A stretch of DNA of 64,000 bases, taken from the NCBI GenBank assembly GCA_913058395.1, contig CAJXQI010000004.1, positions 124,001 to 188,000 on the forward strand, read 5' to 3'. A model generated the notes under the pieces. That model did no database searches, was not told the DNA's origin, and saw only the letters and a program-made list of their open reading frames with translations. The position numbers were made by a program, and so were the translations under genes. The DNA is from an uncultured Colwellia sp. GTDB taxonomy: Bacteria; Pseudomonadota; Gammaproteobacteria; Enterobacterales; Alteromonadaceae. Positions 1 through 64,000 of this stretch are shown one piece after another (within the stretch, counting starts at the first letter, position 1; every line of letters starts with the position of its first letter).

Positions 1-1
1 A

Positions 2-1234
2 TATTTAATTAACGCACGAATCGCTCTTCCCAATGTAAACCCGCAAGACACCTTAGCATTAATGCTTATAGCTGAACGTATTCCTTCAAAGTTTAATATT
101 GATGATGGTTACTTACCTCGTTTAAAGGGAGTGGTTTATCAACAGCTAGGTGATTTTGAAGCGGCTGAGCAGTGGCTTAATTTTGCCAAAGAAAAAGCAG
201 AATTGAATCATGATGTACGCTTATTGCAAATGGTCACTCAAAGCCAATCAGAGTTTTATTTGGCAACTAATGAACCTTGGTATGCGCTTGACTCTGCGAT
301 TATAAGTTTAAACTTTAATAACCAACTGCAGCACTCAAACGGCATTGCTGAAATTGATTATCTACTCAGCAAAATTTATCAGCGTTTGGGAGATGATAAA
401 AACTCATTGAAATATTTACGTTCATACGCGGATTTTCAGCAAACTGCCAGTAACAAGAACAGTGTGAGTTTAATTACCACTATGGATAAGCGGATAGAAA
501 ACATTAAACGCCAGCAAAAACTTGTTGAATTAGAAAACTCTCTACTAACCAGTAAAATACTGACGCAGGACAGTGACAATAAGCAGCAATTTTTTATTTT
601 TACCATTTTGGCATTGGCACTAATATGCAGCTTTTTTATCATTATATTTATTGTTCATCATCGAATGCTAAAAGCACGCATAGTGTTATCGATGAAGGAT
701 GAATTAACCGGCGTGTTTTGTCGTAGCTATTTAAAAAACTACTTGCCAGTTGTGCAATCACGCTTTGAAAGAGAGCCGAATAGCGAGTTAACATTAGGCG
801 CACTAATTATTGATTGTGACGACTTTAAATTTATCAATGATACCTTTGGTCATGCAGGTGGTGACAAAGCATTAAAAGCGATTGTAGATACAATAAAAGA
901 TCATATCAGGGAGAGTGATTTACTGTTACGTTGGGGCGGTGATGAATTTGTTCTGATTTGTGAATCAATAAGCCAAGGACAAATGCGAGATCTGGCAAAA
1001 CGGATAACCCAAGGTATTAGCGACATGCTAATAGAATATGACAATGCAACACTTACGGTAACTGTTTCTGCAGGCTATGCCTTGCATAATAAGGCTGATG
1101 ACTTTGACTTTGATGGCTTAATAAAAGCCGCCGATGAATTTTTATTGGTAACTAAAAAGTTGGGCAAAAATAGTTGTTTAGGCGATAACTTTGGCGGTTT
1201 AATTAATAAAGAACTCTCTAATAACTTTTGCTAA
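2..1234 (+). CDS. TPR-sensor diguanylate cyclase (GGDEF), 5' end outside window
   Basis: Makes c-di-GMP from two GTP. The reading frame is open to the window edge, so the protein begins upstream and the first internal ATG at 62 is not the start. The visible N-terminal half is helical with TPR-like repeats, probably periplasmic. One membrane segment follows at about codons 198-219 (FFIFTILALALICSFF), then a C-terminal GGDEF domain. The active motif RWGGDEF starts near codon 312. RESD lies five residues before it, which fits the RxxD inhibitory site, so product inhibition is likely. No terminator was found downstream. The domain call is certain. The signal sensed is unknown. Confidence 0.93.
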   Translation, partial: YLINARIALPNVNPQDTLALMLIAERIPSKFNIDDGYLPRLKGVVYQQLGDFEAAEQWLNFAKEKAELNHDVRLLQMVTQSQSEFYLATNEPWYALDSAIISLNFNNQLQHSNGIAEIDYLLSKIYQRLGDDKNSLKYLRSYADFQQTASNKNSVSLITTMDKRIENIKRQQKLVELENSLLTSKILTQDSDNKQQFFIFTILALALICSFFIIIFIVHHRMLKARIVLSMKDELTGVFCRSYLKNYLPVVQSRFEREPNSELTLGALIIDCDDFKFINDTFGHAGGDKALKAIVDTIKDHIRESDLLLRWGGDEFVLICESISQGQMRDLAKRITQGISDMLIEYDNATLTVTVSAGYALHNKADDFDFDGLIKAADEFLLVTKKLGKNSCLGDNFGGLINKELSNNFC

Positions 1235-1475
1235 ATATCTGTGTGTTTGATGCGTTGTTAATAAATAATAGCAATAACTTAACCGTATTATACTTACAAT
1301 TGTTAGCTATAAAATAAATATGATAACGAAGCAGATATACGTTTATCAGAGATAAAATAGAGGGAAGGAAAATATTAAAATGAGCCTTTCCCCAGTATAT
1401 TTACTATAACTGCTAGCTATATACTTTACTTCTTGTCGATATTTTCAGGATCAGTTTCTTGTCGCGAAATATTTA

Positions 1476-2090
1476 TCATAAACTATTAAATAACGACAAT
1501 GCTATTGCGCACATGATCAAGCCAACAATAATATCAATACTGCGCTTAACTTTTCCCTGACTAAGCCATTGCGACAGCTTTGCTGCTGCTCCTGCCAAAC
1601 TATAAAACCAAAGTATCGAAGCCAGCATAGTTCCTACGGCAAAGGCTATTTTTTCATTACCCTGAAACTGACCACCGACACTACCTAGGATCACTACGGT
1701 ATCAAGATACACATGCGGATTGAGTAAAGTTACAGCTAAGGTTGAAGCGACAACCAGCCAAGGGCGTTTTTTACTTTTAGTGCCAGAAAGCTGCTGTTGC
1801 TCGTAACCATTTAGCCATGCTTGGCGAAATGACAACGCTGCATAAGTTAATAAAAAAATGATGCCGCCCCAGGAAATAACAGTGACTAACGTTGGTGATG
1901 AGGCAATAAGTTTAGCACCGCCAAATACACCTAACGCAATAAGCGCAACATCACAAAACATACAAATAGTTGCTGCTAAAAAGTGATGATTCTTTTTAAT
2001 TCCGTGATTCAGAATATGTGAGTTTTGCGCGCCAATAGGCAAAATCATACTGGCGCCAAGGAATATGCCTTGAAATAGTGGCGAAAACAT
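1476..2090 (-). CDS. argO: LysE/ArgO-family amino-acid exporter
   Basis: Inner-membrane exporter of basic amino acids (arginine, lysine) of the LysE superfamily, about 204 residues with six hydrophobic segments. The first helix carries the family pattern GASMILPIGAQNSHIL. The reading frame extends 10 codons further, but ATG at 2090 has AGGAG seven bases ahead and fits the family N-terminus (MFSPLFQGIFLG). It is divergent from an ArgP-like LysR gene, the classical arrangement in which ArgP activates argO. A MITE-like element (2103-2260) abuts the ribosome binding site, so the native promoter-proximal leader has been replaced. Confidence 0.88.
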   Translation of the reverse strand: MFSPLFQGIFLGASMILPIGAQNSHILNHGIKKNHHFLAATICMFCDVALIALGVFGGAKLIASSPTLVTVISWGGIIFLLTYAALSFRQAWLNGYEQQQLSGTKSKKRPWLVVASTLAVTLLNPHVYLDTVVILGSVGGQFQGNEKIAFAVGTMLASILWFYSLAGAAAKLSQWLSQGKVKRSIDIIVGLIMCAIALSLFNSL

Positions 2091-2102
2091 TTGTTCTCCT
2101 AG

Positions 2103-2260
2103 ATACCCGTATTCATTCAAATTGAGTTTTTTTATCTGTTTAAAAAGCTCATCTACTTCGTTGCATTCAATCGTAATAGCCAGCTATTGCTCAATCATGC
2201 GCCTTGTAGCTAAAAATTTTAATCATGCTGAAATTTCCGACTTCCAATGGCTACGGGTAT
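2103..2260. mobile_element. MITE-like element, 158 bp
   Basis: The ends are perfect 9-bp inverted repeats, ATACCCGTA at 2103-2111 and TACGGGTAT at 2252-2260. Weaker matching continues inward (CATT shared in both ends). It has no coding capacity. It lies between argO and argP, two bases from the argO Shine-Dalgarno sequence. The end motif ATACCC/GGGTAT is shared with the second element at 11927-12190, although the interiors differ. I see no clear target duplication. Confidence 0.6.
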
Positions 2261-2399
2261 AAATAATATTGTGCTGAGTTGTTAGGGGCAATTTAACTAA
2301 TTATCAGAGATAAATACAATTAATGATTTTTATCTTTGATTAGTTTTGCTAATGTTGATGCTTGTTTTTAGATTGAACAAACAGATTGAGTAAAGCCCA

Positions 2400-3293
2400 A
2401 TGTTAGATTACAAATTACTGCATGCCTTTAGTGTTGTCGTTGATGAGCAAAATTTTGCTAAAGCTGCCTCGGTTTTATCTATAACGCAATCTGCTGTGTC
2501 GCAGCGAATAAAAACTTTAGAACAAACACTAGGGCAACCGGTATTAGTACGTGCACAGCCATTAGTCGCAACCAATATTGGTAAAAAATTATTGGCGCAT
2601 TACCAACAAGTTAAGCAACTAGAGCAAGATATAATCCCTGATATTTCTGCCAATAGTAAAACCGAAACTATTACGGCGAACATTGCCAGTAATGCTGACA
2701 GCTTAGCGACATGGCTGATTGCAGCCATTGGCGATGTTTGTCATCAATACAATGTGGCGGTGAATTTTCGCCTAGCCGATGAAAACAGAACCATAAATTA
2801 TTTAAAAGATGGTGAGGTTTTTGGTGCAATTAGTACGCATGATCAAGCGCTACCAGGCTGTACGTTGAATAAGCTAGGGGATATGCAGTATATACTTGTT
2901 GCAGCACCGAGTTTTGTCGATAGGTACTTCCCTAAAGGTATTAATGAAAATGCTTTAGAAAGTGCGCCAGCAGTTGCTTATGATCAAAAAGATGATATGC
3001 ATATTAAATATATTGAGCAGACGTTTGGTCTAAAAGGTGGCTCTTATCCTTGTCATACTGTGCGCTCATCGGAGGCTTTTGTTGGTTTTGCATTACAAGG
3101 TTTAGCTTATTGCTTGATTCCAAAATTACAAATACAAGCAGAACTTAATGCTGGTGACTTGGTTGATTTAATGCCAGAAAATTCCATTACCCGAACGCTT
3201 TATTGGCATCATTGGGTATTACTTAAAGGGGTTTTTAAAGCGTTATCAAAGGCAATAATTCATCGTGCGGAGCATGCTCTAAATAATCAATAA
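2400..3293 (+). CDS. argP: LysR-family regulator, ArgP/IciA type
   Basis: DNA-binding transcriptional regulator that, in the ArgP family, activates argO in response to arginine and is antagonised by lysine. It has 297 residues, the normal LysR length. A winged HTH lies at about residues 18-40, where TQSAVSQRIKTLE matches E. coli ArgP closely, followed by GQPVLVRAQP as in ArgP. The C-terminal part is a periplasmic-binding-protein-like effector domain. It is divergent from the LysE-type exporter, which supports the name. A 309-bp gap separates the two start codons and is half filled by a MITE-like element. Confidence 0.87.
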   Translation: MLDYKLLHAFSVVVDEQNFAKAASVLSITQSAVSQRIKTLEQTLGQPVLVRAQPLVATNIGKKLLAHYQQVKQLEQDIIPDISANSKTETITANIASNADSLATWLIAAIGDVCHQYNVAVNFRLADENRTINYLKDGEVFGAISTHDQALPGCTLNKLGDMQYILVAAPSFVDRYFPKGINENALESAPAVAYDQKDDMHIKYIEQTFGLKGGSYPCHTVRSSEAFVGFALQGLAYCLIPKLQIQAELNAGDLVDLMPENSITRTLYWHHWVLLKGVFKALSKAIIHRAEHALNNQ

Positions 3294-3303
3294 TTTAATG
3301 GCA

Positions 3304-3335
3304 GTGCTAATATTGCAGCAACATATCATTAGCAC
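3304..3335. repeat. Inverted repeat between argP and the GNAT gene
   Basis: GTGCTAAT (3304-3311) and ATTAGCAC (3328-3335) form perfect 8-bp arms around a 16-base loop. No T-run follows, so it is not a convincing intrinsic terminator. It sits in the 77-bp gap before the acetyltransferase and could be a weak hairpin or an operator. Confidence 0.35.
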
Positions 3336-3370
3336 CGAATAACACAACCTTGTTCAACTAGGAGAATAAT

Positions 3371-3862
3371 GTGAGTAACGTAGTCGTAAGAAAGGCAACA
3401 CCTGCAGATATTAGTATTTTATATAAATTTATTATCGACCTTGCCATTTATGAAAAAGCCGAGCATGAAGTATTGGCAACGGAAGAGACCCTTGGCAAAA
3501 CAATTTTTGCTGATGATAGCCATGTTTATGCGCTTATCTGTGAATTAGACGGCGTACCAATTGGCTCGGCTATTTACTTCTTTAATTATTCGACTTGGTT
3601 GGCTAAATCAGGACTTTATTTAGAAGACTTATACGTTATGCCTGAATATAGAGGTAAAGGAGCAGGTGTTAAGCTTTTAAAAGCAATGGCTACTATCGCT
3701 AAAGAAAAAGACTGCGCACGGTTTGAGTGGAGCTGCTTAGATTGGAATACGCCGTCAAGGGAGTTTTACCATTCTTTAGGTGCCGTGTCGCAAGACGAGT
3801 GGGTCGGTTATCGTATGGCGGGGAAAACGCTTAGTGATTTTGCATCTGATCTGACTGAATAA
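3371..3862 (+). CDS. GNAT N-acetyltransferase, diamine/SSAT-like
   Basis: Transfers an acetyl group from acetyl-CoA to an amine. The whole 163-residue protein is one GNAT fold. Motif A is YVMPEYRGKGAG near residues 88-99, and the C-terminal WNTPSREFYHSLGA matches motif B. The pattern FNYSTWLAKSGLYLEDLYV resembles eukaryotic spermidine/spermine acetyltransferase, so a polyamine or related small amine is a plausible substrate, but this is inference. The start is GTG at 3371 with GGAGAA just upstream. Its 3' end overlaps the convergent YraR-like gene by 32 bp. Confidence 0.88.
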   Translation: MSNVVVRKATPADISILYKFIIDLAIYEKAEHEVLATEETLGKTIFADDSHVYALICELDGVPIGSAIYFFNYSTWLAKSGLYLEDLYVMPEYRGKGAGVKLLKAMATIAKEKDCARFEWSCLDWNTPSREFYHSLGAVSQDEWVGYRMAGKTLSDFASDLTE

Positions 3863-4505
3863 TACTTATTTCTTTACTTGGCTTGTCTGCAAACGCCATC
3901 ATCGCGTTTGCGACTTTTATTGCTTCAATTACTTGGTACTTTTTCGGAATAATTAGCGCAAATAACTTCATGAAAATAGTGCCTATATACTCACCCACTC
4001 TAAACTCTTTACGGTTTCCAACTAGCATGGATGGCTGAAAAATTCCCAAATGCTGGTAACCGATATCGGCTAAATTGGCTTCAACTTTTCCCTTAACTTG
4101 ATTGTAAAAGACAGCAGAGTGCTTATTTGCTCCAATAGCAGAAACAATAGCGAACAAGCTAGCGCCTCGGTGATGAAAATACTCAGCAATGGTCAATGGA
4201 TAATTGTGATCAACTTGGTAAAACGCTTCTTTAGAACCCGCTTTTTTAATAGTGGTGCCTAAGGTGCAGTAGATGTGATCGACCGGGCATAAATCAGATA
4301 ATTCTTGTGCTAGGTTTTCAAAGTTAACCTGATATTGTTCTAGTTTATGATGTTCTAGGGATAAGGGCTGACGAACTAAGGCTATAACCTTATTATAACG
4401 TGATGAAGCCAAAAGTAGCGCGAGTAGTTGTTCTCCAATCAAGCCGCTGGCACCAACAATTAATGCTGTTTGAGTGTCTAACTCTTCTTGGATGTTTTTT
4501 ATCAT
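3831..4505 (-). CDS. NAD(P)-binding oxidoreductase, YraR/HTATIP2-like
   Basis: Cytosolic atypical short-chain dehydrogenase/NAD(P)H-binding protein of 224 residues. The nucleotide-binding loop GASGLIGE is at about residues 18-25. The mid-protein patterns YCTLGTTIKKAGS and VSAIGANKHS followed by YNQVKGKVE are typical of the YraR/TIP30 group. The YxxxK dyad (Y-N-Q-V-K) suggests the SDR catalytic pair is kept. The substrate is unknown. The last 11 codons overlap the end of the convergent acetyltransferase gene. Confidence 0.82.
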   Translation of the reverse strand: MIKNIQEELDTQTALIVGASGLIGEQLLALLLASSRYNKVIALVRQPLSLEHHKLEQYQVNFENLAQELSDLCPVDHIYCTLGTTIKKAGSKEAFYQVDHNYPLTIAEYFHHRGASLFAIVSAIGANKHSAVFYNQVKGKVEANLADIGYQHLGIFQPSMLVGNRKEFRVGEYIGTIFMKLFALIIPKKYQVIEAIKVANAMMAFADKPSKEISIIQSDQMQNH

Positions 4506-4566
4506 TTAACTTCTGATAGCCAAAATTTTTTGACTTATTTATTTTAAATTAAGAATAGGGCAATAC

Positions 4567-5079
4567 TTATAGTATAGAAACTGAACCGTTTATTGAATCA
4601 TAAACAAAGCCAAAGTCAGATTTTGCCGTTAACTTATACGAACAAGTTTCACTACCTTCATATTTAACGATAAACTCAGCTGAATCGTCAACTGCGGCAT
4701 TACTATCACCACTTTCAATTAGTGCTTGCCATAAAGAAAGACAGTCGTCGTTATTGTTGGCGCTAATGATGGTGTCACTACCTGCGTAACTTTGAGCAGG
4801 AAAACCGTGTGGGTTAATGTCAATTTGCCCAGAGGTGTCGGTTCCGTATAGTTGAATATTATCGCGCTTACTAAAATCATTAGGCGAACCTAAAGCTCGC
4901 CATTTCATGTTTGCCAATTTCACGCCATCACGAAGTGCGCCAGCATTTGCTGATACTTTTGCGTGCAATGCGTCATCAGCTAAATTAATAAATTTAGGTA
5001 ATGCTGTTGCGGCTAATATGCCAAGAAGCACAATAACAACCACTAATTCGATTAAAGTAAAACCCTGATTTTTATTCAT
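4567..5079 (-). CDS. Type IV pilin-like protein, MSHA pilin family
   Basis: Prepilin of 170 residues. A short basic leader ends in G, followed by FTLIELVVVIVLLGILAA from residue 7, which is the PilD cleavage site plus the hydrophobic assembly helix with Glu5. LPKFINLADDA after the helix is common in MshA-type pilins. The C-terminal part has two cysteines (in DDCLSL and SETCSY) that could form the D-loop disulfide. No other mannose-sensitive haemagglutinin gene is adjacent, so this is an isolated minor or major pilin assembled by machinery encoded elsewhere. Confidence 0.85.
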   Translation of the reverse strand: MNKNQGFTLIELVVVIVLLGILAATALPKFINLADDALHAKVSANAGALRDGVKLANMKWRALGSPNDFSKRDNIQLYGTDTSGQIDINPHGFPAQSYAGSDTIISANNNDDCLSLWQALIESGDSNAAVDDSAEFIVKYEGSETCSYKLTAKSDFGFVYDSINGSVSIL

Positions 5080-5203
5080 TTAAAATTGTTTTATTAAATA
5101 TTTTGTTTAATGTAAAACAAGCCAGAAGATATGGCAATTAAAGTTAAATCTAGCCAACCTTTAATGCTAACTATTACGTCAATCATTTAGCTGCTAAATC
5201 TGC

Positions 5204-6562
5204 TTAAGCGTATATCTTATTAGCCCAACGCGTTAGCCCAGCAGTAACACTACCGAAATGATCGCCGATAACAATTGGTGTTTGTTTAAATTGCTGCTGT
5301 AAAAATTCATTAATAATTGGCGACTTTGCTGTACCACCAGTAACGAAAACAACATCAGGCTGAGTATTTGCCTGTTCTATCGCATCTCTCATTAAATTTG
5401 CAATACTTGTTAACTCACGCTGACAAGCTGTAGAGAAGTTATCTCTGCTCAGGGTAATTGATAACTTATCTGCAATATCTTCTAGTGAAATATCGTGTTT
5501 AATATCATTCGTTAAGGCTATTTTGGTTTGTTCAGCGGCGTTAACTACTTTATAACTTAATTTTTGCTGTTGAACTGTTAATAAACGTCTGATTAATTCA
5601 GGTTGCTCAGCATCACGGATAAGTTGTTCTAAGTATCTGCCGTTGGTTGCACTATAAAATTCGGTTTGTTCGCTAATGTTATTAATAGCAACTGCTTGCC
5701 AAAAGCTATTTGAAGGCATAGGTTTGCCAGTTTTTAAGTTAGAGTCTAATCCAAAGCTTGGCATGATACCTTTTAAGGCAAGGGCGATATCAAAATCGTT
5801 TCCGCCAACACGTTCACCGCTATGGCTTAATAAATCATGTTCTCGGTTTGTATGAACGGCTTGTTTAGGCCCCATTAGCAACATAGAGCAATCGGTAGTA
5901 CCACCGCCAATATCGACCACTAACACTTTTGTTTCTTTATCAAGTGATGCTTCAAATTCAAAACCTGCAGCAACTGGCTCAAATTGAAATTCAATATCTT
6001 TAAATCCGACACGCTTAGCTGCGTTGGTTAATACTTGAATTGCTTGACTGTTACTTTCTTCACCTCGAAGACCTTGAAAGTTAATTGGGCGACCAATAAC
6101 GGTTTGAGTAACGCTTCTACCAAGTTTTTCTTCGGTAAGGTTTTTTATATTGCTCATCATAGCGGCAACAATATCTTCAAATAATTCAATTTGCTGAGGC
6201 ATTAATCCGCTGGCACCTAAAAATGATTTAGGTGACTTGATGTAATAGCCTTCGTCTGGCTCTTCTAGGTAATCATTTAACGCTTGTTGTCCAAATGATA
6301 ATTCTGTTGGGTAACCGTCTAATGTTAACTCTCGTAATGCATTTCGTCCTTTTTGTAGTTGCCATTGACGTTGTTGTTGAAAGTTTTTTTGCTCTTCCAA
6401 GGTCAAGTGGTTGTGCAACCAGTTTGAGATGATATCTCGACTAGGCGCATACAAGGTGGAAGATATATAACGGCCATGATCGCCCAGTGATAAAAGCTCA
6501 GGAGTGTTGTTTTGCATAACGCCGACAGCACAGTTAGAAGTGCCATAGTCAAATCCGATCAT
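5204..6562 (-). CDS. yegD: Hsp70-family putative chaperone YegD
   Basis: Divergent Hsp70/DnaK-like ATPase of 452 residues, close to the 450 of E. coli YegD. The phosphate-1 loop is GFDYGTSNCAVG at residues 3-14, phosphate-2 is VVDIGGGTTDCS near residue 211, and the adenosine motif FVTGGTAKSP is near residue 405. It lacks the substrate-binding and lid domains of DnaK. No co-chaperone gene is nearby. The biological role of YegD is poorly known; the family assignment is firm. Confidence 0.9.
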   Translation of the reverse strand: MIGFDYGTSNCAVGVMQNNTPELLSLGDHGRYISSTLYAPSRDIISNWLHNHLTLEEQKNFQQQRQWQLQKGRNALRELTLDGYPTELSFGQQALNDYLEEPDEGYYIKSPKSFLGASGLMPQQIELFEDIVAAMMSNIKNLTEEKLGRSVTQTVIGRPINFQGLRGEESNSQAIQVLTNAAKRVGFKDIEFQFEPVAAGFEFEASLDKETKVLVVDIGGGTTDCSMLLMGPKQAVHTNREHDLLSHSGERVGGNDFDIALALKGIMPSFGLDSNLKTGKPMPSNSFWQAVAINNISEQTEFYSATNGRYLEQLIRDAEQPELIRRLLTVQQQKLSYKVVNAAEQTKIALTNDIKHDISLEDIADKLSITLSRDNFSTACQRELTSIANLMRDAIEQANTQPDVVFVTGGTAKSPIINEFLQQQFKQTPIVIGDHFGSVTAGLTRWANKIYA

Positions 6563-6728
6563 GTTTAGGTCCGATGTAAAAAAGGTCGCGTAGAATACTG
6601 AGATATTTGGTACTAGGCAAGTGCTTTTATATGATTCGATGTAATAGATTTATTATCCGATTATATTTCCACCTAATGACATTAGTAAGACAATAAAAAT
6701 AATTAATTTATTCCAATAGGGAAACATA

Positions 6729-7478
6729 ATGCGCTTTTCATTTAAAAATATAACGTCAATAGTATCGTTACCGATATTGCTTTCATTAAGCTTTGCCAGT
6801 GTGAACTCTTTTGCTGCGGAAACTATTGAAAGCTACGCTGAAAAAACCAAGAAAAGCATGGAAAAGATGCAGAAAAAAAGAACCACTTGGACAGCCGAAG
6901 ATAAAGCGATAATGAAAGCTGCGAGTGATAAATTGGCTAACGATTTACCAAATCCAGGGTTAAAAGCGGGCAATAAAGCACCGAATTTTGCATTGAAAAA
7001 TGCTTTCGGGAAAACGATAGAATTAAGCAAAGAGCTTGCAAAAGGCCCTATAGTGTTGGTTTTTTACCGTGGCGCTTGGTGTCCATATTGTAACTTACAC
7101 TTACATGCTTTAAAGAAAAGCTTACCTGACTTTGAAAAATATGGCGCGCAGGTAATTGCTATATCACCACAATCTCCGGACAAATCAGCAGAGCAAGTTA
7201 AAAAAGACGGTTTCCCGTTTGAAGTTTTAAGCGATAGCACGTCAAAAGTGATGAAAGACTACAAACTTTATTTTGAGTTGCCAAGTGATTTAATGACAGT
7301 TTACAAAGAGCATGGTTTAGACATTGAAGAGTTTAACGGTGAAGGTCGAAATGGTTTACCAACACCAGGTGCTTTTATTATTGATACCAATGGTGTTATT
7401 CGCACTATGCAGGCTGAAGTCGATTATAAGTCTCGTATGGCACCTGAAGATATATTAAAGGCATTAGCGCAATTGTAA
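6729..7478 (+). CDS. Secreted peroxiredoxin-like (AhpC/TSA) protein
   Basis: Periplasmic thiol peroxidase or thioredoxin-fold redox protein of 249 residues. A Sec signal peptide (hydrophobic SIVSLPILLSLSFASVNSFA, cleavage after AA) is followed by a charged helical stretch and an AhpC/TSA domain. The active site FYRGAWCPYC places cysteines at 118 and 121, a CxxC arrangement of the PRX-like group rather than the TxxC of typical 2-Cys enzymes. ATG at 6729 is preceded by AGGGAA. An 18-bp hairpin with one mismatch follows the gene. Peroxide reduction is likely but unproven. Confidence 0.87.
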   Translation: MRFSFKNITSIVSLPILLSLSFASVNSFAAETIESYAEKTKKSMEKMQKKRTTWTAEDKAIMKAASDKLANDLPNPGLKAGNKAPNFALKNAFGKTIELSKELAKGPIVLVFYRGAWCPYCNLHLHALKKSLPDFEKYGAQVIAISPQSPDKSAEQVKKDGFPFEVLSDSTSKVMKDYKLYFELPSDLMTVYKEHGLDIEEFNGEGRNGLPTPGAFIIDTNGVIRTMQAEVDYKSRMAPEDILKALAQL

Positions 7479-7510
7479 ATTGTACTAATTAGCCAGTATT
7501 ACGCTGAAAT

Positions 7511-7548
7511 AATAAATAGTGGCGATAGAACTATCACCACTATTTATT
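7511..7548. terminator. Bidirectional hairpin between convergent genes
   Basis: AATAAATAGTGGCGATAG (7511-7528) pairs with CTATCACCACTATTTATT (7531-7548), 18 bp with one mismatch and a minimal loop. It lies between the stop of the peroxiredoxin-like gene and the stop of the HD-GYP gene. The A/T-rich outer stem can supply the U-tract on either strand. Confidence 0.65.
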
Positions 7549-7552
7549 AGCG

Positions 7553-8689
7553 TTAATCGTTCATCCAGTCTTGATATTCGTCTTGAAATAACTGTTGAAT
7601 TTCTTCAATATCTGCTCGGCTGTGATCTAAGGCGTGAACAAATTCAAATTCAATTTTGTTTGCCGACATTTTATAAAGCTCTTCAAATGCTTGATCATTA
7701 CTCCAAGCTTTTTTATAAGGGCGAACGCTGGTGAGGGCATCAAAGATGTCAGCGACAGCAACTATTTTTGCTTCAATCGGAATATCTTTTCCTGTTAACC
7801 CCATTGGGTAGCCACCACCGTCTATTTGTTCATGATGGCAGAAGATAATATTTTTCAGCACATCGATAAACGGAATATTTTGTAACTTATAGATATTGAC
7901 GAGTTTTTCGATTAAATCTTTACCCTGCGTAGTATGCTGCTTCATTTGCTCGAACTCATCAGCCGCCAACCTGCCGGGCTTAAGCAATATTGCATCAGGC
8001 ACCATAAGTTTGCCTAAATCATGTAATGGCGCATACAAAAATAGATGTTCAATAAACTCATCACACAAGTTATGTTTTTGTGCAACCTTCCTAGCAATAA
8101 GCAACGAATAATAAGCCATACGTTTTAAGTGCTCGCCGGTTTCAGGATCACGATATTGGCTTATGAGTTTCATCGACTCTATTGTCGATTTAAGCATATT
8201 TATATCACTTAAATCTTGATGTAAAACCAAAGAAACCATAACGGAAATATGACGTAATATTTCAATTAACTCAGCAGACAGTGCGTTCTTCTTATATGAA
8301 TTAATAAAGAAAAAACCTAGCAGGTTATCGCCATAAAATAAGGGCATAGTGAAGCTTGATTGATATCCAGCCATTTCTACCTGAGCGCTATGAGTTTTTT
8401 TGTTGTTAGAAAATACTGACATGTCGTTGATAACACGTGCGGTTTTTCCTTGAGCTATTTCCATCAATGATTGGCATTGAGAAAAGTTGACTTCGTAGTT
8501 TGAAAACTTGCTACATTGATGTTCATTTAAGACGTAAGTTTGCAAAGTATTTCGCTCTTCGTGATACAAGACGATGGAAATACGATCAATAATTTGATAT
8601 TTCAAATTCAGCTGTTGGCGAATGTGTTTAACTTTATCAGCGATTGCTGTGCGTTTGTTTAAAAATGCATAGTCTTGGGCTGTATTCAA
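7553..8689 (-). CDS. GAF-HD-GYP domain protein, putative c-di-GMP phosphodiesterase
   Basis: Likely hydrolyses c-di-GMP. An N-terminal GAF-like sensor covers about residues 15-155 and a C-terminal HD-GYP domain about 175-370. HDLGK is at 223-227 and HHEQIDGGGYP at about 284-294; both the HD metal pair and the GYP signature are intact. The frame is open to 8716, but TTG at 8689 follows AGAGGA by six bases, so I chose it. The first possible start at 8716 is also TTG, with no clear SD. No membrane segment is seen, so the protein is cytosolic. A CRP-like palindrome lies about 160 bp upstream. Confidence 0.88.
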   Translation of the reverse strand: MNTAQDYAFLNKRTAIADKVKHIRQQLNLKYQIIDRISIVLYHEERNTLQTYVLNEHQCSKFSNYEVNFSQCQSLMEIAQGKTARVINDMSVFSNNKKTHSAQVEMAGYQSSFTMPLFYGDNLLGFFFINSYKKNALSAELIEILRHISVMVSLVLHQDLSDINMLKSTIESMKLISQYRDPETGEHLKRMAYYSLLIARKVAQKHNLCDEFIEHLFLYAPLHDLGKLMVPDAILLKPGRLAADEFEQMKQHTTQGKDLIEKLVNIYKLQNIPFIDVLKNIIFCHHEQIDGGGYPMGLTGKDIPIEAKIVAVADIFDALTSVRPYKKAWSNDQAFEELYKMSANKIEFEFVHALDHSRADIEEIQQLFQDEYQDWMND

Positions 8690-8846
8690 GACGATTCCTC
8701 TAAAGTTGGCACACAATTGATGTTGAGTTTTAAATTACGTTTAGCGTGCCGATAGCATCATAAAAGTGGCGAGTTTTTCAAGCTACCACAGGTTATTTCC
8801 ATTATATTATTGTGGTTAAGTTTGTATAGATATGACTAAAGCAAAC

Positions 8847-8862
8847 AATGATCTAGATCACG
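8847..8862. promoter_or_regulatory. CRP-like binding site
   Basis: AATGATCTAGATCACG contains the perfect core TGATCTAGATCA, matching 7 of the 10 conserved half-site positions of the CRP consensus TGTGA-N6-TCACA. It is upstream of the HD-GYP gene, the only gene whose start faces this gap. Control by cAMP-CRP is inferred from the sequence alone. Confidence 0.5.
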
Positions 8863-9080
8863 AGTTTTTGCCTTGTAATTGTACGAGTGTGCTACATTTG
8901 TTGCGACAAGGTTATTAGCTTGTTTGTTTTACGTTAAGCATGGAGGTATCAAAAGTATCTAGAAGAATTATTAAGGAAATAACTCGTTAATAGTTTAGTC
9001 ATTGAGTTTTAAAAAACAGAAACAATAATGCTTTGAAAAACATAACTAATTTTAAATTTGTTTTTCAGGGACTTGAAGTA

Positions 9081-9124
9081 AATCAGGTAAATAAGCCATT
9101 GGATAACGGTCGATTTACCTGATT
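9081..9124. repeat. 12-bp perfect inverted repeat downstream of rnhA
   Basis: AATCAGGTAAAT (9081-9092) and ATTTACCTGATT (9113-9124) flank a 20-base loop, about 24 bp beyond the rnhA stop. On the minus strand no T-run follows, so it may protect the mRNA 3' end or act as a weak terminator. Confidence 0.45.
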
Positions 9125-9147
9125 AAATGGGCTAGTGATAAAAGTCA

Positions 9148-9960
9148 TTATCCTGATGGCATGGCCAATATTGTTTTAATATCGATAGTTTCTTTGTATC
9201 GAACAAAAGTGGTTTCACACTTCATTCTAGCCAGAACAGCCATGCGGTCAGATAGCTCATTACCTTCAATATTAGCGTGACCTTTAACATGGCTAATAAT
9301 CAAGTTTGCTTTTAGCGTCTGATAAAGTGAAAAGCACTGCTTGATCACTTCAAGGTTTTTAATTTCTTCACCCTTACCGCGTGTCCAGCCTTTTGCTTGC
9401 CAGCCTTTTGCCCACTTGGTTACACAATCAATAGAGTATTTAGAGTCAGATAAAACCTGTACTGTTTTACCTTGATCAATATGCATTTTGGCATATTTAA
9501 AGGCCGCTAATAAACCATTAAGCTCGGCAGTATTATTGGTGCCCATAGGTTGATACAAGCCATACCAAAGCTCAATTAACTGTTGCTGTTGATAAACGGC
9601 CATACCGGTGCCTGATTTTCCCGGATTAGGTGAACAGGCACCATCGCAATATATATTAAAATCGGCCTCTTTCTTTGCTGCTGATGGAGCACTGCTTGCT
9701 TTAACACTTCCAGCCTTTGCGCTTGCGGTTTTAGTATAAGTTGCTGAGCCTGCAGACTTCGAGCTACTTTCTTTACCCATAGAGCGTTTGGTTAGTGCTT
9801 TAGTGTAGGTTGATTGAAAAGCGAGTTCAGCGTCTGCTTTTGATGGAAAACCCATAAATTGTGCATCGGGTCTTCCTTGCGTGTGACTTTTAACATCGTC
9901 CCAACGTTCAAATACACCTGTTTTTGCGCCTTTCCATACTACGTAATACTTTTTACTCAT
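9148..9960 (-). CDS. rnhA: Ribonuclease H with N-terminal viroplasmin-like domain
   Basis: Cleaves the RNA strand of RNA/DNA hybrids. The 270-residue protein starts with a Cauli_VI/RNHCP domain (about residues 3-50, YYVVWKGAKTGVF and MGFPSKADAELAF) that binds hybrids in eukaryotic-type RNase H1. A Ser/Ala/Lys-rich linker (about 60-97) follows, then the RNase H fold. Catalytic acids are visible: D106 (YCDGAC), E146 (NNTAELNG), D172 (LSDSKY) and D238 (NELSDRMA), with H228 in KGHAN. This layout differs from the 155-residue single-domain E. coli RnhA, so it may be an additional RNase H in this genome. Confidence 0.9.
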   Translation of the reverse strand: MSKKYYVVWKGAKTGVFERWDDVKSHTQGRPDAQFMGFPSKADAELAFQSTYTKALTKRSMGKESSSKSAGSATYTKTASAKAGSVKASSAPSAAKKEADFNIYCDGACSPNPGKSGTGMAVYQQQQLIELWYGLYQPMGTNNTAELNGLLAAFKYAKMHIDQGKTVQVLSDSKYSIDCVTKWAKGWQAKGWTRGKGEEIKNLEVIKQCFSLYQTLKANLIISHVKGHANIEGNELSDRMAVLARMKCETTFVRYKETIDIKTILAMPSG

Positions 9961-10005
9961 AAATTGTTAACCGTAACTCTATTGTTTGTTTATTTTTAAT
10001 TGCTG

Positions 10006-10794
10006 TTACTTCACTTGCTTACTATTTTTTACCGACCAAATAACCAACAGGATACCGGCAATAAAAAACGGAATACTTAGCATTTGTCCGGCCGTCAAAG
10101 CGATATCAGCAGCATAAGCTGCTTGTTTTTCTTTTAACATTTCAATAAGAAAACGAGCCGTAAAGATTAAGATAAGAAACACACCTAAAATTGAACCTTG
10201 TGGCGTTTGTGCTTCCTTCTTCTTATAAAAAACCATTAAAACAAAGAATATGGTTAAATATGCAATGGCTTCATAAAGTTGAGAAGGGTGGCGAGCAACA
10301 TTATCGATACGAGAAAAAATAACCGCCCAAGGTACATTGCTCGGAGTTCCTAAAATTTCTGAATTGACAAAATTGGCACTACGAACAAAAAAGCCAAATA
10401 ACGCGGTACATATAGCTAGTCTGTCGAGCAGCCACATAAAATTCATATTATTTTTCTTACTGTAAATACCAGCTGCAATTATTGCCCCTAAGCCGCCACC
10501 ATGGCTGGCAAGTCCACCTTCCCAAATTGCTAAAATTTTCATTGGGTTGGCAAAGTAATAACTAGGGTCGTAAAAGAAACAATGACCTAAGCGGGCACCA
10601 ACAATAACGCCAATCACTATGTATACGAGTAAATTATCAAGCGCGGCTAAATCTTGTTTTTCGGTTTGAAATATCCATTTCATGACCTGTAAACCAGATA
10701 AAATTGCAGTTGCGAATAGTACACCATACCAATGAATGGTAAGTGGCCCTACGGAGAAAAATACCGGATTGAGATCCCAAACTAAATGTTGCAA
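10006..10794 (-). CDS. lgt: Prolipoprotein diacylglyceryl transferase, Bacteroidota-like
   Basis: Transfers a diacylglyceryl group from phosphatidylglycerol to the lipobox cysteine of prolipoproteins in the inner membrane. It has 262 residues and about seven membrane segments. Family motifs are present: HWYG near the N-terminus, GARLGHCFFYDP, WEGGLASHGG, RSANFVNSE with the conserved Arg, Asn and Glu, and HPSQLYEA. The wording LGHCFFYDPSYY, WEGGLASHGGGLG and ARFLIEMLKEKQAA is that of Bacteroidota Lgt rather than gammaproteobacterial Lgt (GGRIGYVLFYN). It is not next to thyA, where I would expect the resident gene. The start is TTG at 10794 with AAGGG seven bases upstream. Confidence 0.88.
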   Translation of the reverse strand: MQHLVWDLNPVFFSVGPLTIHWYGVLFATAILSGLQVMKWIFQTEKQDLAALDNLLVYIVIGVIVGARLGHCFFYDPSYYFANPMKILAIWEGGLASHGGGLGAIIAAGIYSKKNNMNFMWLLDRLAICTALFGFFVRSANFVNSEILGTPSNVPWAVIFSRIDNVARHPSQLYEAIAYLTIFFVLMVFYKKKEAQTPQGSILGVFLILIFTARFLIEMLKEKQAAYAADIALTAGQMLSIPFFIAGILLVIWSVKNSKQVK

Positions 10795-10864
10795 AGAATA
10801 ACCCTTATCATGTGTACGTTAAATGCTATTGATGTCGAATATCGACTTGATTTTCGACATTCTA

Positions 10865-11896
10865 TCAAGCTACTTGTTGCTGTGGTGAATTAATTTGTGC
10901 CAAATCATTAATGAATGCTTCAGGCTGTTCAACGTTGATTAAAACCTGTTCAAAGGACTCAACAAACGCGCCCATCATGCCCCAATATTTGATTGGCTGC
11001 TTGAAAATAATTTTTATATTATGTTGCTTAGCACGACCTATTTTTAATAAGTCATCTGTTTTTATTTCACTGTTTTCATCTTCAGAAAGGTCATTTAATG
11101 CAACTGATTCGATATCAGCTAGCGGCACGGGCATAAAGTTAAAAATAGAATTGTTAATAATCAATTTTTCGTCTTGCACATATATTGAGTAATGGCGTGA
11201 CAAACGGTAGTTTGCGGTCATTAAAATAAAACCATATAGAATAAAAGTTGCTGCCATGATGGCTGCGATTTCACTCCAGTCGACTAATAATTTATAGCTT
11301 ATGGTTGCTGCAATGATTAGCCCTAAGGTGATAGCGAAAAAATGCCAGGCTTTACCTGACAGTAGGGTAATGGTATTAAGTGATTTGATATGGCGTTTTG
11401 ATAAGCGAGGAATAGCGTAATACCAACTGGCAGGCTCGGTGGCAAAGGTTAGCGCTAAGCCTTGCTTCTTATCGTCATCATATTTTCCTATCGCGCCGAT
11501 ACGTGGATCTCCTGATAAATTACGCGCTTGCCAAAGTCCTTTGACAATAATAAACATTAGATAAAATTCTATGATAAGTAATACGGCAATAATTGGGTAA
11601 CGTAGCCATAAAATAAAGTCGAAATATTGTGCGATGTCTTCAGGGAAACTGTAACGCGCAATGGCGCTAGAAAGACTTAATATTATCAATAATTTCCATG
11701 GTTTTTGTTTGCCAGCTTTTATAATAAAAAACCAATAAAGTACGGGTAAAATTGCAAAGTACACTACACTCGCGATGATGACAGGATATAAGCCAAACTC
11801 AGTATCAGTAGTTTCAGGGATAAATTCAAAGCCTAGGTAATAACAACTTATCGCGATGAATAGAAATAGTAGACGGTATTTAACAGACGTTCTCAC
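10865..11896 (-). CDS. Multi-spanning membrane protein with C-terminal PH-like region, function unknown
   Basis: About 343 residues. The N-terminal half has several hydrophobic helices (YRLLFLFIAISCYYLGF, VIIASVVYFAILPVLYWFFII, RYPIIAVLLIIEFYLMFII). Two more helices occur around residues 200-255. The C-terminal 90 residues look like a bacterial PH-like domain (YSIYVQDEKLIINNSIF and PLADIESVALND). The frame runs on to 12118, but codons beyond 11927 come from a MITE. GTG at 11896 has AAAGGA six bases ahead, and ATG at 11902 directly follows that AAAGGA, so GTG is preferred. It may share a transcript with the downstream lgt, about 70 bp away. Confidence 0.7.
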   Translation of the reverse strand: MRTSVKYRLLFLFIAISCYYLGFEFIPETTDTEFGLYPVIIASVVYFAILPVLYWFFIIKAGKQKPWKLLIILSLSSAIARYSFPEDIAQYFDFILWLRYPIIAVLLIIEFYLMFIIVKGLWQARNLSGDPRIGAIGKYDDDKKQGLALTFATEPASWYYAIPRLSKRHIKSLNTITLLSGKAWHFFAITLGLIIAATISYKLLVDWSEIAAIMAATFILYGFILMTANYRLSRHYSIYVQDEKLIINNSIFNFMPVPLADIESVALNDLSEDENSEIKTDDLLKIGRAKQHNIKIIFKQPIKYWGMMGAFVESFEQVLINVEQPEAFINDLAQINSPQQQVA

Positions 11897-11926
11897 AAGC
11901 ATTCCTTTTGTAATCGTTCTTATTAG

Positions 11927-12190
11927 ATACCCAAACCACTTGAAAATGCAGGATTCAGCAAGTCGAAAAAGGGTTAGCACCAAGACATTGATTGAAAGGA
12001 ATGGTTGTTCCATTGTCGAAATCAATAACGCCGGAGATGACCCTTTATCGCCTTGCCCTGCGGGAGCTAAGCTAGAAAACCAGTGCAGCGTTGCAGCACT
12101 TGATAAGGGAATAACCATTACCTGCGTGCTGTGCCTTGCTCTGATTTCCTAGCTTAACTCTGAAACTGCATTTTCAAGTGGCTTGGGTAT
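11927..12190. mobile_element. MITE-like element, 264 bp
   Basis: The terminal inverted repeats are 25 bp with a single mismatch, 11927-11951 (begins ATACCCAAACCACTTGAAAA) and 12166-12190 (ends TTTTCAAGTGGCTTGGGTAT). The interior has an imperfect fold-back (GGAATGGTTGTTCC near 11998 against GGGAATAACCATT near 12108) and no transposase. One end lies about 30 bp before the start of the membrane-protein gene and opens a false N-terminal extension of that frame. I could not define a target duplication. Confidence 0.75.
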
Positions 12191-12288
12191 AAGTGCAGTT
12201 TTTCTCTGCTGAGAGAGTATAAGATAGTTTTAATCGTGCTTGAAGTGGAATTTTAGACAAGAAAAATAGAGGGGAGTTATCAATGTAA

Positions 12289-12314
12289 AAAACCACGCAG
12301 GGTCGCGTGGTTTT
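12289..12314 (-). terminator. Rho-independent terminator of the GH97 gene
   Basis: AAAACCACGC (12289-12298) pairs with GCGTGGTTTT (12305-12314) around a 6-base loop. On the minus strand the stem is followed by a run of seven Ts including the stem end. It lies 27 bp beyond the GH97 stop. Confidence 0.85.
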
Positions 12315-12340
12315 ATCTGGAAAGTATCGCTTATCGCTTA

Positions 12341-14389
12341 TTAATCAAGCGCTTTAAATCGAATTGCAGCGCCGCCACTTGTTGCTAATGGTAAGGTTAT
12401 ACTGTCGTTTGATTTAACAGCTCTATTTTCGATAATTAAATCATAAGGATTATTAACCCACTCAGCCTTTTTACCATCGCGATAAATTTGCGCTTGGTAG
12501 CGTTTCCCTTGCTCTAAAAAGTCTAGTTTTAATGTTATCTCGCGGGAATTTTCATCGGTTAGGGCACCAACAAACCAGTCATTTCCGTTGCGTTCTTGTC
12601 TCGCAAATGCAACATAGTCACCAACTTCTCCGGCAATCGCGATACTTTCATACCAGTCGGTAGGAACATCCTTAATAAATTGAAATGCTGGCATATTGGC
12701 TTGATAATTTTTGGGTAAATCGGCCGCCATTTGAATTGGGCTGTAAAGCACAACATATAGAGCAAGCTGCTTAGCTAATGTGGTTTGTGGTCGGTTAGTG
12801 TCACTGCCTAAACCATTAAAGCTCATATCAAAAATACCTGGCGTAAAATCCATTGGCCCAGCTAATAAACGTGTAAAAGGTAATATTGCGGTGTGTTCAG
12901 GTGGGTTTGGCGGTGTACCCCAAGCGTTAAATTCTTGGCCTCTAGCACCTTCTCTAGCGATCCAGTTAGGGTAGGTTCTACGCAACCCTGTCGCTTTTAT
13001 TGGTTCATGGGTATTAATACTAATTTTATGTTTAGCGGCTTCAGTAACACTGTGTAAGTATTCATTAACCATAAATTGACCATCGTGCCACTCTTTACGC
13101 ACTATGTCATCTTCGTCGATACGCTTAATATTGCCACCATCAGCAACATAGCCCGTTTTTATTTGGCTAACACCATGTTTTTGATAAAGCGCATATGCAT
13201 CAGACATTTGATTACGGTAATTGGTAACACTGCCTGACGTTTCATGATGACCAATTAAACGCACACCTTTTTTAGCGCCATATTGACTGATTTTTTCAAT
13301 ATCAAAATCATCATAAGGTTTCGTGAAATTAAAAACATCACCATTGCTGAACCATGCGCCATCCCAGCCTTTATTCCAGCCTTCAACTAGTACACCTGAA
13401 AAGCCATGTTCAGCAGCAAAGTCCATGTAACGCATAGTTTCACTAGTGGTAGCGCCATGCTTATCTCCACTACCCCAAGTATTGGTTTCAATATGCATTC
13501 CCCACCAAATACCGACATATTTACCCGGTTCAACCCAAGAAACGTCACCCAGTTTATTTGGCTCATTAAGGTTTAAGATTAGGTTTGAATTTAATAATCC
13601 GACCGCATCTTTACTGATTTGAATGGTGCGCCATGGTGATTTAAAGTTTGTGCTAGTTTTTACTAAACTACCGTCTGACCATGGTGTTAAGTCAGCCTTT
13701 AATGTACCAGGGCGTTTTTGGTTAAGTGTCATTGCGGCATAATCAACAAGCGCTGCTTCGTGAATACTTATATGAGTGCCAGACGGTAATTTAAAAGTAA
13801 AAGGCGTATGTGCTCTATCAACACTTTCTACATTTGTGGTGTTATAAAGGTACTCGTAACGATTCCAACCACGGGCTGGTATCCACCATGCGGTTGATTG
13901 CTTTGCGTTTTTTAATGAAAACTCGGTTAGCTCGTCAGTGATCTCAATATTATCATTTAAGCCTTTTTGTTTTGGCACTTCGTACCGAAAGCCAATACCA
14001 TCATTAAAAGCACGAAAACGTACTTTATACTCATTAGCGCTATCGCGAGAAGTAGTGAAAGTGAGCAGTAATTCGTTATGTTTATCAGCAACGTTTTTAC
14101 GTTCGCCCCAAGGTAGTTGCCAGCTACTATCTACCTGCTTATTACTAACTGATGTTATTTTAAAGCCATCACTAAAACCATGTGCATTTTTGAATAACAT
14201 GCCTAATTTTGAAAGTGTGATAACGGTTTCATCATTAAAGCTTACTTGGTAGCTAGGCTGATTATCGTCGTTAACACTAATGGTGATTTTATTATCAGGT
14301 GAGCTAACAGTGACCGTTTTTGCGAGAACGTCAACGGAAGAAAATAGGCCAATAAAAAGTATGGACAGAGGAAATGCGAAATTTTTCAT
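12341..14389 (-). CDS. Glycoside hydrolase family 97, putative alpha-glucosidase
   Basis: Periplasmic enzyme that removes glucose (or a related alpha-linked sugar) from oligosaccharides. It has 682 residues with a Sec signal peptide (FAFPLSILFIGLFSSVDVLA). The GH97 layout is clear: N-terminal beta-sandwich (about 25-280), TIM barrel (about 290-560), C-terminal beta domain. WWIPARGWNRYEYLYN near residue 178, INTHEPIKATG near 460 and AREGARGQEFNAWG near 485 carry the acidic residues used by SusB-like inverting alpha-glucosidases. Retaining alpha-galactosidases of this family replace some of these Glu residues, so alpha-glucosidase is favoured. An operator-like palindrome (14455-14468) is upstream and a strong terminator downstream. 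Confidence 0.9.
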   Translation of the reverse strand: MKNFAFPLSILFIGLFSSVDVLAKTVTVSSPDNKITISVNDDNQPSYQVSFNDETVITLSKLGMLFKNAHGFSDGFKITSVSNKQVDSSWQLPWGERKNVADKHNELLLTFTTSRDSANEYKVRFRAFNDGIGFRYEVPKQKGLNDNIEITDELTEFSLKNAKQSTAWWIPARGWNRYEYLYNTTNVESVDRAHTPFTFKLPSGTHISIHEAALVDYAAMTLNQKRPGTLKADLTPWSDGSLVKTSTNFKSPWRTIQISKDAVGLLNSNLILNLNEPNKLGDVSWVEPGKYVGIWWGMHIETNTWGSGDKHGATTSETMRYMDFAAEHGFSGVLVEGWNKGWDGAWFSNGDVFNFTKPYDDFDIEKISQYGAKKGVRLIGHHETSGSVTNYRNQMSDAYALYQKHGVSQIKTGYVADGGNIKRIDEDDIVRKEWHDGQFMVNEYLHSVTEAAKHKISINTHEPIKATGLRRTYPNWIAREGARGQEFNAWGTPPNPPEHTAILPFTRLLAGPMDFTPGIFDMSFNGLGSDTNRPQTTLAKQLALYVVLYSPIQMAADLPKNYQANMPAFQFIKDVPTDWYESIAIAGEVGDYVAFARQERNGNDWFVGALTDENSREITLKLDFLEQGKRYQAQIYRDGKKAEWVNNPYDLIIENRAVKSNDSITLPLATSGGAAIRFKALD

Positions 14390-14423
14390 TATTGCTCTTA
14401 TTGTGAGGTGCTATTGCTTAAGC

Positions 14424-14444
14424 TTAAAACGGCAAGCGTTTTAA
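14424..14444. promoter_or_regulatory. Inverted repeat in the GH97 leader
   Basis: TTAAAACG and CGTTTTAA, 8-bp perfect arms around GCAAG, lie about 35 bp upstream of the GH97 start codon, between it and the operator-like palindrome. It could be a second operator or an mRNA leader hairpin. Confidence 0.4.
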
Positions 14445-14454
14445 TTCATTAGGC

Positions 14455-14468
14455 TGCATACGTATTCA
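14455..14468. promoter_or_regulatory. Putative LacI-family operator (maltose/starch regulon), GH97
   Basis: TGCATACGTATTCA, a near-perfect palindrome centred on CG as in LacI-family sites. The identical 14-mer is upstream of the pullulanase gene (21060), and its reverse complement upstream of the TonB receptor (21470). It lies 66 bp before the GH97 start. The regulator is not in this window. A MalR-type repressor is an inference from gene functions. Confidence 0.65.
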
Positions 14469-14851
14469 CGTACTGGTTAACCATTTGTTACGTGAAAAAT
14501 ATTATTAGCGAAAATTAGCAGTAGTAAATAAACGGCTGTTGAATAGAAAATTAAGGCTTATTTATCTTTCATAACATTAAGGTGCTTACTATCAGTCTTA
14601 ATTCTAATTAATATTCAAAGTTCATTTAATTTATTTATTAATCAATTAATTGTCGCAGATTTTCTAATTTACGGCGGAAATTTACTAGTAAAAATAACTC
14701 AATATTTCATTCTGTAAGTAACAGTGAAAAGCGATTTCTGCTAACTGGTTACGGTTACTTTATTGGTGTTGAAAGCTGAACGAGTTCCGTAAAAATAATA
14801 ACAATAATCACACATTTAACGCCTGAAATATTGGCAGCTAGGGTGAAATTA

Positions 14852-15907
14852 ATGAAATCATTTTTAAAAGCAATAATTACAACTGCGGCGATTATATCAA
14901 TGCAAGCGACGGCAGCAAAACCACAACTAGACGTCGATTTGTCAGTTAATAACAGTGGCAGTGGCGATGTTAATGCCACGTTGACTATTACTAACAATGG
15001 CAATGGTCAACAAAAGCTTCTAGGTTGGTATATTGATTTAGATGAAGAACATATTTTTAATGTAAAGCGTGATGGTGTAGAAGTAGATTTTTACGGCCCT
15101 CATTATAAGCGTCATGCGCCAGTTGAAAAAGATTTCATTAAACTGAAATCTGGTGAATCGTTGACTAAAACGTTTGAGCTAAGTGGCTTATATGATATGA
15201 GCGAAACTGGCAGCTATGAAATTAGCTATGATGTGAAATCATTACACTTATATGCAAATAAAGGGCAGCAGAAAAAAGCGGAACGATTAACATCTGCACC
15301 GGTTACATTATGGATTGATGGAATTGCTGCCAAAGGCACTGCAAATAAAGGTAAGCCAGGTGGCGGCGGTTCATCAGACTGTATCGATGGTACTTGTTTT
15401 ACAGGTCGTTGTAGCAACAGCCAAAAAACGGAAATCATTAGTGCATTAGATGCTGCGGATCAAATTACAAACAACTCTGTTGCTTACTTAAATTCACATT
15501 CAGCCAATAATACTTCTGCTCGTTATAATACATGGTTTGGTGCTGCGACGTCTTCACGTTATAACACCGCAGTTGCTAACTTTAACGCTATTGATGATGC
15601 CATTGATAATAAACCATTAGAGTTTGACTGTAGCTGTAAGAAAACTTATTTTGCCTTTGTATACCCTGCACAGCCATACAAAGTTTATCTTTGTAAAGCA
15701 TTTTGGAGTGCTAATGAATTTGGCACAGACTCACGTGCGGGAACAATCGTTCATGAGCTGAGCCATTTTAACGCCATTGCTGGTACAGATGACGTAGTAT
15801 ATGGTCAATCTGGTGCTCAAAGTTTAGCAAATTCAGACCCTGATCAAGCACTAAATAATGCTGATAGTCATGAATATTTTGCGGAAAACACGCCTAACCA
15901 AAATTAA
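14852..15907 (+). CDS. Secreted M35 (aspzincin) metalloendopeptidase
   Basis: Zinc protease of about 351 residues. ATG at 14852 is chosen because AGGGTG lies six bases upstream; a TTG seven codons earlier keeps the frame open. A signal peptide (KAIITTAAIISMQATAA) is followed by an N-terminal beta domain (about 23-160) with WYIDLDEEHIFNV and YGPHYKRHAP, then a Gly-rich spacer (KPGGGGSSDC). The C-terminal catalytic domain has HELSH with zinc ligands H301 and H305 and catalytic E302, followed by GTDD, the aspzincin third ligand. In M35 enzymes the N-terminal domain is removed on activation. The next gene encodes a free relative of this domain. Confidence 0.88.
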   Translation: MKSFLKAIITTAAIISMQATAAKPQLDVDLSVNNSGSGDVNATLTITNNGNGQQKLLGWYIDLDEEHIFNVKRDGVEVDFYGPHYKRHAPVEKDFIKLKSGESLTKTFELSGLYDMSETGSYEISYDVKSLHLYANKGQQKKAERLTSAPVTLWIDGIAAKGTANKGKPGGGGSSDCIDGTCFTGRCSNSQKTEIISALDAADQITNNSVAYLNSHSANNTSARYNTWFGAATSSRYNTAVANFNAIDDAIDNKPLEFDCSCKKTYFAFVYPAQPYKVYLCKAFWSANEFGTDSRAGTIVHELSHFNAIAGTDDVVYGQSGAQSLANSDPDQALNNADSHEYFAENTPNQN

Positions 15908-15950
15908 TGGTTAGTTGCTTTAAAGGAAATTAAAGCGTTTTATAAATTAA

Positions 15951-15985
15951 AAGGCCAAACCCACTTAAAATGGTTTGGCTTTTTT
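15951..15985 (+). terminator. Rho-independent terminator after the M35 gene
   Basis: GCCAAACC (15954-15961) pairs with GGTTTGGC (15972-15979), extended by A-T pairs and followed by TTTTTT. It separates the protease gene from the downstream small secreted protein. Confidence 0.85.
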
Positions 15986-16054
15986 AATGGGGTTTATTTT
16001 TAAAAGCTTTTGTATAAATAAAATGAGAAATACATGTGATGTTTTGGAAAAAGA

Positions 16055-16678
16055 ATGCTTTACTTAAATAGTAAAAGGAATTTACGTGTAGCTATTATTG
16101 CGATGAGTAATTACAAAAGGGTGGTTAGTAAATTGATATATACCAAACACTTTTTTTTTATTATTGCTTTAGGATCTATGTCATTAGCTAGTTTTAGCAA
16201 GGAGCTAAGAATTATGGAAGGATTTATGCCGGCCGAACTTAATCACAGTACTATTGAAATTGAAACCCCTCCTTTAAGTTGTAAGCTTAATATTATTGCA
16301 GAGCAGAATGTTATAGATGGTGTGTTTGTTGATTTTGTTTTGTTAAATCAAAGTGATAGTGACTTGTCTGTTTTAACTTGGTATACCCCGTTAGAAGGTT
16401 TTTTATCAAATTTATTCATTGTTACGGACAAATATGGTGAAAAAGTCGCCTATCAAGGGCCTATGGTTAAACGCGCTAAGCCAACATCAATAGACTATCA
16501 ATTAATTCGAGCAAAGGGCAATGTTGCAACCATGCTTGATTTAAGTTCGGTGTATAGTTTAATTCCAGGCGATTACAATTTACAGTTGAATAAAAAAACG
16601 CTGCAAGTGGTAGAAAATGGTATGCCGGCTAGCGTTTATCAATGCCAAACGGATACTTTAACGTTTAGTGTGCAGTAA
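16055..16678 (+). CDS. Secreted protein related to the M35 protease N-terminal domain
   Basis: Up to 207 residues. It has a signal-like segment (HFFFIIALGSMSLASFS) and no protease motif. Its middle resembles the N-terminal domain of the neighbouring M35 enzyme: LTWYTPLEGF with IVTDKYGEKVAYQGPMVKRAKP, against LGWYIDLDEE with VKRDGVEVDFYGPHYKRHAP, then a matching LSSVY...PGDYNLQL strand against LSGLY...TGSYEISY. ATG at 16055 has GGAAAAAG before it; ATG at 16103 gives a more ordinary signal peptide, so the start is uncertain. A role as inhibitor, chaperone or binding partner of the protease is inference. Confidence 0.7.
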   Translation: MLYLNSKRNLRVAIIAMSNYKRVVSKLIYTKHFFFIIALGSMSLASFSKELRIMEGFMPAELNHSTIEIETPPLSCKLNIIAEQNVIDGVFVDFVLLNQSDSDLSVLTWYTPLEGFLSNLFIVTDKYGEKVAYQGPMVKRAKPTSIDYQLIRAKGNVATMLDLSSVYSLIPGDYNLQLNKKTLQVVENGMPASVYQCQTDTLTFSVQ

Positions 16679-16720
16679 GTTATTTCTAGTTGTTTAAGGC
16701 TAAATTTTTACTGTTAAATG

Positions 16721-16751
16721 AAAAAGCTTATTACAATGTAATAAGCTTTTT
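16721..16751. terminator. Strong bidirectional terminator
   Basis: AAAAAGCTTATTAC (16721-16734) and GTAATAAGCTTTTT (16738-16751) form a perfect 14-bp stem with a three-base loop between two convergent genes. T-runs occur on both strands. Confidence 0.9.
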
Positions 16752-16799
16752 GGGTTCTGAAGCAAATTAGCAGTTCTGCTGATTATTACCTGTTAGTCT

Positions 16800-19700
16800 T
16801 TATTGGCATTGCTGAATCAAGATACTACCGATATTGAAACCTTTTGCTGGGTTTTCGCTATCTAAAGTCAGTAAGAAACTATATGACCCAGTAGGTAATA
16901 TTGCATTATTGTTACTTTGTCCGCCGTCGTTATAGGCGACAGGGTAAGTGACACCCACTTCCAGGTTACTATCTAAGATGTCATTACTATTGCTTGCCTG
17001 TGCCCATAATTGGGTTGTCCAGCTACCATCGTCTGATGCGAGCTTAAATTGCATAGCACCGTCAAAATCAGCAACAGCTTGGTATTGATTATTACCTTTG
17101 TAATGTAATCGATATGCTTCCTCAGCATTCCAGCCTGAGTGGTCACCGCGAACATACAGTTGACCCCCACCTGTAATATCAAATGGTATTGAGTCTGATG
17201 AGTCTGCTAGTGCATCACAATCTACCGTTTCGTTTTTACTGACAATAGTTAACTCTGGAGTAGCAGTAGAAGCATTTAAGGTAAAACCATAATTACCTGC
17301 GGTGGCAATTGTCACTTCAAGGTTGCCACCGTTGTCGCTAATATTGATAGAGCCATTAGCGAAAGTTAGATTACTGTAGCCAAGGTTTACTGCGTCCCAA
17401 GCGTTATCGGCAATTTTAAACTGATAAGTGCCGGCATCAAGTGTGAAGTTAAGTTCATAAACGCCATTACTATCATAAATAAATTGATCACTAGCATCTA
17501 AGCCGTCATTACCCCAGTTATTCATGCTGCCGCGCAGATAAACAGCGACATCACCAAAAGGAGCTGTATCAGGGGCATTTGAGGTTGCATCTGCTGACAA
17601 CCCTACGCCTTGACTCGCACCTTGTGGCTTAACAAATACTGCTGTGGTAAGTGCTGGTACGGTAAAAGTGCCATTTTCTGCATTAGCGGTAAAGCTTGCT
17701 GTTTGTACCGTTGAATCGCTAGAGTTTTGTTGCACATTATGCAATTCGAAACCTGCGGCACTGTTTACAGTTAATGAATGTTGCTCTGAGCTACCATTAA
17801 TCACCACCACCAAAGCATCATTGTTTGTATCTAGATCTGACAACCCTGTACCATCGTCAATACTCATAACAACAACACCTTGAGTTTGAGTTGGCCCTGT
17901 ATTATGAAAGCCAACACGGTCAATAATGTCTTGCTTAGTCGTTAGTCTAAATAACGGACTTGAACTACGAATACTGATGAATTCTTTAAAAATGTCACTT
18001 GAAAAAGCGATGTTTTCAGCACTGACAGATGTTTCACTATTATTAATCAATGTACTTATAGTGCTCCATTTACTTTCGTTGTCTTGAGCTAAAGGTAAGC
18101 CGATATTCCAGTTGTTAGTGGTTTTGGTGAAATCAACTTTATTGAACCAATCACCAGCGTCATAAGTGTTACGGTCCATTGATTTTGAGCGAATTAAATC
18201 ACCACCTAATTGTAAAAAAGTGATGCCTTGGCTCATTAACGGCAAAGTGCCTGCGATGTTTTGTATACGAACTCTGTCGGTAATATTGATACTAGAGTCG
18301 ATACCATATTGCAGTTGATCCCATAAGGTTTCATTATCATGCTTTGAAACATAGTTAATGATATCTGCTGGATCTTGTGCATAAGAAGGCTTCGAAAAAG
18401 TGCTAGCTAACTTGACGATATTGTTTTTATCTTTCAGTTGATAATCTGCAATAGTGCCGGTTAAACCAAGACGAATAATGTCTTGATCATTTAAGCTGCC
18501 CGTTGCGCTAAATAAAGAAGCGCTACGAATAATATCGCGTGGACGGTCATTAAAGGTGCCAACTTCGGTGCCTGCCATATTGTTTTGATTGGCTTGAACA
18601 TAGCCGCGTTCATCACGTGTCCAGCCTTCACCATAAAAATAGTTATCGCTATCAATCGCTTGTACTGCTTCGCGTGCCGCTAGAATTGAAGCAGACGAAT
18701 TATTACTCATGATATCAAAACGGAAGCCGTCAAATTTATAGGCTTGAGTCCAAGTTAACAATGAGTCTTGCATTAATTTATGCATCATTTCGTGCTCAGG
18801 TGCAGTATCTTGACAGCAGGTCGATGTTTCAACATCACCTGATATTAGGTCGCGGCGATGATAGTAACCGGGCACCACTTTATCGAGTACTGAATCTTCC
18901 CAAAGCCCCGACGAGTTAGTGTGGTTGTAAACAACGTCTAATACCACACGCAAACCCATTTCATGCAGTGCTTGGTTCATTGAACGCATTTCTTTAATTC
19001 GAGTTGCGCCATCTGGGTTTGAGGCGTAGCTACCGTCAGGGGTGGTAAAATGCTCCGGATCATAACCCCAATTAAAACTGTCTAAACCGCGTATCGATTG
19101 TGCTAATGTTTGTGCGTCAGTGGATGTCGGATCATAGCTTGCAAATATATCGGATAACACGGCAGAGTTATCTTCAACACCACATACTGGCGCTGAGCTA
19201 TTTTTTGCGCATAAATCTGCTACGGTATTATTTAAATTCACTCGACTGGTAATATCTTCACCAATACTGGCTATGTCATTTGCAGGTAGGAATTGGAAAT
19301 GCGTTAGTCCAGCATCTACTAAAGATTTTAGATGAGTGACAGGTGCTGATGTTTCTTCGGTAAAGGCTAAATATTTTCCACGATTAGCTGGCGTTGTGCT
19401 AGTGTCCAATACGCTAAAATCACGAATATGGCCTTCATAAATAATGGCATCTTCCGGGTTTGTTACCGTTGGAATTGCATGGTCGTCCCAACCTGTTGGC
19501 TTTAAGTCAGCATCTGTTAAATTAACAAATTGTGAATACTTACCATCTGTTGCTAAAGACACTGAGTAGGGGTCTGTTGCTTCGAGTGTTTCGAATTTTT
19601 GGTTTAACGGGTGATAAACGCTAAGTTCAAAACGATAAAATGCTCTGTCTAAGGCATTGTCACCGGTAAAACTCCAAATGCCTGTTGCACTATCAAAACT

Positions 19701-20987
19701 CATATCTTCAGTGCTTTGTAGTGCTTTATTTGCATCGTAAATTTTTAGTTTTACTTGCTGTGCAGTTGGCGCCCAAACTTTAGAGGTAATGCTATTAGCG
19801 TCATATACAACACCAAGTGCTTGTTCATTGGCGTCATCACTTGCTGAAGTATAAAGGGCATCTAAAATACGTGGCGATTGTACATAAGTAGCAGCAAGTA
19901 CAGCATCATCAGCATCATAAGCAATAGCAAGTAGTTTACCAGTTAACATACTTTTAGCTTTTGCTACTGAAGCATTGGTTGAGGTAAATGCATTTAATGA
20001 TTCATATCGAGCAAGGCCTAAGGTTTTAGCTGGGTGCTCTGCGCTTGAGTCGATAAAATATTCTAAGTAATTATCACCAGCAATACCGGATTCACCATCA
20101 AAGGCAAAATCATTGTTATCAGCGCTGTATATTCTAACTTTTGTGGAGCTATCAAAGGTATCCCAAAACACTGTATTCTCATCAGCCCAATGTGCAGCAG
20201 TATTTTGTATTAGCACTCCTTTTGGAAATAAAGTTGGCTTGGTATATAGCTCAGAAAGTCCAGACAATGACCAAATCATGCGCTCGCCAGTTAAATCAGC
20301 TTGGTGATCAATGCCACCTAAATCTTTTTCATCACCTTTATGAACAATAAAATTTGCACATGAATCGTAATCTGCTTTTAAGTCAATGACCCAATAGGCG
20401 CCATAATTAGGATCAATACCTGCTTGTGCTTGTCCAGTTGCCCAGTCGGTATCACCGTTGGCATAAGCATCACAATCGTCGTTATTCCAAAGGTGAACTA
20501 TCCAATCGGTATAATTGTTGTCAGGACGTTGATAAAAAATAATGAGTTCATTATCGGCAGCGGTGACTATTGGCTCTGGTAGTTCAGTATTATTAACAAC
20601 ATTTACCGCTATAGAGTTATTAGCACTGGCATTACTAGGGTCAGATACCGTTAAGCTTGCATTAAATTCACCAGCGCTCTGATAGCTTACAATTGAACTA
20701 GTAATATTCGCACAATCATCAATGGTGATATCAGTAGAACCATCTCCCGTTGTAAGTTTACAGGTTAAGGTATCGCTGTCTGCATCACTTACAGACCAAG
20801 CGTAAGTATATTCTAATGAATTACTTGAATTAACTTGTGCGGTAAAAGTGCTGATAATTGGTGCACTATTAGGTGTTGGAGTAGGCGGCGGGGTAGGTGT
20901 TGGAGAGTTGCTACTGCCTCCACCACAAGCTGATATTCCAGATGATATTGCTGTAAACAGTATCAGTTTTATTGCAATGCTTTGCAT
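16800..20987 (-). CDS. pulA: Surface pullulanase lipoprotein (GH13 with CBM41 and CBM48)
   Basis: Cuts alpha-1,6 (and perhaps alpha-1,4) bonds in starch-like glucans. It has 1395 residues. The lipobox ISAC (about residue 21) is followed by a Pro/Thr linker and a PKD-like domain (about 45-130). CBM41 is at about 138-240 (NYTDWIVHLWNNDDCDAY) and CBM48 around 395-470 (SKVWAPTAQQVKLKIYD). GH13 catalytic regions: VVLDVVYNHT (about 680), DGFRFDIMS with the nucleophile Asp (about 754), FYGEGW with the acid Glu (about 786), and VSKHDNE (about 881). Two C-terminal carbohydrate-binding repeats begin with YLRGSMNNWG (about 1146) and YVRGDHSGWN (about 1271). Operator TGCATACGTATTCA is 73 bp upstream. Confidence 0.92.
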   Translation of the reverse strand: MQSIAIKLILFTAISSGISACGGGSSNSPTPTPPPTPTPNSAPIISTFTAQVNSSNSLEYTYAWSVSDADSDTLTCKLTTGDGSTDITIDDCANITSSIVSYQSAGEFNASLTVSDPSNASANNSIAVNVVNNTELPEPIVTAADNELIIFYQRPDNNYTDWIVHLWNNDDCDAYANGDTDWATGQAQAGIDPNYGAYWVIDLKADYDSCANFIVHKGDEKDLGGIDHQADLTGERMIWSLSGLSELYTKPTLFPKGVLIQNTAAHWADENTVFWDTFDSSTKVRIYSADNNDFAFDGESGIAGDNYLEYFIDSSAEHPAKTLGLARYESLNAFTSTNASVAKAKSMLTGKLLAIAYDADDAVLAATYVQSPRILDALYTSASDDANEQALGVVYDANSITSKVWAPTAQQVKLKIYDANKALQSTEDMSFDSATGIWSFTGDNALDRAFYRFELSVYHPLNQKFETLEATDPYSVSLATDGKYSQFVNLTDADLKPTGWDDHAIPTVTNPEDAIIYEGHIRDFSVLDTSTTPANRGKYLAFTEETSAPVTHLKSLVDAGLTHFQFLPANDIASIGEDITSRVNLNNTVADLCAKNSSAPVCGVEDNSAVLSDIFASYDPTSTDAQTLAQSIRGLDSFNWGYDPEHFTTPDGSYASNPDGATRIKEMRSMNQALHEMGLRVVLDVVYNHTNSSGLWEDSVLDKVVPGYYHRRDLISGDVETSTCCQDTAPEHEMMHKLMQDSLLTWTQAYKFDGFRFDIMSNNSSASILAAREAVQAIDSDNYFYGEGWTRDERGYVQANQNNMAGTEVGTFNDRPRDIIRSASLFSATGSLNDQDIIRLGLTGTIADYQLKDKNNIVKLASTFSKPSYAQDPADIINYVSKHDNETLWDQLQYGIDSSINITDRVRIQNIAGTLPLMSQGITFLQLGGDLIRSKSMDRNTYDAGDWFNKVDFTKTTNNWNIGLPLAQDNESKWSTISTLINNSETSVSAENIAFSSDIFKEFISIRSSSPLFRLTTKQDIIDRVGFHNTGPTQTQGVVVMSIDDGTGLSDLDTNNDALVVVINGSSEQHSLTVNSAAGFELHNVQQNSSDSTVQTASFTANAENGTFTVPALTTAVFVKPQGASQGVGLSADATSNAPDTAPFGDVAVYLRGSMNNWGNDGLDASDQFIYDSNGVYELNFTLDAGTYQFKIADNAWDAVNLGYSNLTFANGSINISDNGGNLEVTIATAGNYGFTLNASTATPELTIVSKNETVDCDALADSSDSIPFDITGGGQLYVRGDHSGWNAEEAYRLHYKGNNQYQAVADFDGAMQFKLASDDGSWTTQLWAQASNSNDILDSNLEVGVTYPVAYNDGGQSNNNAILPTGSYSFLLTLDSENPAKGFNIGSILIQQCQ

Positions 20988-21059
20988 AAATTCAGACCTT
21001 TGTTGTTATAGTTATTTGGCCTTTAATGCTATGTTGTCGCTATAAAAATAAACAGTAAC

Positions 21060-21073
21060 TGCATACGTATTCA
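21060..21073. promoter_or_regulatory. Putative LacI-family operator, pullulanase
   Basis: TGCATACGTATTCA, identical to the GH97 site at 14455-14468, 73 bp upstream of the pullulanase start codon. Confidence 0.65.
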
Positions 21074-21272
21074 CCATTAATGAATAAATCGAAGGGAGAT
21101 TTCTCAAAAAATGAAAATAGTCATTCCAATTAAATAGAGTTCAATTGTTTCGCCAAAAAAAAATTATATCGCGCCATAGATAAGCCTAATTAATAGGTCT
21201 ACATCACAAAATAGCTAGAAACTCAATAATTGAGGAATGTTTAAGTGAATTTGTTAAGAAATGTACCCGCGT

Positions 21273-21286
21273 TACATACGTATTCA
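21273..21286. promoter_or_regulatory. Third ATACGTAT operator copy in the divergent region
   Basis: TACATACGTATTCA matches the other sites at 13 of 14 positions. It lies about 200 bp from each flanking copy, a spacing that could allow DNA looping by a tetrameric repressor (inference). Confidence 0.5.
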
Positions 21287-21469
21287 ATATAGCTTTTCCA
21301 TCAAAATTACTGTTTGCATCTTTTGAATGCTATTTAAGCAAAGCTGCAAGAATAAGTGTTAAGTAAATGATAAGTAAAATTAAAATTAATTTTGTTTTTA
21401 TTTGAAACTCTCGATTTTTTTGGATGAAGAGACATTCGATACTTTTACTGTGCTGTTTGCTAGATTCTA

Positions 21470-21483
21470 TGAATACGTATGCA
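21470..21483. promoter_or_regulatory. Putative LacI-family operator, TonB receptor
   Basis: TGAATACGTATGCA, the exact reverse complement of the GH97 and pullulanase sites, about 135 bp before the receptor start codon. Confidence 0.65.
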
Positions 21484-21618
21484 GATAGTATTCATCAACA
21501 ATTCACCACTCTATATTAGAATTGTCTGCAAATAATGTTGCAGAAAAATACAAATTAGTTACATCAGCGCGGAACGCTGAACAATAATTAAAGCACGGAT
21601 GCATAGGGGAGTTCACCA

Positions 21619-24426
21619 ATGTTAAGTTTTAAACCAAGCCGAGTAACTTTGGCTTTGCTATCAAGCGGTTTTATGGCACTAAGTTTACCTGTTCTTGCAG
21701 AAGAAACGGTAGATGAAAAAGCAAAAGCAGAAGAGAAACAAATTGAAGTAATTGAAGTAAAAGGCTTTCGTGGAAGCATCATTGAATCAATTAATACAAA
21801 GCGCTACTCATCTAGCGTAGTAGAAGCTATATCAGCTGAAGATATTGGTAAATTACCGGACTCTTCTATTGCAGAATCATTAGCTCGTTTACCAGGGCTT
21901 GCAGCACAGCGTTTAGATGGTCGTGCAAGTAAAGTCAGTATTCGTGGCTTTGGTGAAAATGAAAGTGCAACGACTTTTAATGGTCGTGAGCAAGTATCTA
22001 TCGGTGACAACCGTGGCGTAGAATTTGACTTATATCCGTCAGAAATAATGAGTGGTGTTACTGTATATAAAACCCCTAATGCTTCGTTAGAGGGAGAAGG
22101 TATTGCTGGTGTTATTGATATGCAAACAGCTAAGCCTTTATCAAAATCTGAACGTGTTCTTCAATTTAACGGTCAACTAGAGCAAACTAGCTTTGATAAA
22201 CTAAATCCAGACGGCAATGACAGCGGCTACCGCGGTACATTTGCATACATGGATAAGTTTGCCGATGATACTATCGGTGTTGCATTTGCTCATTCAAAAA
22301 TGAGCTCGCCAAACCAAGAAAAACGTTGGAACGCGTGGGGTTACCCTGAATTTACCTATGATGATGGTTCGAAAGGGTCTATCCTTGGTGGTGCAAAACC
22401 ATTTGTTCGTTCATCAACGTTAGATCGTGACTCTACTATGCTTGTTATCGAAGCTGCGCCTACAGACGAGTTGTTGATAACATTTGATGCATTATATGTT
22501 GATTTTTCTGATGAAAAAATTCTACGTGGTATTGAAGTACCATTTGCTTGGGGCCAAGGCTCTATTTCCCCTGACACAGCTGTTATTGACCCTGAAACGG
22601 GTTTTGTAACCAGTGCCATTACAGAAGGGCAGCGAGTTGTTGTTCGTAACGATTACGAAGAGCGTAATGCTAAACTGAAATCTTTTGGTTTTAACGCACA
22701 GCATGATCTTAACGACAATTGGGCGTTAGATTTTGATGTAAGCTACTCGAAAGTTGACCGTGATATTTGGAGTGTTGAAAGTTACGCAGGCACAGGCCGT
22801 GGTGATTCACGTGGCGCAGCCGATACATTAGGCTATACGTTTGACGGCGGGAATACAGGTGCAACATTTACTCATGGTTTAGATTATAGTGACTATAACC
22901 TCATTCAATTGGGCGGCCCACTTTCTTGGGGTTGGAGCCAAGCGTTAAATGATAAATATGGCGTTACAGGTACGGAATACGAAAACCAATTACAAGACGG
23001 CTTTATAAACGCGCCAAGTATTGATGACGAACTTAAAGCAATTAAATTGGCAGCAACGCAAGAAATTGAAAACGATGTTATTGCTAGAATTACCTACGGT
23101 GTTTCATATCGTGAGCGTGAAAAAGTGAAAGAGTCTGAAGGTTACTTTATGACGCTTTCGTCTTTTTCTTATCCTGATAATCCTGGCATGATGGTAGTAC
23201 CAGAGCAATACCGCCAAGGTACAGCATCATTAGACTTTATTGGTATGGGCGATATGATCGCTTATGACACACAAGGTTTAATTAGAGATGGTTATTATGA
23301 CCTAACACGTGAAAGTTTAACTAACTCTAGCCATGCAACGAAATCTTGGTTAGTGAATGAGAAAGTTACTTCATTATTTGTTCAAGCTGATATCGACACG
23401 GAAGTTGCTGGTTTCCCAGTAACAGGTAATGTTGGTGTACGTTATGTACAAACGGATCAAAACTCTCAAGGTTCAGCAATTCAGACTATTGATGGCAAAG
23501 TTGTTACAACACCAACTGATATTAGTCATGACTACTCAAATGTATTACCAAGTTTGAACTTATCAATGCGTATTGATGATGAGCAAAACTTACGTTTTGG
23601 CATCGCTAAAACAATTTCTCGTGCTCGTTTAGATGAAATGAACGCATCAGTAAGTGCATCTTATAACCAAACACCTGACGACAACGGTAATAACTGGAGT
23701 GTTAGTGGTGGTAACCCATTACTTGAGCCAAAAGAAGCGCTAGGTATTGATTTGTCATACGAAAACTATTTCAGTGATGAGGGTTATTTTTCAACGGCGT
23801 TTTTCTGGAAAGATTTAGATCAGTGGATTTTTGATGGTACTTATGAAGTTGATATGTCAGGTGTTGCTGACCCTGCAACAGGAGAAATACCAGAAAACCC
23901 AATAGCATCAGGCTCAGGTAAAGTTAATGGTGGTGGCGGTACGCTTTGGGGTTACGAAATATCAATTTCATTCCCATTCAAACTTATCGACGAAAGCTTA
24001 GACGGCTTTGGTTTAATTGCTAGCCACACTGAAGTTGAATCAGATATTGATGACCATAATGGTAACGACTATCTGTTACCTGGCCTTTCAGATAGTATTC
24101 AAAATGTTACGTTTTACTATGAGAAAAATGGTTTTCAATTCAGAACCAGCATGCGTAAGCGTGATGATTTTAAAGGCGATGTATACGGTTTAGGGTTCTC
24201 AACAACGCAAGTTGATATTGTTGGTGAAACAGTGTGGGATGCTCAAATTGGTTATGACTTCGGTGAAGCAGGCATTACTGTGTTAGACGGTTTGTCAGTA
24301 TTCTTACAAGGTTACAACCTAACTGAAGAGCCATTTACCTCGCTACAAGGTGATAATGCTCTGCAAGTAAGAGATTACCAAGATTATGGTCGTACTTACT
24401 TGCTAGGCTTCAGCTATAAGCTGTAA
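21619..24426 (+). CDS. TonB-dependent receptor for alpha-glucan oligosaccharides
   Basis: Outer-membrane active transporter of 935 residues. A signal peptide (LALLSSGFMALSLPVLA) and a TonB-box-like IEVIEVKGFRGS (about residues 40-55) come first. The plug domain (about 60-180) has IGKLPDSSIAESLARLPGL and VSIRGFGENES, and the beta-barrel ends in the aromatic LLGFSYKL typical of outer-membrane proteins. The length and plug wording fit the large receptors that Alteromonadales use for sugars. The operator shared with GH97 and pullulanase, and the downstream halogenase-type gene, point to maltodextrin uptake. GGGGAG sits close upstream of the ATG. An intrinsic terminator follows. Confidence 0.9.
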   Translation: MLSFKPSRVTLALLSSGFMALSLPVLAEETVDEKAKAEEKQIEVIEVKGFRGSIIESINTKRYSSSVVEAISAEDIGKLPDSSIAESLARLPGLAAQRLDGRASKVSIRGFGENESATTFNGREQVSIGDNRGVEFDLYPSEIMSGVTVYKTPNASLEGEGIAGVIDMQTAKPLSKSERVLQFNGQLEQTSFDKLNPDGNDSGYRGTFAYMDKFADDTIGVAFAHSKMSSPNQEKRWNAWGYPEFTYDDGSKGSILGGAKPFVRSSTLDRDSTMLVIEAAPTDELLITFDALYVDFSDEKILRGIEVPFAWGQGSISPDTAVIDPETGFVTSAITEGQRVVVRNDYEERNAKLKSFGFNAQHDLNDNWALDFDVSYSKVDRDIWSVESYAGTGRGDSRGAADTLGYTFDGGNTGATFTHGLDYSDYNLIQLGGPLSWGWSQALNDKYGVTGTEYENQLQDGFINAPSIDDELKAIKLAATQEIENDVIARITYGVSYREREKVKESEGYFMTLSSFSYPDNPGMMVVPEQYRQGTASLDFIGMGDMIAYDTQGLIRDGYYDLTRESLTNSSHATKSWLVNEKVTSLFVQADIDTEVAGFPVTGNVGVRYVQTDQNSQGSAIQTIDGKVVTTPTDISHDYSNVLPSLNLSMRIDDEQNLRFGIAKTISRARLDEMNASVSASYNQTPDDNGNNWSVSGGNPLLEPKEALGIDLSYENYFSDEGYFSTAFFWKDLDQWIFDGTYEVDMSGVADPATGEIPENPIASGSGKVNGGGGTLWGYEISISFPFKLIDESLDGFGLIASHTEVESDIDDHNGNDYLLPGLSDSIQNVTFYYEKNGFQFRTSMRKRDDFKGDVYGLGFSTTQVDIVGETVWDAQIGYDFGEAGITVLDGLSVFLQGYNLTEEPFTSLQGDNALQVRDYQDYGRTYLLGFSYKL

Positions 24427-24445
24427 AGTAAACTAGCAATTACTT

Positions 24446-24479
24446 AGCCCTTGTAATATATGTTGCAAGGGCTTTTTTA
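24446..24479 (+). terminator. Intrinsic terminator after the TonB receptor
   Basis: AGCCCTTG (24446-24453) pairs with CAAGGGCT (24466-24473), followed by TTTTTT. It lies between the receptor and the halogenase gene, so downstream expression probably depends on read-through or a separate promoter. Confidence 0.8.
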
Positions 24480-24517
24480 GTTAAATACTTTCAATAAATG
24501 TTCTGGTAGAGGTAGCA

Positions 24518-26008
24518 ATGAACAAAGCGAAAATATCGAATGTTGTAATTGTTGGTGGCGGTACCGCTGGTTGGATTTCGGCTGCACTACTAGCTAAAAC
24601 ACTAGGTAATACGGTTAATATTACCCTAATCGAATCAGATAAAATTGGTATTGTTGGTGTTGGAGAAGCAACCATTCCACCAATGATTAATTTTAATAAT
24701 GCCCTAGGCATTGATGAACGTGACTTCTTAAAGGCAACAAAGGCAACGATTAAACTTGGCATTCAATTTGAAAATTGGAAAGAGCAGGGAAGTAGTTACA
24801 TGCATGCCTTTGGCGGCGTTGGTAAAAATTTCGCTTTTTGTGATTTTCATCATTATTGGCTAAAGAGTCAGGAGTTAGGGATAGCGTCTGATTTTTGGGA
24901 TTTTTCCGTAAACTACCAAGCTGCAATACAAGGAAAGTTTGGAAAATTAACAAACCTTGAAGGGACAAATATTCCAGGTATAACACATGCCTATCACTTT
25001 GATGCCGGGCTCTATGCTAAGTTTTTAAGACAATACAGTGAATCCGCAGGCGTAAAAAGAATTGAAGGTATCATAGAACATGTTGCAGTTAATGAAAGCT
25101 CGGGGCATGTTGATTCCTTAACACTTGATAGCCAGCAAGTTATTACCGGCGACATTTTTATTGATTGTTCCGGCATGAAAGGACTATTAATAGAAAAAGC
25201 GTTAAATACGGGCTATGAAGATTGGTCGCATTGGTTACCTTGTGATCGCGCGATGGCAATGCCAACGACTTCAACAGGTACTATTAAACCTTTCACTCGC
25301 TCAATTGCACACGAGGCTGGTTGGCAATGGCAAATTCCACTGCAACATAGAACCGGTAATGGCATTGTTTACGCTAGCCGCTATTTAGATGATGAAAGTG
25401 CCAAGAAAATATTAATGAATAATATTGAAGGTGAGCCACTTGCAGAGCCAAAAATAATTCCTTTTAAAACAGGTAGGCGAAGAAAACAGTGGCATAAAAA
25501 TGTTGTTGCTATTGGGCTTTCAAGTGGTTTTTTAGAGCCACTAGAGTCAACCAGTATTCACCTAATTCAAACCGCTGTTATACGTTTAATTAAACATTTT
25601 CCTCATCAGGGAATTAAACAAGAAGAAGTTGATGAATTTAACCGACAATCAAAAAATGAAATCGAAAAAATACGTGATTTCATTATTTTGCACTATAAAT
25701 TAAACCAGCGTGATGACTCGCCATTTTGGCGTGAATGTCAGCGTATGGATATTCCTGAAACACTCGCGCAGAAAATGGCGTTGTTTAAATCTTCAGGGAA
25801 GGTTTTTCGAGATTATGAAGACTTATTTACCGAAATAGCTTGGCAGCAAGTAATGATAGGTCAAGGGCTAGTACCAGGTGATGTGCACCCATTGAGCAAT
25901 ATGTTGAGCAAAGATCAACTTGAAGATTTATATGAAAATTTGCGAATATTAATTAAACGCTCCGTTGATAAATTGCCATCGCATGAAGAATTTCTCAGTA
26001 ATATTTAA
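24518..26008 (+). CDS. Flavin-dependent tryptophan-halogenase family protein
   Basis: FADH2-dependent halogenase fold, 496 residues. The FAD-binding GGGTAGW is at residues 13-19. Lys79, in [12 protein letters not shown], falls at the same number as the catalytic lysine of PrnA. The halogenase signature GWQWQIP is at about residues 267-273 and the [10 protein letters not shown] motif holds the Glu that pairs with the lysine. Halogenases beside TonB receptors are common in marine Alteromonadales and Caulobacterales, and a few (BrvH-like) brominate indole in vitro. The natural substrate here is unknown and its link to sugar uptake is unexplained. Confidence 0.87.
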
Positions 26009-26031
26009 CCACTTTTTAAAGAGTTAGCAGA

Positions 26032-26949
26032 ATGAAAACAGTATTTTTAGATAATAACGAGCTCGAATCTTCACGTTTTATATACGGTTGTATGCGTATT
26101 GCTGGCGATAACAGTATCGAAGATCGTAACAAAGGTAAGCAAGCTGTAATGGCGGCAATTGAAGCGGGTTATAACCACTTTGATCTTGCTGATATATACG
26201 GTGGCGGTGCGTGTGAAAGCCTCTTTGGCGAAATATTAGCGGAAAAGCCGCATTTACGTGAACAAATCATCCTTACCTCTAAAGCGGGAATTCGCCCACG
26301 TACTAGTGATGAAGTTTACGCACCGACACGTTATGATTTTAGTCAGCAGTATTTATTGGAAAGTGTTGAAGGTTCGCTCAAACGCTTAAATACCGACTAT
26401 TTAGATATGTTTTTATTACATCGTCCAGATTACTTATTCGATGTTCATGAAGTCGCTGAAACCTTTGCGTTATTAAAAGCGAGTGGCAAGGTTAAGCATT
26501 TTGGTGTTAGTAATTTCAAACCATCGCAAGTTGAACTATTAAAGTCTGCTGTATCGATGCCGTTATTGGTCAACCAAGTAGAAATCAATATTCATAATAT
26601 CGATACCTTGCTTGATGGCACGTTAGATCAATGTCAGCAGCATGGTATAACACCTATTGCTTGGTGTCCTTTAGGTGGCGTTGTGTACTCTGCGTGGGGT
26701 AATACATTTGCTGTTGAAGATGAACAACGTATTGAAAGTGAACTAGCCAAGCAAAGCGAAAAATATGGTTGTTCTCCATGGCAAGTTATTTTAGCTTGGT
26801 TGTTAAAACATCCTGCTGGTATCTGCCCGATTATTGGCTCAACAACACCAGAACGTATAGTGGCAGCGAAGCTAGCACTCACCCTAGATTACTCTCGTGA
26901 AGATTGGTATCGCTTGCTTGAAGCAAGAAATGGCCAACAAGTGCCTTAA
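26032..26949 (+). CDS. Aldo/keto reductase, YdhF-like
   Basis: NADPH-dependent carbonyl reductase on a TIM barrel, 305 residues. The catalytic tetrad is visible: Asp and Tyr in FDLADIYGG, Lys in LTSKAGI, and His in FLLHRPD. The C-terminal phosphate-binding part is CPIIGSTTPERI. It starts 23 bp after the halogenase gene and is probably co-transcribed with it. It may reduce a sugar aldehyde, but no substrate can be read from the sequence. Confidence 0.87.
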   Translation: MKTVFLDNNELESSRFIYGCMRIAGDNSIEDRNKGKQAVMAAIEAGYNHFDLADIYGGGACESLFGEILAEKPHLREQIILTSKAGIRPRTSDEVYAPTRYDFSQQYLLESVEGSLKRLNTDYLDMFLLHRPDYLFDVHEVAETFALLKASGKVKHFGVSNFKPSQVELLKSAVSMPLLVNQVEINIHNIDTLLDGTLDQCQQHGITPIAWCPLGGVVYSAWGNTFAVEDEQRIESELAKQSEKYGCSPWQVILAWLLKHPAGICPIIGSTTPERIVAAKLALTLDYSREDWYRLLEARNGQQVP

Positions 26950-27714
26950 AATCTTGATGGTTTTTACATTCAAGTAATGTAAATATTAGTTAAGGCATTA
27001 TTAATTGCTGGTAGCGTTCAAAAGATAAACTTTTAATCACATGTGCCTACTAGCAATTTATATCATTTCAAACTATTGAAAAAGGGTTAAAAATCTCGAT
27101 TGCTTTCAACCCCAATAACCAGCTGTTGGTCAATCGAGGGCCTTACCTTGATTTATTTTTCCTGCGCACAACAAGTTCACAAACTTAATGAAACAGGTAT
27201 GACTTTAAAATTGCGTAGTTTTACTATTATATTTATTACTTAGAAAAACTTCATTTTTCAAATCTTGTATTAATAATTCGCACTTTCTTTGTAGAAATTG
27301 ACGACTTTGAAAAATAAATTAAATTAAATTTTCTATTACATCTACACATCATAACTACTTATCTCTCTACCATTTCTCGGTATCGAAAATATTTACATAA
27401 TGTTTGTAATTGACCAGAGTTGCATTTTATTGTTTTAAATACAATTGATTAGGGGTAATCGATATGTTTGTAATCAACAGGTATATCATCATTGTTTTCT
27501 AAATAAATTGCCACGAACTGCAAATGCGCGATTATATTTCAAATAATTTTTCACTGCGCTTTTGGGAAATTAATTTAAATAAAACGATGAAATTACTCGA
27601 TAACTTCTCAGGTCAAATTAAGCAGTTACCATGAGAGTCTTGTCATATTTTTAGTAGACTAAGAACAAATTGGGCTAAAGTTAAACTTAACGTTTTAAAA
27701 GAACAGGAATAAAC
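26950..27714. other. 765-bp gene-free gap before the bufferin operon
   Basis: No frame longer than a few dozen codons looks real. A small hairpin (TTTACATT/AATGTAAA, 26963-26983) follows the reductase gene. A structured segment lies at 27084-27138. The 3' part (27400-27714) is AT-rich and presumably carries the doxX promoter. No metal-regulator box is recognisable. Confidence 0.55.
27084..27138. other. Structured segment with overlapping inverted repeats
   Basis: CTCGATTG (27095-27102) pairs with CAATCGAG (27131-27138). Inside it ACCA-GCTGT-TGGT (27118-27130) forms a second stem. GGGTT (27084-27088) can alternatively pair with AACCC (27108-27112). It could be a decayed repeat or a small RNA; neither is shown. 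Confidence 0.35.
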
Positions 27715-28317
27715 ATGGTTAAAACAATATTGGAAAAAGGTTACGGCTTATTAAACTCGAGCAAAAAATTGGACTTTCTTGCACCGTTATTAATGCGTTT
27801 GTATTTAGTGCCGATTTTTTGGATGGCGGGAACGCATAAAATTGAGGGGTTTGACAATATTGTACAGTGGTTTGGAAATGACGATTGGGGTTTAGGATTA
27901 CCATTCCCATTTCTTTTAGCTATTTTAGCCATAGGTGCTGAAGTTGTTGGTGCTATTGCTTTATTACTGGGTTTTGGTGTGCGTTTAATGGCGGTTCCTA
28001 TGATGTTTACTATGATCATAGCCATGACTTCTGTTCATGGGCAATACGGCTGGCAAGCGATTGCTGATGCTAATGCCCCGTTTGCTAATGAACGTGTACA
28101 GGCATCCGTTGAGAAAAAAGAAGCCATTGTTTCTATCTTACAAGAGCATGGTAACTACGAGTGGCTAACTAGCAGCGGCAATATCACTATTCTAAATAAT
28201 GGTATTGAGTTTGCGGCAACTTATTTCATTATGTTGCTGGCATTGTTTTTTATCGGTGGTGGACGCTATGTCAGCCTTGACTACTGGTTTAAACGAAAAG
28301 TAATGCCTGACGCATAA
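27715..28317 (+). CDS. DoxX-family membrane protein of the bufferin operon
   Basis: Inner-membrane protein of 200 residues with four or five hydrophobic helices. MRLYLVPIFWMAGTHKI and LLAILAIGAEVVGAIALLLGFGVRLMA are the typical DoxX pattern. DoxX-type proteins commonly accompany DUF692/MNIO RiPP clusters, where they may help redox handling or export. Here it is the first gene, 45 bp before the precursor. ATG at 27715 has AGGA six bases upstream. A long hydrophilic insertion (about residues 112-155) lies between helices. Confidence 0.85.
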   Translation: MVKTILEKGYGLLNSSKKLDFLAPLLMRLYLVPIFWMAGTHKIEGFDNIVQWFGNDDWGLGLPFPFLLAILAIGAEVVGAIALLLGFGVRLMAVPMMFTMIIAMTSVHGQYGWQAIADANAPFANERVQASVEKKEAIVSILQEHGNYEWLTSSGNITILNNGIEFAATYFIMLLALFFIGGGRYVSLDYWFKRKVMPDA

Positions 28318-28362
28318 ATAACTTACAAAGATAATAATTCAACAGAACAATCGGAGAGTATG

Positions 28363-28833
28363 ATGAACCACAACACTAAAACTAAATTTCAAGGTGCTGC
28401 TGTTGCACTTGCTGTAGCTGGCTTAATGGGCTGTTCTGCAGTTGCGACTGAATCGTCTAGCAAAACTGCTGCAGCTAACAGCAATACAGCTGAAATGGCA
28501 CATTGTTACGGCGTTAATAAATGTAATGGTCATAACGACTGTAAAACCGCTGAAAATGCCTGTAAAGGTCAAGCGTCTTGTAAAGGTCATGGCTTTGTTG
28601 CCATGGATACCAAAACTTGTGGCGATATTGGCGGCACAGTTAAAGATGATTGGCGTGGCGCAGTTAATACCGCTGAATTAACGCATTGTTATGGTGTTAA
28701 TGTTTGTAAAGGTCACAATGACTGTAAAACAGCTGAAAATGCCTGTAAAGGTCAAGCAGCATGTAAAGGTCATGGCTTTGTTGCTCTTTCAGCACAAACT
28801 TGTGACGATGTTGGAGGTACAGTTGGCGAATAA
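28363..28833 (+). CDS. Bufferin-type Cys-rich RiPP precursor (BufA2-like) with duplicated core
   Basis: Putative metal-binding peptide precursor of 156 residues. A hydrophobic signal (AAVALAVAGLMGCSAVA) ends in a lipobox-like LMGC. Two 61-codon repeats follow, each with six cysteines in the pattern HCYGVN-C-GHNDC-TAENAC-GQ-C-GHGF...TC. In bufferins the MNIO enzyme converts such cysteines to thiooxazoles that bind copper. GGAG sits six bases before ATG 28363 and only three before ATG 28360, so I prefer the second ATG. The stop overlaps the likely start of the maturase gene. The family call is strong. The metal and the modified residues are inferred. Confidence 0.85.
   Translation: MNHNTKTKFQGAAVALAVAGLMGCSAVATESSSKTAAANSNTAEMAHCYGVNKCNGHNDCKTAENACKGQASCKGHGFVAMDTKTCGDIGGTVKDDWRGAVNTAELTHCYGVNVCKGHNDCKTAENACKGQAACKGHGFVALSAQTCDDVGGTVGE
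28483..28830 (+). repeat. Tandem in-gene duplication, period 183 bp
   Basis: Copy 1 begins at 28483 and copy 2 at 28666. The stretches encoding GHNDCKTAENACKGQ and CKGHGFVA are nearly identical in DNA (for example GCTGAAAATGCCTGTAAAGG occurs in both), while synonymous and few amino-acid differences separate the rest. This is a duplication of the precursor core. Confidence 0.9.
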
Positions 28834-29719
28834 GCAAGCTGTCGGCAACATGAAAGGAGAGCATTCGCTCTCCTTTTCTAAAACTTCCGTTCCAGAACAC
28901 TTTTTAGGATTTGGCTTAGGGCTTAGAACCGAACACTTTCAAGACGTTATTGATAACAAACCAGCAATTGATTGGTTTGAAGTCGTGTCTGAAAACTTCA
29001 TGGTTGATGGTGGAAAGCCTAAACATTATTTGCACAGTATTCGTGAACATTACCCTATGGTCATGCACGGCGTTTCTTTGTCGATAGGTTCAACTGACCC
29101 GATTAACTTTGACTATTTACGAAAGCTAAAGGTGCTCACGAATGAACTTCAACCAGAATGGATTTCAGATCATTTATGTTGGACTGGCGCTCATGAAAAA
29201 AATAGTCATGATTTACTGCCTCTACCATATAACGATGAAGCATTAACGCATGTTTGCCAACGTATTGAGCAAGTACAAGAGTTTTTAGGACGACCAATAT
29301 TACTAGAAAACGTGTCTAGCTATTTGACCTATAAAAACTCTGAAATGACCGAATGGCAGTTTTTCAATGAAGTTGCGCGTCGCTCTGGCTGTGAAATATT
29401 ACTAGATATTAATAATATTTATGTCAGTGCTCGTAATCATGACTTTAAACCTGAAGATTACCTTAATGGTATTGCTAAGGAAAAAGTGAAACAATTTCAT
29501 TTAGCCGGTCATAGTGATTATGGCGATTATGTTATTGATACTCATGATCACCCTGTGGCTGATCCTGTTTGGCAGCTATACCAAAAGGCATTACAGCGCT
29601 TTGGTTGGATAAGCACCATGATAGAACGTGATGACAATATTCCACCATTAGCAGAGTTACTGGCTGAAGTTGATACTGCCCGAGCAATTGCGAAAAAAAC
29701 CTTAGGTTCGATCACATAA
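28823..29719 (+). CDS. DUF692/MNIO bufferin maturase (BufB-like)
   Basis: Multinuclear non-heme iron oxidase that modifies cysteines of the precursor. About 298 residues on a TIM barrel. Probable iron ligands: EVVSENFM, MHGVSLSIGS, LLENVSSYL, LLDINNIYVS, HLAGHSD, IDTHDHPV and MIERDD. Start: TTG at 28823 has a perfect GGAGG five bases ahead and overlaps the precursor stop by 11 bp, suggesting coupled translation. ATG at 28850 has no SD. The frame is open further upstream inside the precursor but that part is a shadow. A hairpin (28853-28876) lies just inside the coding region. Confidence 0.88.
   Translation: MANKQAVGNMKGEHSLSFSKTSVPEHFLGFGLGLRTEHFQDVIDNKPAIDWFEVVSENFMVDGGKPKHYLHSIREHYPMVMHGVSLSIGSTDPINFDYLRKLKVLTNELQPEWISDHLCWTGAHEKNSHDLLPLPYNDEALTHVCQRIEQVQEFLGRPILLENVSSYLTYKNSEMTEWQFFNEVARRSGCEILLDINNIYVSARNHDFKPEDYLNGIAKEKVKQFHLAGHSDYGDYVIDTHDHPVADPVWQLYQKALQRFGWISTMIERDDNIPPLAELLAEVDTARAIAKKTLGSIT
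28853..28876 (+). promoter_or_regulatory. Hairpin at the precursor/maturase junction (possible attenuator)
   Basis: AAAGGAGAGC (28853-28862) and GCTCTCCTTT (28867-28876) make a perfect 10-bp stem with an ATTC loop, followed by TCT. It lies 20 bp after the precursor stop codon. It could stabilise the precursor mRNA 3' end or partly terminate transcription, so that precursor is made in excess of enzyme. Confidence 0.6.
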
Positions 29720-29813
29720 ACTGCAATATCATTTTAATGTGTAATGCAGAATAACGAGTTAAGAGTTTTCTAAAAAATAAATGATTAAAATAAAAAAATG
29801 AGTAAAAAATAAC

Positions 29814-30590
29814 GTGAGCGAACTTTCATTACACGCGCTGCAGCAACAAATGATGAATTATCTAACCGATGATGAATTAACGATTGCGCAGCAAGTTGAA
29901 GAGCATGGCGGTATTAGCCGTGATGCCCGTTTACACATCTATAAAAACGCTTATCAAATGCGTTTAAAAGAAACCATCGATAACGATCATGAACTATTAG
30001 GCATGTACTTAGGTGATGATTTATTTGATCAAATGGTCGATGGTTACATTAAAGCTTATCCATCTAACAATACCTCATTACGTAATTTTGCCGACGCATT
30101 ACCAGAGTTTCTCGCTAAACATACGCCGTTTAGTGATTATCCATTAATTAGCGAGTTAGCGCGCTTTGAGCGTTTATTGATGGTGGCATTTGACGCCGCC
30201 GATACCGAACGTTTTACTCGAGAGTTGCTAATAGAAATACCACATGAGCAATGGCCGAGTTTAGTTTTCCGCTTTCATCCTAGTTTACAAATCAGTCATT
30301 TTAACTTTAATACAGTGGAAACTTGGCAAGCATTAAAACAAGAACAAGCACCACAACCAGCAACTAAAACAGCTAATACTTGGTTAGTGTGGCGAAACAA
30401 ACAGCGTTTAACGCAATTTAGGTCAATTTCCACAATCGAATTTTCATTATTTGACATGATGCTTAAAGGCAATGACTTTTCCAGCCTATGTGACTATTTG
30501 CTCACACAAAACCTTGAAGAAGATGTTAGCCAAGTTGCGCTAAATTATTTATTGGCATGGATTGATGATGGTATTTTAGCTAATCGCTAA
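29814..30590 (+). CDS. DUF2063 / HvfC-BufC family RiPP partner protein
   Basis: Cytosolic partner of the MNIO enzyme, thought to bind the precursor. 258 residues. The N-terminal DUF2063 region has SRDARLHIYKNAYQMRLKETI and the following LGDDLFDQMVDGYIKAYPSNNTSLRNFADALPEFL, characteristic of the family. The start is GTG at 29814 without a good SD; a five-codon ATG frame (ATGAGTAAAAAATAA) ends just before it. It lies 94 bp after the maturase gene and completes the order doxX-precursor-maturase-partner. Confidence 0.85.
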   Translation: MSELSLHALQQQMMNYLTDDELTIAQQVEEHGGISRDARLHIYKNAYQMRLKETIDNDHELLGMYLGDDLFDQMVDGYIKAYPSNNTSLRNFADALPEFLAKHTPFSDYPLISELARFERLLMVAFDAADTERFTRELLIEIPHEQWPSLVFRFHPSLQISHFNFNTVETWQALKQEQAPQPATKTANTWLVWRNKQRLTQFRSISTIEFSLFDMMLKGNDFSSLCDYLLTQNLEEDVSQVALNYLLAWIDDGILANR

Positions 30591-30856
30591 ACGTCAGTTT
30601 TTTCAATCTAGCAATTAATGCTTACTTCTGTCTAAAAATAGTACTAGTTGCTTGCTTTCTACCCTTAATCTTTAAGGTTTCTTACGCTTTTCTTACAATT
30701 TCTCAACAAAGTATTTATTGCTCTTAGCGATAAATAGGCTTAATTTAACCTTAGATTTAATTGGTTAGCTTTCTGAACTTAAGCGGAGACTAACTTACCT
30801 TTTTGTTGTTTAAAAGTGACAATATTAAAGAACCTTTGGGAAATAGTATTATTCAG

Positions 30857-32278
30857 ATGAACAAACACATTTCAACCAGCGTAGTGGTGACAGTGCTAAT
30901 TACTGTATTGTCTGGTTGTGCCTCATTACAGTTTGCTGACATTTTTCAAGACTACAGTAGTCAAATGAAGCCAGTAAAAGCGGCGCAGCGACAAGGTGAG
31001 TTTGTTAAAGCGCAAAGCATTTTGGGGCAACGCTCGGCAAGTAATGGCAGTTATGTACTTAGTTTACTTGAGCGAGCACGTTTACAGTTTTTAGCGTCTG
31101 ACTTTCAGGCTAGCCAAAAAACCTTTGCTCAAGCTTATGTGTTAATAGAACAACAACGAAATAAAGCAAAAATACAAATTAGTAAAGGCATAGAAAAACT
31201 TGGAGCAGTAGTCAGTAACGACAATGCTATTTCTTATCAAGTGCCTTACTACGAGCAAGGTATGTTACATAGTTACCAAGCGCTAAATTACTTATTTCAA
31301 CATGACTTTGAAGGCGCATTAGTCGAAATTCGCCGAGCAAATCTGGTACAAGAAAATGCCTTGAAAGCTTATCAAGACGAAATTTACAAAGCTGAAAGTG
31401 AGTTGGCTAATTCGGGTATGAGCTCTGGTAGTTTGGATGGTACTTATCCTAGTATGGCTGAAAGCATTGGAGAGGTGAAAAATGGTTTCCAAAATGCTTT
31501 TACTTTTTACCTTTCAGGCATTTTATATGAAGCAAGCGGTGAGCTAAATGATGCATACATCGACTACAAAAGAGCGATAGAAATATATCCGGAGAATCAT
31601 TACTTACAGCAGGATGTTTTACGATTAGCGACAAAGCTAGGTATGCAAGATGATTTAGACGAATTTGAACAACGTTTTGGCTCATATCAATCAGAAAAAT
31701 CTGAAAGTGAAGGGCAGGTGGTTATACTTTTCGAGCAAGACATTGTTAATAGTAAGCAAGACGTAGGCTTAAATTTACCCATTGGTAGAAGCAATAGAGG
31801 TTTAAAGTTTTTTAGTTTCTCTTTGCCTGTTTATCGTGGAACATTGCCACAACACAGCAATTTAACGGTAAGTAATGCGGGTGAAAGCTACGAGTCAAAC
31901 GAATTGGTGCGTATTCAATCGTTAGCGGCAAAAGATTTACAAGACCAATTACCGTCATTATTAACCCGACAAGTTGTTCGAGTTGTTGCCAAAGAGCAAA
32001 TGAGACAAAAACTTAGCCGTGAAGCCGGTGATGTTGGCAATATATTAGCAAGTATTTATAACATTGCTTCTGAAAGAGCTGACACACGCAGCTGGTCAAC
32101 CTTGCCTGATGAAGTTGATATTGTGCGAATGAGTGTGCCAACAGGCAAGCAATTATTGCAAGTACAGGTGCATGGGCAAATGCAAAACATTGAAGTAAAT
32201 GTGCAACCAAATAGAATTACCTTAATCAATTTTTCTGCTATCGGTAACTATACTGGTTATCAGAGCATTAATTTATAA
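30857..32278 (+). CDS. COG3014-family lipoprotein with TPR-like region
   Basis: Outer-membrane lipoprotein of about 473 residues. ATG at 30857 gives a clean lipoprotein signal, MNKHISTSVVVTVLITVLSGC; the frame opens 18 codons earlier at a TTG. The middle contains helical TPR-like repeats (QNAFTFYLSGILYEASGELNDAYIDYKRAIEIYPE). In many gammaproteobacteria this family lies just before ycfL and lpoB, as here. Its function is unknown; a part in envelope or peptidoglycan maintenance is inferred from that neighbourhood. Confidence 0.85.
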   Translation: MNKHISTSVVVTVLITVLSGCASLQFADIFQDYSSQMKPVKAAQRQGEFVKAQSILGQRSASNGSYVLSLLERARLQFLASDFQASQKTFAQAYVLIEQQRNKAKIQISKGIEKLGAVVSNDNAISYQVPYYEQGMLHSYQALNYLFQHDFEGALVEIRRANLVQENALKAYQDEIYKAESELANSGMSSGSLDGTYPSMAESIGEVKNGFQNAFTFYLSGILYEASGELNDAYIDYKRAIEIYPENHYLQQDVLRLATKLGMQDDLDEFEQRFGSYQSEKSESEGQVVILFEQDIVNSKQDVGLNLPIGRSNRGLKFFSFSLPVYRGTLPQHSNLTVSNAGESYESNELVRIQSLAAKDLQDQLPSLLTRQVVRVVAKEQMRQKLSREAGDVGNILASIYNIASERADTRSWSTLPDEVDIVRMSVPTGKQLLQVQVHGQMQNIEVNVQPNRITLINFSAIGNYTGYQSINL

Positions 32279-32335
32279 AACAATGAAATCCACACAGAAA
32301 AACTGTGGTGTAAAGTGAATAAACCAGGAGGAAGC

Positions 32336-32812
32336 ATGTTGAATAGCAAGAAGAGTAAAACAATGAGTCAAAAATTTGCATGTAGTTTAAGTGTGATACT
32401 ACTCAGTGCTTTTGTTATTACTGGGTGTGCGAATAACAAGCCTCCTGTGACATCAGGCACGGGAACAAGCCCAATGACCCAAGGTGACGACTTTAATAAA
32501 CACCTTGAAATACATAACGATGAACTCGCAGAACGTTTATATATTAGCGATGTAAAGTCACGTAAAAATAATGGCTTATTAGAAGTGAATTTAGAACTCA
32601 TAAGCCGCTACGAAAAGTCGCAAAAATTGCAATATCATTTTAATTGGTTTGATAGTGACGGCTTTGTTATCGAATCAAGAAAAACATCCTGGAAGCCTTT
32701 AGATTTACATGGTTTACAGTCAACAACATTACGAGGTTTAGCACCTAATATAAATGTTAGTACGTTTAATGTTTATGTTCGTGAAATCCCTGAAAAAGCA
32801 TACGAATATTAA
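32336..32812 (+). CDS. ycfL: YcfL-family lipoprotein
   Basis: Lipoprotein of about 158 residues with lipobox ITGC. ATG at 32336 follows a consensus AGGAGG; an in-frame GTG seven codons upstream has no comparable site. The domain (YHFNWFDSDGFVIESRKTSWKPL) matches the YcfL family, a beta-sandwich of unknown role that sits beside LpoB. The gap to lpoB is 18 bp, so they are co-transcribed. Confidence 0.85.
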   Translation: MLNSKKSKTMSQKFACSLSVILLSAFVITGCANNKPPVTSGTGTSPMTQGDDFNKHLEIHNDELAERLYISDVKSRKNNGLLEVNLELISRYEKSQKLQYHFNWFDSDGFVIESRKTSWKPLDLHGLQSTTLRGLAPNINVSTFNVYVREIPEKAYEY

Positions 32813-32830
32813 TAGTTAAGGAAAAGAATT

Positions 32831-33433
32831 ATGAACAAACTAGCACTGATAACAACCCTAGGCTTAACACTAACGCTTGCCGTTGGTTGTGCTAATAAAT
32901 CTGTTGTACGTTATGGCGATGCCACGGCAGTAGAAACGACAGACATTAACTTTGGTTCAACAGACTTACAAAAAGTTGCTGCTGAAATGACTGACTCATT
33001 ATTACTTTCACCAGTAGTAGGTACCTTAACGCAAAATAAACGCCCAGTGATGTTCGTTGAACGCCTGAAAAACAAAACTAGCGAGCATATTGATACTGAA
33101 TCAATTACCGACTCTATTTCAACTAAACTATTACGCTCAGGCAAGTTCCGTTTTGTTGATATGGGCCGAGTAGAGGCGGCACGTGAACAGCTGAAATTCC
33201 AACATGAAGGCGGCATGGTTGACCCAAATAAAGCTTTACAGTTTGGCCGTCAAATTGGCGCACAATATATGTTGTACGGTAACTTATCGAGTATCGTAAA
33301 AAGTAATCAAGATAAATCAGACGTTTACTATAAATTTACTTTACGCTTAATGGACCTTGAAAGCGGCCTTGTTGAATGGGCTGACGAAACTGAAATTCGT
33401 AAAACTAAAGCGAAAGAATCTGTTGGTTGGTAA
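32831..33433 (+). CDS. lpoB: Penicillin-binding protein activator LpoB
   Basis: Outer-membrane lipoprotein that reaches through the periplasm to stimulate PBP1b. 200 residues, lipobox LAVGC near residue 20. The linker is shorter than in E. coli, followed by the globular domain with VMFVERLKNKTSEHIDTESITDSIST, FRFVDMGRVEAAREQL and YMLYGNLSSIVKS. Co-directional with ycfL and the COG3014 gene. Confidence 0.88.
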   Translation: MNKLALITTLGLTLTLAVGCANKSVVRYGDATAVETTDINFGSTDLQKVAAEMTDSLLLSPVVGTLTQNKRPVMFVERLKNKTSEHIDTESITDSISTKLLRSGKFRFVDMGRVEAAREQLKFQHEGGMVDPNKALQFGRQIGAQYMLYGNLSSIVKSNQDKSDVYYKFTLRLMDLESGLVEWADETEIRKTKAKESVGW

Positions 33434-33466
33434 GTTAAACTTATTAAACTGAATCTAGTAGGTTGA

Positions 33467-33503
33467 ATTTAGATAGCTTCATAGTGTTTGAAGTTATCTA
33501 AAT
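33467..33503. repeat. Intercistronic hairpin after lpoB
   Basis: ATTTAGATAGCTTCA (33467-33481) and TGAAGTTATCTAAAT (33489-33503) pair over 15 bp with one mismatch. No T-run follows on the plus strand, so it may trim or stabilise mRNA rather than terminate. Confidence 0.55.
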
Positions 33504-33522
33504 AATAATTAAGGAGAACGGT

Positions 33523-33990
33523 ATGAAAGCTATTTACTTATCGTTGATGTGTTGGCTGGCGCTAATACCTTTTGCCCAAGCTGACTATGATAGAAATAAA
33601 GCCGTACCAGTAGAAAAAGTGCTATTTGGTCAAGTGTTGTCAGTACGTAATATTACTGAACAAGAATTGATTCAAGATAAAAACCAAGGTTGGAAAACTT
33701 TTGGCGGTGCACTTATTGGTGGCGCCATTGGCAATCAATTTGGCAGTGGTAGTGGTCGTGATGTTGCCACTATTCTCGGTGCGCTTGTTGGTGGCTCTAT
33801 TGCACATAATAGAAACCCACAATACCGCGAAAAAACGCTACATTTAGTAGAGTTGATGATCAAAGTCGACAATGGTGATGAATATATGGTGGTGCAAGAT
33901 TTAGATCGCCGAATGGTATTTCAGGCAAGAGACGAAATTCGCATGATCTACCTAGCTAACGGCTCAGTACGTATTGATAAGCAAATGTAG
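33523..33990 (+). CDS. Glycine-zipper 2TM-domain envelope protein
   Basis: Secreted protein of 155 residues with a type I signal (SLMCWLALIPFAQA) and no lipobox. The centre is a glycine-zipper 2TM domain, FGGALIGGAIGNQFGSGSGRDVATILGALVGGSIAHN. The C-terminal beta part (LVELMIKVDNGDEYMVVQDLD) is like that of SlyB and related outer-membrane proteins. A good SD (AAGGAGAA) precedes the ATG. It probably shares transcription with lpoB in part. The function is not established. Confidence 0.82.
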   Translation: MKAIYLSLMCWLALIPFAQADYDRNKAVPVEKVLFGQVLSVRNITEQELIQDKNQGWKTFGGALIGGAIGNQFGSGSGRDVATILGALVGGSIAHNRNPQYREKTLHLVELMIKVDNGDEYMVVQDLDRRMVFQARDEIRMIYLANGSVRIDKQM

Positions 33991-34043
33991 CTTTGCAGTA
34001 TTAATTTTTAGTTGAGGTTAATGTTAAGGTTCAGGTTTCAAAT

Positions 34044-34073
34044 AAAAGGCTTAGTAGTGATACTAGGCCTTTT
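34044..34073 (+). terminator. Rho-independent terminator
   Basis: AAAAGGCTTAGTA (34044-34056) pairs with TACTAGGCCTTTT (34061-34073) with one G-U pair and loop GTGA. It follows the glycine-zipper gene. Confidence 0.75.
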
Positions 34074-34165
34074 ACATTAGCACTAATCAAAGATAGCCAG
34101 CTCTCTAATATATTTGTTTACTGTAACAAGTAGCGGCTTAATTTTTTGAAATGAATCAGGCGTTT

Positions 34166-34498
34166 CTAGCCACAACACTTTTTATATTTTTTATTGCTGC
34201 CACATGAACATGGGTCATTGCGGTTCGGTGTTTTGTCGAACGTTGTAGTAACAGGTTTATTTAGTACTGATGTAAGTTCGTCGATATTTTCATCGTTAGT
34301 ACTATCTAAAGTAATATCAGCAAATAATCCATTATCGGCAACTAATGTTTCTACTGCTAATTTTCTTTCTTCATTAGTAACGACTAGTGTTAATGGATTT
34401 TTTTCTGTGCCAAGCTTAACGGTTCTTTTAGTGTTATAACCTGTTTTTACATGATTTTCTCTGGTGTGAATACGGCCTTTGTAATACAGATCGTGCAT
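34166..34498 (-). CDS. SEC-C metal-binding motif protein (PBPRA1643 family)
   Basis: 110 residues. The C-terminus NDPCSCGSNKKYKKCCG is a SEC-C zinc motif like that ending SecA. The N-terminal part (MHDLYYKGRIHTRENHVKTGYNTKRTVKLGTE) is the conserved start of the PBPRA1643-type family found in marine gammaproteobacteria. The function is unknown; SEC-C tails can bind zinc and ribosomes or SecB. Confidence 0.85.
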   Translation of the reverse strand: MHDLYYKGRIHTRENHVKTGYNTKRTVKLGTEKNPLTLVVTNEERKLAVETLVADNGLFADITLDSTNDENIDELTSVLNKPVTTTFDKTPNRNDPCSCGSNKKYKKCCG

Positions 34499-34712
34499 AA
34501 TGAACTCCGCTAATTAAATACTCAATTTTAGCGCGGCAGTATAACGTAAAAAGTTAAATAGTCGACTGTTGAATTGCGTAACTCAATTTTAATTTATTGC
34601 TAGTAAGAGCAACAGGAATGCTATTTTCTTGATTTAATAGCCAAAGCTAACAATAAAAGCTGAAAAAAGGGTAATGCAATACATGTTAAATGGCATAACT
34701 AACCGTTAAAAA

Positions 34713-35288
34713 TCAAATAAAACCTTTAAATGAAACACCTTGCAGCTTACCGTGATTTGTTTTTTCATCGTAAACACTATCAAGTTGCTTGTATTTGTTG
34801 ACAACCCCCGTAATTGAGCTCTTTACTGCATCATTTAACGTATTGCATTCGCGATAAGACCTAAAGTTGTCTAGTAATTGATTCACTTCATTTAGTGCTT
34901 TTTCACCGTTGTTCATATGTCCTTTTTCATGGGTTAGCAATGCTTGATAGTATTTATCAAAAGCATTGCTAACATTAAGCACAGGCTTCATTGCTAAAGA
35001 TATTCTTGGCATAGTAAATTCTACCTTTAACGTAGCTGAGCTTGTATCTAAGTAACAAATATCATTTTTACTTTTCCAGCTAATATTCCATTTAATTTGC
35101 CAAGTGGTACTGCCATGAAATTTCACACCGTTGGACTTAATAGGTGTGTTTTTTATTATTTCTGCTTTTATATCTGGTATCGTTTTAGGAGAGATATCGT
35201 AGAAGTTTATTTTACTGTTGATTGTTGAAGCGGATACCGTGGTTATTATGCTGCACAATAGGAATATGGAAATTTTTAATTTTTGCAA
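34713..35288 (-). CDS. DUF922 secreted putative zinc protease
   Basis: 191 residues with a signal peptide (LKISIFLLCSIITTVSA). The DUF922 domain has W-Q-I-K-W-N-I-S-W in the centre and HEKGH as the HExxH zinc site at about residues 119-123. Cysteines in DICYLD and YRECNT could make a disulfide. A single gene with about 215 bp of gene-free sequence downstream. Peptidase activity is inferred only from the motif. Confidence 0.78.
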   Translation of the reverse strand: MQKLKISIFLLCSIITTVSASTINSKINFYDISPKTIPDIKAEIIKNTPIKSNGVKFHGSTTWQIKWNISWKSKNDICYLDTSSATLKVEFTMPRISLAMKPVLNVSNAFDKYYQALLTHEKGHMNNGEKALNEVNQLLDNFRSYRECNTLNDAVKSSITGVVNKYKQLDSVYDEKTNHGKLQGVSFKGFI

Positions 35289-35437
35289 AGTAACCCCGTT
35301 ATATACTTAGCTAGTTCTTGCCACTTTCGTCTATTTTAATATCCCATAATTGACTAAAACTAGAAACATTGAATTGAGAAATATTTAGTCGTCATACCTT
35401 AGCAAAGTAAATTATGCGATAATTTCCCACTCATAAA

Positions 35438-36091
35438 ATGTTGTCATTAGAAAAGGAAGCGTTAGTGTTAGCTAGCTCGATAGTCGTACTCGATTTTGAA
35501 ACTACGGGGTTATCTCCAGACCAAGGAGACCGAGCCATTGAAATAGGTGCGATGAAATTAGAAAACGGTATTGAAGTTGATAAGTTTCAAGCCTTGATGA
35601 ATCCAGGTCGGCGCATTAACAGTTTTATAGAAAACTATACTGGCATTACTAACCGTATGTTAGCGCCTGCGCCATCTTGTGCAAAAGTCATGGCAGAGTT
35701 TGCCGACTTTATTGGCGATAGTAACTTGCTTGCTCATAATGCATCATTTGATGGTCGCTTTTTAAGTGCAGAGTTAGCGCGTATCGATAGAGAAGTGATA
35801 GGTGAATTTACCTGTTCGCTATTAGTGTCACGCCGTATTTATCAAGATGCGCCAAATCACAAGTTGGGCACCTTGATTAATTACAAAAACATTGCTGCTG
35901 ATGGCAGCTTTCATAGAGCGTTATTTGATGCACAGATGACAGCTAAACTTTGGCTTAAATTGCTTGATGATATTAGCGAACGTCATGATATTGAGGAAAT
36001 ACCGTTTAGTTTAATTAAGCGTTTGGCTAAAACACCAAAGGCACAGGTAGCAAAATTATTATCAAACTATGCGACTAAAATACGCAGTTAA
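35438..36091 (+). CDS. DnaQ-like 3'-5' exonuclease (DEDDh)
   Basis: 217 residues. The exonuclease motifs are clear: ExoI VVLDFETTGL, ExoII LLAHNASFDGRFL, and ExoIII HRALFDAQMTAKL with the catalytic His. It is a stand-alone proofreading-type or RNA-processing exonuclease. It lacks the helicase or polymerase fusions of PolC and DinG and is unlike DnaQ at its C-terminus. The true substrate is unknown. Confidence 0.87.
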   Translation: MLSLEKEALVLASSIVVLDFETTGLSPDQGDRAIEIGAMKLENGIEVDKFQALMNPGRRINSFIENYTGITNRMLAPAPSCAKVMAEFADFIGDSNLLAHNASFDGRFLSAELARIDREVIGEFTCSLLVSRRIYQDAPNHKLGTLINYKNIAADGSFHRALFDAQMTAKLWLKLLDDISERHDIEEIPFSLIKRLAKTPKAQVAKLLSNYATKIRS

Positions 36092-36143
36092 AGCTTTCAC
36101 TATCTAATGATAAGTCTACAAACTAAATCTAGAAATATATAAC

Positions 36144-36192
36144 AAAAAAGGGTGAAGTATTACGCAACGTAAATTAACTTCACCCTAGTTTT
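36144..36192. terminator. Convergent terminator (exonuclease / fhs)
   Basis: AGGGTGAAGT (36149-36158) pairs with ACTTCACCCT (36177-36186), and an inner stem TTACG-CAA-CGTAA extends it. On the minus strand it is followed by TTTTTTG, which suits fhs; the plus side has AGTTTTATT. Confidence 0.82.
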
Positions 36193-36245
36193 ATTCGCTA
36201 TTTTTGATGTTTAACTATTTACATCAACTCTTGCTGTATTCGTGG

Positions 36246-37916
36246 TTATTCAACACCAGTAATAACGCCGTTTTCAAGTAATTGCACATCATTCGCTGCA
36301 GGATGTTTTGGTAGCCCAGGCATACGCATGATATTCCCCGTCAACACTACTAAAAATCCAGCACCGGCGTTAATTTGAATTGAGCTTACGGTAACTTCAA
36401 AATCACGTGGTCGGCCATGTAAAAGGGGATCATCAGATAGTGAACTTGGTGCTTTAGCAATACAAATAGGCAAATGCGTTAAACCAAGTTGTTCAACATG
36501 TTTTAAATCTTTTTCAGCTTGCTTTGAAAAAGCAACATCGTCAGCGCCATACATTGCTCTACTGACCAATCGCACTTTTTCTAACACAGGTTCATCTAAT
36601 TGATATAACGGAATAAAAGGTTTGCTTTTATCGACGGCAGACATCACCATTTTTGCTAAATCAATCGCACCTTTACCACCTTCAGCATGGTGACGAGTTT
36701 CCGCGAATGAAACGCCTAATTCAATGCAACGGTTACGAATAATACCAACTTCGTCATCGGTGTCGGTCGCAAAGCGATTTAATGCAACTACTGCATGTTT
36801 ATTAAAAAGTGCAACACTTTCGATATGTTTATCTAAGTTTTCTAAACCTCGTTGAACGGCGGTAATGTCTTCTTCAACTAAATTATTTTTGTCTTTTCCA
36901 CCATGCATTTTTAACGCGCGTACGGTCGTTACTAAGACCACAACATCAGGGTCTAAGTCGGCAATGCGGCATTTAATATCAAAGAATTTTTCGGCGCCTA
37001 AATCAAAGCCAAAACCTGCTTCGGTAATCGCCCAATCCGCATGATGCATCGCCATTTTAGTGGCGATAACACTATTACAACCATGAGCGATATTGGCAAA
37101 TGGACCACCATGAACAAATGCTGGTGTGCCTTCAAAACTTTGCACTAAGTTAGGTTGTAAAGCGTCACGTAATAGCGCCATCATCGCGCCCGTAATTTCA
37201 AGTTGCTTAGCGACTACTGGCTCACCGTCGTAGGTATAGCCGATAAGTGTTCGGTCTAATCGTTCTTTTAAATCTTTTGCGTCATTTGCTAAACAAAGCA
37301 TAGCCATTACTTCAGAGGCAGCGGTTATATCAAAGCCACCTTCACGTGGTATACCCTGCATTTTTCCGCCTAAACCTAAGACTATTTTTCGTAAACTACG
37401 ATCGTTCATGTCCATCACACGACGCCAGACGATTTGTCGTGGGTCAATGTGTAGAATATTGCCTTGATAAATATGATTGTCGATAGCGGCTGATAGTAAG
37501 TTGTTGGCGCTAGTAATGGCGTGAAAATCTCCAGTAAAGTGTAAGTTTATACGATCGCCAGGCATTATTTGGCTATAGCCGCCACCGGTAGCACCACCTT
37601 TCATTCCTAAGCATGGGCCTAAAGAAGGCTCCCGTAAGGCTAAACATACCGATTCATTTAATTGGGTGAATGCTTGTCCTAAACCAATAGTTGTGGTGGT
37701 TTTCCCTTCACCTGATGGTGTTGGTGTTGTCGCCGATACTAGGATAAGTCGACCTTGCTTACCTTGAGGTTTCTTTAAAGCATTAACATCAACTTTTGCA
37801 ATATCACGCCCATAAGGGTTTAAATCTTCAGGTGATATATTAAGTGCAGTACTAATTTCTGAAATTGGACGTGGAGTAAATTGCTGTGCTATTTCTACAT
37901 CGGTGGCCATATGCAT
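36246..37916 (-). CDS. fhs: Formate--tetrahydrofolate ligase
   Basis: Makes 10-formyl-THF from formate, THF and ATP in the cytosol. 556 residues, the usual length. The P-loop TPTPSGEGKTTTTIG is at about residues 63-77. EPSLGPCLGMKGGATGGGYSQ, DRINLHFTGDFHAI and FVHGGPFANIAHGCNS are strong family signatures. Divergent from fdhD and the formate dehydrogenase genes, so formate can be directed either to C1 biosynthesis or to CO2. A short palindrome GTTAGA-N8-TCTAAC at 37965-37984 lies about 50 bp upstream. Confidence 0.96.
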   Translation of the reverse strand: MHMATDVEIAQQFTPRPISEISTALNISPEDLNPYGRDIAKVDVNALKKPQGKQGRLILVSATTPTPSGEGKTTTTIGLGQAFTQLNESVCLALREPSLGPCLGMKGGATGGGYSQIMPGDRINLHFTGDFHAITSANNLLSAAIDNHIYQGNILHIDPRQIVWRRVMDMNDRSLRKIVLGLGGKMQGIPREGGFDITAASEVMAMLCLANDAKDLKERLDRTLIGYTYDGEPVVAKQLEITGAMMALLRDALQPNLVQSFEGTPAFVHGGPFANIAHGCNSVIATKMAMHHADWAITEAGFGFDLGAEKFFDIKCRIADLDPDVVVLVTTVRALKMHGGKDKNNLVEEDITAVQRGLENLDKHIESVALFNKHAVVALNRFATDTDDEVGIIRNRCIELGVSFAETRHHAEGGKGAIDLAKMVMSAVDKSKPFIPLYQLDEPVLEKVRLVSRAMYGADDVAFSKQAEKDLKHVEQLGLTHLPICIAKAPSSLSDDPLLHGRPRDFEVTVSSIQINAGAGFLVVLTGNIMRMPGLPKHPAANDVQLLENGVITGVE

Positions 37917-37964
37917 TCCTAATTTTTGTTTAGTTTTTGTCTGATTATGGTATTAGTTATTTGC

Positions 37965-37984
37965 GTTAGAAAAGTTAATCTAAC
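37965..37984. promoter_or_regulatory. Palindrome upstream of fhs
   Basis: GTTAGA and TCTAAC, six-base perfect arms separated by eight bases, about 50 bp before the fhs start codon in the divergent fhs/fdhD gap. Operator-like; the regulator is unknown. Confidence 0.35.
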
Positions 37985-38137
37985 CTTAATTTACCGAGCA
38001 TTAGTTGATTTGCAACAAAAGCTATACGTTTTGTTGTTTTAATAATGTCACTAACAGTAGCGTCTGCTTTCCACGTTGATGGTTAAGCGGTATTATTAAA
38101 TGAGATTTTTATTTTTGTTAGTAGTTTATAACCATTT

Positions 38138-39094
38138 ATGAGTAGTAAAGTATCAGCACCCAGAGCTGAGTTGAAAGACCCTGCAATCACTGAGCTAGCG
38201 AAGTTTCGCTACCAAGCTCATGGACGAAAATTGCAATATGATCAAGTTATTGCTGAGCAGCCGTTGCAAATACGCTTAACTTGGCAAGTAAGCGAAAGTA
38301 GCAAATGCGAAAGCCAAATATTTTCGATTACCATGCGCACACCAGGCGATGACAAAGCGTTAATTGTCGGACTTTTACTATCAGAAGGCATTATTAAACA
38401 GTTTTCAGAGCTAGAAAGTATTCGCTCAGAAACAGGATTAGATGATGATGAGCTAGAACACTTGCAAGGGCAAGGCTCGAATTCATCAAGCCAACCTGAA
38501 GATAATAATCAGTGGGAAGTGAAACTTAATACCGGTGTTATTCCTGATATTAAATCGCTTGAGCGTTTTCAAGTCACTTATAGCAGTTGTGGTTTATGTG
38601 GAACGACTTCATTAAAGTCGTTGGAAATGAAAAGTCCACCAGTGTTGAGCCAAGATAAACATTGGCTAGCATTTAGCGCCATTTGCGCAATGCCTGATAT
38701 TATGCGCGCTGTGCAAGAGCAGTTTGTTCAAACAGGTGGTTCACATGCCGCAGCATTATTTGATGCTACTGGCAATATTATTGATGTTAAAGAAGATATT
38801 GGCCGACATAACGCGCTTGATAAACTTTTAGGCAATAGTTTAATAAGTAGCAATATTAGCCAGGCACAATATTGCGTTGCCGTGAGTGGGCGCATAAGCT
38901 TTGAAATAGTGCAAAAAACGGTAATGGCCGGAGTTGCCGTACTTATTGCGGTTGGTGCACCGTCTGATTTGGCAATACAAGCAGCGAAACGATTCGATTT
39001 AACTTTAATTGGCTTTACCACGAAAAGCGGATTTAATTTATACCATGGTGATTGGCGATTGTTGCCATTGGAGGAAACATGTCAAAAAATTTAA
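38138..39094 (+). CDS. fdhD: Formate dehydrogenase accessory sulfurtransferase FdhD
   Basis: Carries sulfur from a cysteine desulfurase to the molybdenum cofactor so that formate dehydrogenase becomes active. 318 residues, longer than the 277 of E. coli because of an acidic, Gln/Ser-rich insertion around residues 105-130. The catalytic CxxC is in YSSCGLCGTTSL. GGSHAAALFDATG and DIGRHNALDKLLG are the usual motifs. Overlaps the next gene by 16 bp. Confidence 0.93.
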   Translation: MSSKVSAPRAELKDPAITELAKFRYQAHGRKLQYDQVIAEQPLQIRLTWQVSESSKCESQIFSITMRTPGDDKALIVGLLLSEGIIKQFSELESIRSETGLDDDELEHLQGQGSNSSSQPEDNNQWEVKLNTGVIPDIKSLERFQVTYSSCGLCGTTSLKSLEMKSPPVLSQDKHWLAFSAICAMPDIMRAVQEQFVQTGGSHAAALFDATGNIIDVKEDIGRHNALDKLLGNSLISSNISQAQYCVAVSGRISFEIVQKTVMAGVAVLIAVGAPSDLAIQAAKRFDLTLIGFTTKSGFNLYHGDWRLLPLEETCQKI

Positions 39095-40761
39095 CGGCAC
39101 TGGCGAAACGCCAAGGTATTGATCATACCTTATTTCAAGAACTTGCTATTGGCGAAGACTCCAAGTCAAAAGCACAACGCAAAGCATTAGCTAAAGAGTT
39201 GCTTATCGGTGAAGCGGTTGTGCATGGTACGGCTAGTTTTTATGATTTTATTGATGGTGATAACGCCAATAAAAAAGCTTACGTTTGTAATGGCTCTTCC
39301 TGTTTATGCGCTGATACTCAGCACAATGTAAAAGCAAAATTAACGCAGCACTTTTCTGCTGATGACATTGGTCATGTCACCTGTTTAGGGCGCTGTGCGC
39401 AAAATAGTGCCTTTCAAATAAATAAAGAAAACTATTCCGGTAATGATATTGAAAATCTTGCTGAAATTATTAACGCTGACAATGCTATATCGTCAGAGCA
39501 CTACTACGTTGAATCGAATTTAGCACAACCGATATTGACCGCTAAAATTAATGATGTCGCGCAGTACTATCAAGTGTTTTCAAACGCAATCGCACAGTTT
39601 ACGGTTGATGAGTTGTTACAGCAAATAACAGACTCTGGCTTACGTGGTCGTGGCGGCGCTGGTTTTCCAACGGGCTTTAAATGGCGTTCATGTCGTGATG
39701 TGGTAGGTGATGAAAAATACATCGTTTGTAATGCTGATGAAGGTGACGCTGGTGCTTATAGTGATCGATACTTATTAGAGCAACGTCCGCATGCTGTATT
39801 GTTCGGTATGTTGATGGCAGGTTATTTATCCGGCGCTGAAACTGGCGTACTTTATATTCGCGATGAATATCCTCAAGCCATTCGAACAACTGAAGCGGCC
39901 ATTGCTGAATTTGAAGCCTTAGGCTTACTAGACAATATGGCTTTCAAGTTTAGTTTTAAAATTATTCGTGGTGCCGGTGCTTATATATGCGGTGAAGAAA
40001 CCGCGTTATTGCGCTCAATTGAAGGACAACGTCCTTTAGTGTCAGTACGACCGCCATTTCCAACCCAAAGCGGCTTGTTTGGTTGCCCAACCATATTGAA
40101 TAATGTTGAAACGTTTGCGCCAATTAACTTTATTCTTAGCGAAGGCGCGCAGCAGTACTTTGCTTTAGGTAACGGCAAATCAACGGGGAGCAAACTGGTA
40201 TCATTAGACAGTAGTTTTACTAAGCCGGGAATATATGAAGTTGCGATGGGCATGCCGATGCTTGACTTATTTGCCATGGCTGGCGGCTTCTCAAAGCCGT
40301 TAAAAGCTTTGCATATTGGCGGGCCATTAGGCGGTGTAGTACCAATTTCAGCACTAGAAAAGCTAACGCTAGATTTTGAATCGTTTGCTGAAAATGGCTT
40401 TTTATTGGGCCATGCAAGTGTTATTGGCTTACCTGAACAGCTGTCGATGATTGACTATATTGAGCATTTATTTGAATTTACTGCCGCAGAATCTTGCGGT
40501 AAATGTTACCCATGTAAGCTGGGCTCAGTGCGCGGTCAAGAAATGGTGCAAGATGCTATTGATGGTAAACAGTTATTGAACCGAGAGTTACTTGATGACT
40601 TGTTAGAAACCATGCAACTAGGCTCACTATGCGCACTAGGTGGCGGTGTTCCTTTACCCATTCAAAATATTTTGCAGTATTTTGCTGATGAATTGAAGCC
40701 ATTTATTGCCGCAAAAAAGCCTGAGTCAGGACAATCAGCATCGGAGCAAGCTAATGTCTAA
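39079..40761 (+). CDS. NAD-linked formate dehydrogenase beta subunit, NuoE-NuoF fusion
   Basis: Passes electrons from the alpha subunit to NAD+. About 560 residues. The N-terminal NuoE-like domain has four [2Fe-2S] cysteines (CNGSSCLCAD, then CLGRCAQ). The NuoF-like part has GLRGRGGAGFPTG (NADH site), YIVCNADEGDAGAYSDR (FMN site), GAGAYICGEETAL, and the [4Fe-4S] motif SCGKCYPCKLG. ATG at 39079 has GGAGG nearby; the frame opens nine codons earlier. In Ralstonia-type enzymes NuoE is a separate FdsG; here it is fused. Confidence 0.9.
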   Translation: MSKNLTALAKRQGIDHTLFQELAIGEDSKSKAQRKALAKELLIGEAVVHGTASFYDFIDGDNANKKAYVCNGSSCLCADTQHNVKAKLTQHFSADDIGHVTCLGRCAQNSAFQINKENYSGNDIENLAEIINADNAISSEHYYVESNLAQPILTAKINDVAQYYQVFSNAIAQFTVDELLQQITDSGLRGRGGAGFPTGFKWRSCRDVVGDEKYIVCNADEGDAGAYSDRYLLEQRPHAVLFGMLMAGYLSGAETGVLYIRDEYPQAIRTTEAAIAEFEALGLLDNMAFKFSFKIIRGAGAYICGEETALLRSIEGQRPLVSVRPPFPTQSGLFGCPTILNNVETFAPINFILSEGAQQYFALGNGKSTGSKLVSLDSSFTKPGIYEVAMGMPMLDLFAMAGGFSKPLKALHIGGPLGGVVPISALEKLTLDFESFAENGFLLGHASVIGLPEQLSMIDYIEHLFEFTAAESCGKCYPCKLGSVRGQEMVQDAIDGKQLLNRELLDDLLETMQLGSLCALGGGVPLPIQNILQYFADELKPFIAAKKPESGQSASEQANV

Positions 40762-43510
40762 TTTAACCACTGATATGATGACGAACAAAGTTGCTTTTTT
40801 AAATGGTGTTGCCCATAACATTATTGCTGATGAATCGGTGTTAGATTTTAGCCGTCGATTAGAGCAAAACAAGCAATATGATATTCCAACCTTATGCGAT
40901 GACACTCGCCTTGATGCTTATGGCAGTTGCCGTGTGTGTTCAGTTGATATTGCTTTATCTGCCGATGGTCCGCGAAAAGTGATGGCATCGTGTCATACGC
41001 CAATTGCAGACGGTATGCATATTTTTACTAACTCAACGCGAGTAGAAAAACTACGTAAAAATATTGTTGAATTAGTGCTCAGTGATCACCCTGATAATTG
41101 TGAAGAATGTCCGTCAAATAATTACTGTGAGTTACAAGACGTCGCCGTTGCCACCGGTGTAAGAGAAATACGTTTTGGCAATGCAGAAAGTCGTGGTAAG
41201 CAAAGTCGTGATACATTACCGGAAGTAAGTAAAGACGAGGCTCATCCATATATGCGTATGGATTTATCTTTATGTATTGATTGTAATCGCTGTGTGCGAG
41301 CTTGCGACGAAATTCAAGGTGAGCAGGTGTTATCTGCTGTTGGACGTGGTTTTGATAGCCGTATTATAAAAGGTCAAGACGTGAGTTTTGATGACTCTGA
41401 CTGTGTTTCATGCGGTGCGTGTGCACAAACTTGTCCTACGGGGGCAATAAGTGATGTATTTCGCGCCAACCGCACGGCCGATGCCGAAAAAATTCGCACC
41501 ATATGTTCTTACTGCGGGGTAGGTTGTAACTTAGAGGTTTCGGTAAAAGATAACAAAATATTATCGATAGAAGCGCCAAAAGATGCGGCAGTAAATGCTG
41601 GCCATACGTGTTTGAAAGGACGATATGCATGGCGTTTTTATAATCATCCTGATCGTTTAACCACACCATTAATTCGTATCAATGATGAACTAACGCCAGT
41701 ATCTTGGGCGCGAGCATTTGAGTACTTAGCCGAACGTTTACTCTCGATTAAAAACCAGCATGGCAGTGATGCTATCGCCGGTATTTCTTCAGCGCGTTGT
41801 ACTAATGAAGAAAACTACTTATTACAGAAAATGATCCGTGTAGTGCTAGGCACTAACAATATTGATTGCTGTGCGCGGGTTTGTCATTCACCTACGGCTT
41901 ACGGCATGCAAAAAAGCTTTGGTACCGGTGCGGCAACCAACTCAATTGATGATATTAAGCATACTGAATTTATTATGCTTATTGGCGCAAACCCAACCGC
42001 AGCACATCCGGTAACGGGCGCTAAAATCAAGCAAAAAGTGACGAAAGGCACACCACTGATTGTTATTGATCCGGTTGAAACTGAACTGGCTCGTTACGCT
42101 CAATGGCATATTCAATTACGTCCGGGTACTAACGTTGCTGTGCTCAATATGATGGCTTATTACATTATTGATGAAGGTTTGGTGGATATGAACTTTGTTG
42201 ATAATCGCACTGAAGAGTATCAAAGTTATCATGATGCGATTATGGCGCTAAATATTGACCAGCTTGCCGATATTTCAGGTGTTGATAAAGCCTTAGTGCG
42301 AGATGCGGCAATGGCCTATGCAAAAGCCAACAATGCCATGAGCTTTCATGGTTTGGGGGTTACCGAGCACTCACAAGGTAGCCGAGCTATTATGTGTATT
42401 GCCGATATAACCATGTTGACGGGGAATATAGGGCGCCGCGGTGTTGGTATGAACCCATTACGCGGCCAAAATAATGTTCAAGGTGCCGCCGATATGGGCT
42501 GTCAGCCACATCAAGGTGCGGGATATTTCCCAGTTGATACTGATGAGAATCATCAATATTACCAAGAACATTATAATGCCGAAATGCCAAAAGAGGTGGG
42601 GTATAAAATTCCTGAAATGTTTAATGCTGCCTTGGCGGGCGATTTAAAAGCCTTATGGATTTTAGGTGAAGACGTGGTGCAAACCGATCCAAATCAACAG
42701 CATGTTGTTGCTAGTCTTTCAAACCTTGAGCTATTAATTGTGCAAGAAATCTTTTTATCCGAAACGGCAAAAATGGCTGATGTTGTCTTACCTGGCACCT
42801 CTTTTTTAGAAAAAAGCGGCACCTTTACCAATGGCGAGCGCCGTGTACAAAAAGTAAATGCTGCGGTAACGCCAAAAGCTGGTTGCAAAACTGATGGACA
42901 AATTATTGTCGAAATGATGAATGCTTTAGGCTATCAACAGGCTGATTATCAAGCAGATACTATGCTAGAAGAGATAGCACAAGTGGTGCCATTTTTTGCT
43001 GGCATAACCTGGGATAATTTAGGTGAAAACGGTCTACAATGGCCAGTTGCGAAAGATGGTAAAGATACGCAAATATTGCATCTTGAATCATTCAAACGTG
43101 GTTTAGGGCGTTTTCATTTTTATCCTTTTGAAGAAAGTGTTGAAATTGAAAAAAATGGTGCAGCATTTCCTTATATTCTTACCACTAGCCGAAATTTAGA
43201 GCATTACAATTGTGGCACTATGACGCGTCGTACCGGTAATGGTGATATTGTTAGCGAGGATGTATTGTTGGTTAACCATATTGATGCTCAAGAGAAAAAT
43301 ATCACCAATGATAGCCAAGTACGCTTATTTTCAGCGCGTGGTGAAATTGTGCTAAAAGCACAGATAAGTGACAAAGTTAATCAAGGCATTTTGTTTACCA
43401 CTTTCCACTTTCCTGAGTTGATGATCAATCGTGTTACTGGTGATGTTACTGATAAGCATACCAAGTGCCCAGAATATAAAGTGGTATCTGTTGGTATTGA
43501 AGCGGTTTAA
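40754..43510 (+). CDS. Formate dehydrogenase alpha subunit (molybdopterin, FdsA-type)
   Basis: Oxidises formate to CO2. About 918 residues. An N-terminal [2Fe-2S] ferredoxin domain (CDDTRLDAYGSCRVC), a His-Cys cluster segment (DHPDNCEECPSNNYCELQ) and two [4Fe-4S] motifs (CIDCNRCVRACDE and CVSCGACAQTCP) come first. The catalytic region starts with CSYCGVGCNLEV. The Mo ligand is Cys in CCARVCHSPTAYG (about residues 372-384), so no selenocysteine is used. ATG at 40754 overlaps the beta-subunit stop by 8 bp. No FdsC or FdsD gene follows; a terminator does. Confidence 0.93.
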   Translation: MSNLTTDMMTNKVAFLNGVAHNIIADESVLDFSRRLEQNKQYDIPTLCDDTRLDAYGSCRVCSVDIALSADGPRKVMASCHTPIADGMHIFTNSTRVEKLRKNIVELVLSDHPDNCEECPSNNYCELQDVAVATGVREIRFGNAESRGKQSRDTLPEVSKDEAHPYMRMDLSLCIDCNRCVRACDEIQGEQVLSAVGRGFDSRIIKGQDVSFDDSDCVSCGACAQTCPTGAISDVFRANRTADAEKIRTICSYCGVGCNLEVSVKDNKILSIEAPKDAAVNAGHTCLKGRYAWRFYNHPDRLTTPLIRINDELTPVSWARAFEYLAERLLSIKNQHGSDAIAGISSARCTNEENYLLQKMIRVVLGTNNIDCCARVCHSPTAYGMQKSFGTGAATNSIDDIKHTEFIMLIGANPTAAHPVTGAKIKQKVTKGTPLIVIDPVETELARYAQWHIQLRPGTNVAVLNMMAYYIIDEGLVDMNFVDNRTEEYQSYHDAIMALNIDQLADISGVDKALVRDAAMAYAKANNAMSFHGLGVTEHSQGSRAIMCIADITMLTGNIGRRGVGMNPLRGQNNVQGAADMGCQPHQGAGYFPVDTDENHQYYQEHYNAEMPKEVGYKIPEMFNAALAGDLKALWILGEDVVQTDPNQQHVVASLSNLELLIVQEIFLSETAKMADVVLPGTSFLEKSGTFTNGERRVQKVNAAVTPKAGCKTDGQIIVEMMNALGYQQADYQADTMLEEIAQVVPFFAGITWDNLGENGLQWPVAKDGKDTQILHLESFKRGLGRFHFYPFEESVEIEKNGAAFPYILTTSRNLEHYNCGTMTRRTGNGDIVSEDVLLVNHIDAQEKNITNDSQVRLFSARGEIVLKAQISDKVNQGILFTTFHFPELMINRVTGDVTDKHTKCPEYKVVSVGIEAV

Positions 43511-43575
43511 TAGGACAATTTGAGCAGCCTTAGTTAGCTAACTTTACTTGTTGTTGAACGAGTACTTACACTAAG

Positions 43576-43605
43576 CGCGATGATTATTTAGTCATCGCGT
43601 TTTTT
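43576..43605 (+). terminator. Rho-independent terminator of the formate dehydrogenase operon
   Basis: CGCGATGA (43576-43583) pairs with TCATCGCG (43592-43599), followed by TTTTTT. It also lies directly beyond the stop of the convergent small gene. Confidence 0.88.
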
Positions 43606-43606
43606 C

Positions 43607-44047
43607 CTAACTAGGCTCGATAATAGCATTGTGCAATTGTGCTTCAAGCCATTCAATAGCACTCTCACGCCCTAGCTCTAACCCTGAAAACTCCTTAATA
43701 GTTAGTTTATCTACCTGGCGAACTGACTGTAAGTCTTTAGCCTGCCGTGCATTGGTTGCACCGTAATTAATGATTGCTGCAGCTTTTAAGTTTTGGGCAG
43801 AGCCAATACAAAGTAGTGCTTCATATGTGTAACTATAGTTATTGATTCGATTAACTAGAACGGCGTAAGGCTCGCGAAAGTGCGTTTTCATGATCGCGTC
43901 GTATTCTTCGACAAATTCGATAGAAACTTCTACGTCTTGATTGATAATGACTTCTGCAAGCCTAGAAGAAATAAATTTAATTTGACCAAAGCTAGTGGTG
44001 AGGTGCATATATTTTTTAGCTCCTAGATTGTTAGGTACATCTGCCAT
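43607..44047 (-). CDS. Conserved hypothetical protein, STAS/SpoIIAA-like size
   Basis: 146 residues, soluble, no signal or membrane segment. The pattern (SFGQIKFISSRLAEVIINQDVEVSIEFVEEYD and NYGATNARQAKDLQSV) is reminiscent of small SpoIIAA/STAS-like proteins in marine bacteria, but I do not recognise a named family. Two palindromes 38-78 bp upstream may control it. Single gene facing the formate dehydrogenase operon. Confidence 0.65.
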   Translation of the reverse strand: MADVPNNLGAKKYMHLTTSFGQIKFISSRLAEVIINQDVEVSIEFVEEYDAIMKTHFREPYAVLVNRINNYSYTYEALLCIGSAQNLKAAAIINYGATNARQAKDLQSVRQVDKLTIKEFSGLELGRESAIEWLEAQLHNAIIEPS

Positions 44048-44445
44048 AATATAATTTCAAATAGATGTTTAACTTACGCTGTTGAATATAAGTTATATTG
44101 TACTTACATACAAAATATTGTATGTGGTCATTGATAGCAAGGTGCTGCGTTGTATATTTGTTGGCGATTTGTTTCTAAATTAAAACACTTACAGTGCAAT
44201 GTGGTCTGAGGTTATCTTCAGGAAAGGCTTTGAGGCATTTAATTGAATGTTGTACAGGTATTCAGGTCTCTACTTTTGACATTGTAAAGTGTAAATAAAA
44301 TGATTGATTTTAACTTTGTTGCATTTACATGGTTAACAATAACCTGATAATAAAGTTAGTTTATGAATTAGCTATTTCTCATTGTTATGTTCTTCGCTAT
44401 ATTGTGATGTATTAAGATGATAAATAATAAAAACAGGAGCTTAGT
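44048..44445. other. 398-bp gap with divergent promoters
   Basis: No credible gene. The left end holds two palindromes (44085-44099 and 44106-44125) that belong to the hypothetical gene promoter. The rest is AT-rich upstream sequence of the dehydrogenase gene. Confidence 0.55.
44085..44125. promoter_or_regulatory. Two adjacent palindromes, operator-like
   Basis: AATATAA-G-TTATATT (44085-44099) is followed six bases later by ACATACAA-AATA-TTGTATGT (44106-44125), both perfect. They are 38-78 bp upstream of the divergent hypothetical gene. Such spacing suits a repressor or activator site; the regulator is unknown. Confidence 0.45.
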
Positions 44446-45498
44446 TTGTCTGAATTGGCCATGGAAGCAGTAAAAGGTTTTGCGTTAAAGCTTAGTGATG
44501 ATAGTGAATTAACATCATCACAACGGATCAGACTAACAGAAAAGTCGCTGCCAAAATTACGTAAAGGGCAGGTGTTAGTGAAAATGTTGGCTGCACCTAT
44601 TAACCCATCTGATCTTGTCTATTTATTGGGTAAATATGGCTTAGCGCCGAACAACGGTGCGTTTGTCGGGTTTGAAGGTTGTGGTGTTGTTGTTGAGGCT
44701 AATGCTGGGCTTTATGGTGCATGGTTAAAAGGCAAACGCGTGGCATTATCAGCCCAACCTGGCAACGATGGTGTTTGGGCCGAATATGCTATTACCAAGG
44801 CAAACTTTTGTTTACCTGTGCGCAAAGAGCTAAGTGATGAGCAGGCGGCAACTATTATCGTTAACCCCTGCACATCGGTATGTTTGGTCGAACGCGCGAT
44901 AGAGCTTGGGGCTAAAGCGATTGTGATTAATGCAGCAGCGAGCCAAGTAGGTAAAGGGGTAATTCGTTATGCAAAACTCAAAGGCCTTAAAACTATTGCG
45001 ACAGTACGCAGTGAAGCTAATGTAAGCGTATTGGAGGAACTAGGTGCTACCTCGGTACTTTTAACCTCGCAAGAAACCTTTGTTGAAAGCTTAAAGCAAC
45101 AGGCTAAAACCCTTAACGCGACTGTGTTAGTCGATGCCGTGGCAGCAAAAGATACTCCTATGTTGTTAAAGGCAATGCCGAATAGTTCAACGGCGATTGT
45201 TTACGGACGTTTAACTGAAACATTTGATCCGCTTGGCGGGTTATTTAGCGTTGCTGATTTGATCTTTAGAGATATTCGCATTGAGGGGTTTTGGTTAGCT
45301 AAATATATTGGTGATGTATCGCCATTAAAAGTACTGGCATTAAGCTCAAAAGTGCAGAAACTATTCGCGCAGGGTATTTTTAAAACTGATATTTATGCCA
45401 GTGTTGGTTTTGAAGACTTTGCTCAAGCGCTTGATCATTACGCACTTAACAAAAGTGATGGTAAAGTCATTTTATTGCCAAACCAAGCTTCAACTTAA
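44446..45498 (+). CDS. Zinc-type alcohol dehydrogenase / quinone reductase-like MDR enzyme
   Basis: NADPH-dependent medium-chain reductase of 350 residues. The N-terminal GroES-like domain has INPSDLVYLLGKYG and GFEGCGVVVEA, similar to enoyl-thioester reductases and quinone oxidoreductases. The Rossmann part has AIVINAAASQVGKGVIRYAK. The structural zinc cysteines are absent. The start is TTG at 44446, with AGGAG about six bases upstream; ATG at 44461 is weaker. Its stop overlaps the next convergent gene by 4 bp. The substrate is not known. Confidence 0.83.
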   Translation: MSELAMEAVKGFALKLSDDSELTSSQRIRLTEKSLPKLRKGQVLVKMLAAPINPSDLVYLLGKYGLAPNNGAFVGFEGCGVVVEANAGLYGAWLKGKRVALSAQPGNDGVWAEYAITKANFCLPVRKELSDEQAATIIVNPCTSVCLVERAIELGAKAIVINAAASQVGKGVIRYAKLKGLKTIATVRSEANVSVLEELGATSVLLTSQETFVESLKQQAKTLNATVLVDAVAAKDTPMLLKAMPNSSTAIVYGRLTETFDPLGGLFSVADLIFRDIRIEGFWLAKYIGDVSPLKVLALSSKVQKLFAQGIFKTDIYASVGFEDFAQALDHYALNKSDGKVILLPNQAST

Positions 45499-46253
45499 TT
45501 GAATGCATATTTTTTTATGAGTTTTTGATAGCTTGCTGAACCTTTAAATTTAGCCAATGCTCGATTAAACTCCGCCATGTCATCTTGATGTTTAAAAGCC
45601 ATTCTATAAGGGCTAACAGGAAATATATGGTGAAATGTAACTTCAGACTCTCTTGCCGCTATGTTAAGTTTATTTAAGTAGTAAAGAAATATCTTTATAT
45701 CCATGACAACGACGTCCATACGACCTAATAGTAAAAGTTCGACTTGTTTTTCTTGATCTGCAACTTGTGTAAACATAGGACTACTTGCCATTGCATCGGC
45801 GAACTCTTGACCTAAAACTTTATGTGCAAGTTGAAATGATGCAACGGTGTAATTGGCTAGCGTTGAGATATTCGGTAGTAATATACTATTTTTCTTTAAT
45901 GTAATTGCAACGTTTTCATAGTTAATATAGTTTTCACTGAGTGATTTGCTATTTGGAAACATTTGCTTATTTATTGTCATTACAGCACTGATGTCGTCAA
46001 GTTCTAATATTTTTTCTGAGCGTCCGTAAGGAACGAAAATAAACTCTATTTTTTTTCCTGAAATTTTAAACACTTGCTGTACCAGTTCCAATTCAAAGCC
46101 TGACATGTTTTCTTTTATAACGTAAGGAGGCTTTGACAGCCCAACCACTATTTTAAATGCTTGTTCGGCGCTAAGGTGTGTTGAGAATAAAATCGCACTA
46201 ATGAATATCAAGAGTTTTTTTAGTAAAATTAAGTAGCTATTAGTAATATTCAT
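45495..46253 (-). CDS. Periplasmic solute-binding protein family 3
   Basis: 252 residues with a signal peptide (KLLIFISAILFSTHLSA). The type 3 binding-protein fold is visible from FKIVVGLSKPPYVI to the C-terminal FKGSASYQKLIKKYAF. No ABC permease or ATPase is adjacent. Stand-alone members in Alteromonadales may bind amino acids or act in signalling. It lies 16 bp after the ybaK stop end and could be read with it. Confidence 0.83.
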   Translation of the reverse strand: MNITNSYLILLKKLLIFISAILFSTHLSAEQAFKIVVGLSKPPYVIKENMSGFELELVQQVFKISGKKIEFIFVPYGRSEKILELDDISAVMTINKQMFPNSKSLSENYINYENVAITLKKNSILLPNISTLANYTVASFQLAHKVLGQEFADAMASSPMFTQVADQEKQVELLLLGRMDVVVMDIKIFLYYLNKLNIAARESEVTFHHIFPVSPYRMAFKHQDDMAEFNRALAKFKGSASYQKLIKKYAFN

Positions 46254-46269
46254 TATTATTAACTTAGCT

Positions 46270-46737
46270 TTAACTAGTGATAGAGGCGTAGCTGGCCTGT
46301 AGCGAATTGATTAGGTGCCGGGGTGCTAACTCAATTTCTAAACCCCGTTTACCGCCACTAATGTACAGTGTTTCTAATACTGTTGCACTGCTGTCGAGTA
46401 GAGTTTTTAATGGCTTTTTTTGCCCTAAAGGACTTACCCCACCAAGTACATAACCAGTCGAATTTTGTACCCTGATGGCATCGGCCATTTTTACTTTTTT
46501 AGCACTAAGGGCTTTGGCTATTTTTTTTAAACTAAGAGACAGGGCAACAGGAATAATTGCAACGGCAAGGTAGGAGTTGTCTACATCTACAACTAAGGTT
46601 TTAAATACGCATTCTTCGGCAACATTAAGCTTTTCAACTGCCTCAAGTCCAAATGACTTACAATTTGCATCATGCTGGTATTGATGCAATTGAAAAGGTA
46701 GAGATAACTTATTTAATTGTGCAATGGCTGGCGTCAT
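46270..46737 (-). CDS. ybaK: Cys-tRNA(Pro) deacylase YbaK
   Basis: Hydrolyses Cys-tRNA(Pro) made in error by prolyl-tRNA synthetase. 155 residues, single YbaK/EbsC domain. The family pattern is clear: VFKTLVVDVDNSYLAVAIIPV, then KVKMADAIRVQNSTGYVLGGVSPLGQKK and ISGGKRGLEIELAP. The invariant substrate lysine falls in VFKTL. Located between pqiC and the binding-protein gene. Confidence 0.9.
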   Translation of the reverse strand: MTPAIAQLNKLSLPFQLHQYQHDANCKSFGLEAVEKLNVAEECVFKTLVVDVDNSYLAVAIIPVALSLSLKKIAKALSAKKVKMADAIRVQNSTGYVLGGVSPLGQKKPLKTLLDSSATVLETLYISGGKRGLEIELAPRHLINSLQASYASITS

Positions 46738-46759
46738 TTTAGCCCCTATTAGTTATCTT

Positions 46760-47371
46760 CTAATGTGCAATGCTTTCCGATATTTTTTCTGCTAAAAGCA
46801 GGGCGATTGCACGCATTTTTTCGACTGCATGTGGGTAGCCATTATCACTTAGTTCAACGGCGAACTTGAAATGTTTTGTTTGGTTTATTGCTGCATTCTT
46901 TGATCTTAAATCAGAAGATTTAAGGGTATAGTTCCCGACCAATATTACTTGTGATTGATGCGTGGCTTGAAATGCTGTTATTTTAATCACAATGTCGGCT
47001 GGTGTTGTAGAATTTACTTCTGGTGTGACAGAAACGTTATAGCGTTTATTTATATTGTTTAAATCATTTGCCAACGCTTGCGCCAATCCTACGTTTAAAG
47101 GCTCTGCCCACATATGAAAGTTTGAGTAATGTAGTTGATGATTTGATAGTTGTAATACTAAATTAGGCTGTGCTAAATAATCAGGTAACTCCAATAATGT
47201 TATCGATAGAGTCGATTCTTTTTCTGTTGCCGATTTTGCCGTAGCTGGCTCAACTGATATGGCTTTCGTTGGGCTATTTAGTAAATAGTACTGAGTTTTT
47301 GGTGTGTTATTTGAGCTACAAGCCGTCATTGTCATAACAGACAATAGTATGATGATTAACGCTGTTTTCAT
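46760..47371 (-). CDS. pqiC: PqiC lipoprotein of the Pqi lipid-transport complex
   Basis: Outer-membrane lipoprotein of 203 residues that anchors the PqiB tunnel. Lipobox-like TMTAC is near residue 18. QYYLLNSP, LPDYLAQPNLVLQLSNHQLHYSNFHMWAEPL and the C-terminal MRAIALLLAEKISESI fit the ABC-type auxiliary/PqiC family. Its start overlaps the pqiB stop (ATGA). Last gene of the operon. Confidence 0.88.
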   Translation of the reverse strand: MKTALIIILLSVMTMTACSSNNTPKTQYYLLNSPTKAISVEPATAKSATEKESTLSITLLELPDYLAQPNLVLQLSNHQLHYSNFHMWAEPLNVGLAQALANDLNNINKRYNVSVTPEVNSTTPADIVIKITAFQATHQSQVILVGNYTLKSSDLRSKNAAINQTKHFKFAVELSDNGYPHAVEKMRAIALLLAEKISESIAH

Positions 47372-49026
47372 TGTTGTGCTCCACTACGCTTTGTTGGTGT
47401 TGGTTCAATTGTTTCACCGTCGTTGAATATCAAACTGTTAGGCTTATGTTTTAGTTGATTCAGTAATGGTTTTAACTCATTCATGGTTGCGGTTAGCGTT
47501 TTTAACGTAACGCGCAAGTCTTCGTAGCCTTTTGAGCCTGATGACAGGTCACTTGTTAAGGCATTTATACCGGCTAACGTAGTTGTTAATTGACTAGAAA
47601 TTTGTTCTTGTTCAACTTGGTTAAGTAACGAGTTTAAGCTTTTACTGACACTTTGTAATTCTAGTGCTGTTTGACTGACTTCTAGCATTAGTTGATTAGC
47701 ATTTTCGCCTAAATGCTCAAGTGGAAGGCTGTTTAAATTATCCATAAACTGCTCTGCTTTGGCAGTGATTTGTGCGAAATCATCAGAGCTGGTGGGAATA
47801 ATGGCATACTCGTCGTATTTAGCGAGTTCGTTAATTGGTTGTTCTTTTTGGTGTTGAAGGTCAACAAATAAACTACCTGTTAAAATATTACCTGTGCGTA
47901 AAACAGCTTTTAACCCTCGTTTAATCCAATGTGTATTCTGCTCCATCATTAAATTTGCGCCATCATCATTATCAGGTAACCCAACTCTTCCTGGTTGCAA
48001 GCTTATCAATACCGGAATTTTAAAGTCATCTTTTATTAGTTTGTCTTGAGCACGAGACAGAATGAGGTTGGTTGAACGCACTTTACCTATTTGTACTCCG
48101 CGATACTCCACTGGCGCGCCAACGGTTAACCCTCGAATGGAATCACTCACGAGTACGACAAATTCAATTGAGCTACGATATCTTTCATCATCAGCCGCTT
48201 CATAGTTTGCATAAATATCATAATAAGAGCGCTCACCAATTTTTTCACCGATATCCATTCCATCAGGAATGCCAAAAGTCACTCCATTGGTTAACATGGT
48301 TTCAAAGTTACCCGTTTTAACTGAAATACCATCGGCGTTTAAATCTAAACTTATACCGCTAACATCCCAAAACTTAGTGTTGCTGGTAATTAACTGGTGA
48401 TAAGGCGCTTTTATAAAAGCATTGTAGTAAACAACACGTTCTTCAAAGTTGAAATAAATATCTTCGAACTGCCCAACCGTTAAACCTTTATAAATAATTG
48501 GGTCGCCTTTTGAGTAGGCAAATTGGTCATCACTATTAAGCGTTATATGTAAGCCTGGTGTGCCAACTGGCGTAATGGGAGGCGATTCTAATGCAATATA
48601 TTCATATGCTTCAATATCACTTTTACCGGGAGATATTTCAATATAGACGCCGGATATTAAGGTACTAAGCCCGGAAATACCTGCATGAGATATTTGTGGT
48701 GAAACTACCCAAAACATACTGTCATCAACTAGAAAGCGTTCTGCAGATTTTTTGATTTTTGCGGTGACGATAACACCGCTGCCGTTTTCATCAAGCTGAA
48801 TTTTACTGACTTCGCCAATATCAACATTGCGTGATTTTATTTTAGTTTTACCTGCTTCCATACCTTCAGCAGTTGCAAAGTTAATGGTTATTTCAGAGCC
48901 TTCATTGCTCCATTGATAATAAAGCATCCAACAGCCGATAAAGACCGCGATTAAGGGAATAAACCAAACGGTTGATATGGTTTTAATGGGTTTTACCGTT
49001 GCAGTTGATGTTTGCTTATCATTCAT
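47368..49026 (-). CDS. pqiB: PqiB, MCE-domain lipid tunnel protein
   Basis: Inner-membrane-anchored MCE protein forming a periplasm-spanning channel for lipids. 552 residues, near the 546 of E. coli. One N-terminal helix (TVWFIPLIAVFIGCWMLYY), then three MCE domains beginning around residues 47, 163 and 290 (EGMEAGKTKIKSRNVDIGEV, SDDQFAYSKGDPIIYKGLTVG, SIRGLTVGAPVEYRGVQIG). A C-terminal coiled coil (about 430-530) forms the needle. Overlaps pqiA by 8 bp. Confidence 0.93.
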   Translation of the reverse strand: MNDKQTSTATVKPIKTISTVWFIPLIAVFIGCWMLYYQWSNEGSEITINFATAEGMEAGKTKIKSRNVDIGEVSKIQLDENGSGVIVTAKIKKSAERFLVDDSMFWVVSPQISHAGISGLSTLISGVYIEISPGKSDIEAYEYIALESPPITPVGTPGLHITLNSDDQFAYSKGDPIIYKGLTVGQFEDIYFNFEERVVYYNAFIKAPYHQLITSNTKFWDVSGISLDLNADGISVKTGNFETMLTNGVTFGIPDGMDIGEKIGERSYYDIYANYEAADDERYRSSIEFVVLVSDSIRGLTVGAPVEYRGVQIGKVRSTNLILSRAQDKLIKDDFKIPVLISLQPGRVGLPDNDDGANLMMEQNTHWIKRGLKAVLRTGNILTGSLFVDLQHQKEQPINELAKYDEYAIIPTSSDDFAQITAKAEQFMDNLNSLPLEHLGENANQLMLEVSQTALELQSVSKSLNSLLNQVEQEQISSQLTTTLAGINALTSDLSSGSKGYEDLRVTLKTLTATMNELKPLLNQLKHKPNSLIFNDGETIEPTPTKRSGAQQ

Positions 49027-50197
49027 AATTGTTTGTATTCTTCCAAATTAGTTTTGGTTCAAAGCTCATTGCAGCAAGCATAGTTACGATAACCACACCA
49101 GAAAAAGCCAAGGTGGCTGCGCCAGGGGTAATACTCATTGTTGGGCCTAATTGTATTAAACTTGCGAGAACAATAACGACAAAAACATCGATCATTGACC
49201 AGCGCCCGACAAATTCAGCTAGTCTATACCATTTTACTCTTTCTAAGCTTAAGCTATCACTTTGTTTTTGCACACTATAATTTAACCAAGCTAAAACCAA
49301 TATTTTAGCTACCGGGACAATGACACTGGCAACAAAAATAATGATGGCAATGGGGTACGAGCCCAAACTCCACAATAAAATAACCCCACCAATGATTGTA
49401 CTTGGGTCATCTTGACCAAAGAGCCTTGTTGTCATTATCGGCAGTGTATTCGCCGGTATATATAAAACCACAGCAGTAATTAATAATGCCCAGGTTTTTT
49501 GTACGCTCAGCGCATGTGAGCTGGGATCTTCTTGTGCAACATGGTGCTGACTTAAAGCAATGTCGATATCGTGTTCTTTTTCAACTTTAGCAAGTAATGT
49601 GTAAAGCTGATTTTTATCAAGGTGCAATGCGACTAATGTCATTGATAAAGAAAATAAAATAAAGGCATAAAATGACAAGCCAATTTCAATATCTGCCATA
49701 GAAATTATTTTAATTAAGCTAACCAAGGCGCCAATAAGAAATATCTCTACCATGCTCCATGGCAGCAATTTAAATACTAAATTGAGTAGCGAACGACCAT
49801 GCTTTGGATATAGCCCTTTATTCATCGGAATTAACAGGTAAATAACTGTTAAAAGAATAATGGTCGGAATGGCAAATATAGTGAGGAATTCGATTAATGC
49901 TAACAACTGATAGTTATTATTTATCAAAATAAAAAAACTAGCGCTGATATTGAATTTGTTTTCTAAACCATTAGTACTAAATGACAAAAACTCAAAGGGC
50001 AAAGAAGCGATTAAGAAAATTAATGCGGTAATGGCAAAGGCTACTATTCTTTCATTTGCGTTGCGATGAATTGCACTTAAGGTAAAGCCACAGCGCGGGC
50101 ACTGTGCTTTTTGATTTTCTGCTAGTTTTGGCAGTTTTATGCTTAAGGCGCATTCATGGCATTGAATGTCATCTAATTGAGTTTCTTGGTTTTGCAA
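49019..50197 (-). CDS. pqiA: PqiA, polytopic membrane partner of PqiB
   Basis: Eight-helix inner-membrane protein of 392 residues with two PqiA domains. The N-terminal zinc ribbon CHECALSI...CPRCGF (about residues 14-37) is intact. Where the second ribbon should precede the second domain (about 215-235), the sequence QHHVAQEDPSSHALSVQKTW has no cysteines. YIPANTLPIMT is the usual motif of the second domain. First gene of the pqiABC operon. No SoxS-type control site is recognised. Confidence 0.9.
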   Translation of the reverse strand: MQNQETQLDDIQCHECALSIKLPKLAENQKAQCPRCGFTLSAIHRNANERIVAFAITALIFLIASLPFEFLSFSTNGLENKFNISASFFILINNNYQLLALIEFLTIFAIPTIILLTVIYLLIPMNKGLYPKHGRSLLNLVFKLLPWSMVEIFLIGALVSLIKIISMADIEIGLSFYAFILFSLSMTLVALHLDKNQLYTLLAKVEKEHDIDIALSQHHVAQEDPSSHALSVQKTWALLITAVVLYIPANTLPIMTTRLFGQDDPSTIIGGVILLWSLGSYPIAIIIFVASVIVPVAKILVLAWLNYSVQKQSDSLSLERVKWYRLAEFVGRWSMIDVFVVIVLASLIQLGPTMSITPGAATLAFSGVVIVTMLAAMSFEPKLIWKNTNNYE

Positions 50198-50416
50198 ATT
50201 CGTTAGGCTTACTTACAGCCAGCTCCATTACAATAATCGTTATAATGTTAAATTAGCATATATTAGCCATGATTTAATTAACAATTTTAGTAAAACCTGC
50301 TTCATCTTTAGATGAATGAAGGTTATTTGACTAAAACAGTAGAGGATGTTGGGAAAAAACTTATTTGCGACTATATTAATTAAAGAAATACAATAATTTA
50401 ACGGAACTCATCATAT

Positions 50417-50896
50417 ATGGATAATAATAATTCTATTGAATTTTGTTTTTTAGCTGAACCGACTGATGTTAACTTTGGTGGCAAGGTTCATGGTGGAATG
50501 GTTATGAAATGGATTGATCAAGCTTCATATGCTTGTGCAGCTAAATGGAGTAAGCGCTATTGCGTAACTGTATCTGCCAATGGAATTCGATTTATTCGGC
50601 CTATTTTGGTTGGACAAATGGTGACAGTGAAGGCTCAAATAGTGCATACAGGAAAAACAAGTATGCACATATATGTGGCTGTTAGATCGGGAGATCCTAA
50701 AGAAAATGGCTCTGTTGTCACGAATCGTTGTTTCATTACCTTTATGGCAATTGATGAGTCAGGTTTTCCAATTAAAGTTCCGTCGTTTATGCCAAAAAGT
50801 GAAGAGGAAAGGTTGTTAGAAGAAGTAGCTATTGAAGCAAAGCAGTTTGCTAAAGCGCTTGATAATGACTTTGTTGAAAAACTGGGGTGGAAATAA
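50417..50896 (+). CDS. Acyl-CoA thioesterase, YciA-like hotdog
   Basis: Hydrolyses acyl-CoA. 159 residues, one hotdog domain. FLAEPTDVNFGGKVHGGMVMKWIDQASYACA contains the catalytic Asp/Gly helix region, and SANGIRFIRPILVGQMVTVKAQIVHTGKTSMHI is the family pattern. The chain-length preference cannot be read from the sequence. Single gene with its own promoter; the stop is 15 bp from the convergent UDG-like gene. Confidence 0.87.
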   Translation: MDNNNSIEFCFLAEPTDVNFGGKVHGGMVMKWIDQASYACAAKWSKRYCVTVSANGIRFIRPILVGQMVTVKAQIVHTGKTSMHIYVAVRSGDPKENGSVVTNRCFITFMAIDESGFPIKVPSFMPKSEEERLLEEVAIEAKQFAKALDNDFVEKLGWK

Positions 50897-50911
50897 TGAG
50901 AAAATAACTAC

Positions 50912-51517
50912 CTAATTAGCGCTGTTTAGTACTTTTTTAATTTGCCCCTGTAGCATCGGGACAACATCTTGCTCAAACCAAAGGTTTTTCTTTAACCAGA
51001 TGTTATTTCTTGGGCTTGGGTGTGGAATTGGTATAATTGCTGGGCTTGTTTCATTATAAAAGAACCGCCAATTTTTAACGGTTTCAGTTAAGGATTTCTC
51101 TTTTTTATCGGGTAAGTGCCAATTTTGTGCATAAATTCCAATAGTAATAATTAACTCAACATTCGGTAGTTGTTTAAGTAATTGTTCACGCCATTTATTT
51201 GCACATTCTGGTCTTGGTGGCAAATCGCCAGACTTTCCCTTACCGGGGTAACAAAACGCCATCGGTAATATGGCAAAGATTTCATCATTATAAAAAGTTG
51301 TAGTATCAATACCTAACCATTGTCTCAACCGTTCACCGCTTTTATCATCGAACGGAAGGCCAGATTGATGCACTTTTATCCCCGGAGCTTGACCGGCAAT
51401 AATAACGCGAGCAGATGGTGAAACTTGTAATACCGGGTTAGTTCCTAGCGGTAAATATTCTTCGCAAAGTGTACATTGGCGTATATCACTTAATAATTGA
51501 ACAAATATTTCTGACAT
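50912..51517 (-). CDS. Uracil-DNA glycosylase family protein
   Basis: 201 residues in the UDG superfamily. GQAPGIKVHQSGLPFDDKSG (about residues 42-61) holds the water-activating loop pattern, and IPIPHPSPRNNIW is the DNA-binding loop. CTLCEE near residue 15 is like the first pair of iron-sulfur cysteines of family 4 and 5 enzymes, but a full four-Cys set is not evident. Excision of uracil or another base is likely; the exact lesion is unknown. Confidence 0.83.
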   Translation of the reverse strand: MSEIFVQLLSDIRQCTLCEEYLPLGTNPVLQVSPSARVIIAGQAPGIKVHQSGLPFDDKSGERLRQWLGIDTTTFYNDEIFAILPMAFCYPGKGKSGDLPPRPECANKWREQLLKQLPNVELIITIGIYAQNWHLPDKKEKSLTETVKNWRFFYNETSPAIIPIPHPSPRNNIWLKKNLWFEQDVVPMLQGQIKKVLNSAN

Positions 51518-51600
51518 TAGTGATAACCTTATGCAACTTAGTAATTAAAAGTTTCTAGTATCATGAGCACTTTATAGGCTTGGTATATTTTTGACATAAA

Positions 51601-51635
51601 AAAACGCTGTTATCACATAATGATAACAGCGTTTT
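51601..51635 (-). terminator. Rho-independent terminator of the OmpA-like gene
   Basis: AAAACGCTGTTATCA (51601-51615) and TGATAACAGCGTTTT (51621-51635) form a perfect 15-bp stem with a five-base loop; on the minus strand it ends in a seven-T run. Confidence 0.9.
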
Positions 51636-51656
51636 CAATGTTAAGTTAACTGGTTT

Positions 51657-52745
51657 TTAACGCTTAACAGCAACTTTAGTTTTTACACTAACTTTTGCTT
51701 CAATACGTCTGTTTTCTGCGTGAGCAGCAGCATTGTTAGCCGTATTCAATAACTCTTCTTCACCCATGCCTTGCGCAGTTAAACGCGACGAATCAATACC
51801 AAACTCATCAGTTAATACAGCAACAATAGCATCAGCACGTTGCTGTGAAAGCTTTTTGTTAAAAGCAGCCGAGCCTTGGATAGAAGTGTGACCTTTAATC
51901 GCTAAAGATGTGTGAGGGTATTTAGTTAAAAAGTCAGCGGCAAGTTTAATGTTATCTAAATATTCTGCTTTTACCACAGCTTTAGAGTTATCAAAATTTA
52001 CTTGCAAACGTAACTCGTCATTGCCTTCTGAGAATACAGTACAACCGTTGCTGTCAACTTTGTTTGCAGCTGGTGTTGTTTTACATTGGTCTTTGCTGTC
52101 AACAACTCCGTCGTTATCACTATCAATAGGTTGAGCAACAACAGGAGCTACTTTTGCTGGTGCTACAGGAGCTTTAGCAGGAATAGAACGAACAACTTTT
52201 TTGGCTGTATCTCCGAAAAAGTAAATAAAACCAATTTGTGCACTTAAGTCAGTATATTTGTTATCAAATTGGTAATGACCGTTACCTTCAAAATAAACAG
52301 CGCTTCGCTCGCTAAGGTAATGACGATAGCCAGCACCAACGTTTGCTGATACGTCTGAATCAATCACGTCAATAACACTCGCGCCACCCATAACATAAAA
52401 GTTTTGTTTAGTTGGAAAGTATAAATAATTTGCCGCTATATTTTTTCCAGATGGAGTGCTTGGAGCCCAACCTGTTCTGGTTAAATTAAGGTGTGTATAA
52501 GAAAGTCTCAATTCTGAAAATTCAGATAGGCGGTAACCTGCTTCAGCACCAACACCATTTGCATGCTCGATAAAGTCAACGTCATTTGGCGCCAATCTAT
52601 CATCATCGGTATTCATACGCATACCGTGAACACCGAGATAACTTTTTCCTACTAGGTCTTCTGCTTTTGGTTGTTCTTCTGCAAAAACACCAAATGCACA
52701 GACTAAACTTGAAATTAATAAAGCTGATAATTTTTGTTGGCGCAC
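51657..52745 (-). CDS. OmpA-like outer-membrane porin
   Basis: 362 residues. Signal peptide (LSALLISSLVCAFGVFA), an eight-strand-type beta-barrel (about 30-185), a Pro/Ala/Val-rich linker, one calcium-binding thrombospondin-3 repeat (DSDNDGVVDSKDQC, about residue 207), and an OmpA C-terminal peptidoglycan-binding domain (about 245-355) with LAIKGHTSIQGSAAFNKKLSQQRADAI. GTG at 52745 with AAAGGA eight bases upstream is the likely start. Probably a structural or adhesion-related porin. Confidence 0.88.
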   Translation of the reverse strand: MRQQKLSALLISSLVCAFGVFAEEQPKAEDLVGKSYLGVHGMRMNTDDDRLAPNDVDFIEHANGVGAEAGYRLSEFSELRLSYTHLNLTRTGWAPSTPSGKNIAANYLYFPTKQNFYVMGGASVIDVIDSDVSANVGAGYRHYLSERSAVYFEGNGHYQFDNKYTDLSAQIGFIYFFGDTAKKVVRSIPAKAPVAPAKVAPVVAQPIDSDNDGVVDSKDQCKTTPAANKVDSNGCTVFSEGNDELRLQVNFDNSKAVVKAEYLDNIKLAADFLTKYPHTSLAIKGHTSIQGSAAFNKKLSQQRADAIVAVLTDEFGIDSSRLTAQGMGEEELLNTANNAAAHAENRRIEAKVSVKTKVAVKR

Positions 52746-53081
52746 AGTAAAATTCCTTTTGGCAAGTAAATGTTAATAAATTGTTTATATTGTAATTATT
52801 TTATTTCATTTTATTTCATTTTGCAGCATTTATATGAAAAAAAGCCCTATAAATTAAAAATTTATCAATATGTCTTCGATGTTAGTTAAGAATTTTCTAT
52901 TTATTGTATTTCCGCTCTGTATCGATATAGTTTTGCGGTATTGCTGATAAACCTCATTTAGCGCAAGTAACAATTAAATATTTGTATTAACTTATATTTG
53001 AATATGCTGCTCGCTAGGTATAATAAACGCATCACAGGGCAGTAAAATGTTCATTTTAAGTAGTGCGAGTAACTAGGTAAT
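52746..53081. other. 336-bp gap between OmpA-like and M14 genes
   Basis: Very AT-rich. It holds a short direct repeat (TTTTATTTCA twice near 52800-52825) and a promoter candidate with consensus TATAAT (53019-53024) for the M14 gene. No gene is seen. Confidence 0.5.
52998..53024 (+). promoter_or_regulatory. Promoter candidate for the M14 peptidase gene
   Basis: A perfect -10 TATAAT (53019-53024), with TTTGAA (52998-53003) about 15 bases upstream as a poor -35. It lies 58 bp before the start codon. Confidence 0.4.
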
Positions 53082-54002
53082 ATGATGAAAAATAAAACAA
53101 CTTATTCAATAGGCACACAAGGTAAAAAATGGGGTGATGCTGAAAAGTCTCAATGGCTTAGTATTCAAAACGTAAAACGCAGCTATTTGGAAGAGGTTGT
53201 TAGTAAAGTTGATGCATTAGCGGCTGACTTTATTGTTGAGCAATATGGTTTACTAGAATATCCAAATAAAAGTTACCCGTTATACGCCATAAAGTCAGCT
53301 AATTGGTTAGTTGATAAACCTGTTGTGCTAGTCACAGGTGGTGTTCATGGTTATGAAACCAGCGGTGTGCAAGGTGCCATTCGCTTTTTACAATCTACGG
53401 CAGAACAGTTCCAGAAAGAATTTAACTTTGTTGTTTTACCTTGCATTAGTCCATGGGGCTACGAAACAATTAACCGTTGGAACCCGTTAGCGATTGATCC
53501 TAATCGTTCTTTTTATGCTGATAGCCCCGCTGGCGAATCAGCGGCTGCGATGCAATATGTTGCATCACTTGCGGTAGAGTTTATTGCCCACATTGATCTT
53601 CATGAAACGACAGATACTGACAACAGTGACTTTAGGCCAGCACTTGCTGCAAGAGACGCGATTGAACAAAAAAACTGGAATATTCCAGATGGTTTTTATT
53701 TAGTCGGCGATACCACTAAACCACAAGATAAGTTTCAAAAAGCGATCATTGACTCGGTAGAGAAAGTGACTCATATCGCGCCAAGCGATGACGAAAATAG
53801 ACTGATTGGTGTGCCTCTACAGCAGTTTGGCGTTATTAATTATGCTGCTCGTGAGTTAGGTTTATGCATGGGATTGACTGAAGCTCCTTACGTAACAACT
53901 ACTGAAGTTTATCCTGATAGCCCGTTAGTCGACGATGAAAACTGCATTATTGCCCAGGTTGCGGTTATCACCGGAGCGCTTAATTATTTGCTTGAAAAAT
54001 AA
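53082..54002 (+). CDS. M14-family metallocarboxypeptidase
   Basis: Zinc peptidase or amidohydrolase of 306 residues, cytosolic (no signal). Zinc ligands H89 and E92 (GGVHGYE) and H174 (HIDLHE) are present; R142 in DPNRSF matches the substrate-carboxylate Arg; the catalytic Glu is probably in GLTEAPY. The fold is shared by carboxypeptidases and aspartoacylase/succinylglutamate desuccinylase, and the sequence alone does not say which acyl or peptide bond is cut. A strong terminator follows. Confidence 0.85.
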   Translation: MMKNKTTYSIGTQGKKWGDAEKSQWLSIQNVKRSYLEEVVSKVDALAADFIVEQYGLLEYPNKSYPLYAIKSANWLVDKPVVLVTGGVHGYETSGVQGAIRFLQSTAEQFQKEFNFVVLPCISPWGYETINRWNPLAIDPNRSFYADSPAGESAAAMQYVASLAVEFIAHIDLHETTDTDNSDFRPALAARDAIEQKNWNIPDGFYLVGDTTKPQDKFQKAIIDSVEKVTHIAPSDDENRLIGVPLQQFGVINYAARELGLCMGLTEAPYVTTTEVYPDSPLVDDENCIIAQVAVITGALNYLLEK

Positions 54003-54100
54003 GCATTTAGAGAAATGAATTTTAAAATTTAATTTTACGTTTATTTGCTGGTAAAAAATGGATTTATTTTGATAACAGCATAAAAAACCAATACTTACTT

Positions 54101-54137
54101 AAAAGCACTGAATAGCTTCACTATTCAGTGCTTTTTT
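54101..54137 (+). terminator. Rho-independent terminator after the M14 gene
   Basis: AAAAGCACTGAATAG (54101-54115) and CTATTCAGTGCTTTT (54121-54135), perfect 15-bp stem with loop CTTCA, then TT. Confidence 0.9.
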
Positions 54138-54248
54138 ATTGCCATTAATTGTTACAAAAGACTTGCCAATCTATATTACCCACACTGGTTGAACAGTTGT
54201 TTGCTTCTATACTTTAGATTCGACTCAAGTGGGAACTAGAGGTTAGAA

Positions 54249-55397
54249 ATGGATGATTTAAAAGTAAAACTGAATGAACTCCTTAAGCAATTAACAACGC
54301 TAACCGAGTCATTAAAAGATGAACCTAACACACCGAATACTCCAAGCAGTGGCAGCACGAATGGCAATAAAGATTTAGAAAGCATTGCCAAAAAGTTAGG
54401 TGAAATTATTGCCGCTGCTACGTCTGGAGCATCGGGCGGCTCAAGTGAAGTATTAACGCAATTAATTAGTATTTTAGGACCATCGTTAGCCGATATTGTC
54501 AAAAAGTTAATGGACAGGCTAATGCAAGATACCGAAAGCTTTATTGTTCGGCCTGTTATTGGTACTACCAATGAACTCAACTTTACTGACAATTCATTTG
54601 GCTTGCCTGGTACAAATGAATTGACCTTACCGAAAGGAAGTTTTGTTGATTATAAAGTGGCTACTGATTTATGTGATGAAATTATTTCACTGAAGTTTGA
54701 TGTTAAAGCTGAACGACTCAATGAAGATATCGAACGAGTAGAGGTTAGGTTACTAGACAAAGATCTTGAAAAAATAGGGACGGATGACAGCGCTAGAGCA
54801 GGCAAAGAGCATGAAGGCGAAGCTATACCTCCTACTAGTGAGCAAAATGATGACAATGATGAGTGGACATTAACCATGGGGGTGAAAGTTAAATGGACTG
54901 AAGTGCTTAAAAATGCGGGAGAGTTTATTTTACAGGTAACGGTAATTGACGATAACGGGAATAAGCATATTTCAATTCATAAAGTAAACTTTGTTGAAGT
55001 ATTGCTTGATGATAAGAAGTTTAAGTCGGTAGTTCGCCGAAAAGAGCTTACCGATGCGGTATTAAAATATTTACAGGAAAATGTTAGCGGCTTAGCCGCA
55101 GGAAAAGTTAAAAAATTGATGCAGGAGTTACTGAGCCAATCATCTGATAGTGTAAAAGATGCAGGAAAAAGTGAGAATGTAAAAACACCTGAAAACTCCT
55201 CGCCACGAAAAGAGTCAATGCCTAGCCCGCTTGATTCAAGTACGAAAACCTTGATTGATAGCTTAACTCCAATTTCAGGCCCAATCCATGGCAGTATGGG
55301 GCCTGCAAAATCATACAAAATTGGTAAAACTGAAGATGGTCGCGATATATACTTACATATTGGTTTTAATGGCCGAACGTGGACGACTATTGGCTGA
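54249..55397 (+). CDS. Unknown 382-residue cytosolic protein with Ig-like centre
   Basis: I do not recognise the family. An N-terminal coiled coil (KLNELLKQLTTLTESLK) is followed by a Ser/Gly/Asn linker and an amphipathic helix region (LIS...LADIVKKLMDRLMQ). The centre (about residues 135-255) reads as a beta-sandwich with TLTMGVKVKWTEV and FILQVTVIDDNGNKHIS. A helical stretch, a Ser/Pro/Lys-rich linker and a conserved-looking tail KIGKTEDGRDIYLHIGFNG follow. No signal peptide or membrane segment. Weak SD. Terminators isolate it from its neighbours, so it acts as a single unit. Confidence 0.7.
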   Translation: MDDLKVKLNELLKQLTTLTESLKDEPNTPNTPSSGSTNGNKDLESIAKKLGEIIAAATSGASGGSSEVLTQLISILGPSLADIVKKLMDRLMQDTESFIVRPVIGTTNELNFTDNSFGLPGTNELTLPKGSFVDYKVATDLCDEIISLKFDVKAERLNEDIERVEVRLLDKDLEKIGTDDSARAGKEHEGEAIPPTSEQNDDNDEWTLTMGVKVKWTEVLKNAGEFILQVTVIDDNGNKHISIHKVNFVEVLLDDKKFKSVVRRKELTDAVLKYLQENVSGLAAGKVKKLMQELLSQSSDSVKDAGKSENVKTPENSSPRKESMPSPLDSSTKTLIDSLTPISGPIHGSMGPAKSYKIGKTEDGRDIYLHIGFNGRTWTTIG

Positions 55398-55500
55398 TTT
55401 GAGCGAGTTAAAACGTATTGCTTGGTTCAACGTTAAACTAGGTTAAATAGAGAATATCGGACGTTTAGTACTCCGGTATTCTCGGCAAATTCGATAGCTA

Positions 55501-56091
55501 TTAACCTGCATTCGTTAAGCGAACACTAGCCATGTTATTATTACAATGCTTGTTAATAGGGTTATCATCGCGCTGACCAATGCTAATGTGATGGTGCTCA
55601 TTTTCTGCAATCAGAGGCGCGATTAATTGCGTAAATTTATCTGCAATCTTACTAATGTATCTTCCTTGCGCACTTAGTGCATCAAAGTCAGCCTGATGTT
55701 TTTCCATTAAATTATCAAGCTTGCCAACCACCAATTCCTGCTTAGCTAATACAGCTTTATTTATCTGCAATGGTTGTTTTGAATTGGTAAACATTTGCTG
55801 ACTTAATTGCTCAATTTGTTGTGAATAATTCCTTAATTGCTCTTCAATTCCTGTTATAGGAGCTTGTAGCTTAGCCATTTTATTTTCTTCATGCTGCAAG
55901 GCCAAATATGCTTGCACCTGTTTCGAGCTTAATGGAATTTCAGAGATAATTTGGCAGTTCTCTATTATTTTGATGGTATATACGTCGTTAGTTACTGCGT
56001 TTTTATTGGCTAAAGCGCTTTTACCAATAAGTGCAAGTGAGATCGTGGTAATTAATATAGTTGTAGTGAGTAATGTTTTGCGAAAGAACAT
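55501..56091 (-). CDS. Secreted coiled-coil hypothetical protein
   Basis: 196 residues. A signal peptide (TTTILITTISLALIGKSALA) is followed by a helical region rich in Gln and Leu (about 65-150, IEEQLRNYSQQIEQLSQQM), typical of a coiled coil. Cysteines in ENCQII and NKHCNN could pair. The function is unknown. Located just upstream of, and divergent from, efpL. Confidence 0.68.
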   Translation of the reverse strand: MFFRKTLLTTTILITTISLALIGKSALANKNAVTNDVYTIKIIENCQIISEIPLSSKQVQAYLALQHEENKMAKLQAPITGIEEQLRNYSQQIEQLSQQMFTNSKQPLQINKAVLAKQELVVGKLDNLMEKHQADFDALSAQGRYISKIADKFTQLIAPLIAENEHHHISIGQRDDNPINKHCNNNMASVRLTNAG

Positions 56092-56312
56092 ATGTAAACC
56101 TTAAAATTTTGGGCTTATTACTAAGGTCGCAGCAGCACAATAAAAGTTTAGTTTTGTATGAATTAAATCGTAATTAATTTAATAATGATGGTGATTTGTG
56201 CTATTAAATCTATGCTCTAGCGCAGTATAGCTCGCTATTTAGCATATATTTCCTTGCATATTCAGCAATACATGTTATTTTTCTTGCATTAATTAATTGA
56301 GGATGATTTTTC

Positions 56313-56885
56313 ATGCCAAAAGCGAGTGATATAAAAAAGAATGCCGCGATAGAATATAACGGTAAAGTAATGATAGTTCGTGATATCGAACGTTCAGTTC
56401 CACAAGGTCGAGCAGGCGGTAGTCTTTATAGAATGCGCATGTACGATGTGGTTACCGGTGGTAAAGTTGATGAAACATTTAAAGCTGAAGAAATGTTAAA
56501 TTTTGCTGATCTAACTCGTCGACCTGCAATGTTTTCATACGTAGATGGTGATGAGTACGTTTTCATGGACAATGAAGACTATACACCTTTCAACCTAAAT
56601 ACATCATCTATTGAAGATGAAGTTTTATTTATCAATGAAGATACTCAGGGTATTCAAGTTATTATTGTTGATGGTGTGCCAGTTGGTATCGACTTACCAT
56701 CAAGTGTTGAACTTGTGATCACTGAAACTGACCCGTCAATTAAAGGTGGCTCAGCTACTGCCCGTACAAAACCAGCAATTTTGTCAACTGGCTTAACAGT
56801 TCAAGTACCAGAACATATTTCTACTGGTGATAAAATTAAAGTTAATACTGAAGAGCGTAAGTTTATGGGTCGCGCCGACAAGTAA
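56313..56885 (+). CDS. yeiP: Elongation factor P-like protein EfpL (YeiP)
   Basis: Relieves ribosome stalling on proline-rich stretches, a paralogue of EF-P. 190 residues with three beta-barrel domains. The tip loop reads [14 protein letters not shown] with Arg33, the unmodified Arg that replaces EF-P's modified lysine in the EfpL group. ATG at 56313 is preceded by GAGGA. A terminator follows. Confidence 0.93.
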
Positions 56886-56910
56886 TACTCTGTTGTGATT
56901 CAAAATAACA

Positions 56911-56939
56911 AGTCAACGATGTAAGTCGTTGGCTTTTTT
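56911..56939 (+). terminator. Rho-independent terminator after yeiP
   Basis: AGTCAACGA (56911-56919) pairs with TCGTTGGCT (56926-56934), with one G-U pair, followed by TTTTT. Confidence 0.8.
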
Positions 56940-56960
56940 ATTACGCAGTTTTTAATTTCT

Positions 56961-57692
56961 CTACTTATAGTGATGGAACCATTTTTTAAATAAGAAGCCC
57001 TGTACGTAATCAGCATTTATTTGTCGGGCGAAAACAATATCACTTTCTGTTTCTATCCCTTCTAAAATAACTTTTTTGCCAGCACTGTGGGCGTAACGGA
57101 TCAAAGCTTCAACTAACAACATAAAATCGGTATTGTGTTTCTCAGCCACAACATGTTTGTCTAGTTTTATATAATCAACTAACTGAATTACAGAGGTTGA
57201 GATCATCGAAAGCGGGTTACAAACATCGTCGATGGCAGTATTAATGTTACTTTTTGATAAAGTATCAATCATTGCCAAGCTTTTAATTGCATCATTAATT
57301 TCTGAATTTTCTATTAGTTCAACCACAATATTGGCACTTTTAAAGCTTTTAAATAGTCTTAGGAAAGGGTTCTTTTCATTGTCTTCGCCAGTAGAAAAAT
57401 AAGAGTCTTGATCTAAGTTGACAAATATATCGCTTTTAGTGGGGGCGTGGTCTAGCTGTAGCAGTTTTTGTTGGTATTCCACTTGGAAAAGGCTGAGCGG
57501 ACTATCATGTAAAGCCGCATAAATTACATCTGGCGGAATGTTATTGTTATCTTTATCTGCGAACCTCGCTAAACATTCGTAGGCCATAATATCTTTAGAT
57601 TTTAAGTCGACAATAGGTTGATATTCTACGCCATAACGCTGTGACTCAATTAGCTCAATTAAACTCAGTGGGGAAATTTGTTTGTTATTCAT
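56961..57692 (-). CDS. EAL-domain protein, partly degenerate
   Basis: Stand-alone EAL domain of 243 residues, no sensor domain. Substrate and metal residues mostly remain: Glu in the EAL position (YECLAR instead of EAL), FVNL, VELIENSE, DD of the loop, IKLDK, EGIET and QGF. Loop 6, normally DDFGTGYSS, reads DDVCNPLS, so the glycine-rich loop is lost. It may hydrolyse c-di-GMP weakly, bind it, or act as a protein partner. Its sequence otherwise fits the YjcC/YcgG-type EAL group. Confidence 0.82.
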   Translation of the reverse strand: MNNKQISPLSLIELIESQRYGVEYQPIVDLKSKDIMAYECLARFADKDNNNIPPDVIYAALHDSPLSLFQVEYQQKLLQLDHAPTKSDIFVNLDQDSYFSTGEDNEKNPFLRLFKSFKSANIVVELIENSEINDAIKSLAMIDTLSKSNINTAIDDVCNPLSMISTSVIQLVDYIKLDKHVVAEKHNTDFMLLVEALIRYAHSAGKKVILEGIETESDIVFARQINADYVQGFLFKKWFHHYK

Positions 57693-57883
57693 CCATTCTA
57701 CAAATAAATTGCTTATTTGCGTACATCCTAGCTTGATATAGCTCTTGATTCTAAATGAGAATTATTTACATGTAAATCTTGGTTTGCAGTAATATATTGA
57801 AACTTAGCAGTTAAATTACATTTTTAATGTGAAGTTAACGCTTTAATTATTATCAAAGTGTTAATTTCACTAATAGGTGAGGG

Positions 57884-58399
57884 CTAAAGAAGCTCTTTAA
57901 CAATAAGTTTTAAAAGAAAGGTTTCTCTTTCAATTGATAAGCCTTTTTTGGCACTATTGCGAATAACCGACTCGTTGTGTGCTATTGCTTCGTGAATATT
58001 ATGCCAAAGCGGTTTCATACCATTTTGCAATTCATGAGGTTCAAGTTCAGGTGCTAGTAATTCAGCGTCAATATCGCAGGTATAGCAATATGACAACATA
58101 TGAACTACATCAAAACCTGGTTTATACCAATTCCGATACTCCTCATAACAGCCGAACTCTTTAATATTGCTGACATTATGGGCACCAGTTTCTTCACGCA
58201 ATTCACGAACTAAACCCGTAACATTATCTTCGCCTTCATCTATACCACCGCCAGGCAAACTATAATCGTGATAACGCTCGGTAAAAAGTAAAAGAATATC
58301 CTCACCTTTCATTACAATGGCACGTGTGGCTTTGCGGGTGAAGCTGTTGTCAATATTAGCGTGAAGATCGGTAACTTTAGTAGATTTTAATAAACGCAT
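57884..58399 (-). CDS. NUDIX hydrolase
   Basis: 171 residues. The NUDIX box is complete in GGGIDEGEDNVTGLVRELREETGA (about residues 50-73), with the REXXEE glutamates that hold magnesium. A long insertion after the box (HMLSYCYTCDIDAELLAPELEPHELQNG) is like that of sugar-nucleotide or coenzyme pyrophosphatases, but the substrate is unknown. Single gene. Confidence 0.87.
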   Translation of the reverse strand: MRLLKSTKVTDLHANIDNSFTRKATRAIVMKGEDILLLFTERYHDYSLPGGGIDEGEDNVTGLVRELREETGAHNVSNIKEFGCYEEYRNWYKPGFDVVHMLSYCYTCDIDAELLAPELEPHELQNGMKPLWHNIHEAIAHNESVIRNSAKKGLSIERETFLLKLIVKELL

Positions 58400-58673
58400 A
58401 GCAGGTTATTTTTACGAAGTGTTTTTGATAAGTGGGGATAGTTAGCGGTAAATTCAACATAAATTGAAATCTATGTTTTGGGTTTAAGTGTGAAAGTTTT
58501 CAGTATGGTAAGGTTTTACTGTTTTAAATGTATTGATTGTTAATTTTATGTTTCGTTTCCTTTCTTTTTGTAGTTGATAAGTTTCGAAGTGAAATTTAAT
58601 TTTAAATTTATAAGGCAAAATGAAAGTTGTTATGTAATAATACAGTTGTTGTAACGTGAATTAGGAGAGCATT

Positions 58674-58823
58674 ATGTCTCACGAAGAAACTGTAAAAGCA
58701 ATTGAACCTAGCGAACAAGCTATGGACATGTCAAAAACGATTGAACAGCAATTAACTGATGCTAATGATGAAATAGCAGATTTAAAAATGCAAATTGCTT
58801 GGTTAGAACGCTCTTACGAATAA
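58674..58823 (+). CDS. Small 49-residue protein, SlyX-like C-terminus
   Basis: Starts MSHEETVKAI and ends in a helical DEIADLKMQIAWLERSYE. The end resembles the first helix of SlyX (a LExQLAFQE-type pattern) but the protein stops there. ATG has AGGAGA five bases upstream and a strong terminator follows 20 bp after the stop, which supports expression. The function is unknown. Confidence 0.7.
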   Translation: MSHEETVKAIEPSEQAMDMSKTIEQQLTDANDEIADLKMQIAWLERSYE

Positions 58824-58842
58824 AACCAGAATTTATTATTTT

Positions 58843-58878
58843 AAAAGGCCGATATGAGTATTCATATCGGCCTTTTTT
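58843..58878. terminator. Strong terminator, small gene / nemA
   Basis: AAAAGGCCGATATGA (58843-58857) and TCATATCGGCCTTTT (58862-58876), perfect 15-bp stem with loop GTAT, followed by TT on the plus strand. It lies between the small gene and the convergent end of nemA, so it can serve both. Confidence 0.88.
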
Positions 58879-58900
58879 CTTAGCGCTATTGAGATTGTCG

Positions 58901-59944
58901 TTAAACTAAACTTGCTAACATTTCTTCAGAATAAGGTGTTATTTCCTCACCTTTGCGAACTTTTTCAACGTAATCTGGGTTGGCAATAAACGGTCGACCA
59001 ATAGCAATTAAGTTGAATTTATCATTCTCAATGGCTTTACTGGCAGTTTCAGCGGTATAACTGCCGACGCCAACTAAGGTATTGCTGTAGTTTGTTCTAA
59101 CGTAGCTAGACGCGGTGCCGCCAAGATAATCAAACTCCATCGCATCATCAAATATGCCGATATGTAAAAATGCTAATTGGCGTTTTTCTAGCTCTGGTAA
59201 TAAATAGTCAAATACTTCTCGGTCATTGGCATCTGTTGCCATATTAAAATAGGCACCTGGTGTAACACGTAAAGCGGTTCTGTCATTGCCAATACGTTCA
59301 ATGATGGCGTCTACTACCGCTAATGGAAAACGTGCCATATTTTCAGGAGTTTCGCCGTATTCATCTTGACGTTTGTTGCTGTCAAAATGTAAAAATTGAT
59401 CAATAAGGTAACCATTGGCACCGTGAATTTCTACACCATCAAAACCGGCTTCAATGGCATTGGCAGCAGCTTGTGCATAGTCATTAATTAGGCCATCAAT
59501 ATCAGTTTGAGTTACTGCTTTTGGCACTTGGTAAGTCAATTCACGCATTCTAGGAACGCTGCCTTCAACTGCAACGGCAGATGGCGCAAGTACATCGCCT
59601 TGATCAAAAAAGTGTGGGTGCGCAACTCGGCCAGTATGCCAAAGTTGAGCAAAAATTTTACCGCCGTTGCCATGAACTCTCTCTGTAACCGTTTTCCAAC
59701 CAGCAATTTGTGCTTGGGTAAATAACCCTGGCGTATTTGGGTAGCCTTGTCCGTCAGGACGAATAATAACAGCTTCAGATATGATCAAGCCTGCATCTGC
59801 TCTTCGGCCATAATATTCTGCCATGGCTTGTGTTGGTACTAAATCATTATCAGCCATACAGCGTGTTAGTGGCGCCATTAAAATACGATTGTTTAAAGTA
59901 ATAGTATTGTTCAACGTAAAAGGTTGGAATAAGTTATCGGTCAT
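58901..59944 (-). CDS. nemA: Old yellow enzyme, N-ethylmaleimide reductase type
   Basis: FMN-dependent ene-reductase that reduces activated double bonds of electrophiles with NADPH. 347 residues, single TIM barrel. MAPLTR near the N-terminus, FAQLWHTGRVAHP, EIHGANGYLIDQFL (active-site His-Asn pair) and AIGRPFIANPDY (FMN phosphate) are diagnostic. Divergent from a TetR-type gene with three operator-like repeats between, matching the nemRA arrangement. Confidence 0.92.
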   Translation of the reverse strand: MTDNLFQPFTLNNTITLNNRILMAPLTRCMADNDLVPTQAMAEYYGRRADAGLIISEAVIIRPDGQGYPNTPGLFTQAQIAGWKTVTERVHGNGGKIFAQLWHTGRVAHPHFFDQGDVLAPSAVAVEGSVPRMRELTYQVPKAVTQTDIDGLINDYAQAAANAIEAGFDGVEIHGANGYLIDQFLHFDSNKRQDEYGETPENMARFPLAVVDAIIERIGNDRTALRVTPGAYFNMATDANDREVFDYLLPELEKRQLAFLHIGIFDDAMEFDYLGGTASSYVRTNYSNTLVGVGSYTAETASKAIENDKFNLIAIGRPFIANPDYVEKVRKGEEITPYSEEMLASLV

Positions 59945-59958
59945 GATGCTATCTCTAT

Positions 59959-60026
59959 CTTGAATGTTTATTCAAGATACTCTTATTTGAATAAGCGTTC
60001 AAGTATTATTTTGAACAAGCATTCAA
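59959..60026. promoter_or_regulatory. Three tandem TetR-type operators between nemA and nemR
   Basis: Units of the form TTGAAY-N4-RTTCAA: TTGAATGTTTATTCAA (in 59959-59976, arms extended to CTTGAAT/ATTCAAG), TTGAATAAGCGTTCAA (59987-60002) and TTGAACAAGCATTCAA (60011-60026). Centres are 27 and 24 bp apart. They fill the divergent promoter region and are probably bound by the adjacent regulator. Confidence 0.75.
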
Positions 60027-60083
60027 ATAAGGGTATGATGTAATCATTAACGTTAATAATGCCATGCTAGAATTTGAAAAATT

Positions 60084-60668
60084 ATGAGAAATGCTGAATT
60101 CGATAGAGAAAAAGTACTGCGCTCTGCCATGATAGCCTTTATGGATAAGGGCTACGCTAAAACCAGTATGCAAGACTTAAAAGCCGCAACGGGTTTGCAT
60201 CCTGGTTCTATCTATTGTGCATTTGAAAATAAGCGTGGTTTGCTATTGGCAGCATTAGGGCAGTATCGCGAAGATAGAGCGCAAGAATTTCAACATTTTT
60301 TCTCTGATGAACGACCAAAATTAGTGCAATTAAAAAACTATCTCGAACATGTTGTGCAAGAGTGTATTAGTTGTCAGGCTGCGCAGGCGTGTTTGCTGAT
60401 TAAGGCGTTAAATGAATTGGCTGAGCAAGATGATGAAGTGCAGGCCATTTTGATAGAAAATATAGCTAACTGGCAAACCTCAATTGAAGACGTATTTAGT
60501 CAAGCTATAGCTAATAAAGAATTGACAGGGGAACGCTCTGCAGCGAAATTATCTCGATTTTTTGTTATGGGGATTTATGGCTTAAGAACTTATGCGCAAA
60601 CCCATCCTCAAGCTGATGTTATGCATGAGCTGGCTGAGCAATTATTTTCCGGTTTGTGTCAGGAATAA
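60084..60668 (+). CDS. nemR: TetR-family regulator, NemR-like
   Basis: 194 residues. The N-terminal HTH is at about residues 25-46 (TSMQDLKAATGLHPGSIYCAF). Cysteines C94, C97 and C103 occur in QECISCQAAQACLL; C103 corresponds in context to C106 of E. coli NemR, which senses electrophiles and hypochlorous acid. Divergent from nemA across three tandem palindromes, so autorepression and electrophile-induced release are likely. The sensing cysteine is inferred. Confidence 0.82.
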   Translation: MRNAEFDREKVLRSAMIAFMDKGYAKTSMQDLKAATGLHPGSIYCAFENKRGLLLAALGQYREDRAQEFQHFFSDERPKLVQLKNYLEHVVQECISCQAAQACLLIKALNELAEQDDEVQAILIENIANWQTSIEDVFSQAIANKELTGERSAAKLSRFFVMGIYGLRTYAQTHPQADVMHELAEQLFSGLCQE

Positions 60669-60747
60669 TTATTGACCATCGAAGACAATTTACTTAGTGT
60701 AGCCAAGTGATAATCTAGCTTAAAAAGAATCGTTAAAAGGAATAACT

Positions 60748-61416
60748 TTGTCTTTAAAGATAACGGCACTTAGCCATCACATTGTCGATGGCAATAACTC
60801 TCGATGCCTACTCTCCAAGCTTTCATTAGCCATTGAACAAGGTGAATGTATTGCTTTAATGGGTGACAGTGGCAGTGGAAAAACCACACTTCTTAATCTT
60901 ATTGCTGGTTTAGAGCCTATTCAACAAGGCGACATTGCGGTTGCTGATTTATCGTTAGCAAAAGCATCAGACGGGCAATTAAGCCAATTAAGAAAAGAAT
61001 ATATTGGTATTATTTTCCAACAATTTAATTTGTTAACTGGCTTATCAGTACAAGACAATATTGACTTTAGCGCAAAATTATCTGGCCGATTTCAAGCAAA
61101 ATACGGCCTAGCGTTAGCAAAAGAGCTTGGCATTACTGGCTTACTAGCAAAATTCCCCGCAACACTCTCTGGTGGTGAAATGCAGCGAGTGGCGATTGCT
61201 CGGGCTTTAAATGCTAAACCACATTTATTATTAGCTGATGAACCAACCGGTAATTTAGATGACACCAACAGTGAACATGTTGTTTCACAATTGGTAAAAC
61301 TGGCAAAATCTAATAATACGGCTTTGTTAATGGTGACGCATAGCGCTGAAGTTGCACGGCGTATGGACAAAGTTTATCGATTAGCTAACGGCACGTTAAC
61401 TTTGTTAGATGCATAG
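60748..61416 (+). CDS. ABC transporter ATP-binding protein, LolD/MacB type
   Basis: 222 residues. Walker A is GDSGSGKTT, the signature is LSGGEMQRVAIARA and Walker B is LLLADEPTGNLDD. The start is TTG at 60748 with AAAGG about seven bases upstream. It overlaps the permease gene by 8 bp, so both subunits form one exporter. The layout (ATPase, FtsX-like permease, third gene) resembles the AttEFG(H)-type systems of marine gammaproteobacteria. The cargo is unknown. Confidence 0.9.
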   Translation: MSLKITALSHHIVDGNNSRCLLSKLSLAIEQGECIALMGDSGSGKTTLLNLIAGLEPIQQGDIAVADLSLAKASDGQLSQLRKEYIGIIFQQFNLLTGLSVQDNIDFSAKLSGRFQAKYGLALAKELGITGLLAKFPATLSGGEMQRVAIARALNAKPHLLLADEPTGNLDDTNSEHVVSQLVKLAKSNNTALLMVTHSAEVARRMDKVYRLANGTLTLLDA

Positions 61417-63988
61417 CCTAATGAGCAAAAACTTAACCAGTGAACAAGCTTATACCACGAGCAAGTATTCAGAATTTTTCTTAGTCGCGAAAACCTATGC
61501 GGCCGAATATTTTCGCAAACCTTTGCTGAATTTAGGCTTTATTTTTAGTTTAGCGATAGCCACCAGTACCTTACTTTGTATTCTGATATTAAATGATGCC
61601 AGTAAACAACAGTATCAAACCGCCAATAGCCGTTTAAAATCACCAATTGCTTTTAATATTGTGCCCGAGAAAGGTAAAACAATATCGATTAATGACTTTG
61701 CTAAATTGCGTGAATTAGGCTTTTCACAGGTAAACGCGGCGCATGTTTTTCGACAATCATTGGCCAATGGCAAGAAAGTTTCTTTTCGCGCGCTCGATAT
61801 TCTACCTTTTGTACTAACTGCCCCTGAAAGCTTTACCAGTGAGGCAATTAATATTAGCCGAGACTACGCAAATAAACTCGGCATTGTCGCTTTGCCAAAT
61901 CAAAAAGCTCAGCTGTTGTTGGCCGATCAGCAAAGTATTGCAGTAAACATTAATCAGGTGAATGATTGGGGGCAGGTGGCACTATTAGATATCAGCTTAG
62001 CTTGGCAATTATTTCCTGATATTAACGGTTTTAGTCATTTGATGGGCGGGCAAATGTCGAGCAGTGAAGTTGCCCGGCTCGAAGCGGCTTTACCTAAGTA
62101 CCTTGCGATACAAGAAGCTTGGTCGATTCAAGAGCGTGAAGGTTTTGCAGATGCTTTACATCTTAACTTATCGGCATTGGCCATTTTAGGTTTTATCGTG
62201 AGCTTATTTATTGCCTTTCAAGCAGCAAACCAGGCGTGGGCAAAACGCGGTGAATTAGCTGCACAGCTAAGGCTACTGGGCATAAAACTTAGCACTATTC
62301 AAAAAGTCATGTTGTGTGAGTCGTTAATTTTAACGCTTTTGGCCAGTGTGCTTGGGGTTTTCATCGCCGTGGTTTTAGTGTCTTTCTTATTACCTATGTT
62401 GGGGCTGACCTTAGAGCAACTTTACCGTTTGCAAGTCAGTGGTCATTTTCAGTGGCGCGGCGAATATAGTTTATGGGCATTTTTAATTTCATTTGTTGCT
62501 GTTGTTGCGGCGCTAATAAAGCAGTTTCGACAGATAAGTTCAGCTAAAATCGCTTTTACTGCGCGCGTTCAGACTAAGCCATTTAACTTTCAAGTGACTG
62601 GTTTTATTGCCTTGGCATTATTACTTGTGCATTTTTTCTGGCCTGATGATTCTTGGACACAATTAATGCTTAAGTACGGCGTGTTGCTTATTGCTAGTGT
62701 GGTCATTTTACCGAATGTATTACGATATTTACTGGCAGCAATGGCGCTTTTTACTCGCTCGTTTCGACTGAAATTCATTTTTCAGGATGCCCGACAACAA
62801 GTGGGTCGGCGCTTTTTACCTATTGCGGCTTTTTACTTAGCACTAACCGCCAGTATCGCAGCGGCGTTAATGGTAAATAGTTTTCAAAATTCATTTGAAT
62901 CTTACTTAAATCAACTACTCAGTGCTGATTTGTTTGTTCGTTTTAACCATGAGCAAAAACCTAAAGTAGCGCAATGGCTTGATAAGCAAACTGATGTTGA
63001 AGAATATGTGTTATTTGAAAGTACCATTGCGAAATACCAAGATGGCTCGCAACTAAAGTCTCAACCAAGCGCTCAACAAAAATCTCAACAAGACACGGTT
63101 GAAGTATACCGACTGGCTTCAAATAAACAGCAGCAAAGCTTGATACTTAAATCGGGGGCGTTTGTTCCGTTTTTCGAAAACAAAAGTACAGCTGGAAGTA
63201 TTGCTAAGGGCGTAAGTACTGCGAATAAGGGAAAAATAGATACCGATAACACAATAAAGCATTGTTATATCAACGAACAATTGGCCTACAAACGCTCAAT
63301 TGCATTACAACAAACTATTGATATTACACAAGGGCTACAGGGATTGACTTGCCACGTAAAGGGCATCTTTTATGACTATGGCAATCAAGGTTTTGCCATC
63401 AAAATACCGTCACACAAAAGTATTGTGGCACTTTCTGGCTGGCAAGAAACAGGCTTTGGTGTATTTTTAGCTGAACACTCACAAGCTAACGCGTCAGAAG
63501 CTAAAAAGGCAAAACTGGTCGATGAACTTGGGCTAGATGAGAGTCAAATTTATCAGCCAGAAGAAATTAAAACATTGGCGTTAGCTATTTTTAAACAAAC
63601 ATTTCTACTGACCCAAGCGATTGCGTTTGTACTGCTTTCTATTGCTTGTTTTGGACTTTTTCTATCTGCGAATGGTTTAGAGTTGGCGAGAAAGTCAGAT
63701 TTACATATTCTCAGTAGCTTAGGCTATAGCCGAATAGGGCTGTTCAGTCATATGTTATCACAGTGGTTTATTTTGGCTTTGGGGACTATTTTATTGAGTT
63801 GGCCTGTGGCGATTGTTTTAGCTAATGCTTTAGTAAGCCTAATTTTGCCAGCATCGTTTGGTTGGTCAATGCCGTTAGTGTTAAATGTAACCTCGTTTGG
63901 TGTTAGTAGTCTAATTGGTTTGGTAATACTGATACCGGCGTTAGCCATCCCGCTTTATAAACTCAATATTAGAGCGAGTTTGTCATGA
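61409..63988 (+). CDS. FtsX/MacB-type ABC transporter permease, double-length
   Basis: 859 residues, about ten membrane helices in two FtsX-like halves. The N-terminal half has a periplasmic domain (about 45-245) then helices from residue 245 on; the second half begins near 470 (FLPIAAFYLALTASIAAALMV) with a large periplasmic domain (about 500-720) before the last three helices. Duplicate-FtsX permeases are typical of the AttG-type group. ATG at 61409 lies inside the ATPase gene; ATG at 61421 is also possible. It shares an ATGA overlap with the next gene. Confidence 0.88.
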   Translation: MHSLMSKNLTSEQAYTTSKYSEFFLVAKTYAAEYFRKPLLNLGFIFSLAIATSTLLCILILNDASKQQYQTANSRLKSPIAFNIVPEKGKTISINDFAKLRELGFSQVNAAHVFRQSLANGKKVSFRALDILPFVLTAPESFTSEAINISRDYANKLGIVALPNQKAQLLLADQQSIAVNINQVNDWGQVALLDISLAWQLFPDINGFSHLMGGQMSSSEVARLEAALPKYLAIQEAWSIQEREGFADALHLNLSALAILGFIVSLFIAFQAANQAWAKRGELAAQLRLLGIKLSTIQKVMLCESLILTLLASVLGVFIAVVLVSFLLPMLGLTLEQLYRLQVSGHFQWRGEYSLWAFLISFVAVVAALIKQFRQISSAKIAFTARVQTKPFNFQVTGFIALALLLVHFFWPDDSWTQLMLKYGVLLIASVVILPNVLRYLLAAMALFTRSFRLKFIFQDARQQVGRRFLPIAAFYLALTASIAAALMVNSFQNSFESYLNQLLSADLFVRFNHEQKPKVAQWLDKQTDVEEYVLFESTIAKYQDGSQLKSQPSAQQKSQQDTVEVYRLASNKQQQSLILKSGAFVPFFENKSTAGSIAKGVSTANKGKIDTDNTIKHCYINEQLAYKRSIALQQTIDITQGLQGLTCHVKGIFYDYGNQGFAIKIPSHKSIVALSGWQETGFGVFLAEHSQANASEAKKAKLVDELGLDESQIYQPEEIKTLALAIFKQTFLLTQAIAFVLLSIACFGLFLSANGLELARKSDLHILSSLGYSRIGLFSHMLSQWFILALGTILLSWPVAIVLANALVSLILPASFGWSMPLVLNVTSFGVSSLIGLVILIPALAIPLYKLNIRASLS

Positions 63989-64000
63989 ATATAAAGCTAA
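63985..64000 (+). CDS. Start of a third operon gene, cut by window edge
   Basis: ATGAATATAAAGCTAA begins in an ATGA overlap with the permease stop and stays open to the edge (MNIKL). The overlap suggests translational coupling. In related operons the gene here encodes a lipocalin/AttH-like secreted protein; only five codons are visible, so this is conjecture. Confidence 0.45.

Follow-up and report, generated by a model that had tools for sequence, protein, structure and literature searches.

The row of four genes spanning positions 27715-30590 of the window, by which is meant the entire 64,000-nucleotide stretch of DNA from an uncultured Colwellia sp. that was analysed, is very probably a bufferin operon of Buf2 type (12-Cys) from a marine bacterium resembling Cognaticolwellia; its product would be a modified, lipid-anchored, two-domain Cu(I) buffer. 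The system is already known, and a close relative has been described with the domain doubled. All four genes lie on the forward (+) strand, and their coordinates confirm the contiguity of doxX, the gene for a Cys-rich precursor (bufA2), that for a DUF692/MNIO enzyme (bufB), and that for a DUF2063 partner (bufC), which had been claimed in a preliminary description made from the nucleotide sequence alone. The bufferin reading given there was likewise upheld by HMM searches: the four proteins matched the BufA2, BufB (DUF692), DUF2063, and DoxX families above cut-off, with the precursor, MNIO, and DoxX exceeding the curated NCBIfam thresholds for BufA2, BufB, and HvfX, respectively. The locus shows a common group of marine Gammaproteobacteria to carry a doubled bufferin that is probably lipid-anchored, and the double core is indicated to be an old, fixed architecture and not the oddity of a single genome.

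The precursor gene (28360..28833, +; an alternative start is possible at 28363) encodes a protein of 157 amino acids with 13 Cys residues that matches a known bufferin family, NCBIfam NF050166 (BufA2), in two stretches at 147.5 bits (cut-off 60). Its hydrophobic N-terminal signal was recognized by inspection and pattern to end in a lipobox, LMGC (28360..28434, +), the Cys of which is codon 25, or codon 24 if translation begins at 28363. As the thirteenth Cys lies in this lipobox, the precursor is, on the evidence of its sequence, probably lipid-anchored, and its earlier designation as secreted was corrected to that of a probable lipoprotein that is not freely secreted. A lipobox was found in 29 of 44 doubled loci (28 by script and L056 by eye); a loose lipobox pattern matched 68 of 80 named loci, a set made up of the top matches to a doubled query, and this count is not relied on.

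A repeat search located the first six-Cys core at 28483..28641 (+; genome HMM match of 80.3 bits) and the second at 28666..28824 (+; 77.3 bits), 183 nt (61 codons) past the first. The two share 86% identity across 119 nt, and a further matching stretch of 29 nt has the equal 183-nt spacing; across a 47-residue stretch of the core, identity is 77% for protein and 79% for DNA. The two copies at a spacing of 61 codons therefore stand as first described, with "near-identical" being somewhat too strong a term, and the count of six Cys residues per repeat and 12 core Cys in all was borne out, the thirteenth being that of the lipobox. Tandem Repeats Finder did not report the pair. The repeat is nevertheless not attributable to chance because both copies match BufA2 separately and all 44 doubled loci show the doubling at equal spacing. 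In alignment A1, which comprises 43 of the 44 doubled precursors (L046 being left out), none of the 12 core Cys columns varies.

A survey of repeat number among homologues in a sample of the same order found the double form in 25 of 30 BufA2-bearing genomes, the searches being made at E 1e-8, such that a weak second core would go unlisted; the double core predominates in this lineage. The spacing was 61 residues in every one of the 44 doubled loci measured, which come from 43 genomes, and sequence comparison has thereby shown the two cores to behave as one conserved unit of two predicted domains with a fixed 61-residue period. A doubling by recent local duplication, or by an assembly artefact of this genome, would account for the 86% DNA identity between the cores, and its probability is close to negligible given the equal spacing in all 44 loci, agreement between the two copies at no more than 9 of the 15 fourfold sites that can be compared, and a tree in which copy 1 of this genome grouped among the copies 1 of its genus and copy 2 among the copies 2; recurrence and the copy-by-copy tree led to its rejection. 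Single cores were represented in that tree by 13 units, drawn from 12 of the 35 loci with one core; two of 35 rows in one survey (L089 and L099), each with one Cys, look to have been read in the wrong frame. The BufA2 model matched 0 of 14 control genomes despite a match of the MNIO model in Caulobacter vibrioides, and hence it may miss some Buf2 precursors.

Cores within a genome were found to be more alike than those across genomes of the same genus (the value was reached by 4 of 5000 shuffles for protein and 0 of 5000 for DNA), also at synonymous codons (2 of 2000 shuffles). This homogenisation effect is small, most of it being due to three genera of other families (f6g57, f16g67, and f12g63); in the genus of the window it is nil in protein (0.783 vs 0.783) and slight in DNA (0.793 vs 0.787).

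The maturase gene, bufB (28850..29719, +), lies within an open frame that begins at 28691 and encodes 289 amino acids from the ATG at 28850. Its product matches NCBIfam NF050167 (BufB) at 394.8 bits (cut-off 310) and Pfam PF05114 at 384.7 bits (cut-off 25), and stays under the cut-off of the HvfB model (277.4 vs 360). Residues H73, D107, H108, E153, N154, D186, N188, N189, H217, D230, H232, E259, and D261 do not vary among 19 aligned MNIOs (alignment A3: 18 rows and the Buf1 enzyme of the window's own genome; alignment A2: 18 rows; L046 and L049 omitted), and blocks matching them are present in a relative of solved structure, 3bww (E 1.3e-44). We take these His, Asp, Glu, and Asn residues to be ligands or catalytic. 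The enzyme carries the motif ERDD, with Asp at the site where Cys-Lys-type MNIOs are reported to have it (PMC12668002), the mapping to the numbering of that study being our own; among Buf2 MNIOs, this site is Asp in 14 of 18 and Ala in 4 of 18. The precursor, for its part, contains the motifs HNDCK and NACKG, which have been tested as common captophorin motifs, and FonBC, an enzyme of another group, failed to process the HNDCK or NACKG test peptides (PMC12668002).

The partner gene, bufC (29814..30590, +), has a GTG start and encodes 258 amino acids matching Pfam DUF2063 at 62.4 bits (cut-off 27.2). Having missed the NCBIfam cut-off for HvfC (51.2 bits vs 142), the protein is filed as DUF2063/PME1-type and not as HvfC itself. 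Its sequence had no match in the PDB up to E 1, but its AF2 model (pLDDT 89.4) matched the solved structure 3DEE of the PME1 protein NGO1945, whose fold includes an RRE domain, with a Foldseek E of 1.7e-7 and a TM score by target of 0.81; the next Foldseek matches were chain A of two TglHI structures, and the lasso-peptide leader-binding protein 6jx3_B matched only at E 1.2.

Homologous precursors are linked to MNIO (DUF692) genes in 19 of 20 related loci within the family and 78 of the 80 named loci, and the precursor, MNIO, and DUF2063 genes occur together in 19 of 20 and 75 of 80, respectively. This association and the predicted PME1 fold of the partner argue against the view that the Cys residues are unmodified or in disulfides, the precursor being a metallothionein-like or redox lipoprotein and the MNIO acting elsewhere. 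That view, to which the partner's score below the HvfC cut-off, the doubled locus L051 with no MNIO or DUF2063 match within the stretch examined, and the statement by Antoine et al. (2025; PMC12452194) that some precursors may stay unmodified lend some weight, is considered very unlikely.

The nearest known systems are the Buf2 12-Cys (Buf_6/12Cys) bufferins, which, according to the same paper, likewise belong to the BufA2 family, have two six-Cys domains, and are encoded with an MNIO and a DUF2063 partner; that study puts the share of Buf2 precursors with 12 Cys at about 10% and gives a model of one such protein, from Cognaticolwellia aestuarii, with its domains duplicated (Antoine et al., 2025; PMC12452194). 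A locus on a C. aestuarii contig (L120) has a doubled precursor 90% identical to that of the window and a like gene order with doxX first; no essential difference from this congeneric homologue was found, and L120 presumably encodes the very accession modelled in that study. Our own AF2 model of the precursor was poor (pLDDT 60.9) and did not reproduce the published duplicated-domain fold; a fold search with it gave only a match at E 7.5, and a sequence search of solved structures gave none up to E 1. Maturation by an MNIO and a DUF2063 protein is shared with Buf1 and Buf2 of Caulobacter; the common Buf2 form has six Cys (PMC12452194), whereas the precursor of the window has twelve and a lipobox. 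The oxazolin/fontiphorin (EGKCG) captophorins also share the MNIO and its partner, which have been shown in that system to install copper-binding 5-thiooxazoles (PMC12668002), but the window precursor has Cys-Lys motifs in place of EGKCG repeats, and its MNIO has Asp, not Phe, after the presumed catalytic Asp. With no DUF2282 (Buf1 precursor family) match up to E 1 and no EGKCG repeats seen by eye in the translation, membership of the precursor in the Buf1 and oxazolin groups was rejected. Like the lipidated products of dyb and ned, the precursor is a presumed MNIO substrate with a probable lipoprotein signal, and lipidation has been predicted for a subset of bufferins (PMC12636315); the dyb and ned products tested in that study belong to precursor families other than BufA2.

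By analogy with these characterised relatives, the precursor would be produced in the cytoplasm, where the MNIO-DUF2063 pair would turn several Cys per core into 5-thiooxazoles, most likely among the inner four of each core and especially those that precede a Lys; a disulfide of the first and last Cys is reported for Buf1 (PMC12452194). The product would then be exported by Sec; given the lipobox, it would probably be lipidated and remain attached to the envelope, buffering excess Cu(I) there, with the two cores doubling the metal-binding capacity per chain; DoxX would serve as an accessory membrane protein. A role against metals other than copper or against a further stress (zinc, mercury, silver, or oxidants), the modification chemistry being unchanged, is judged unlikely: MerC-bufferin fusions have been reported and other metals suggested (PMC12452194), and none of the 12 other annotated proteins in the window, most genes of which are unannotated, has a copper-specific family name, but the characterised 5-thiooxazole peptides bind copper (PMC12668002).

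Between bufA2 and bufB, computed folding predicts a hairpin (28852..28877, +) with an 11-bp stem, a 4-nt loop, and a U-rich 3' arm, beginning with the final base of the maturase's start codon (ATG); none was found described at this position in the literature searched. Such a structure may lower synthesis of the maturase relative to the precursor, and it would explain, in a simple and testable way, how a cell could produce far more copper-binding peptide than maturase. That it does no more than protect the end of the mRNA, or has formed by chance, and has no effect on maturase dosage, is a possibility to which we give somewhat less than even weight: the hairpin is not extreme against shuffles (z-scores of -1.5 to -1.8), the T run that follows is short, a per-genus majority with a stem of at least 9 was seen in only 8 of 16, and related loci are not independent. 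Against this, a stem of at least 8 recurs in 31 of 44 loci, whereas controls downstream of the MNIO stop codon (0 of 37) and within the MNIO gene (0 of 44) had none, even though the hairpin sequences vary by lineage. A bolder reading, considered less likely than not, is that the position-conserved, sequence-divergent hairpin is a partial terminator or start-site block setting substrate far above enzyme, and that the doubled cores, their likeness maintained by occasional recombination, form a rigid unit with a 61-residue spacing and bind copper cooperatively instead of as independent beads.

At the head of the row, doxX (27715..28317, +) encodes a membrane protein of 200 amino acids that matches NCBIfam NF050144 (HvfX) at 226.9 bits (cut-off 80) and Pfam DoxX at 70.7 bits (cut-off 23.6). 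Although doxX is described as a core gene of bufferin clusters (PMC12452194), its position directly upstream of bufA2 looks restricted to one genus in the samples surveyed. The preliminary description had regarded a tandem-core version with doxX first as unusual; this holds for doxX first, which is uncommon among the doubled-core relatives examined, but not for the tandem core, which is both published and prevalent in the lineage. An alignment of five congeneric upstream regions revealed a conserved block (27602..27625, +) that may serve in regulating the operon. When at most 3 mismatches are allowed, it occurs at one site genome-wide, as does a reversed control pattern, and therefore no regulon can be read from it; among 196 loci, it was seen only in those of the same genus, several of which are one place counted repeatedly. 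A promoter and terminator scan of the region gave no excess over shuffles and did not list the intercistronic hairpin. In plasmid searches the operon had no close counterpart; the best relative was on a large Pseudoalteromonas replicon, at 65.7% identity over 69% of the precursor. The genome to which the window belongs also carries a Buf1 cluster (DUF2282, 78.7 bits).

The preliminary description had placed a bufferin operon here, and that identification proved correct. Four consecutive forward-strand genes make up the operon, namely doxX (27715-28317), the Cys-rich precursor gene bufA2 (28360-28833), the MNIO/DUF692 maturase gene (28850-29719) and a DUF2063 gene (29814-30590). Against NCBIfam models, the DoxX protein matched HvfX (226.9 bits; cut-off 80), the precursor matched BufA2 in two stretches (147.5 bits; cut-off 60), and the MNIO matched BufB (394.8 bits; cut-off 310). 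With Pfam, the window proteins exceeded the respective cut-offs for DoxX (70.7 bits), MbnB_TglH_ChrH (384.7 bits) and DUF2063 (62.4 bits), and the precursor had no match above cut-off. The DUF2063 partner scored 51.2 bits with the HvfC model, under its cut-off of 142, and was therefore examined by fold. In a fold search with its predicted AF2 structure (18 input sequences; pLDDT 89.4), the best match was 3dee (TM 0.81 by target), the protein of which, NGO1945, is termed a PME1 in the accessible text of PMC12668002. The next matches were chain A of two TglHI structures, which, judging by chain length, is probably the partner TglI.

The paired 61-codon repeats ascribed to the precursor were likewise found, lying 183 nt apart and sharing 86% DNA identity over 119 nt and 77% protein identity across a 47-residue window. 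Each copy carries six Cys, and the thirteenth Cys of the precursor sits in a lipobox, LMGC. Spacing between cores was 61 residues in 44/44 doubled loci of the surveyed genomes, as it was in 78 of 80 loci from named genomes (the best 80 of 246 relatives), these two sets having some genomes in common, and 12/12 core Cys were invariant across 43 aligned precursors. It is this fixed spacing, together with a hairpin following bufA2, that stays of interest. The two copies seldom shared the same residue before GG: in copy 1 and copy 2, respectively, the 44 survey loci had V-I (27), I-V (12), I-I (2) or other pairs (3), and the overlapping set of the best 80 of 246 had V-I (46), I-V (24), A-I (5), I-I (4) or I-A (1). 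This difference perhaps reflects packing between both domains, or it may reflect shared ancestry.

The doubled core had also been thought unusual, a view contradicted both by its earlier publication (PMC12452194, accessible text) and by its frequency in this lineage. BufA2 was above cut-off in 20 of 196 genomes of the family sample, where 21/21 loci were doubled, and in 30 of 394 genomes of the order sample, 25 of them doubled and five single. The class sample gave a BufA2 match in 68 of 369 genomes, two of which were counted in the earlier samples; among the remaining 66, two full cores in one frame were found in none in the match table (limit E 1e-8), where genomes G897 and G907 had possible partial repeats. 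All 80 of the best 80 of 246 named relatives were doubled, a count biased because the query is itself doubled; among their genera are Cognaticolwellia, Colwellia, Pseudoalteromonas, Shewanella, Amphritea and Marinobacterium. The BufA2 model, which matched 0/14 control genomes even though the MNIO model matched Caulobacter vibrioides, may overlook some Buf2 precursors. According to the accessible text of PMC12452194, 90% of Buf2 precursors have 6 Cys and the remainder 12, and an AF2 model with duplicated domains is presented, the legend giving WP_077285100 of Cognaticolwellia aestuarii. A C. aestuarii contig encodes a doubled precursor 90% identical to that of the window, and this homologue is presumably WP_077285100 itself. 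One doubled precursor (L051, on contig C26 of genome G047) had no MNIO or DUF2063 match within the fetched stretch; its genome has another doubled locus, L053, which is complete.

In a 101-row tree, the doubled units all grouped together, separate from 13 single-core units (support 98/95) drawn from the 12 of 35 loci fitting a strict pattern. Copies 1 and copies 2 fell mostly into separate groups, with 7 changes each vs a shuffled mean of 32.9, in a tree based on 47 columns with many forks open and an unsettled bootstrap. We read these sequence relationships as suggesting one old duplication followed by some small homogenisation.

A lipobox was present in 29 of the 44 doubled loci, 28 by pattern and one (L056) by eye, and in 20/21 of the family; lipoprotein signals are predicted for approximately 16% of Buf2 (PMC12452194, accessible text). 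The other 15 had an ordinary-looking signal peptide instead, distributed by lineage (L037 and a number of loci in other families). Conserved MNIO columns were observed, and the window enzyme has the motif ERDD, its site residue being Asp in 14 of 18 Buf2 enzymes and Ala in 4. This Asp would correspond to the site that the accessible text of PMC12668002 ties to Cys-Lys substrates; Cys followed by Lys occurs 3 and 4 times in the window's two copies. FonBC, an enzyme of another group, left HNDCK and NACKG peptides unprocessed (PMC12668002, same text), so processing here would require the cognate enzyme. Thiooxazoles would be formed on the precursor in the cytoplasm, followed by Sec export of the modified precursor and lipidation of the exported product, which may then buffer copper in the envelope.

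A doxX-first order combined with a doubled core had been proposed as unusual, and the order by itself is uncommon among the sampled loci. In the window, doxX lies directly 5' of the precursor gene on the same strand, as it does in 4/20 relative loci of the family, all from the window's genus, and in 3 of the named loci (best 80 of 246 relatives), two of them Cognaticolwellia (L116, L120) and one titled uncultured Colwellia (L117), in searches (E 1e-3 to 1e-4; flanks of 3 to 4 kb) that a divergent DoxX could escape. The accessible text of PMC12452194 lists doxX as a core gene of bufferin clusters. Upstream of doxX, a 24-nt block (27602-27625) conserved in five congeneric genomes is a possible regulatory site; it occurs once in its own genome, as does a reversed control pattern. 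Genes for a TonB-dependent receptor, a tryptophan-halogenase family protein and an aldo/keto reductase stand consecutively upstream of the operon (21619-26949). The operon is followed (30803-33433) by three genes, one TPR lipoprotein-like, one DUF1425 and one that we take to be LpoB-like; this trio also adjoins bufA2, on the opposite strand, in loci L054 and L055. The same genome holds a second bufferin cluster, of Buf1 type (L057; contig C14, 32000-41500), encoding a DUF2282 precursor (95 aa), MNIO, DUF2063 and DoxX proteins, with thioredoxin and YHS-domain protein genes nearby, as well as a permease gene whose product bears a distant, below-cut-off resemblance to Cu/Zn efflux transporters.

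After the bufA2 stop codon, the forward strand carries a hairpin (28852-28877; 11-bp stem, 4-nt loop) whose 5' edge is the G of the maturase ATG, the final in-frame start codon ahead of the conserved MNIO part. Its folding z was -1.5 or -1.8 in two calculations, so the window hairpin alone proves little. Across the 44 survey loci, a 90-nt stretch starting at the bufA2 stop codon gave z < -2 in 33, vs 0/44 inside bufA2 and 4/44 inside MNIO. A terminator-like pattern was found in 26/44 (vs 5/44 inside MNIO and 12/220 shuffles) and, among named loci from the best 80 of 246, in 39/78 vs 2/78. The words hairpin, terminator and attenuat- were absent from the main text of PMC12452194 and PMC12668002, as was terminator from the accessible text of PMC12538549, in a search confined to few texts. 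Stems of at least 8 occurred in 31/44 loci vs 0/44 inside MNIO and 0/37 after the MNIO stop, control stretches often already within the next gene, and in 8 of 16 genera the majority of loci had a stem of at least 9. Single-core loci with an MNIO showed a weaker contrast (24/31 vs 9/29). A similar hairpin was seen by eye in the Buf1 cluster of the same genome, where the automated search picked another stem.
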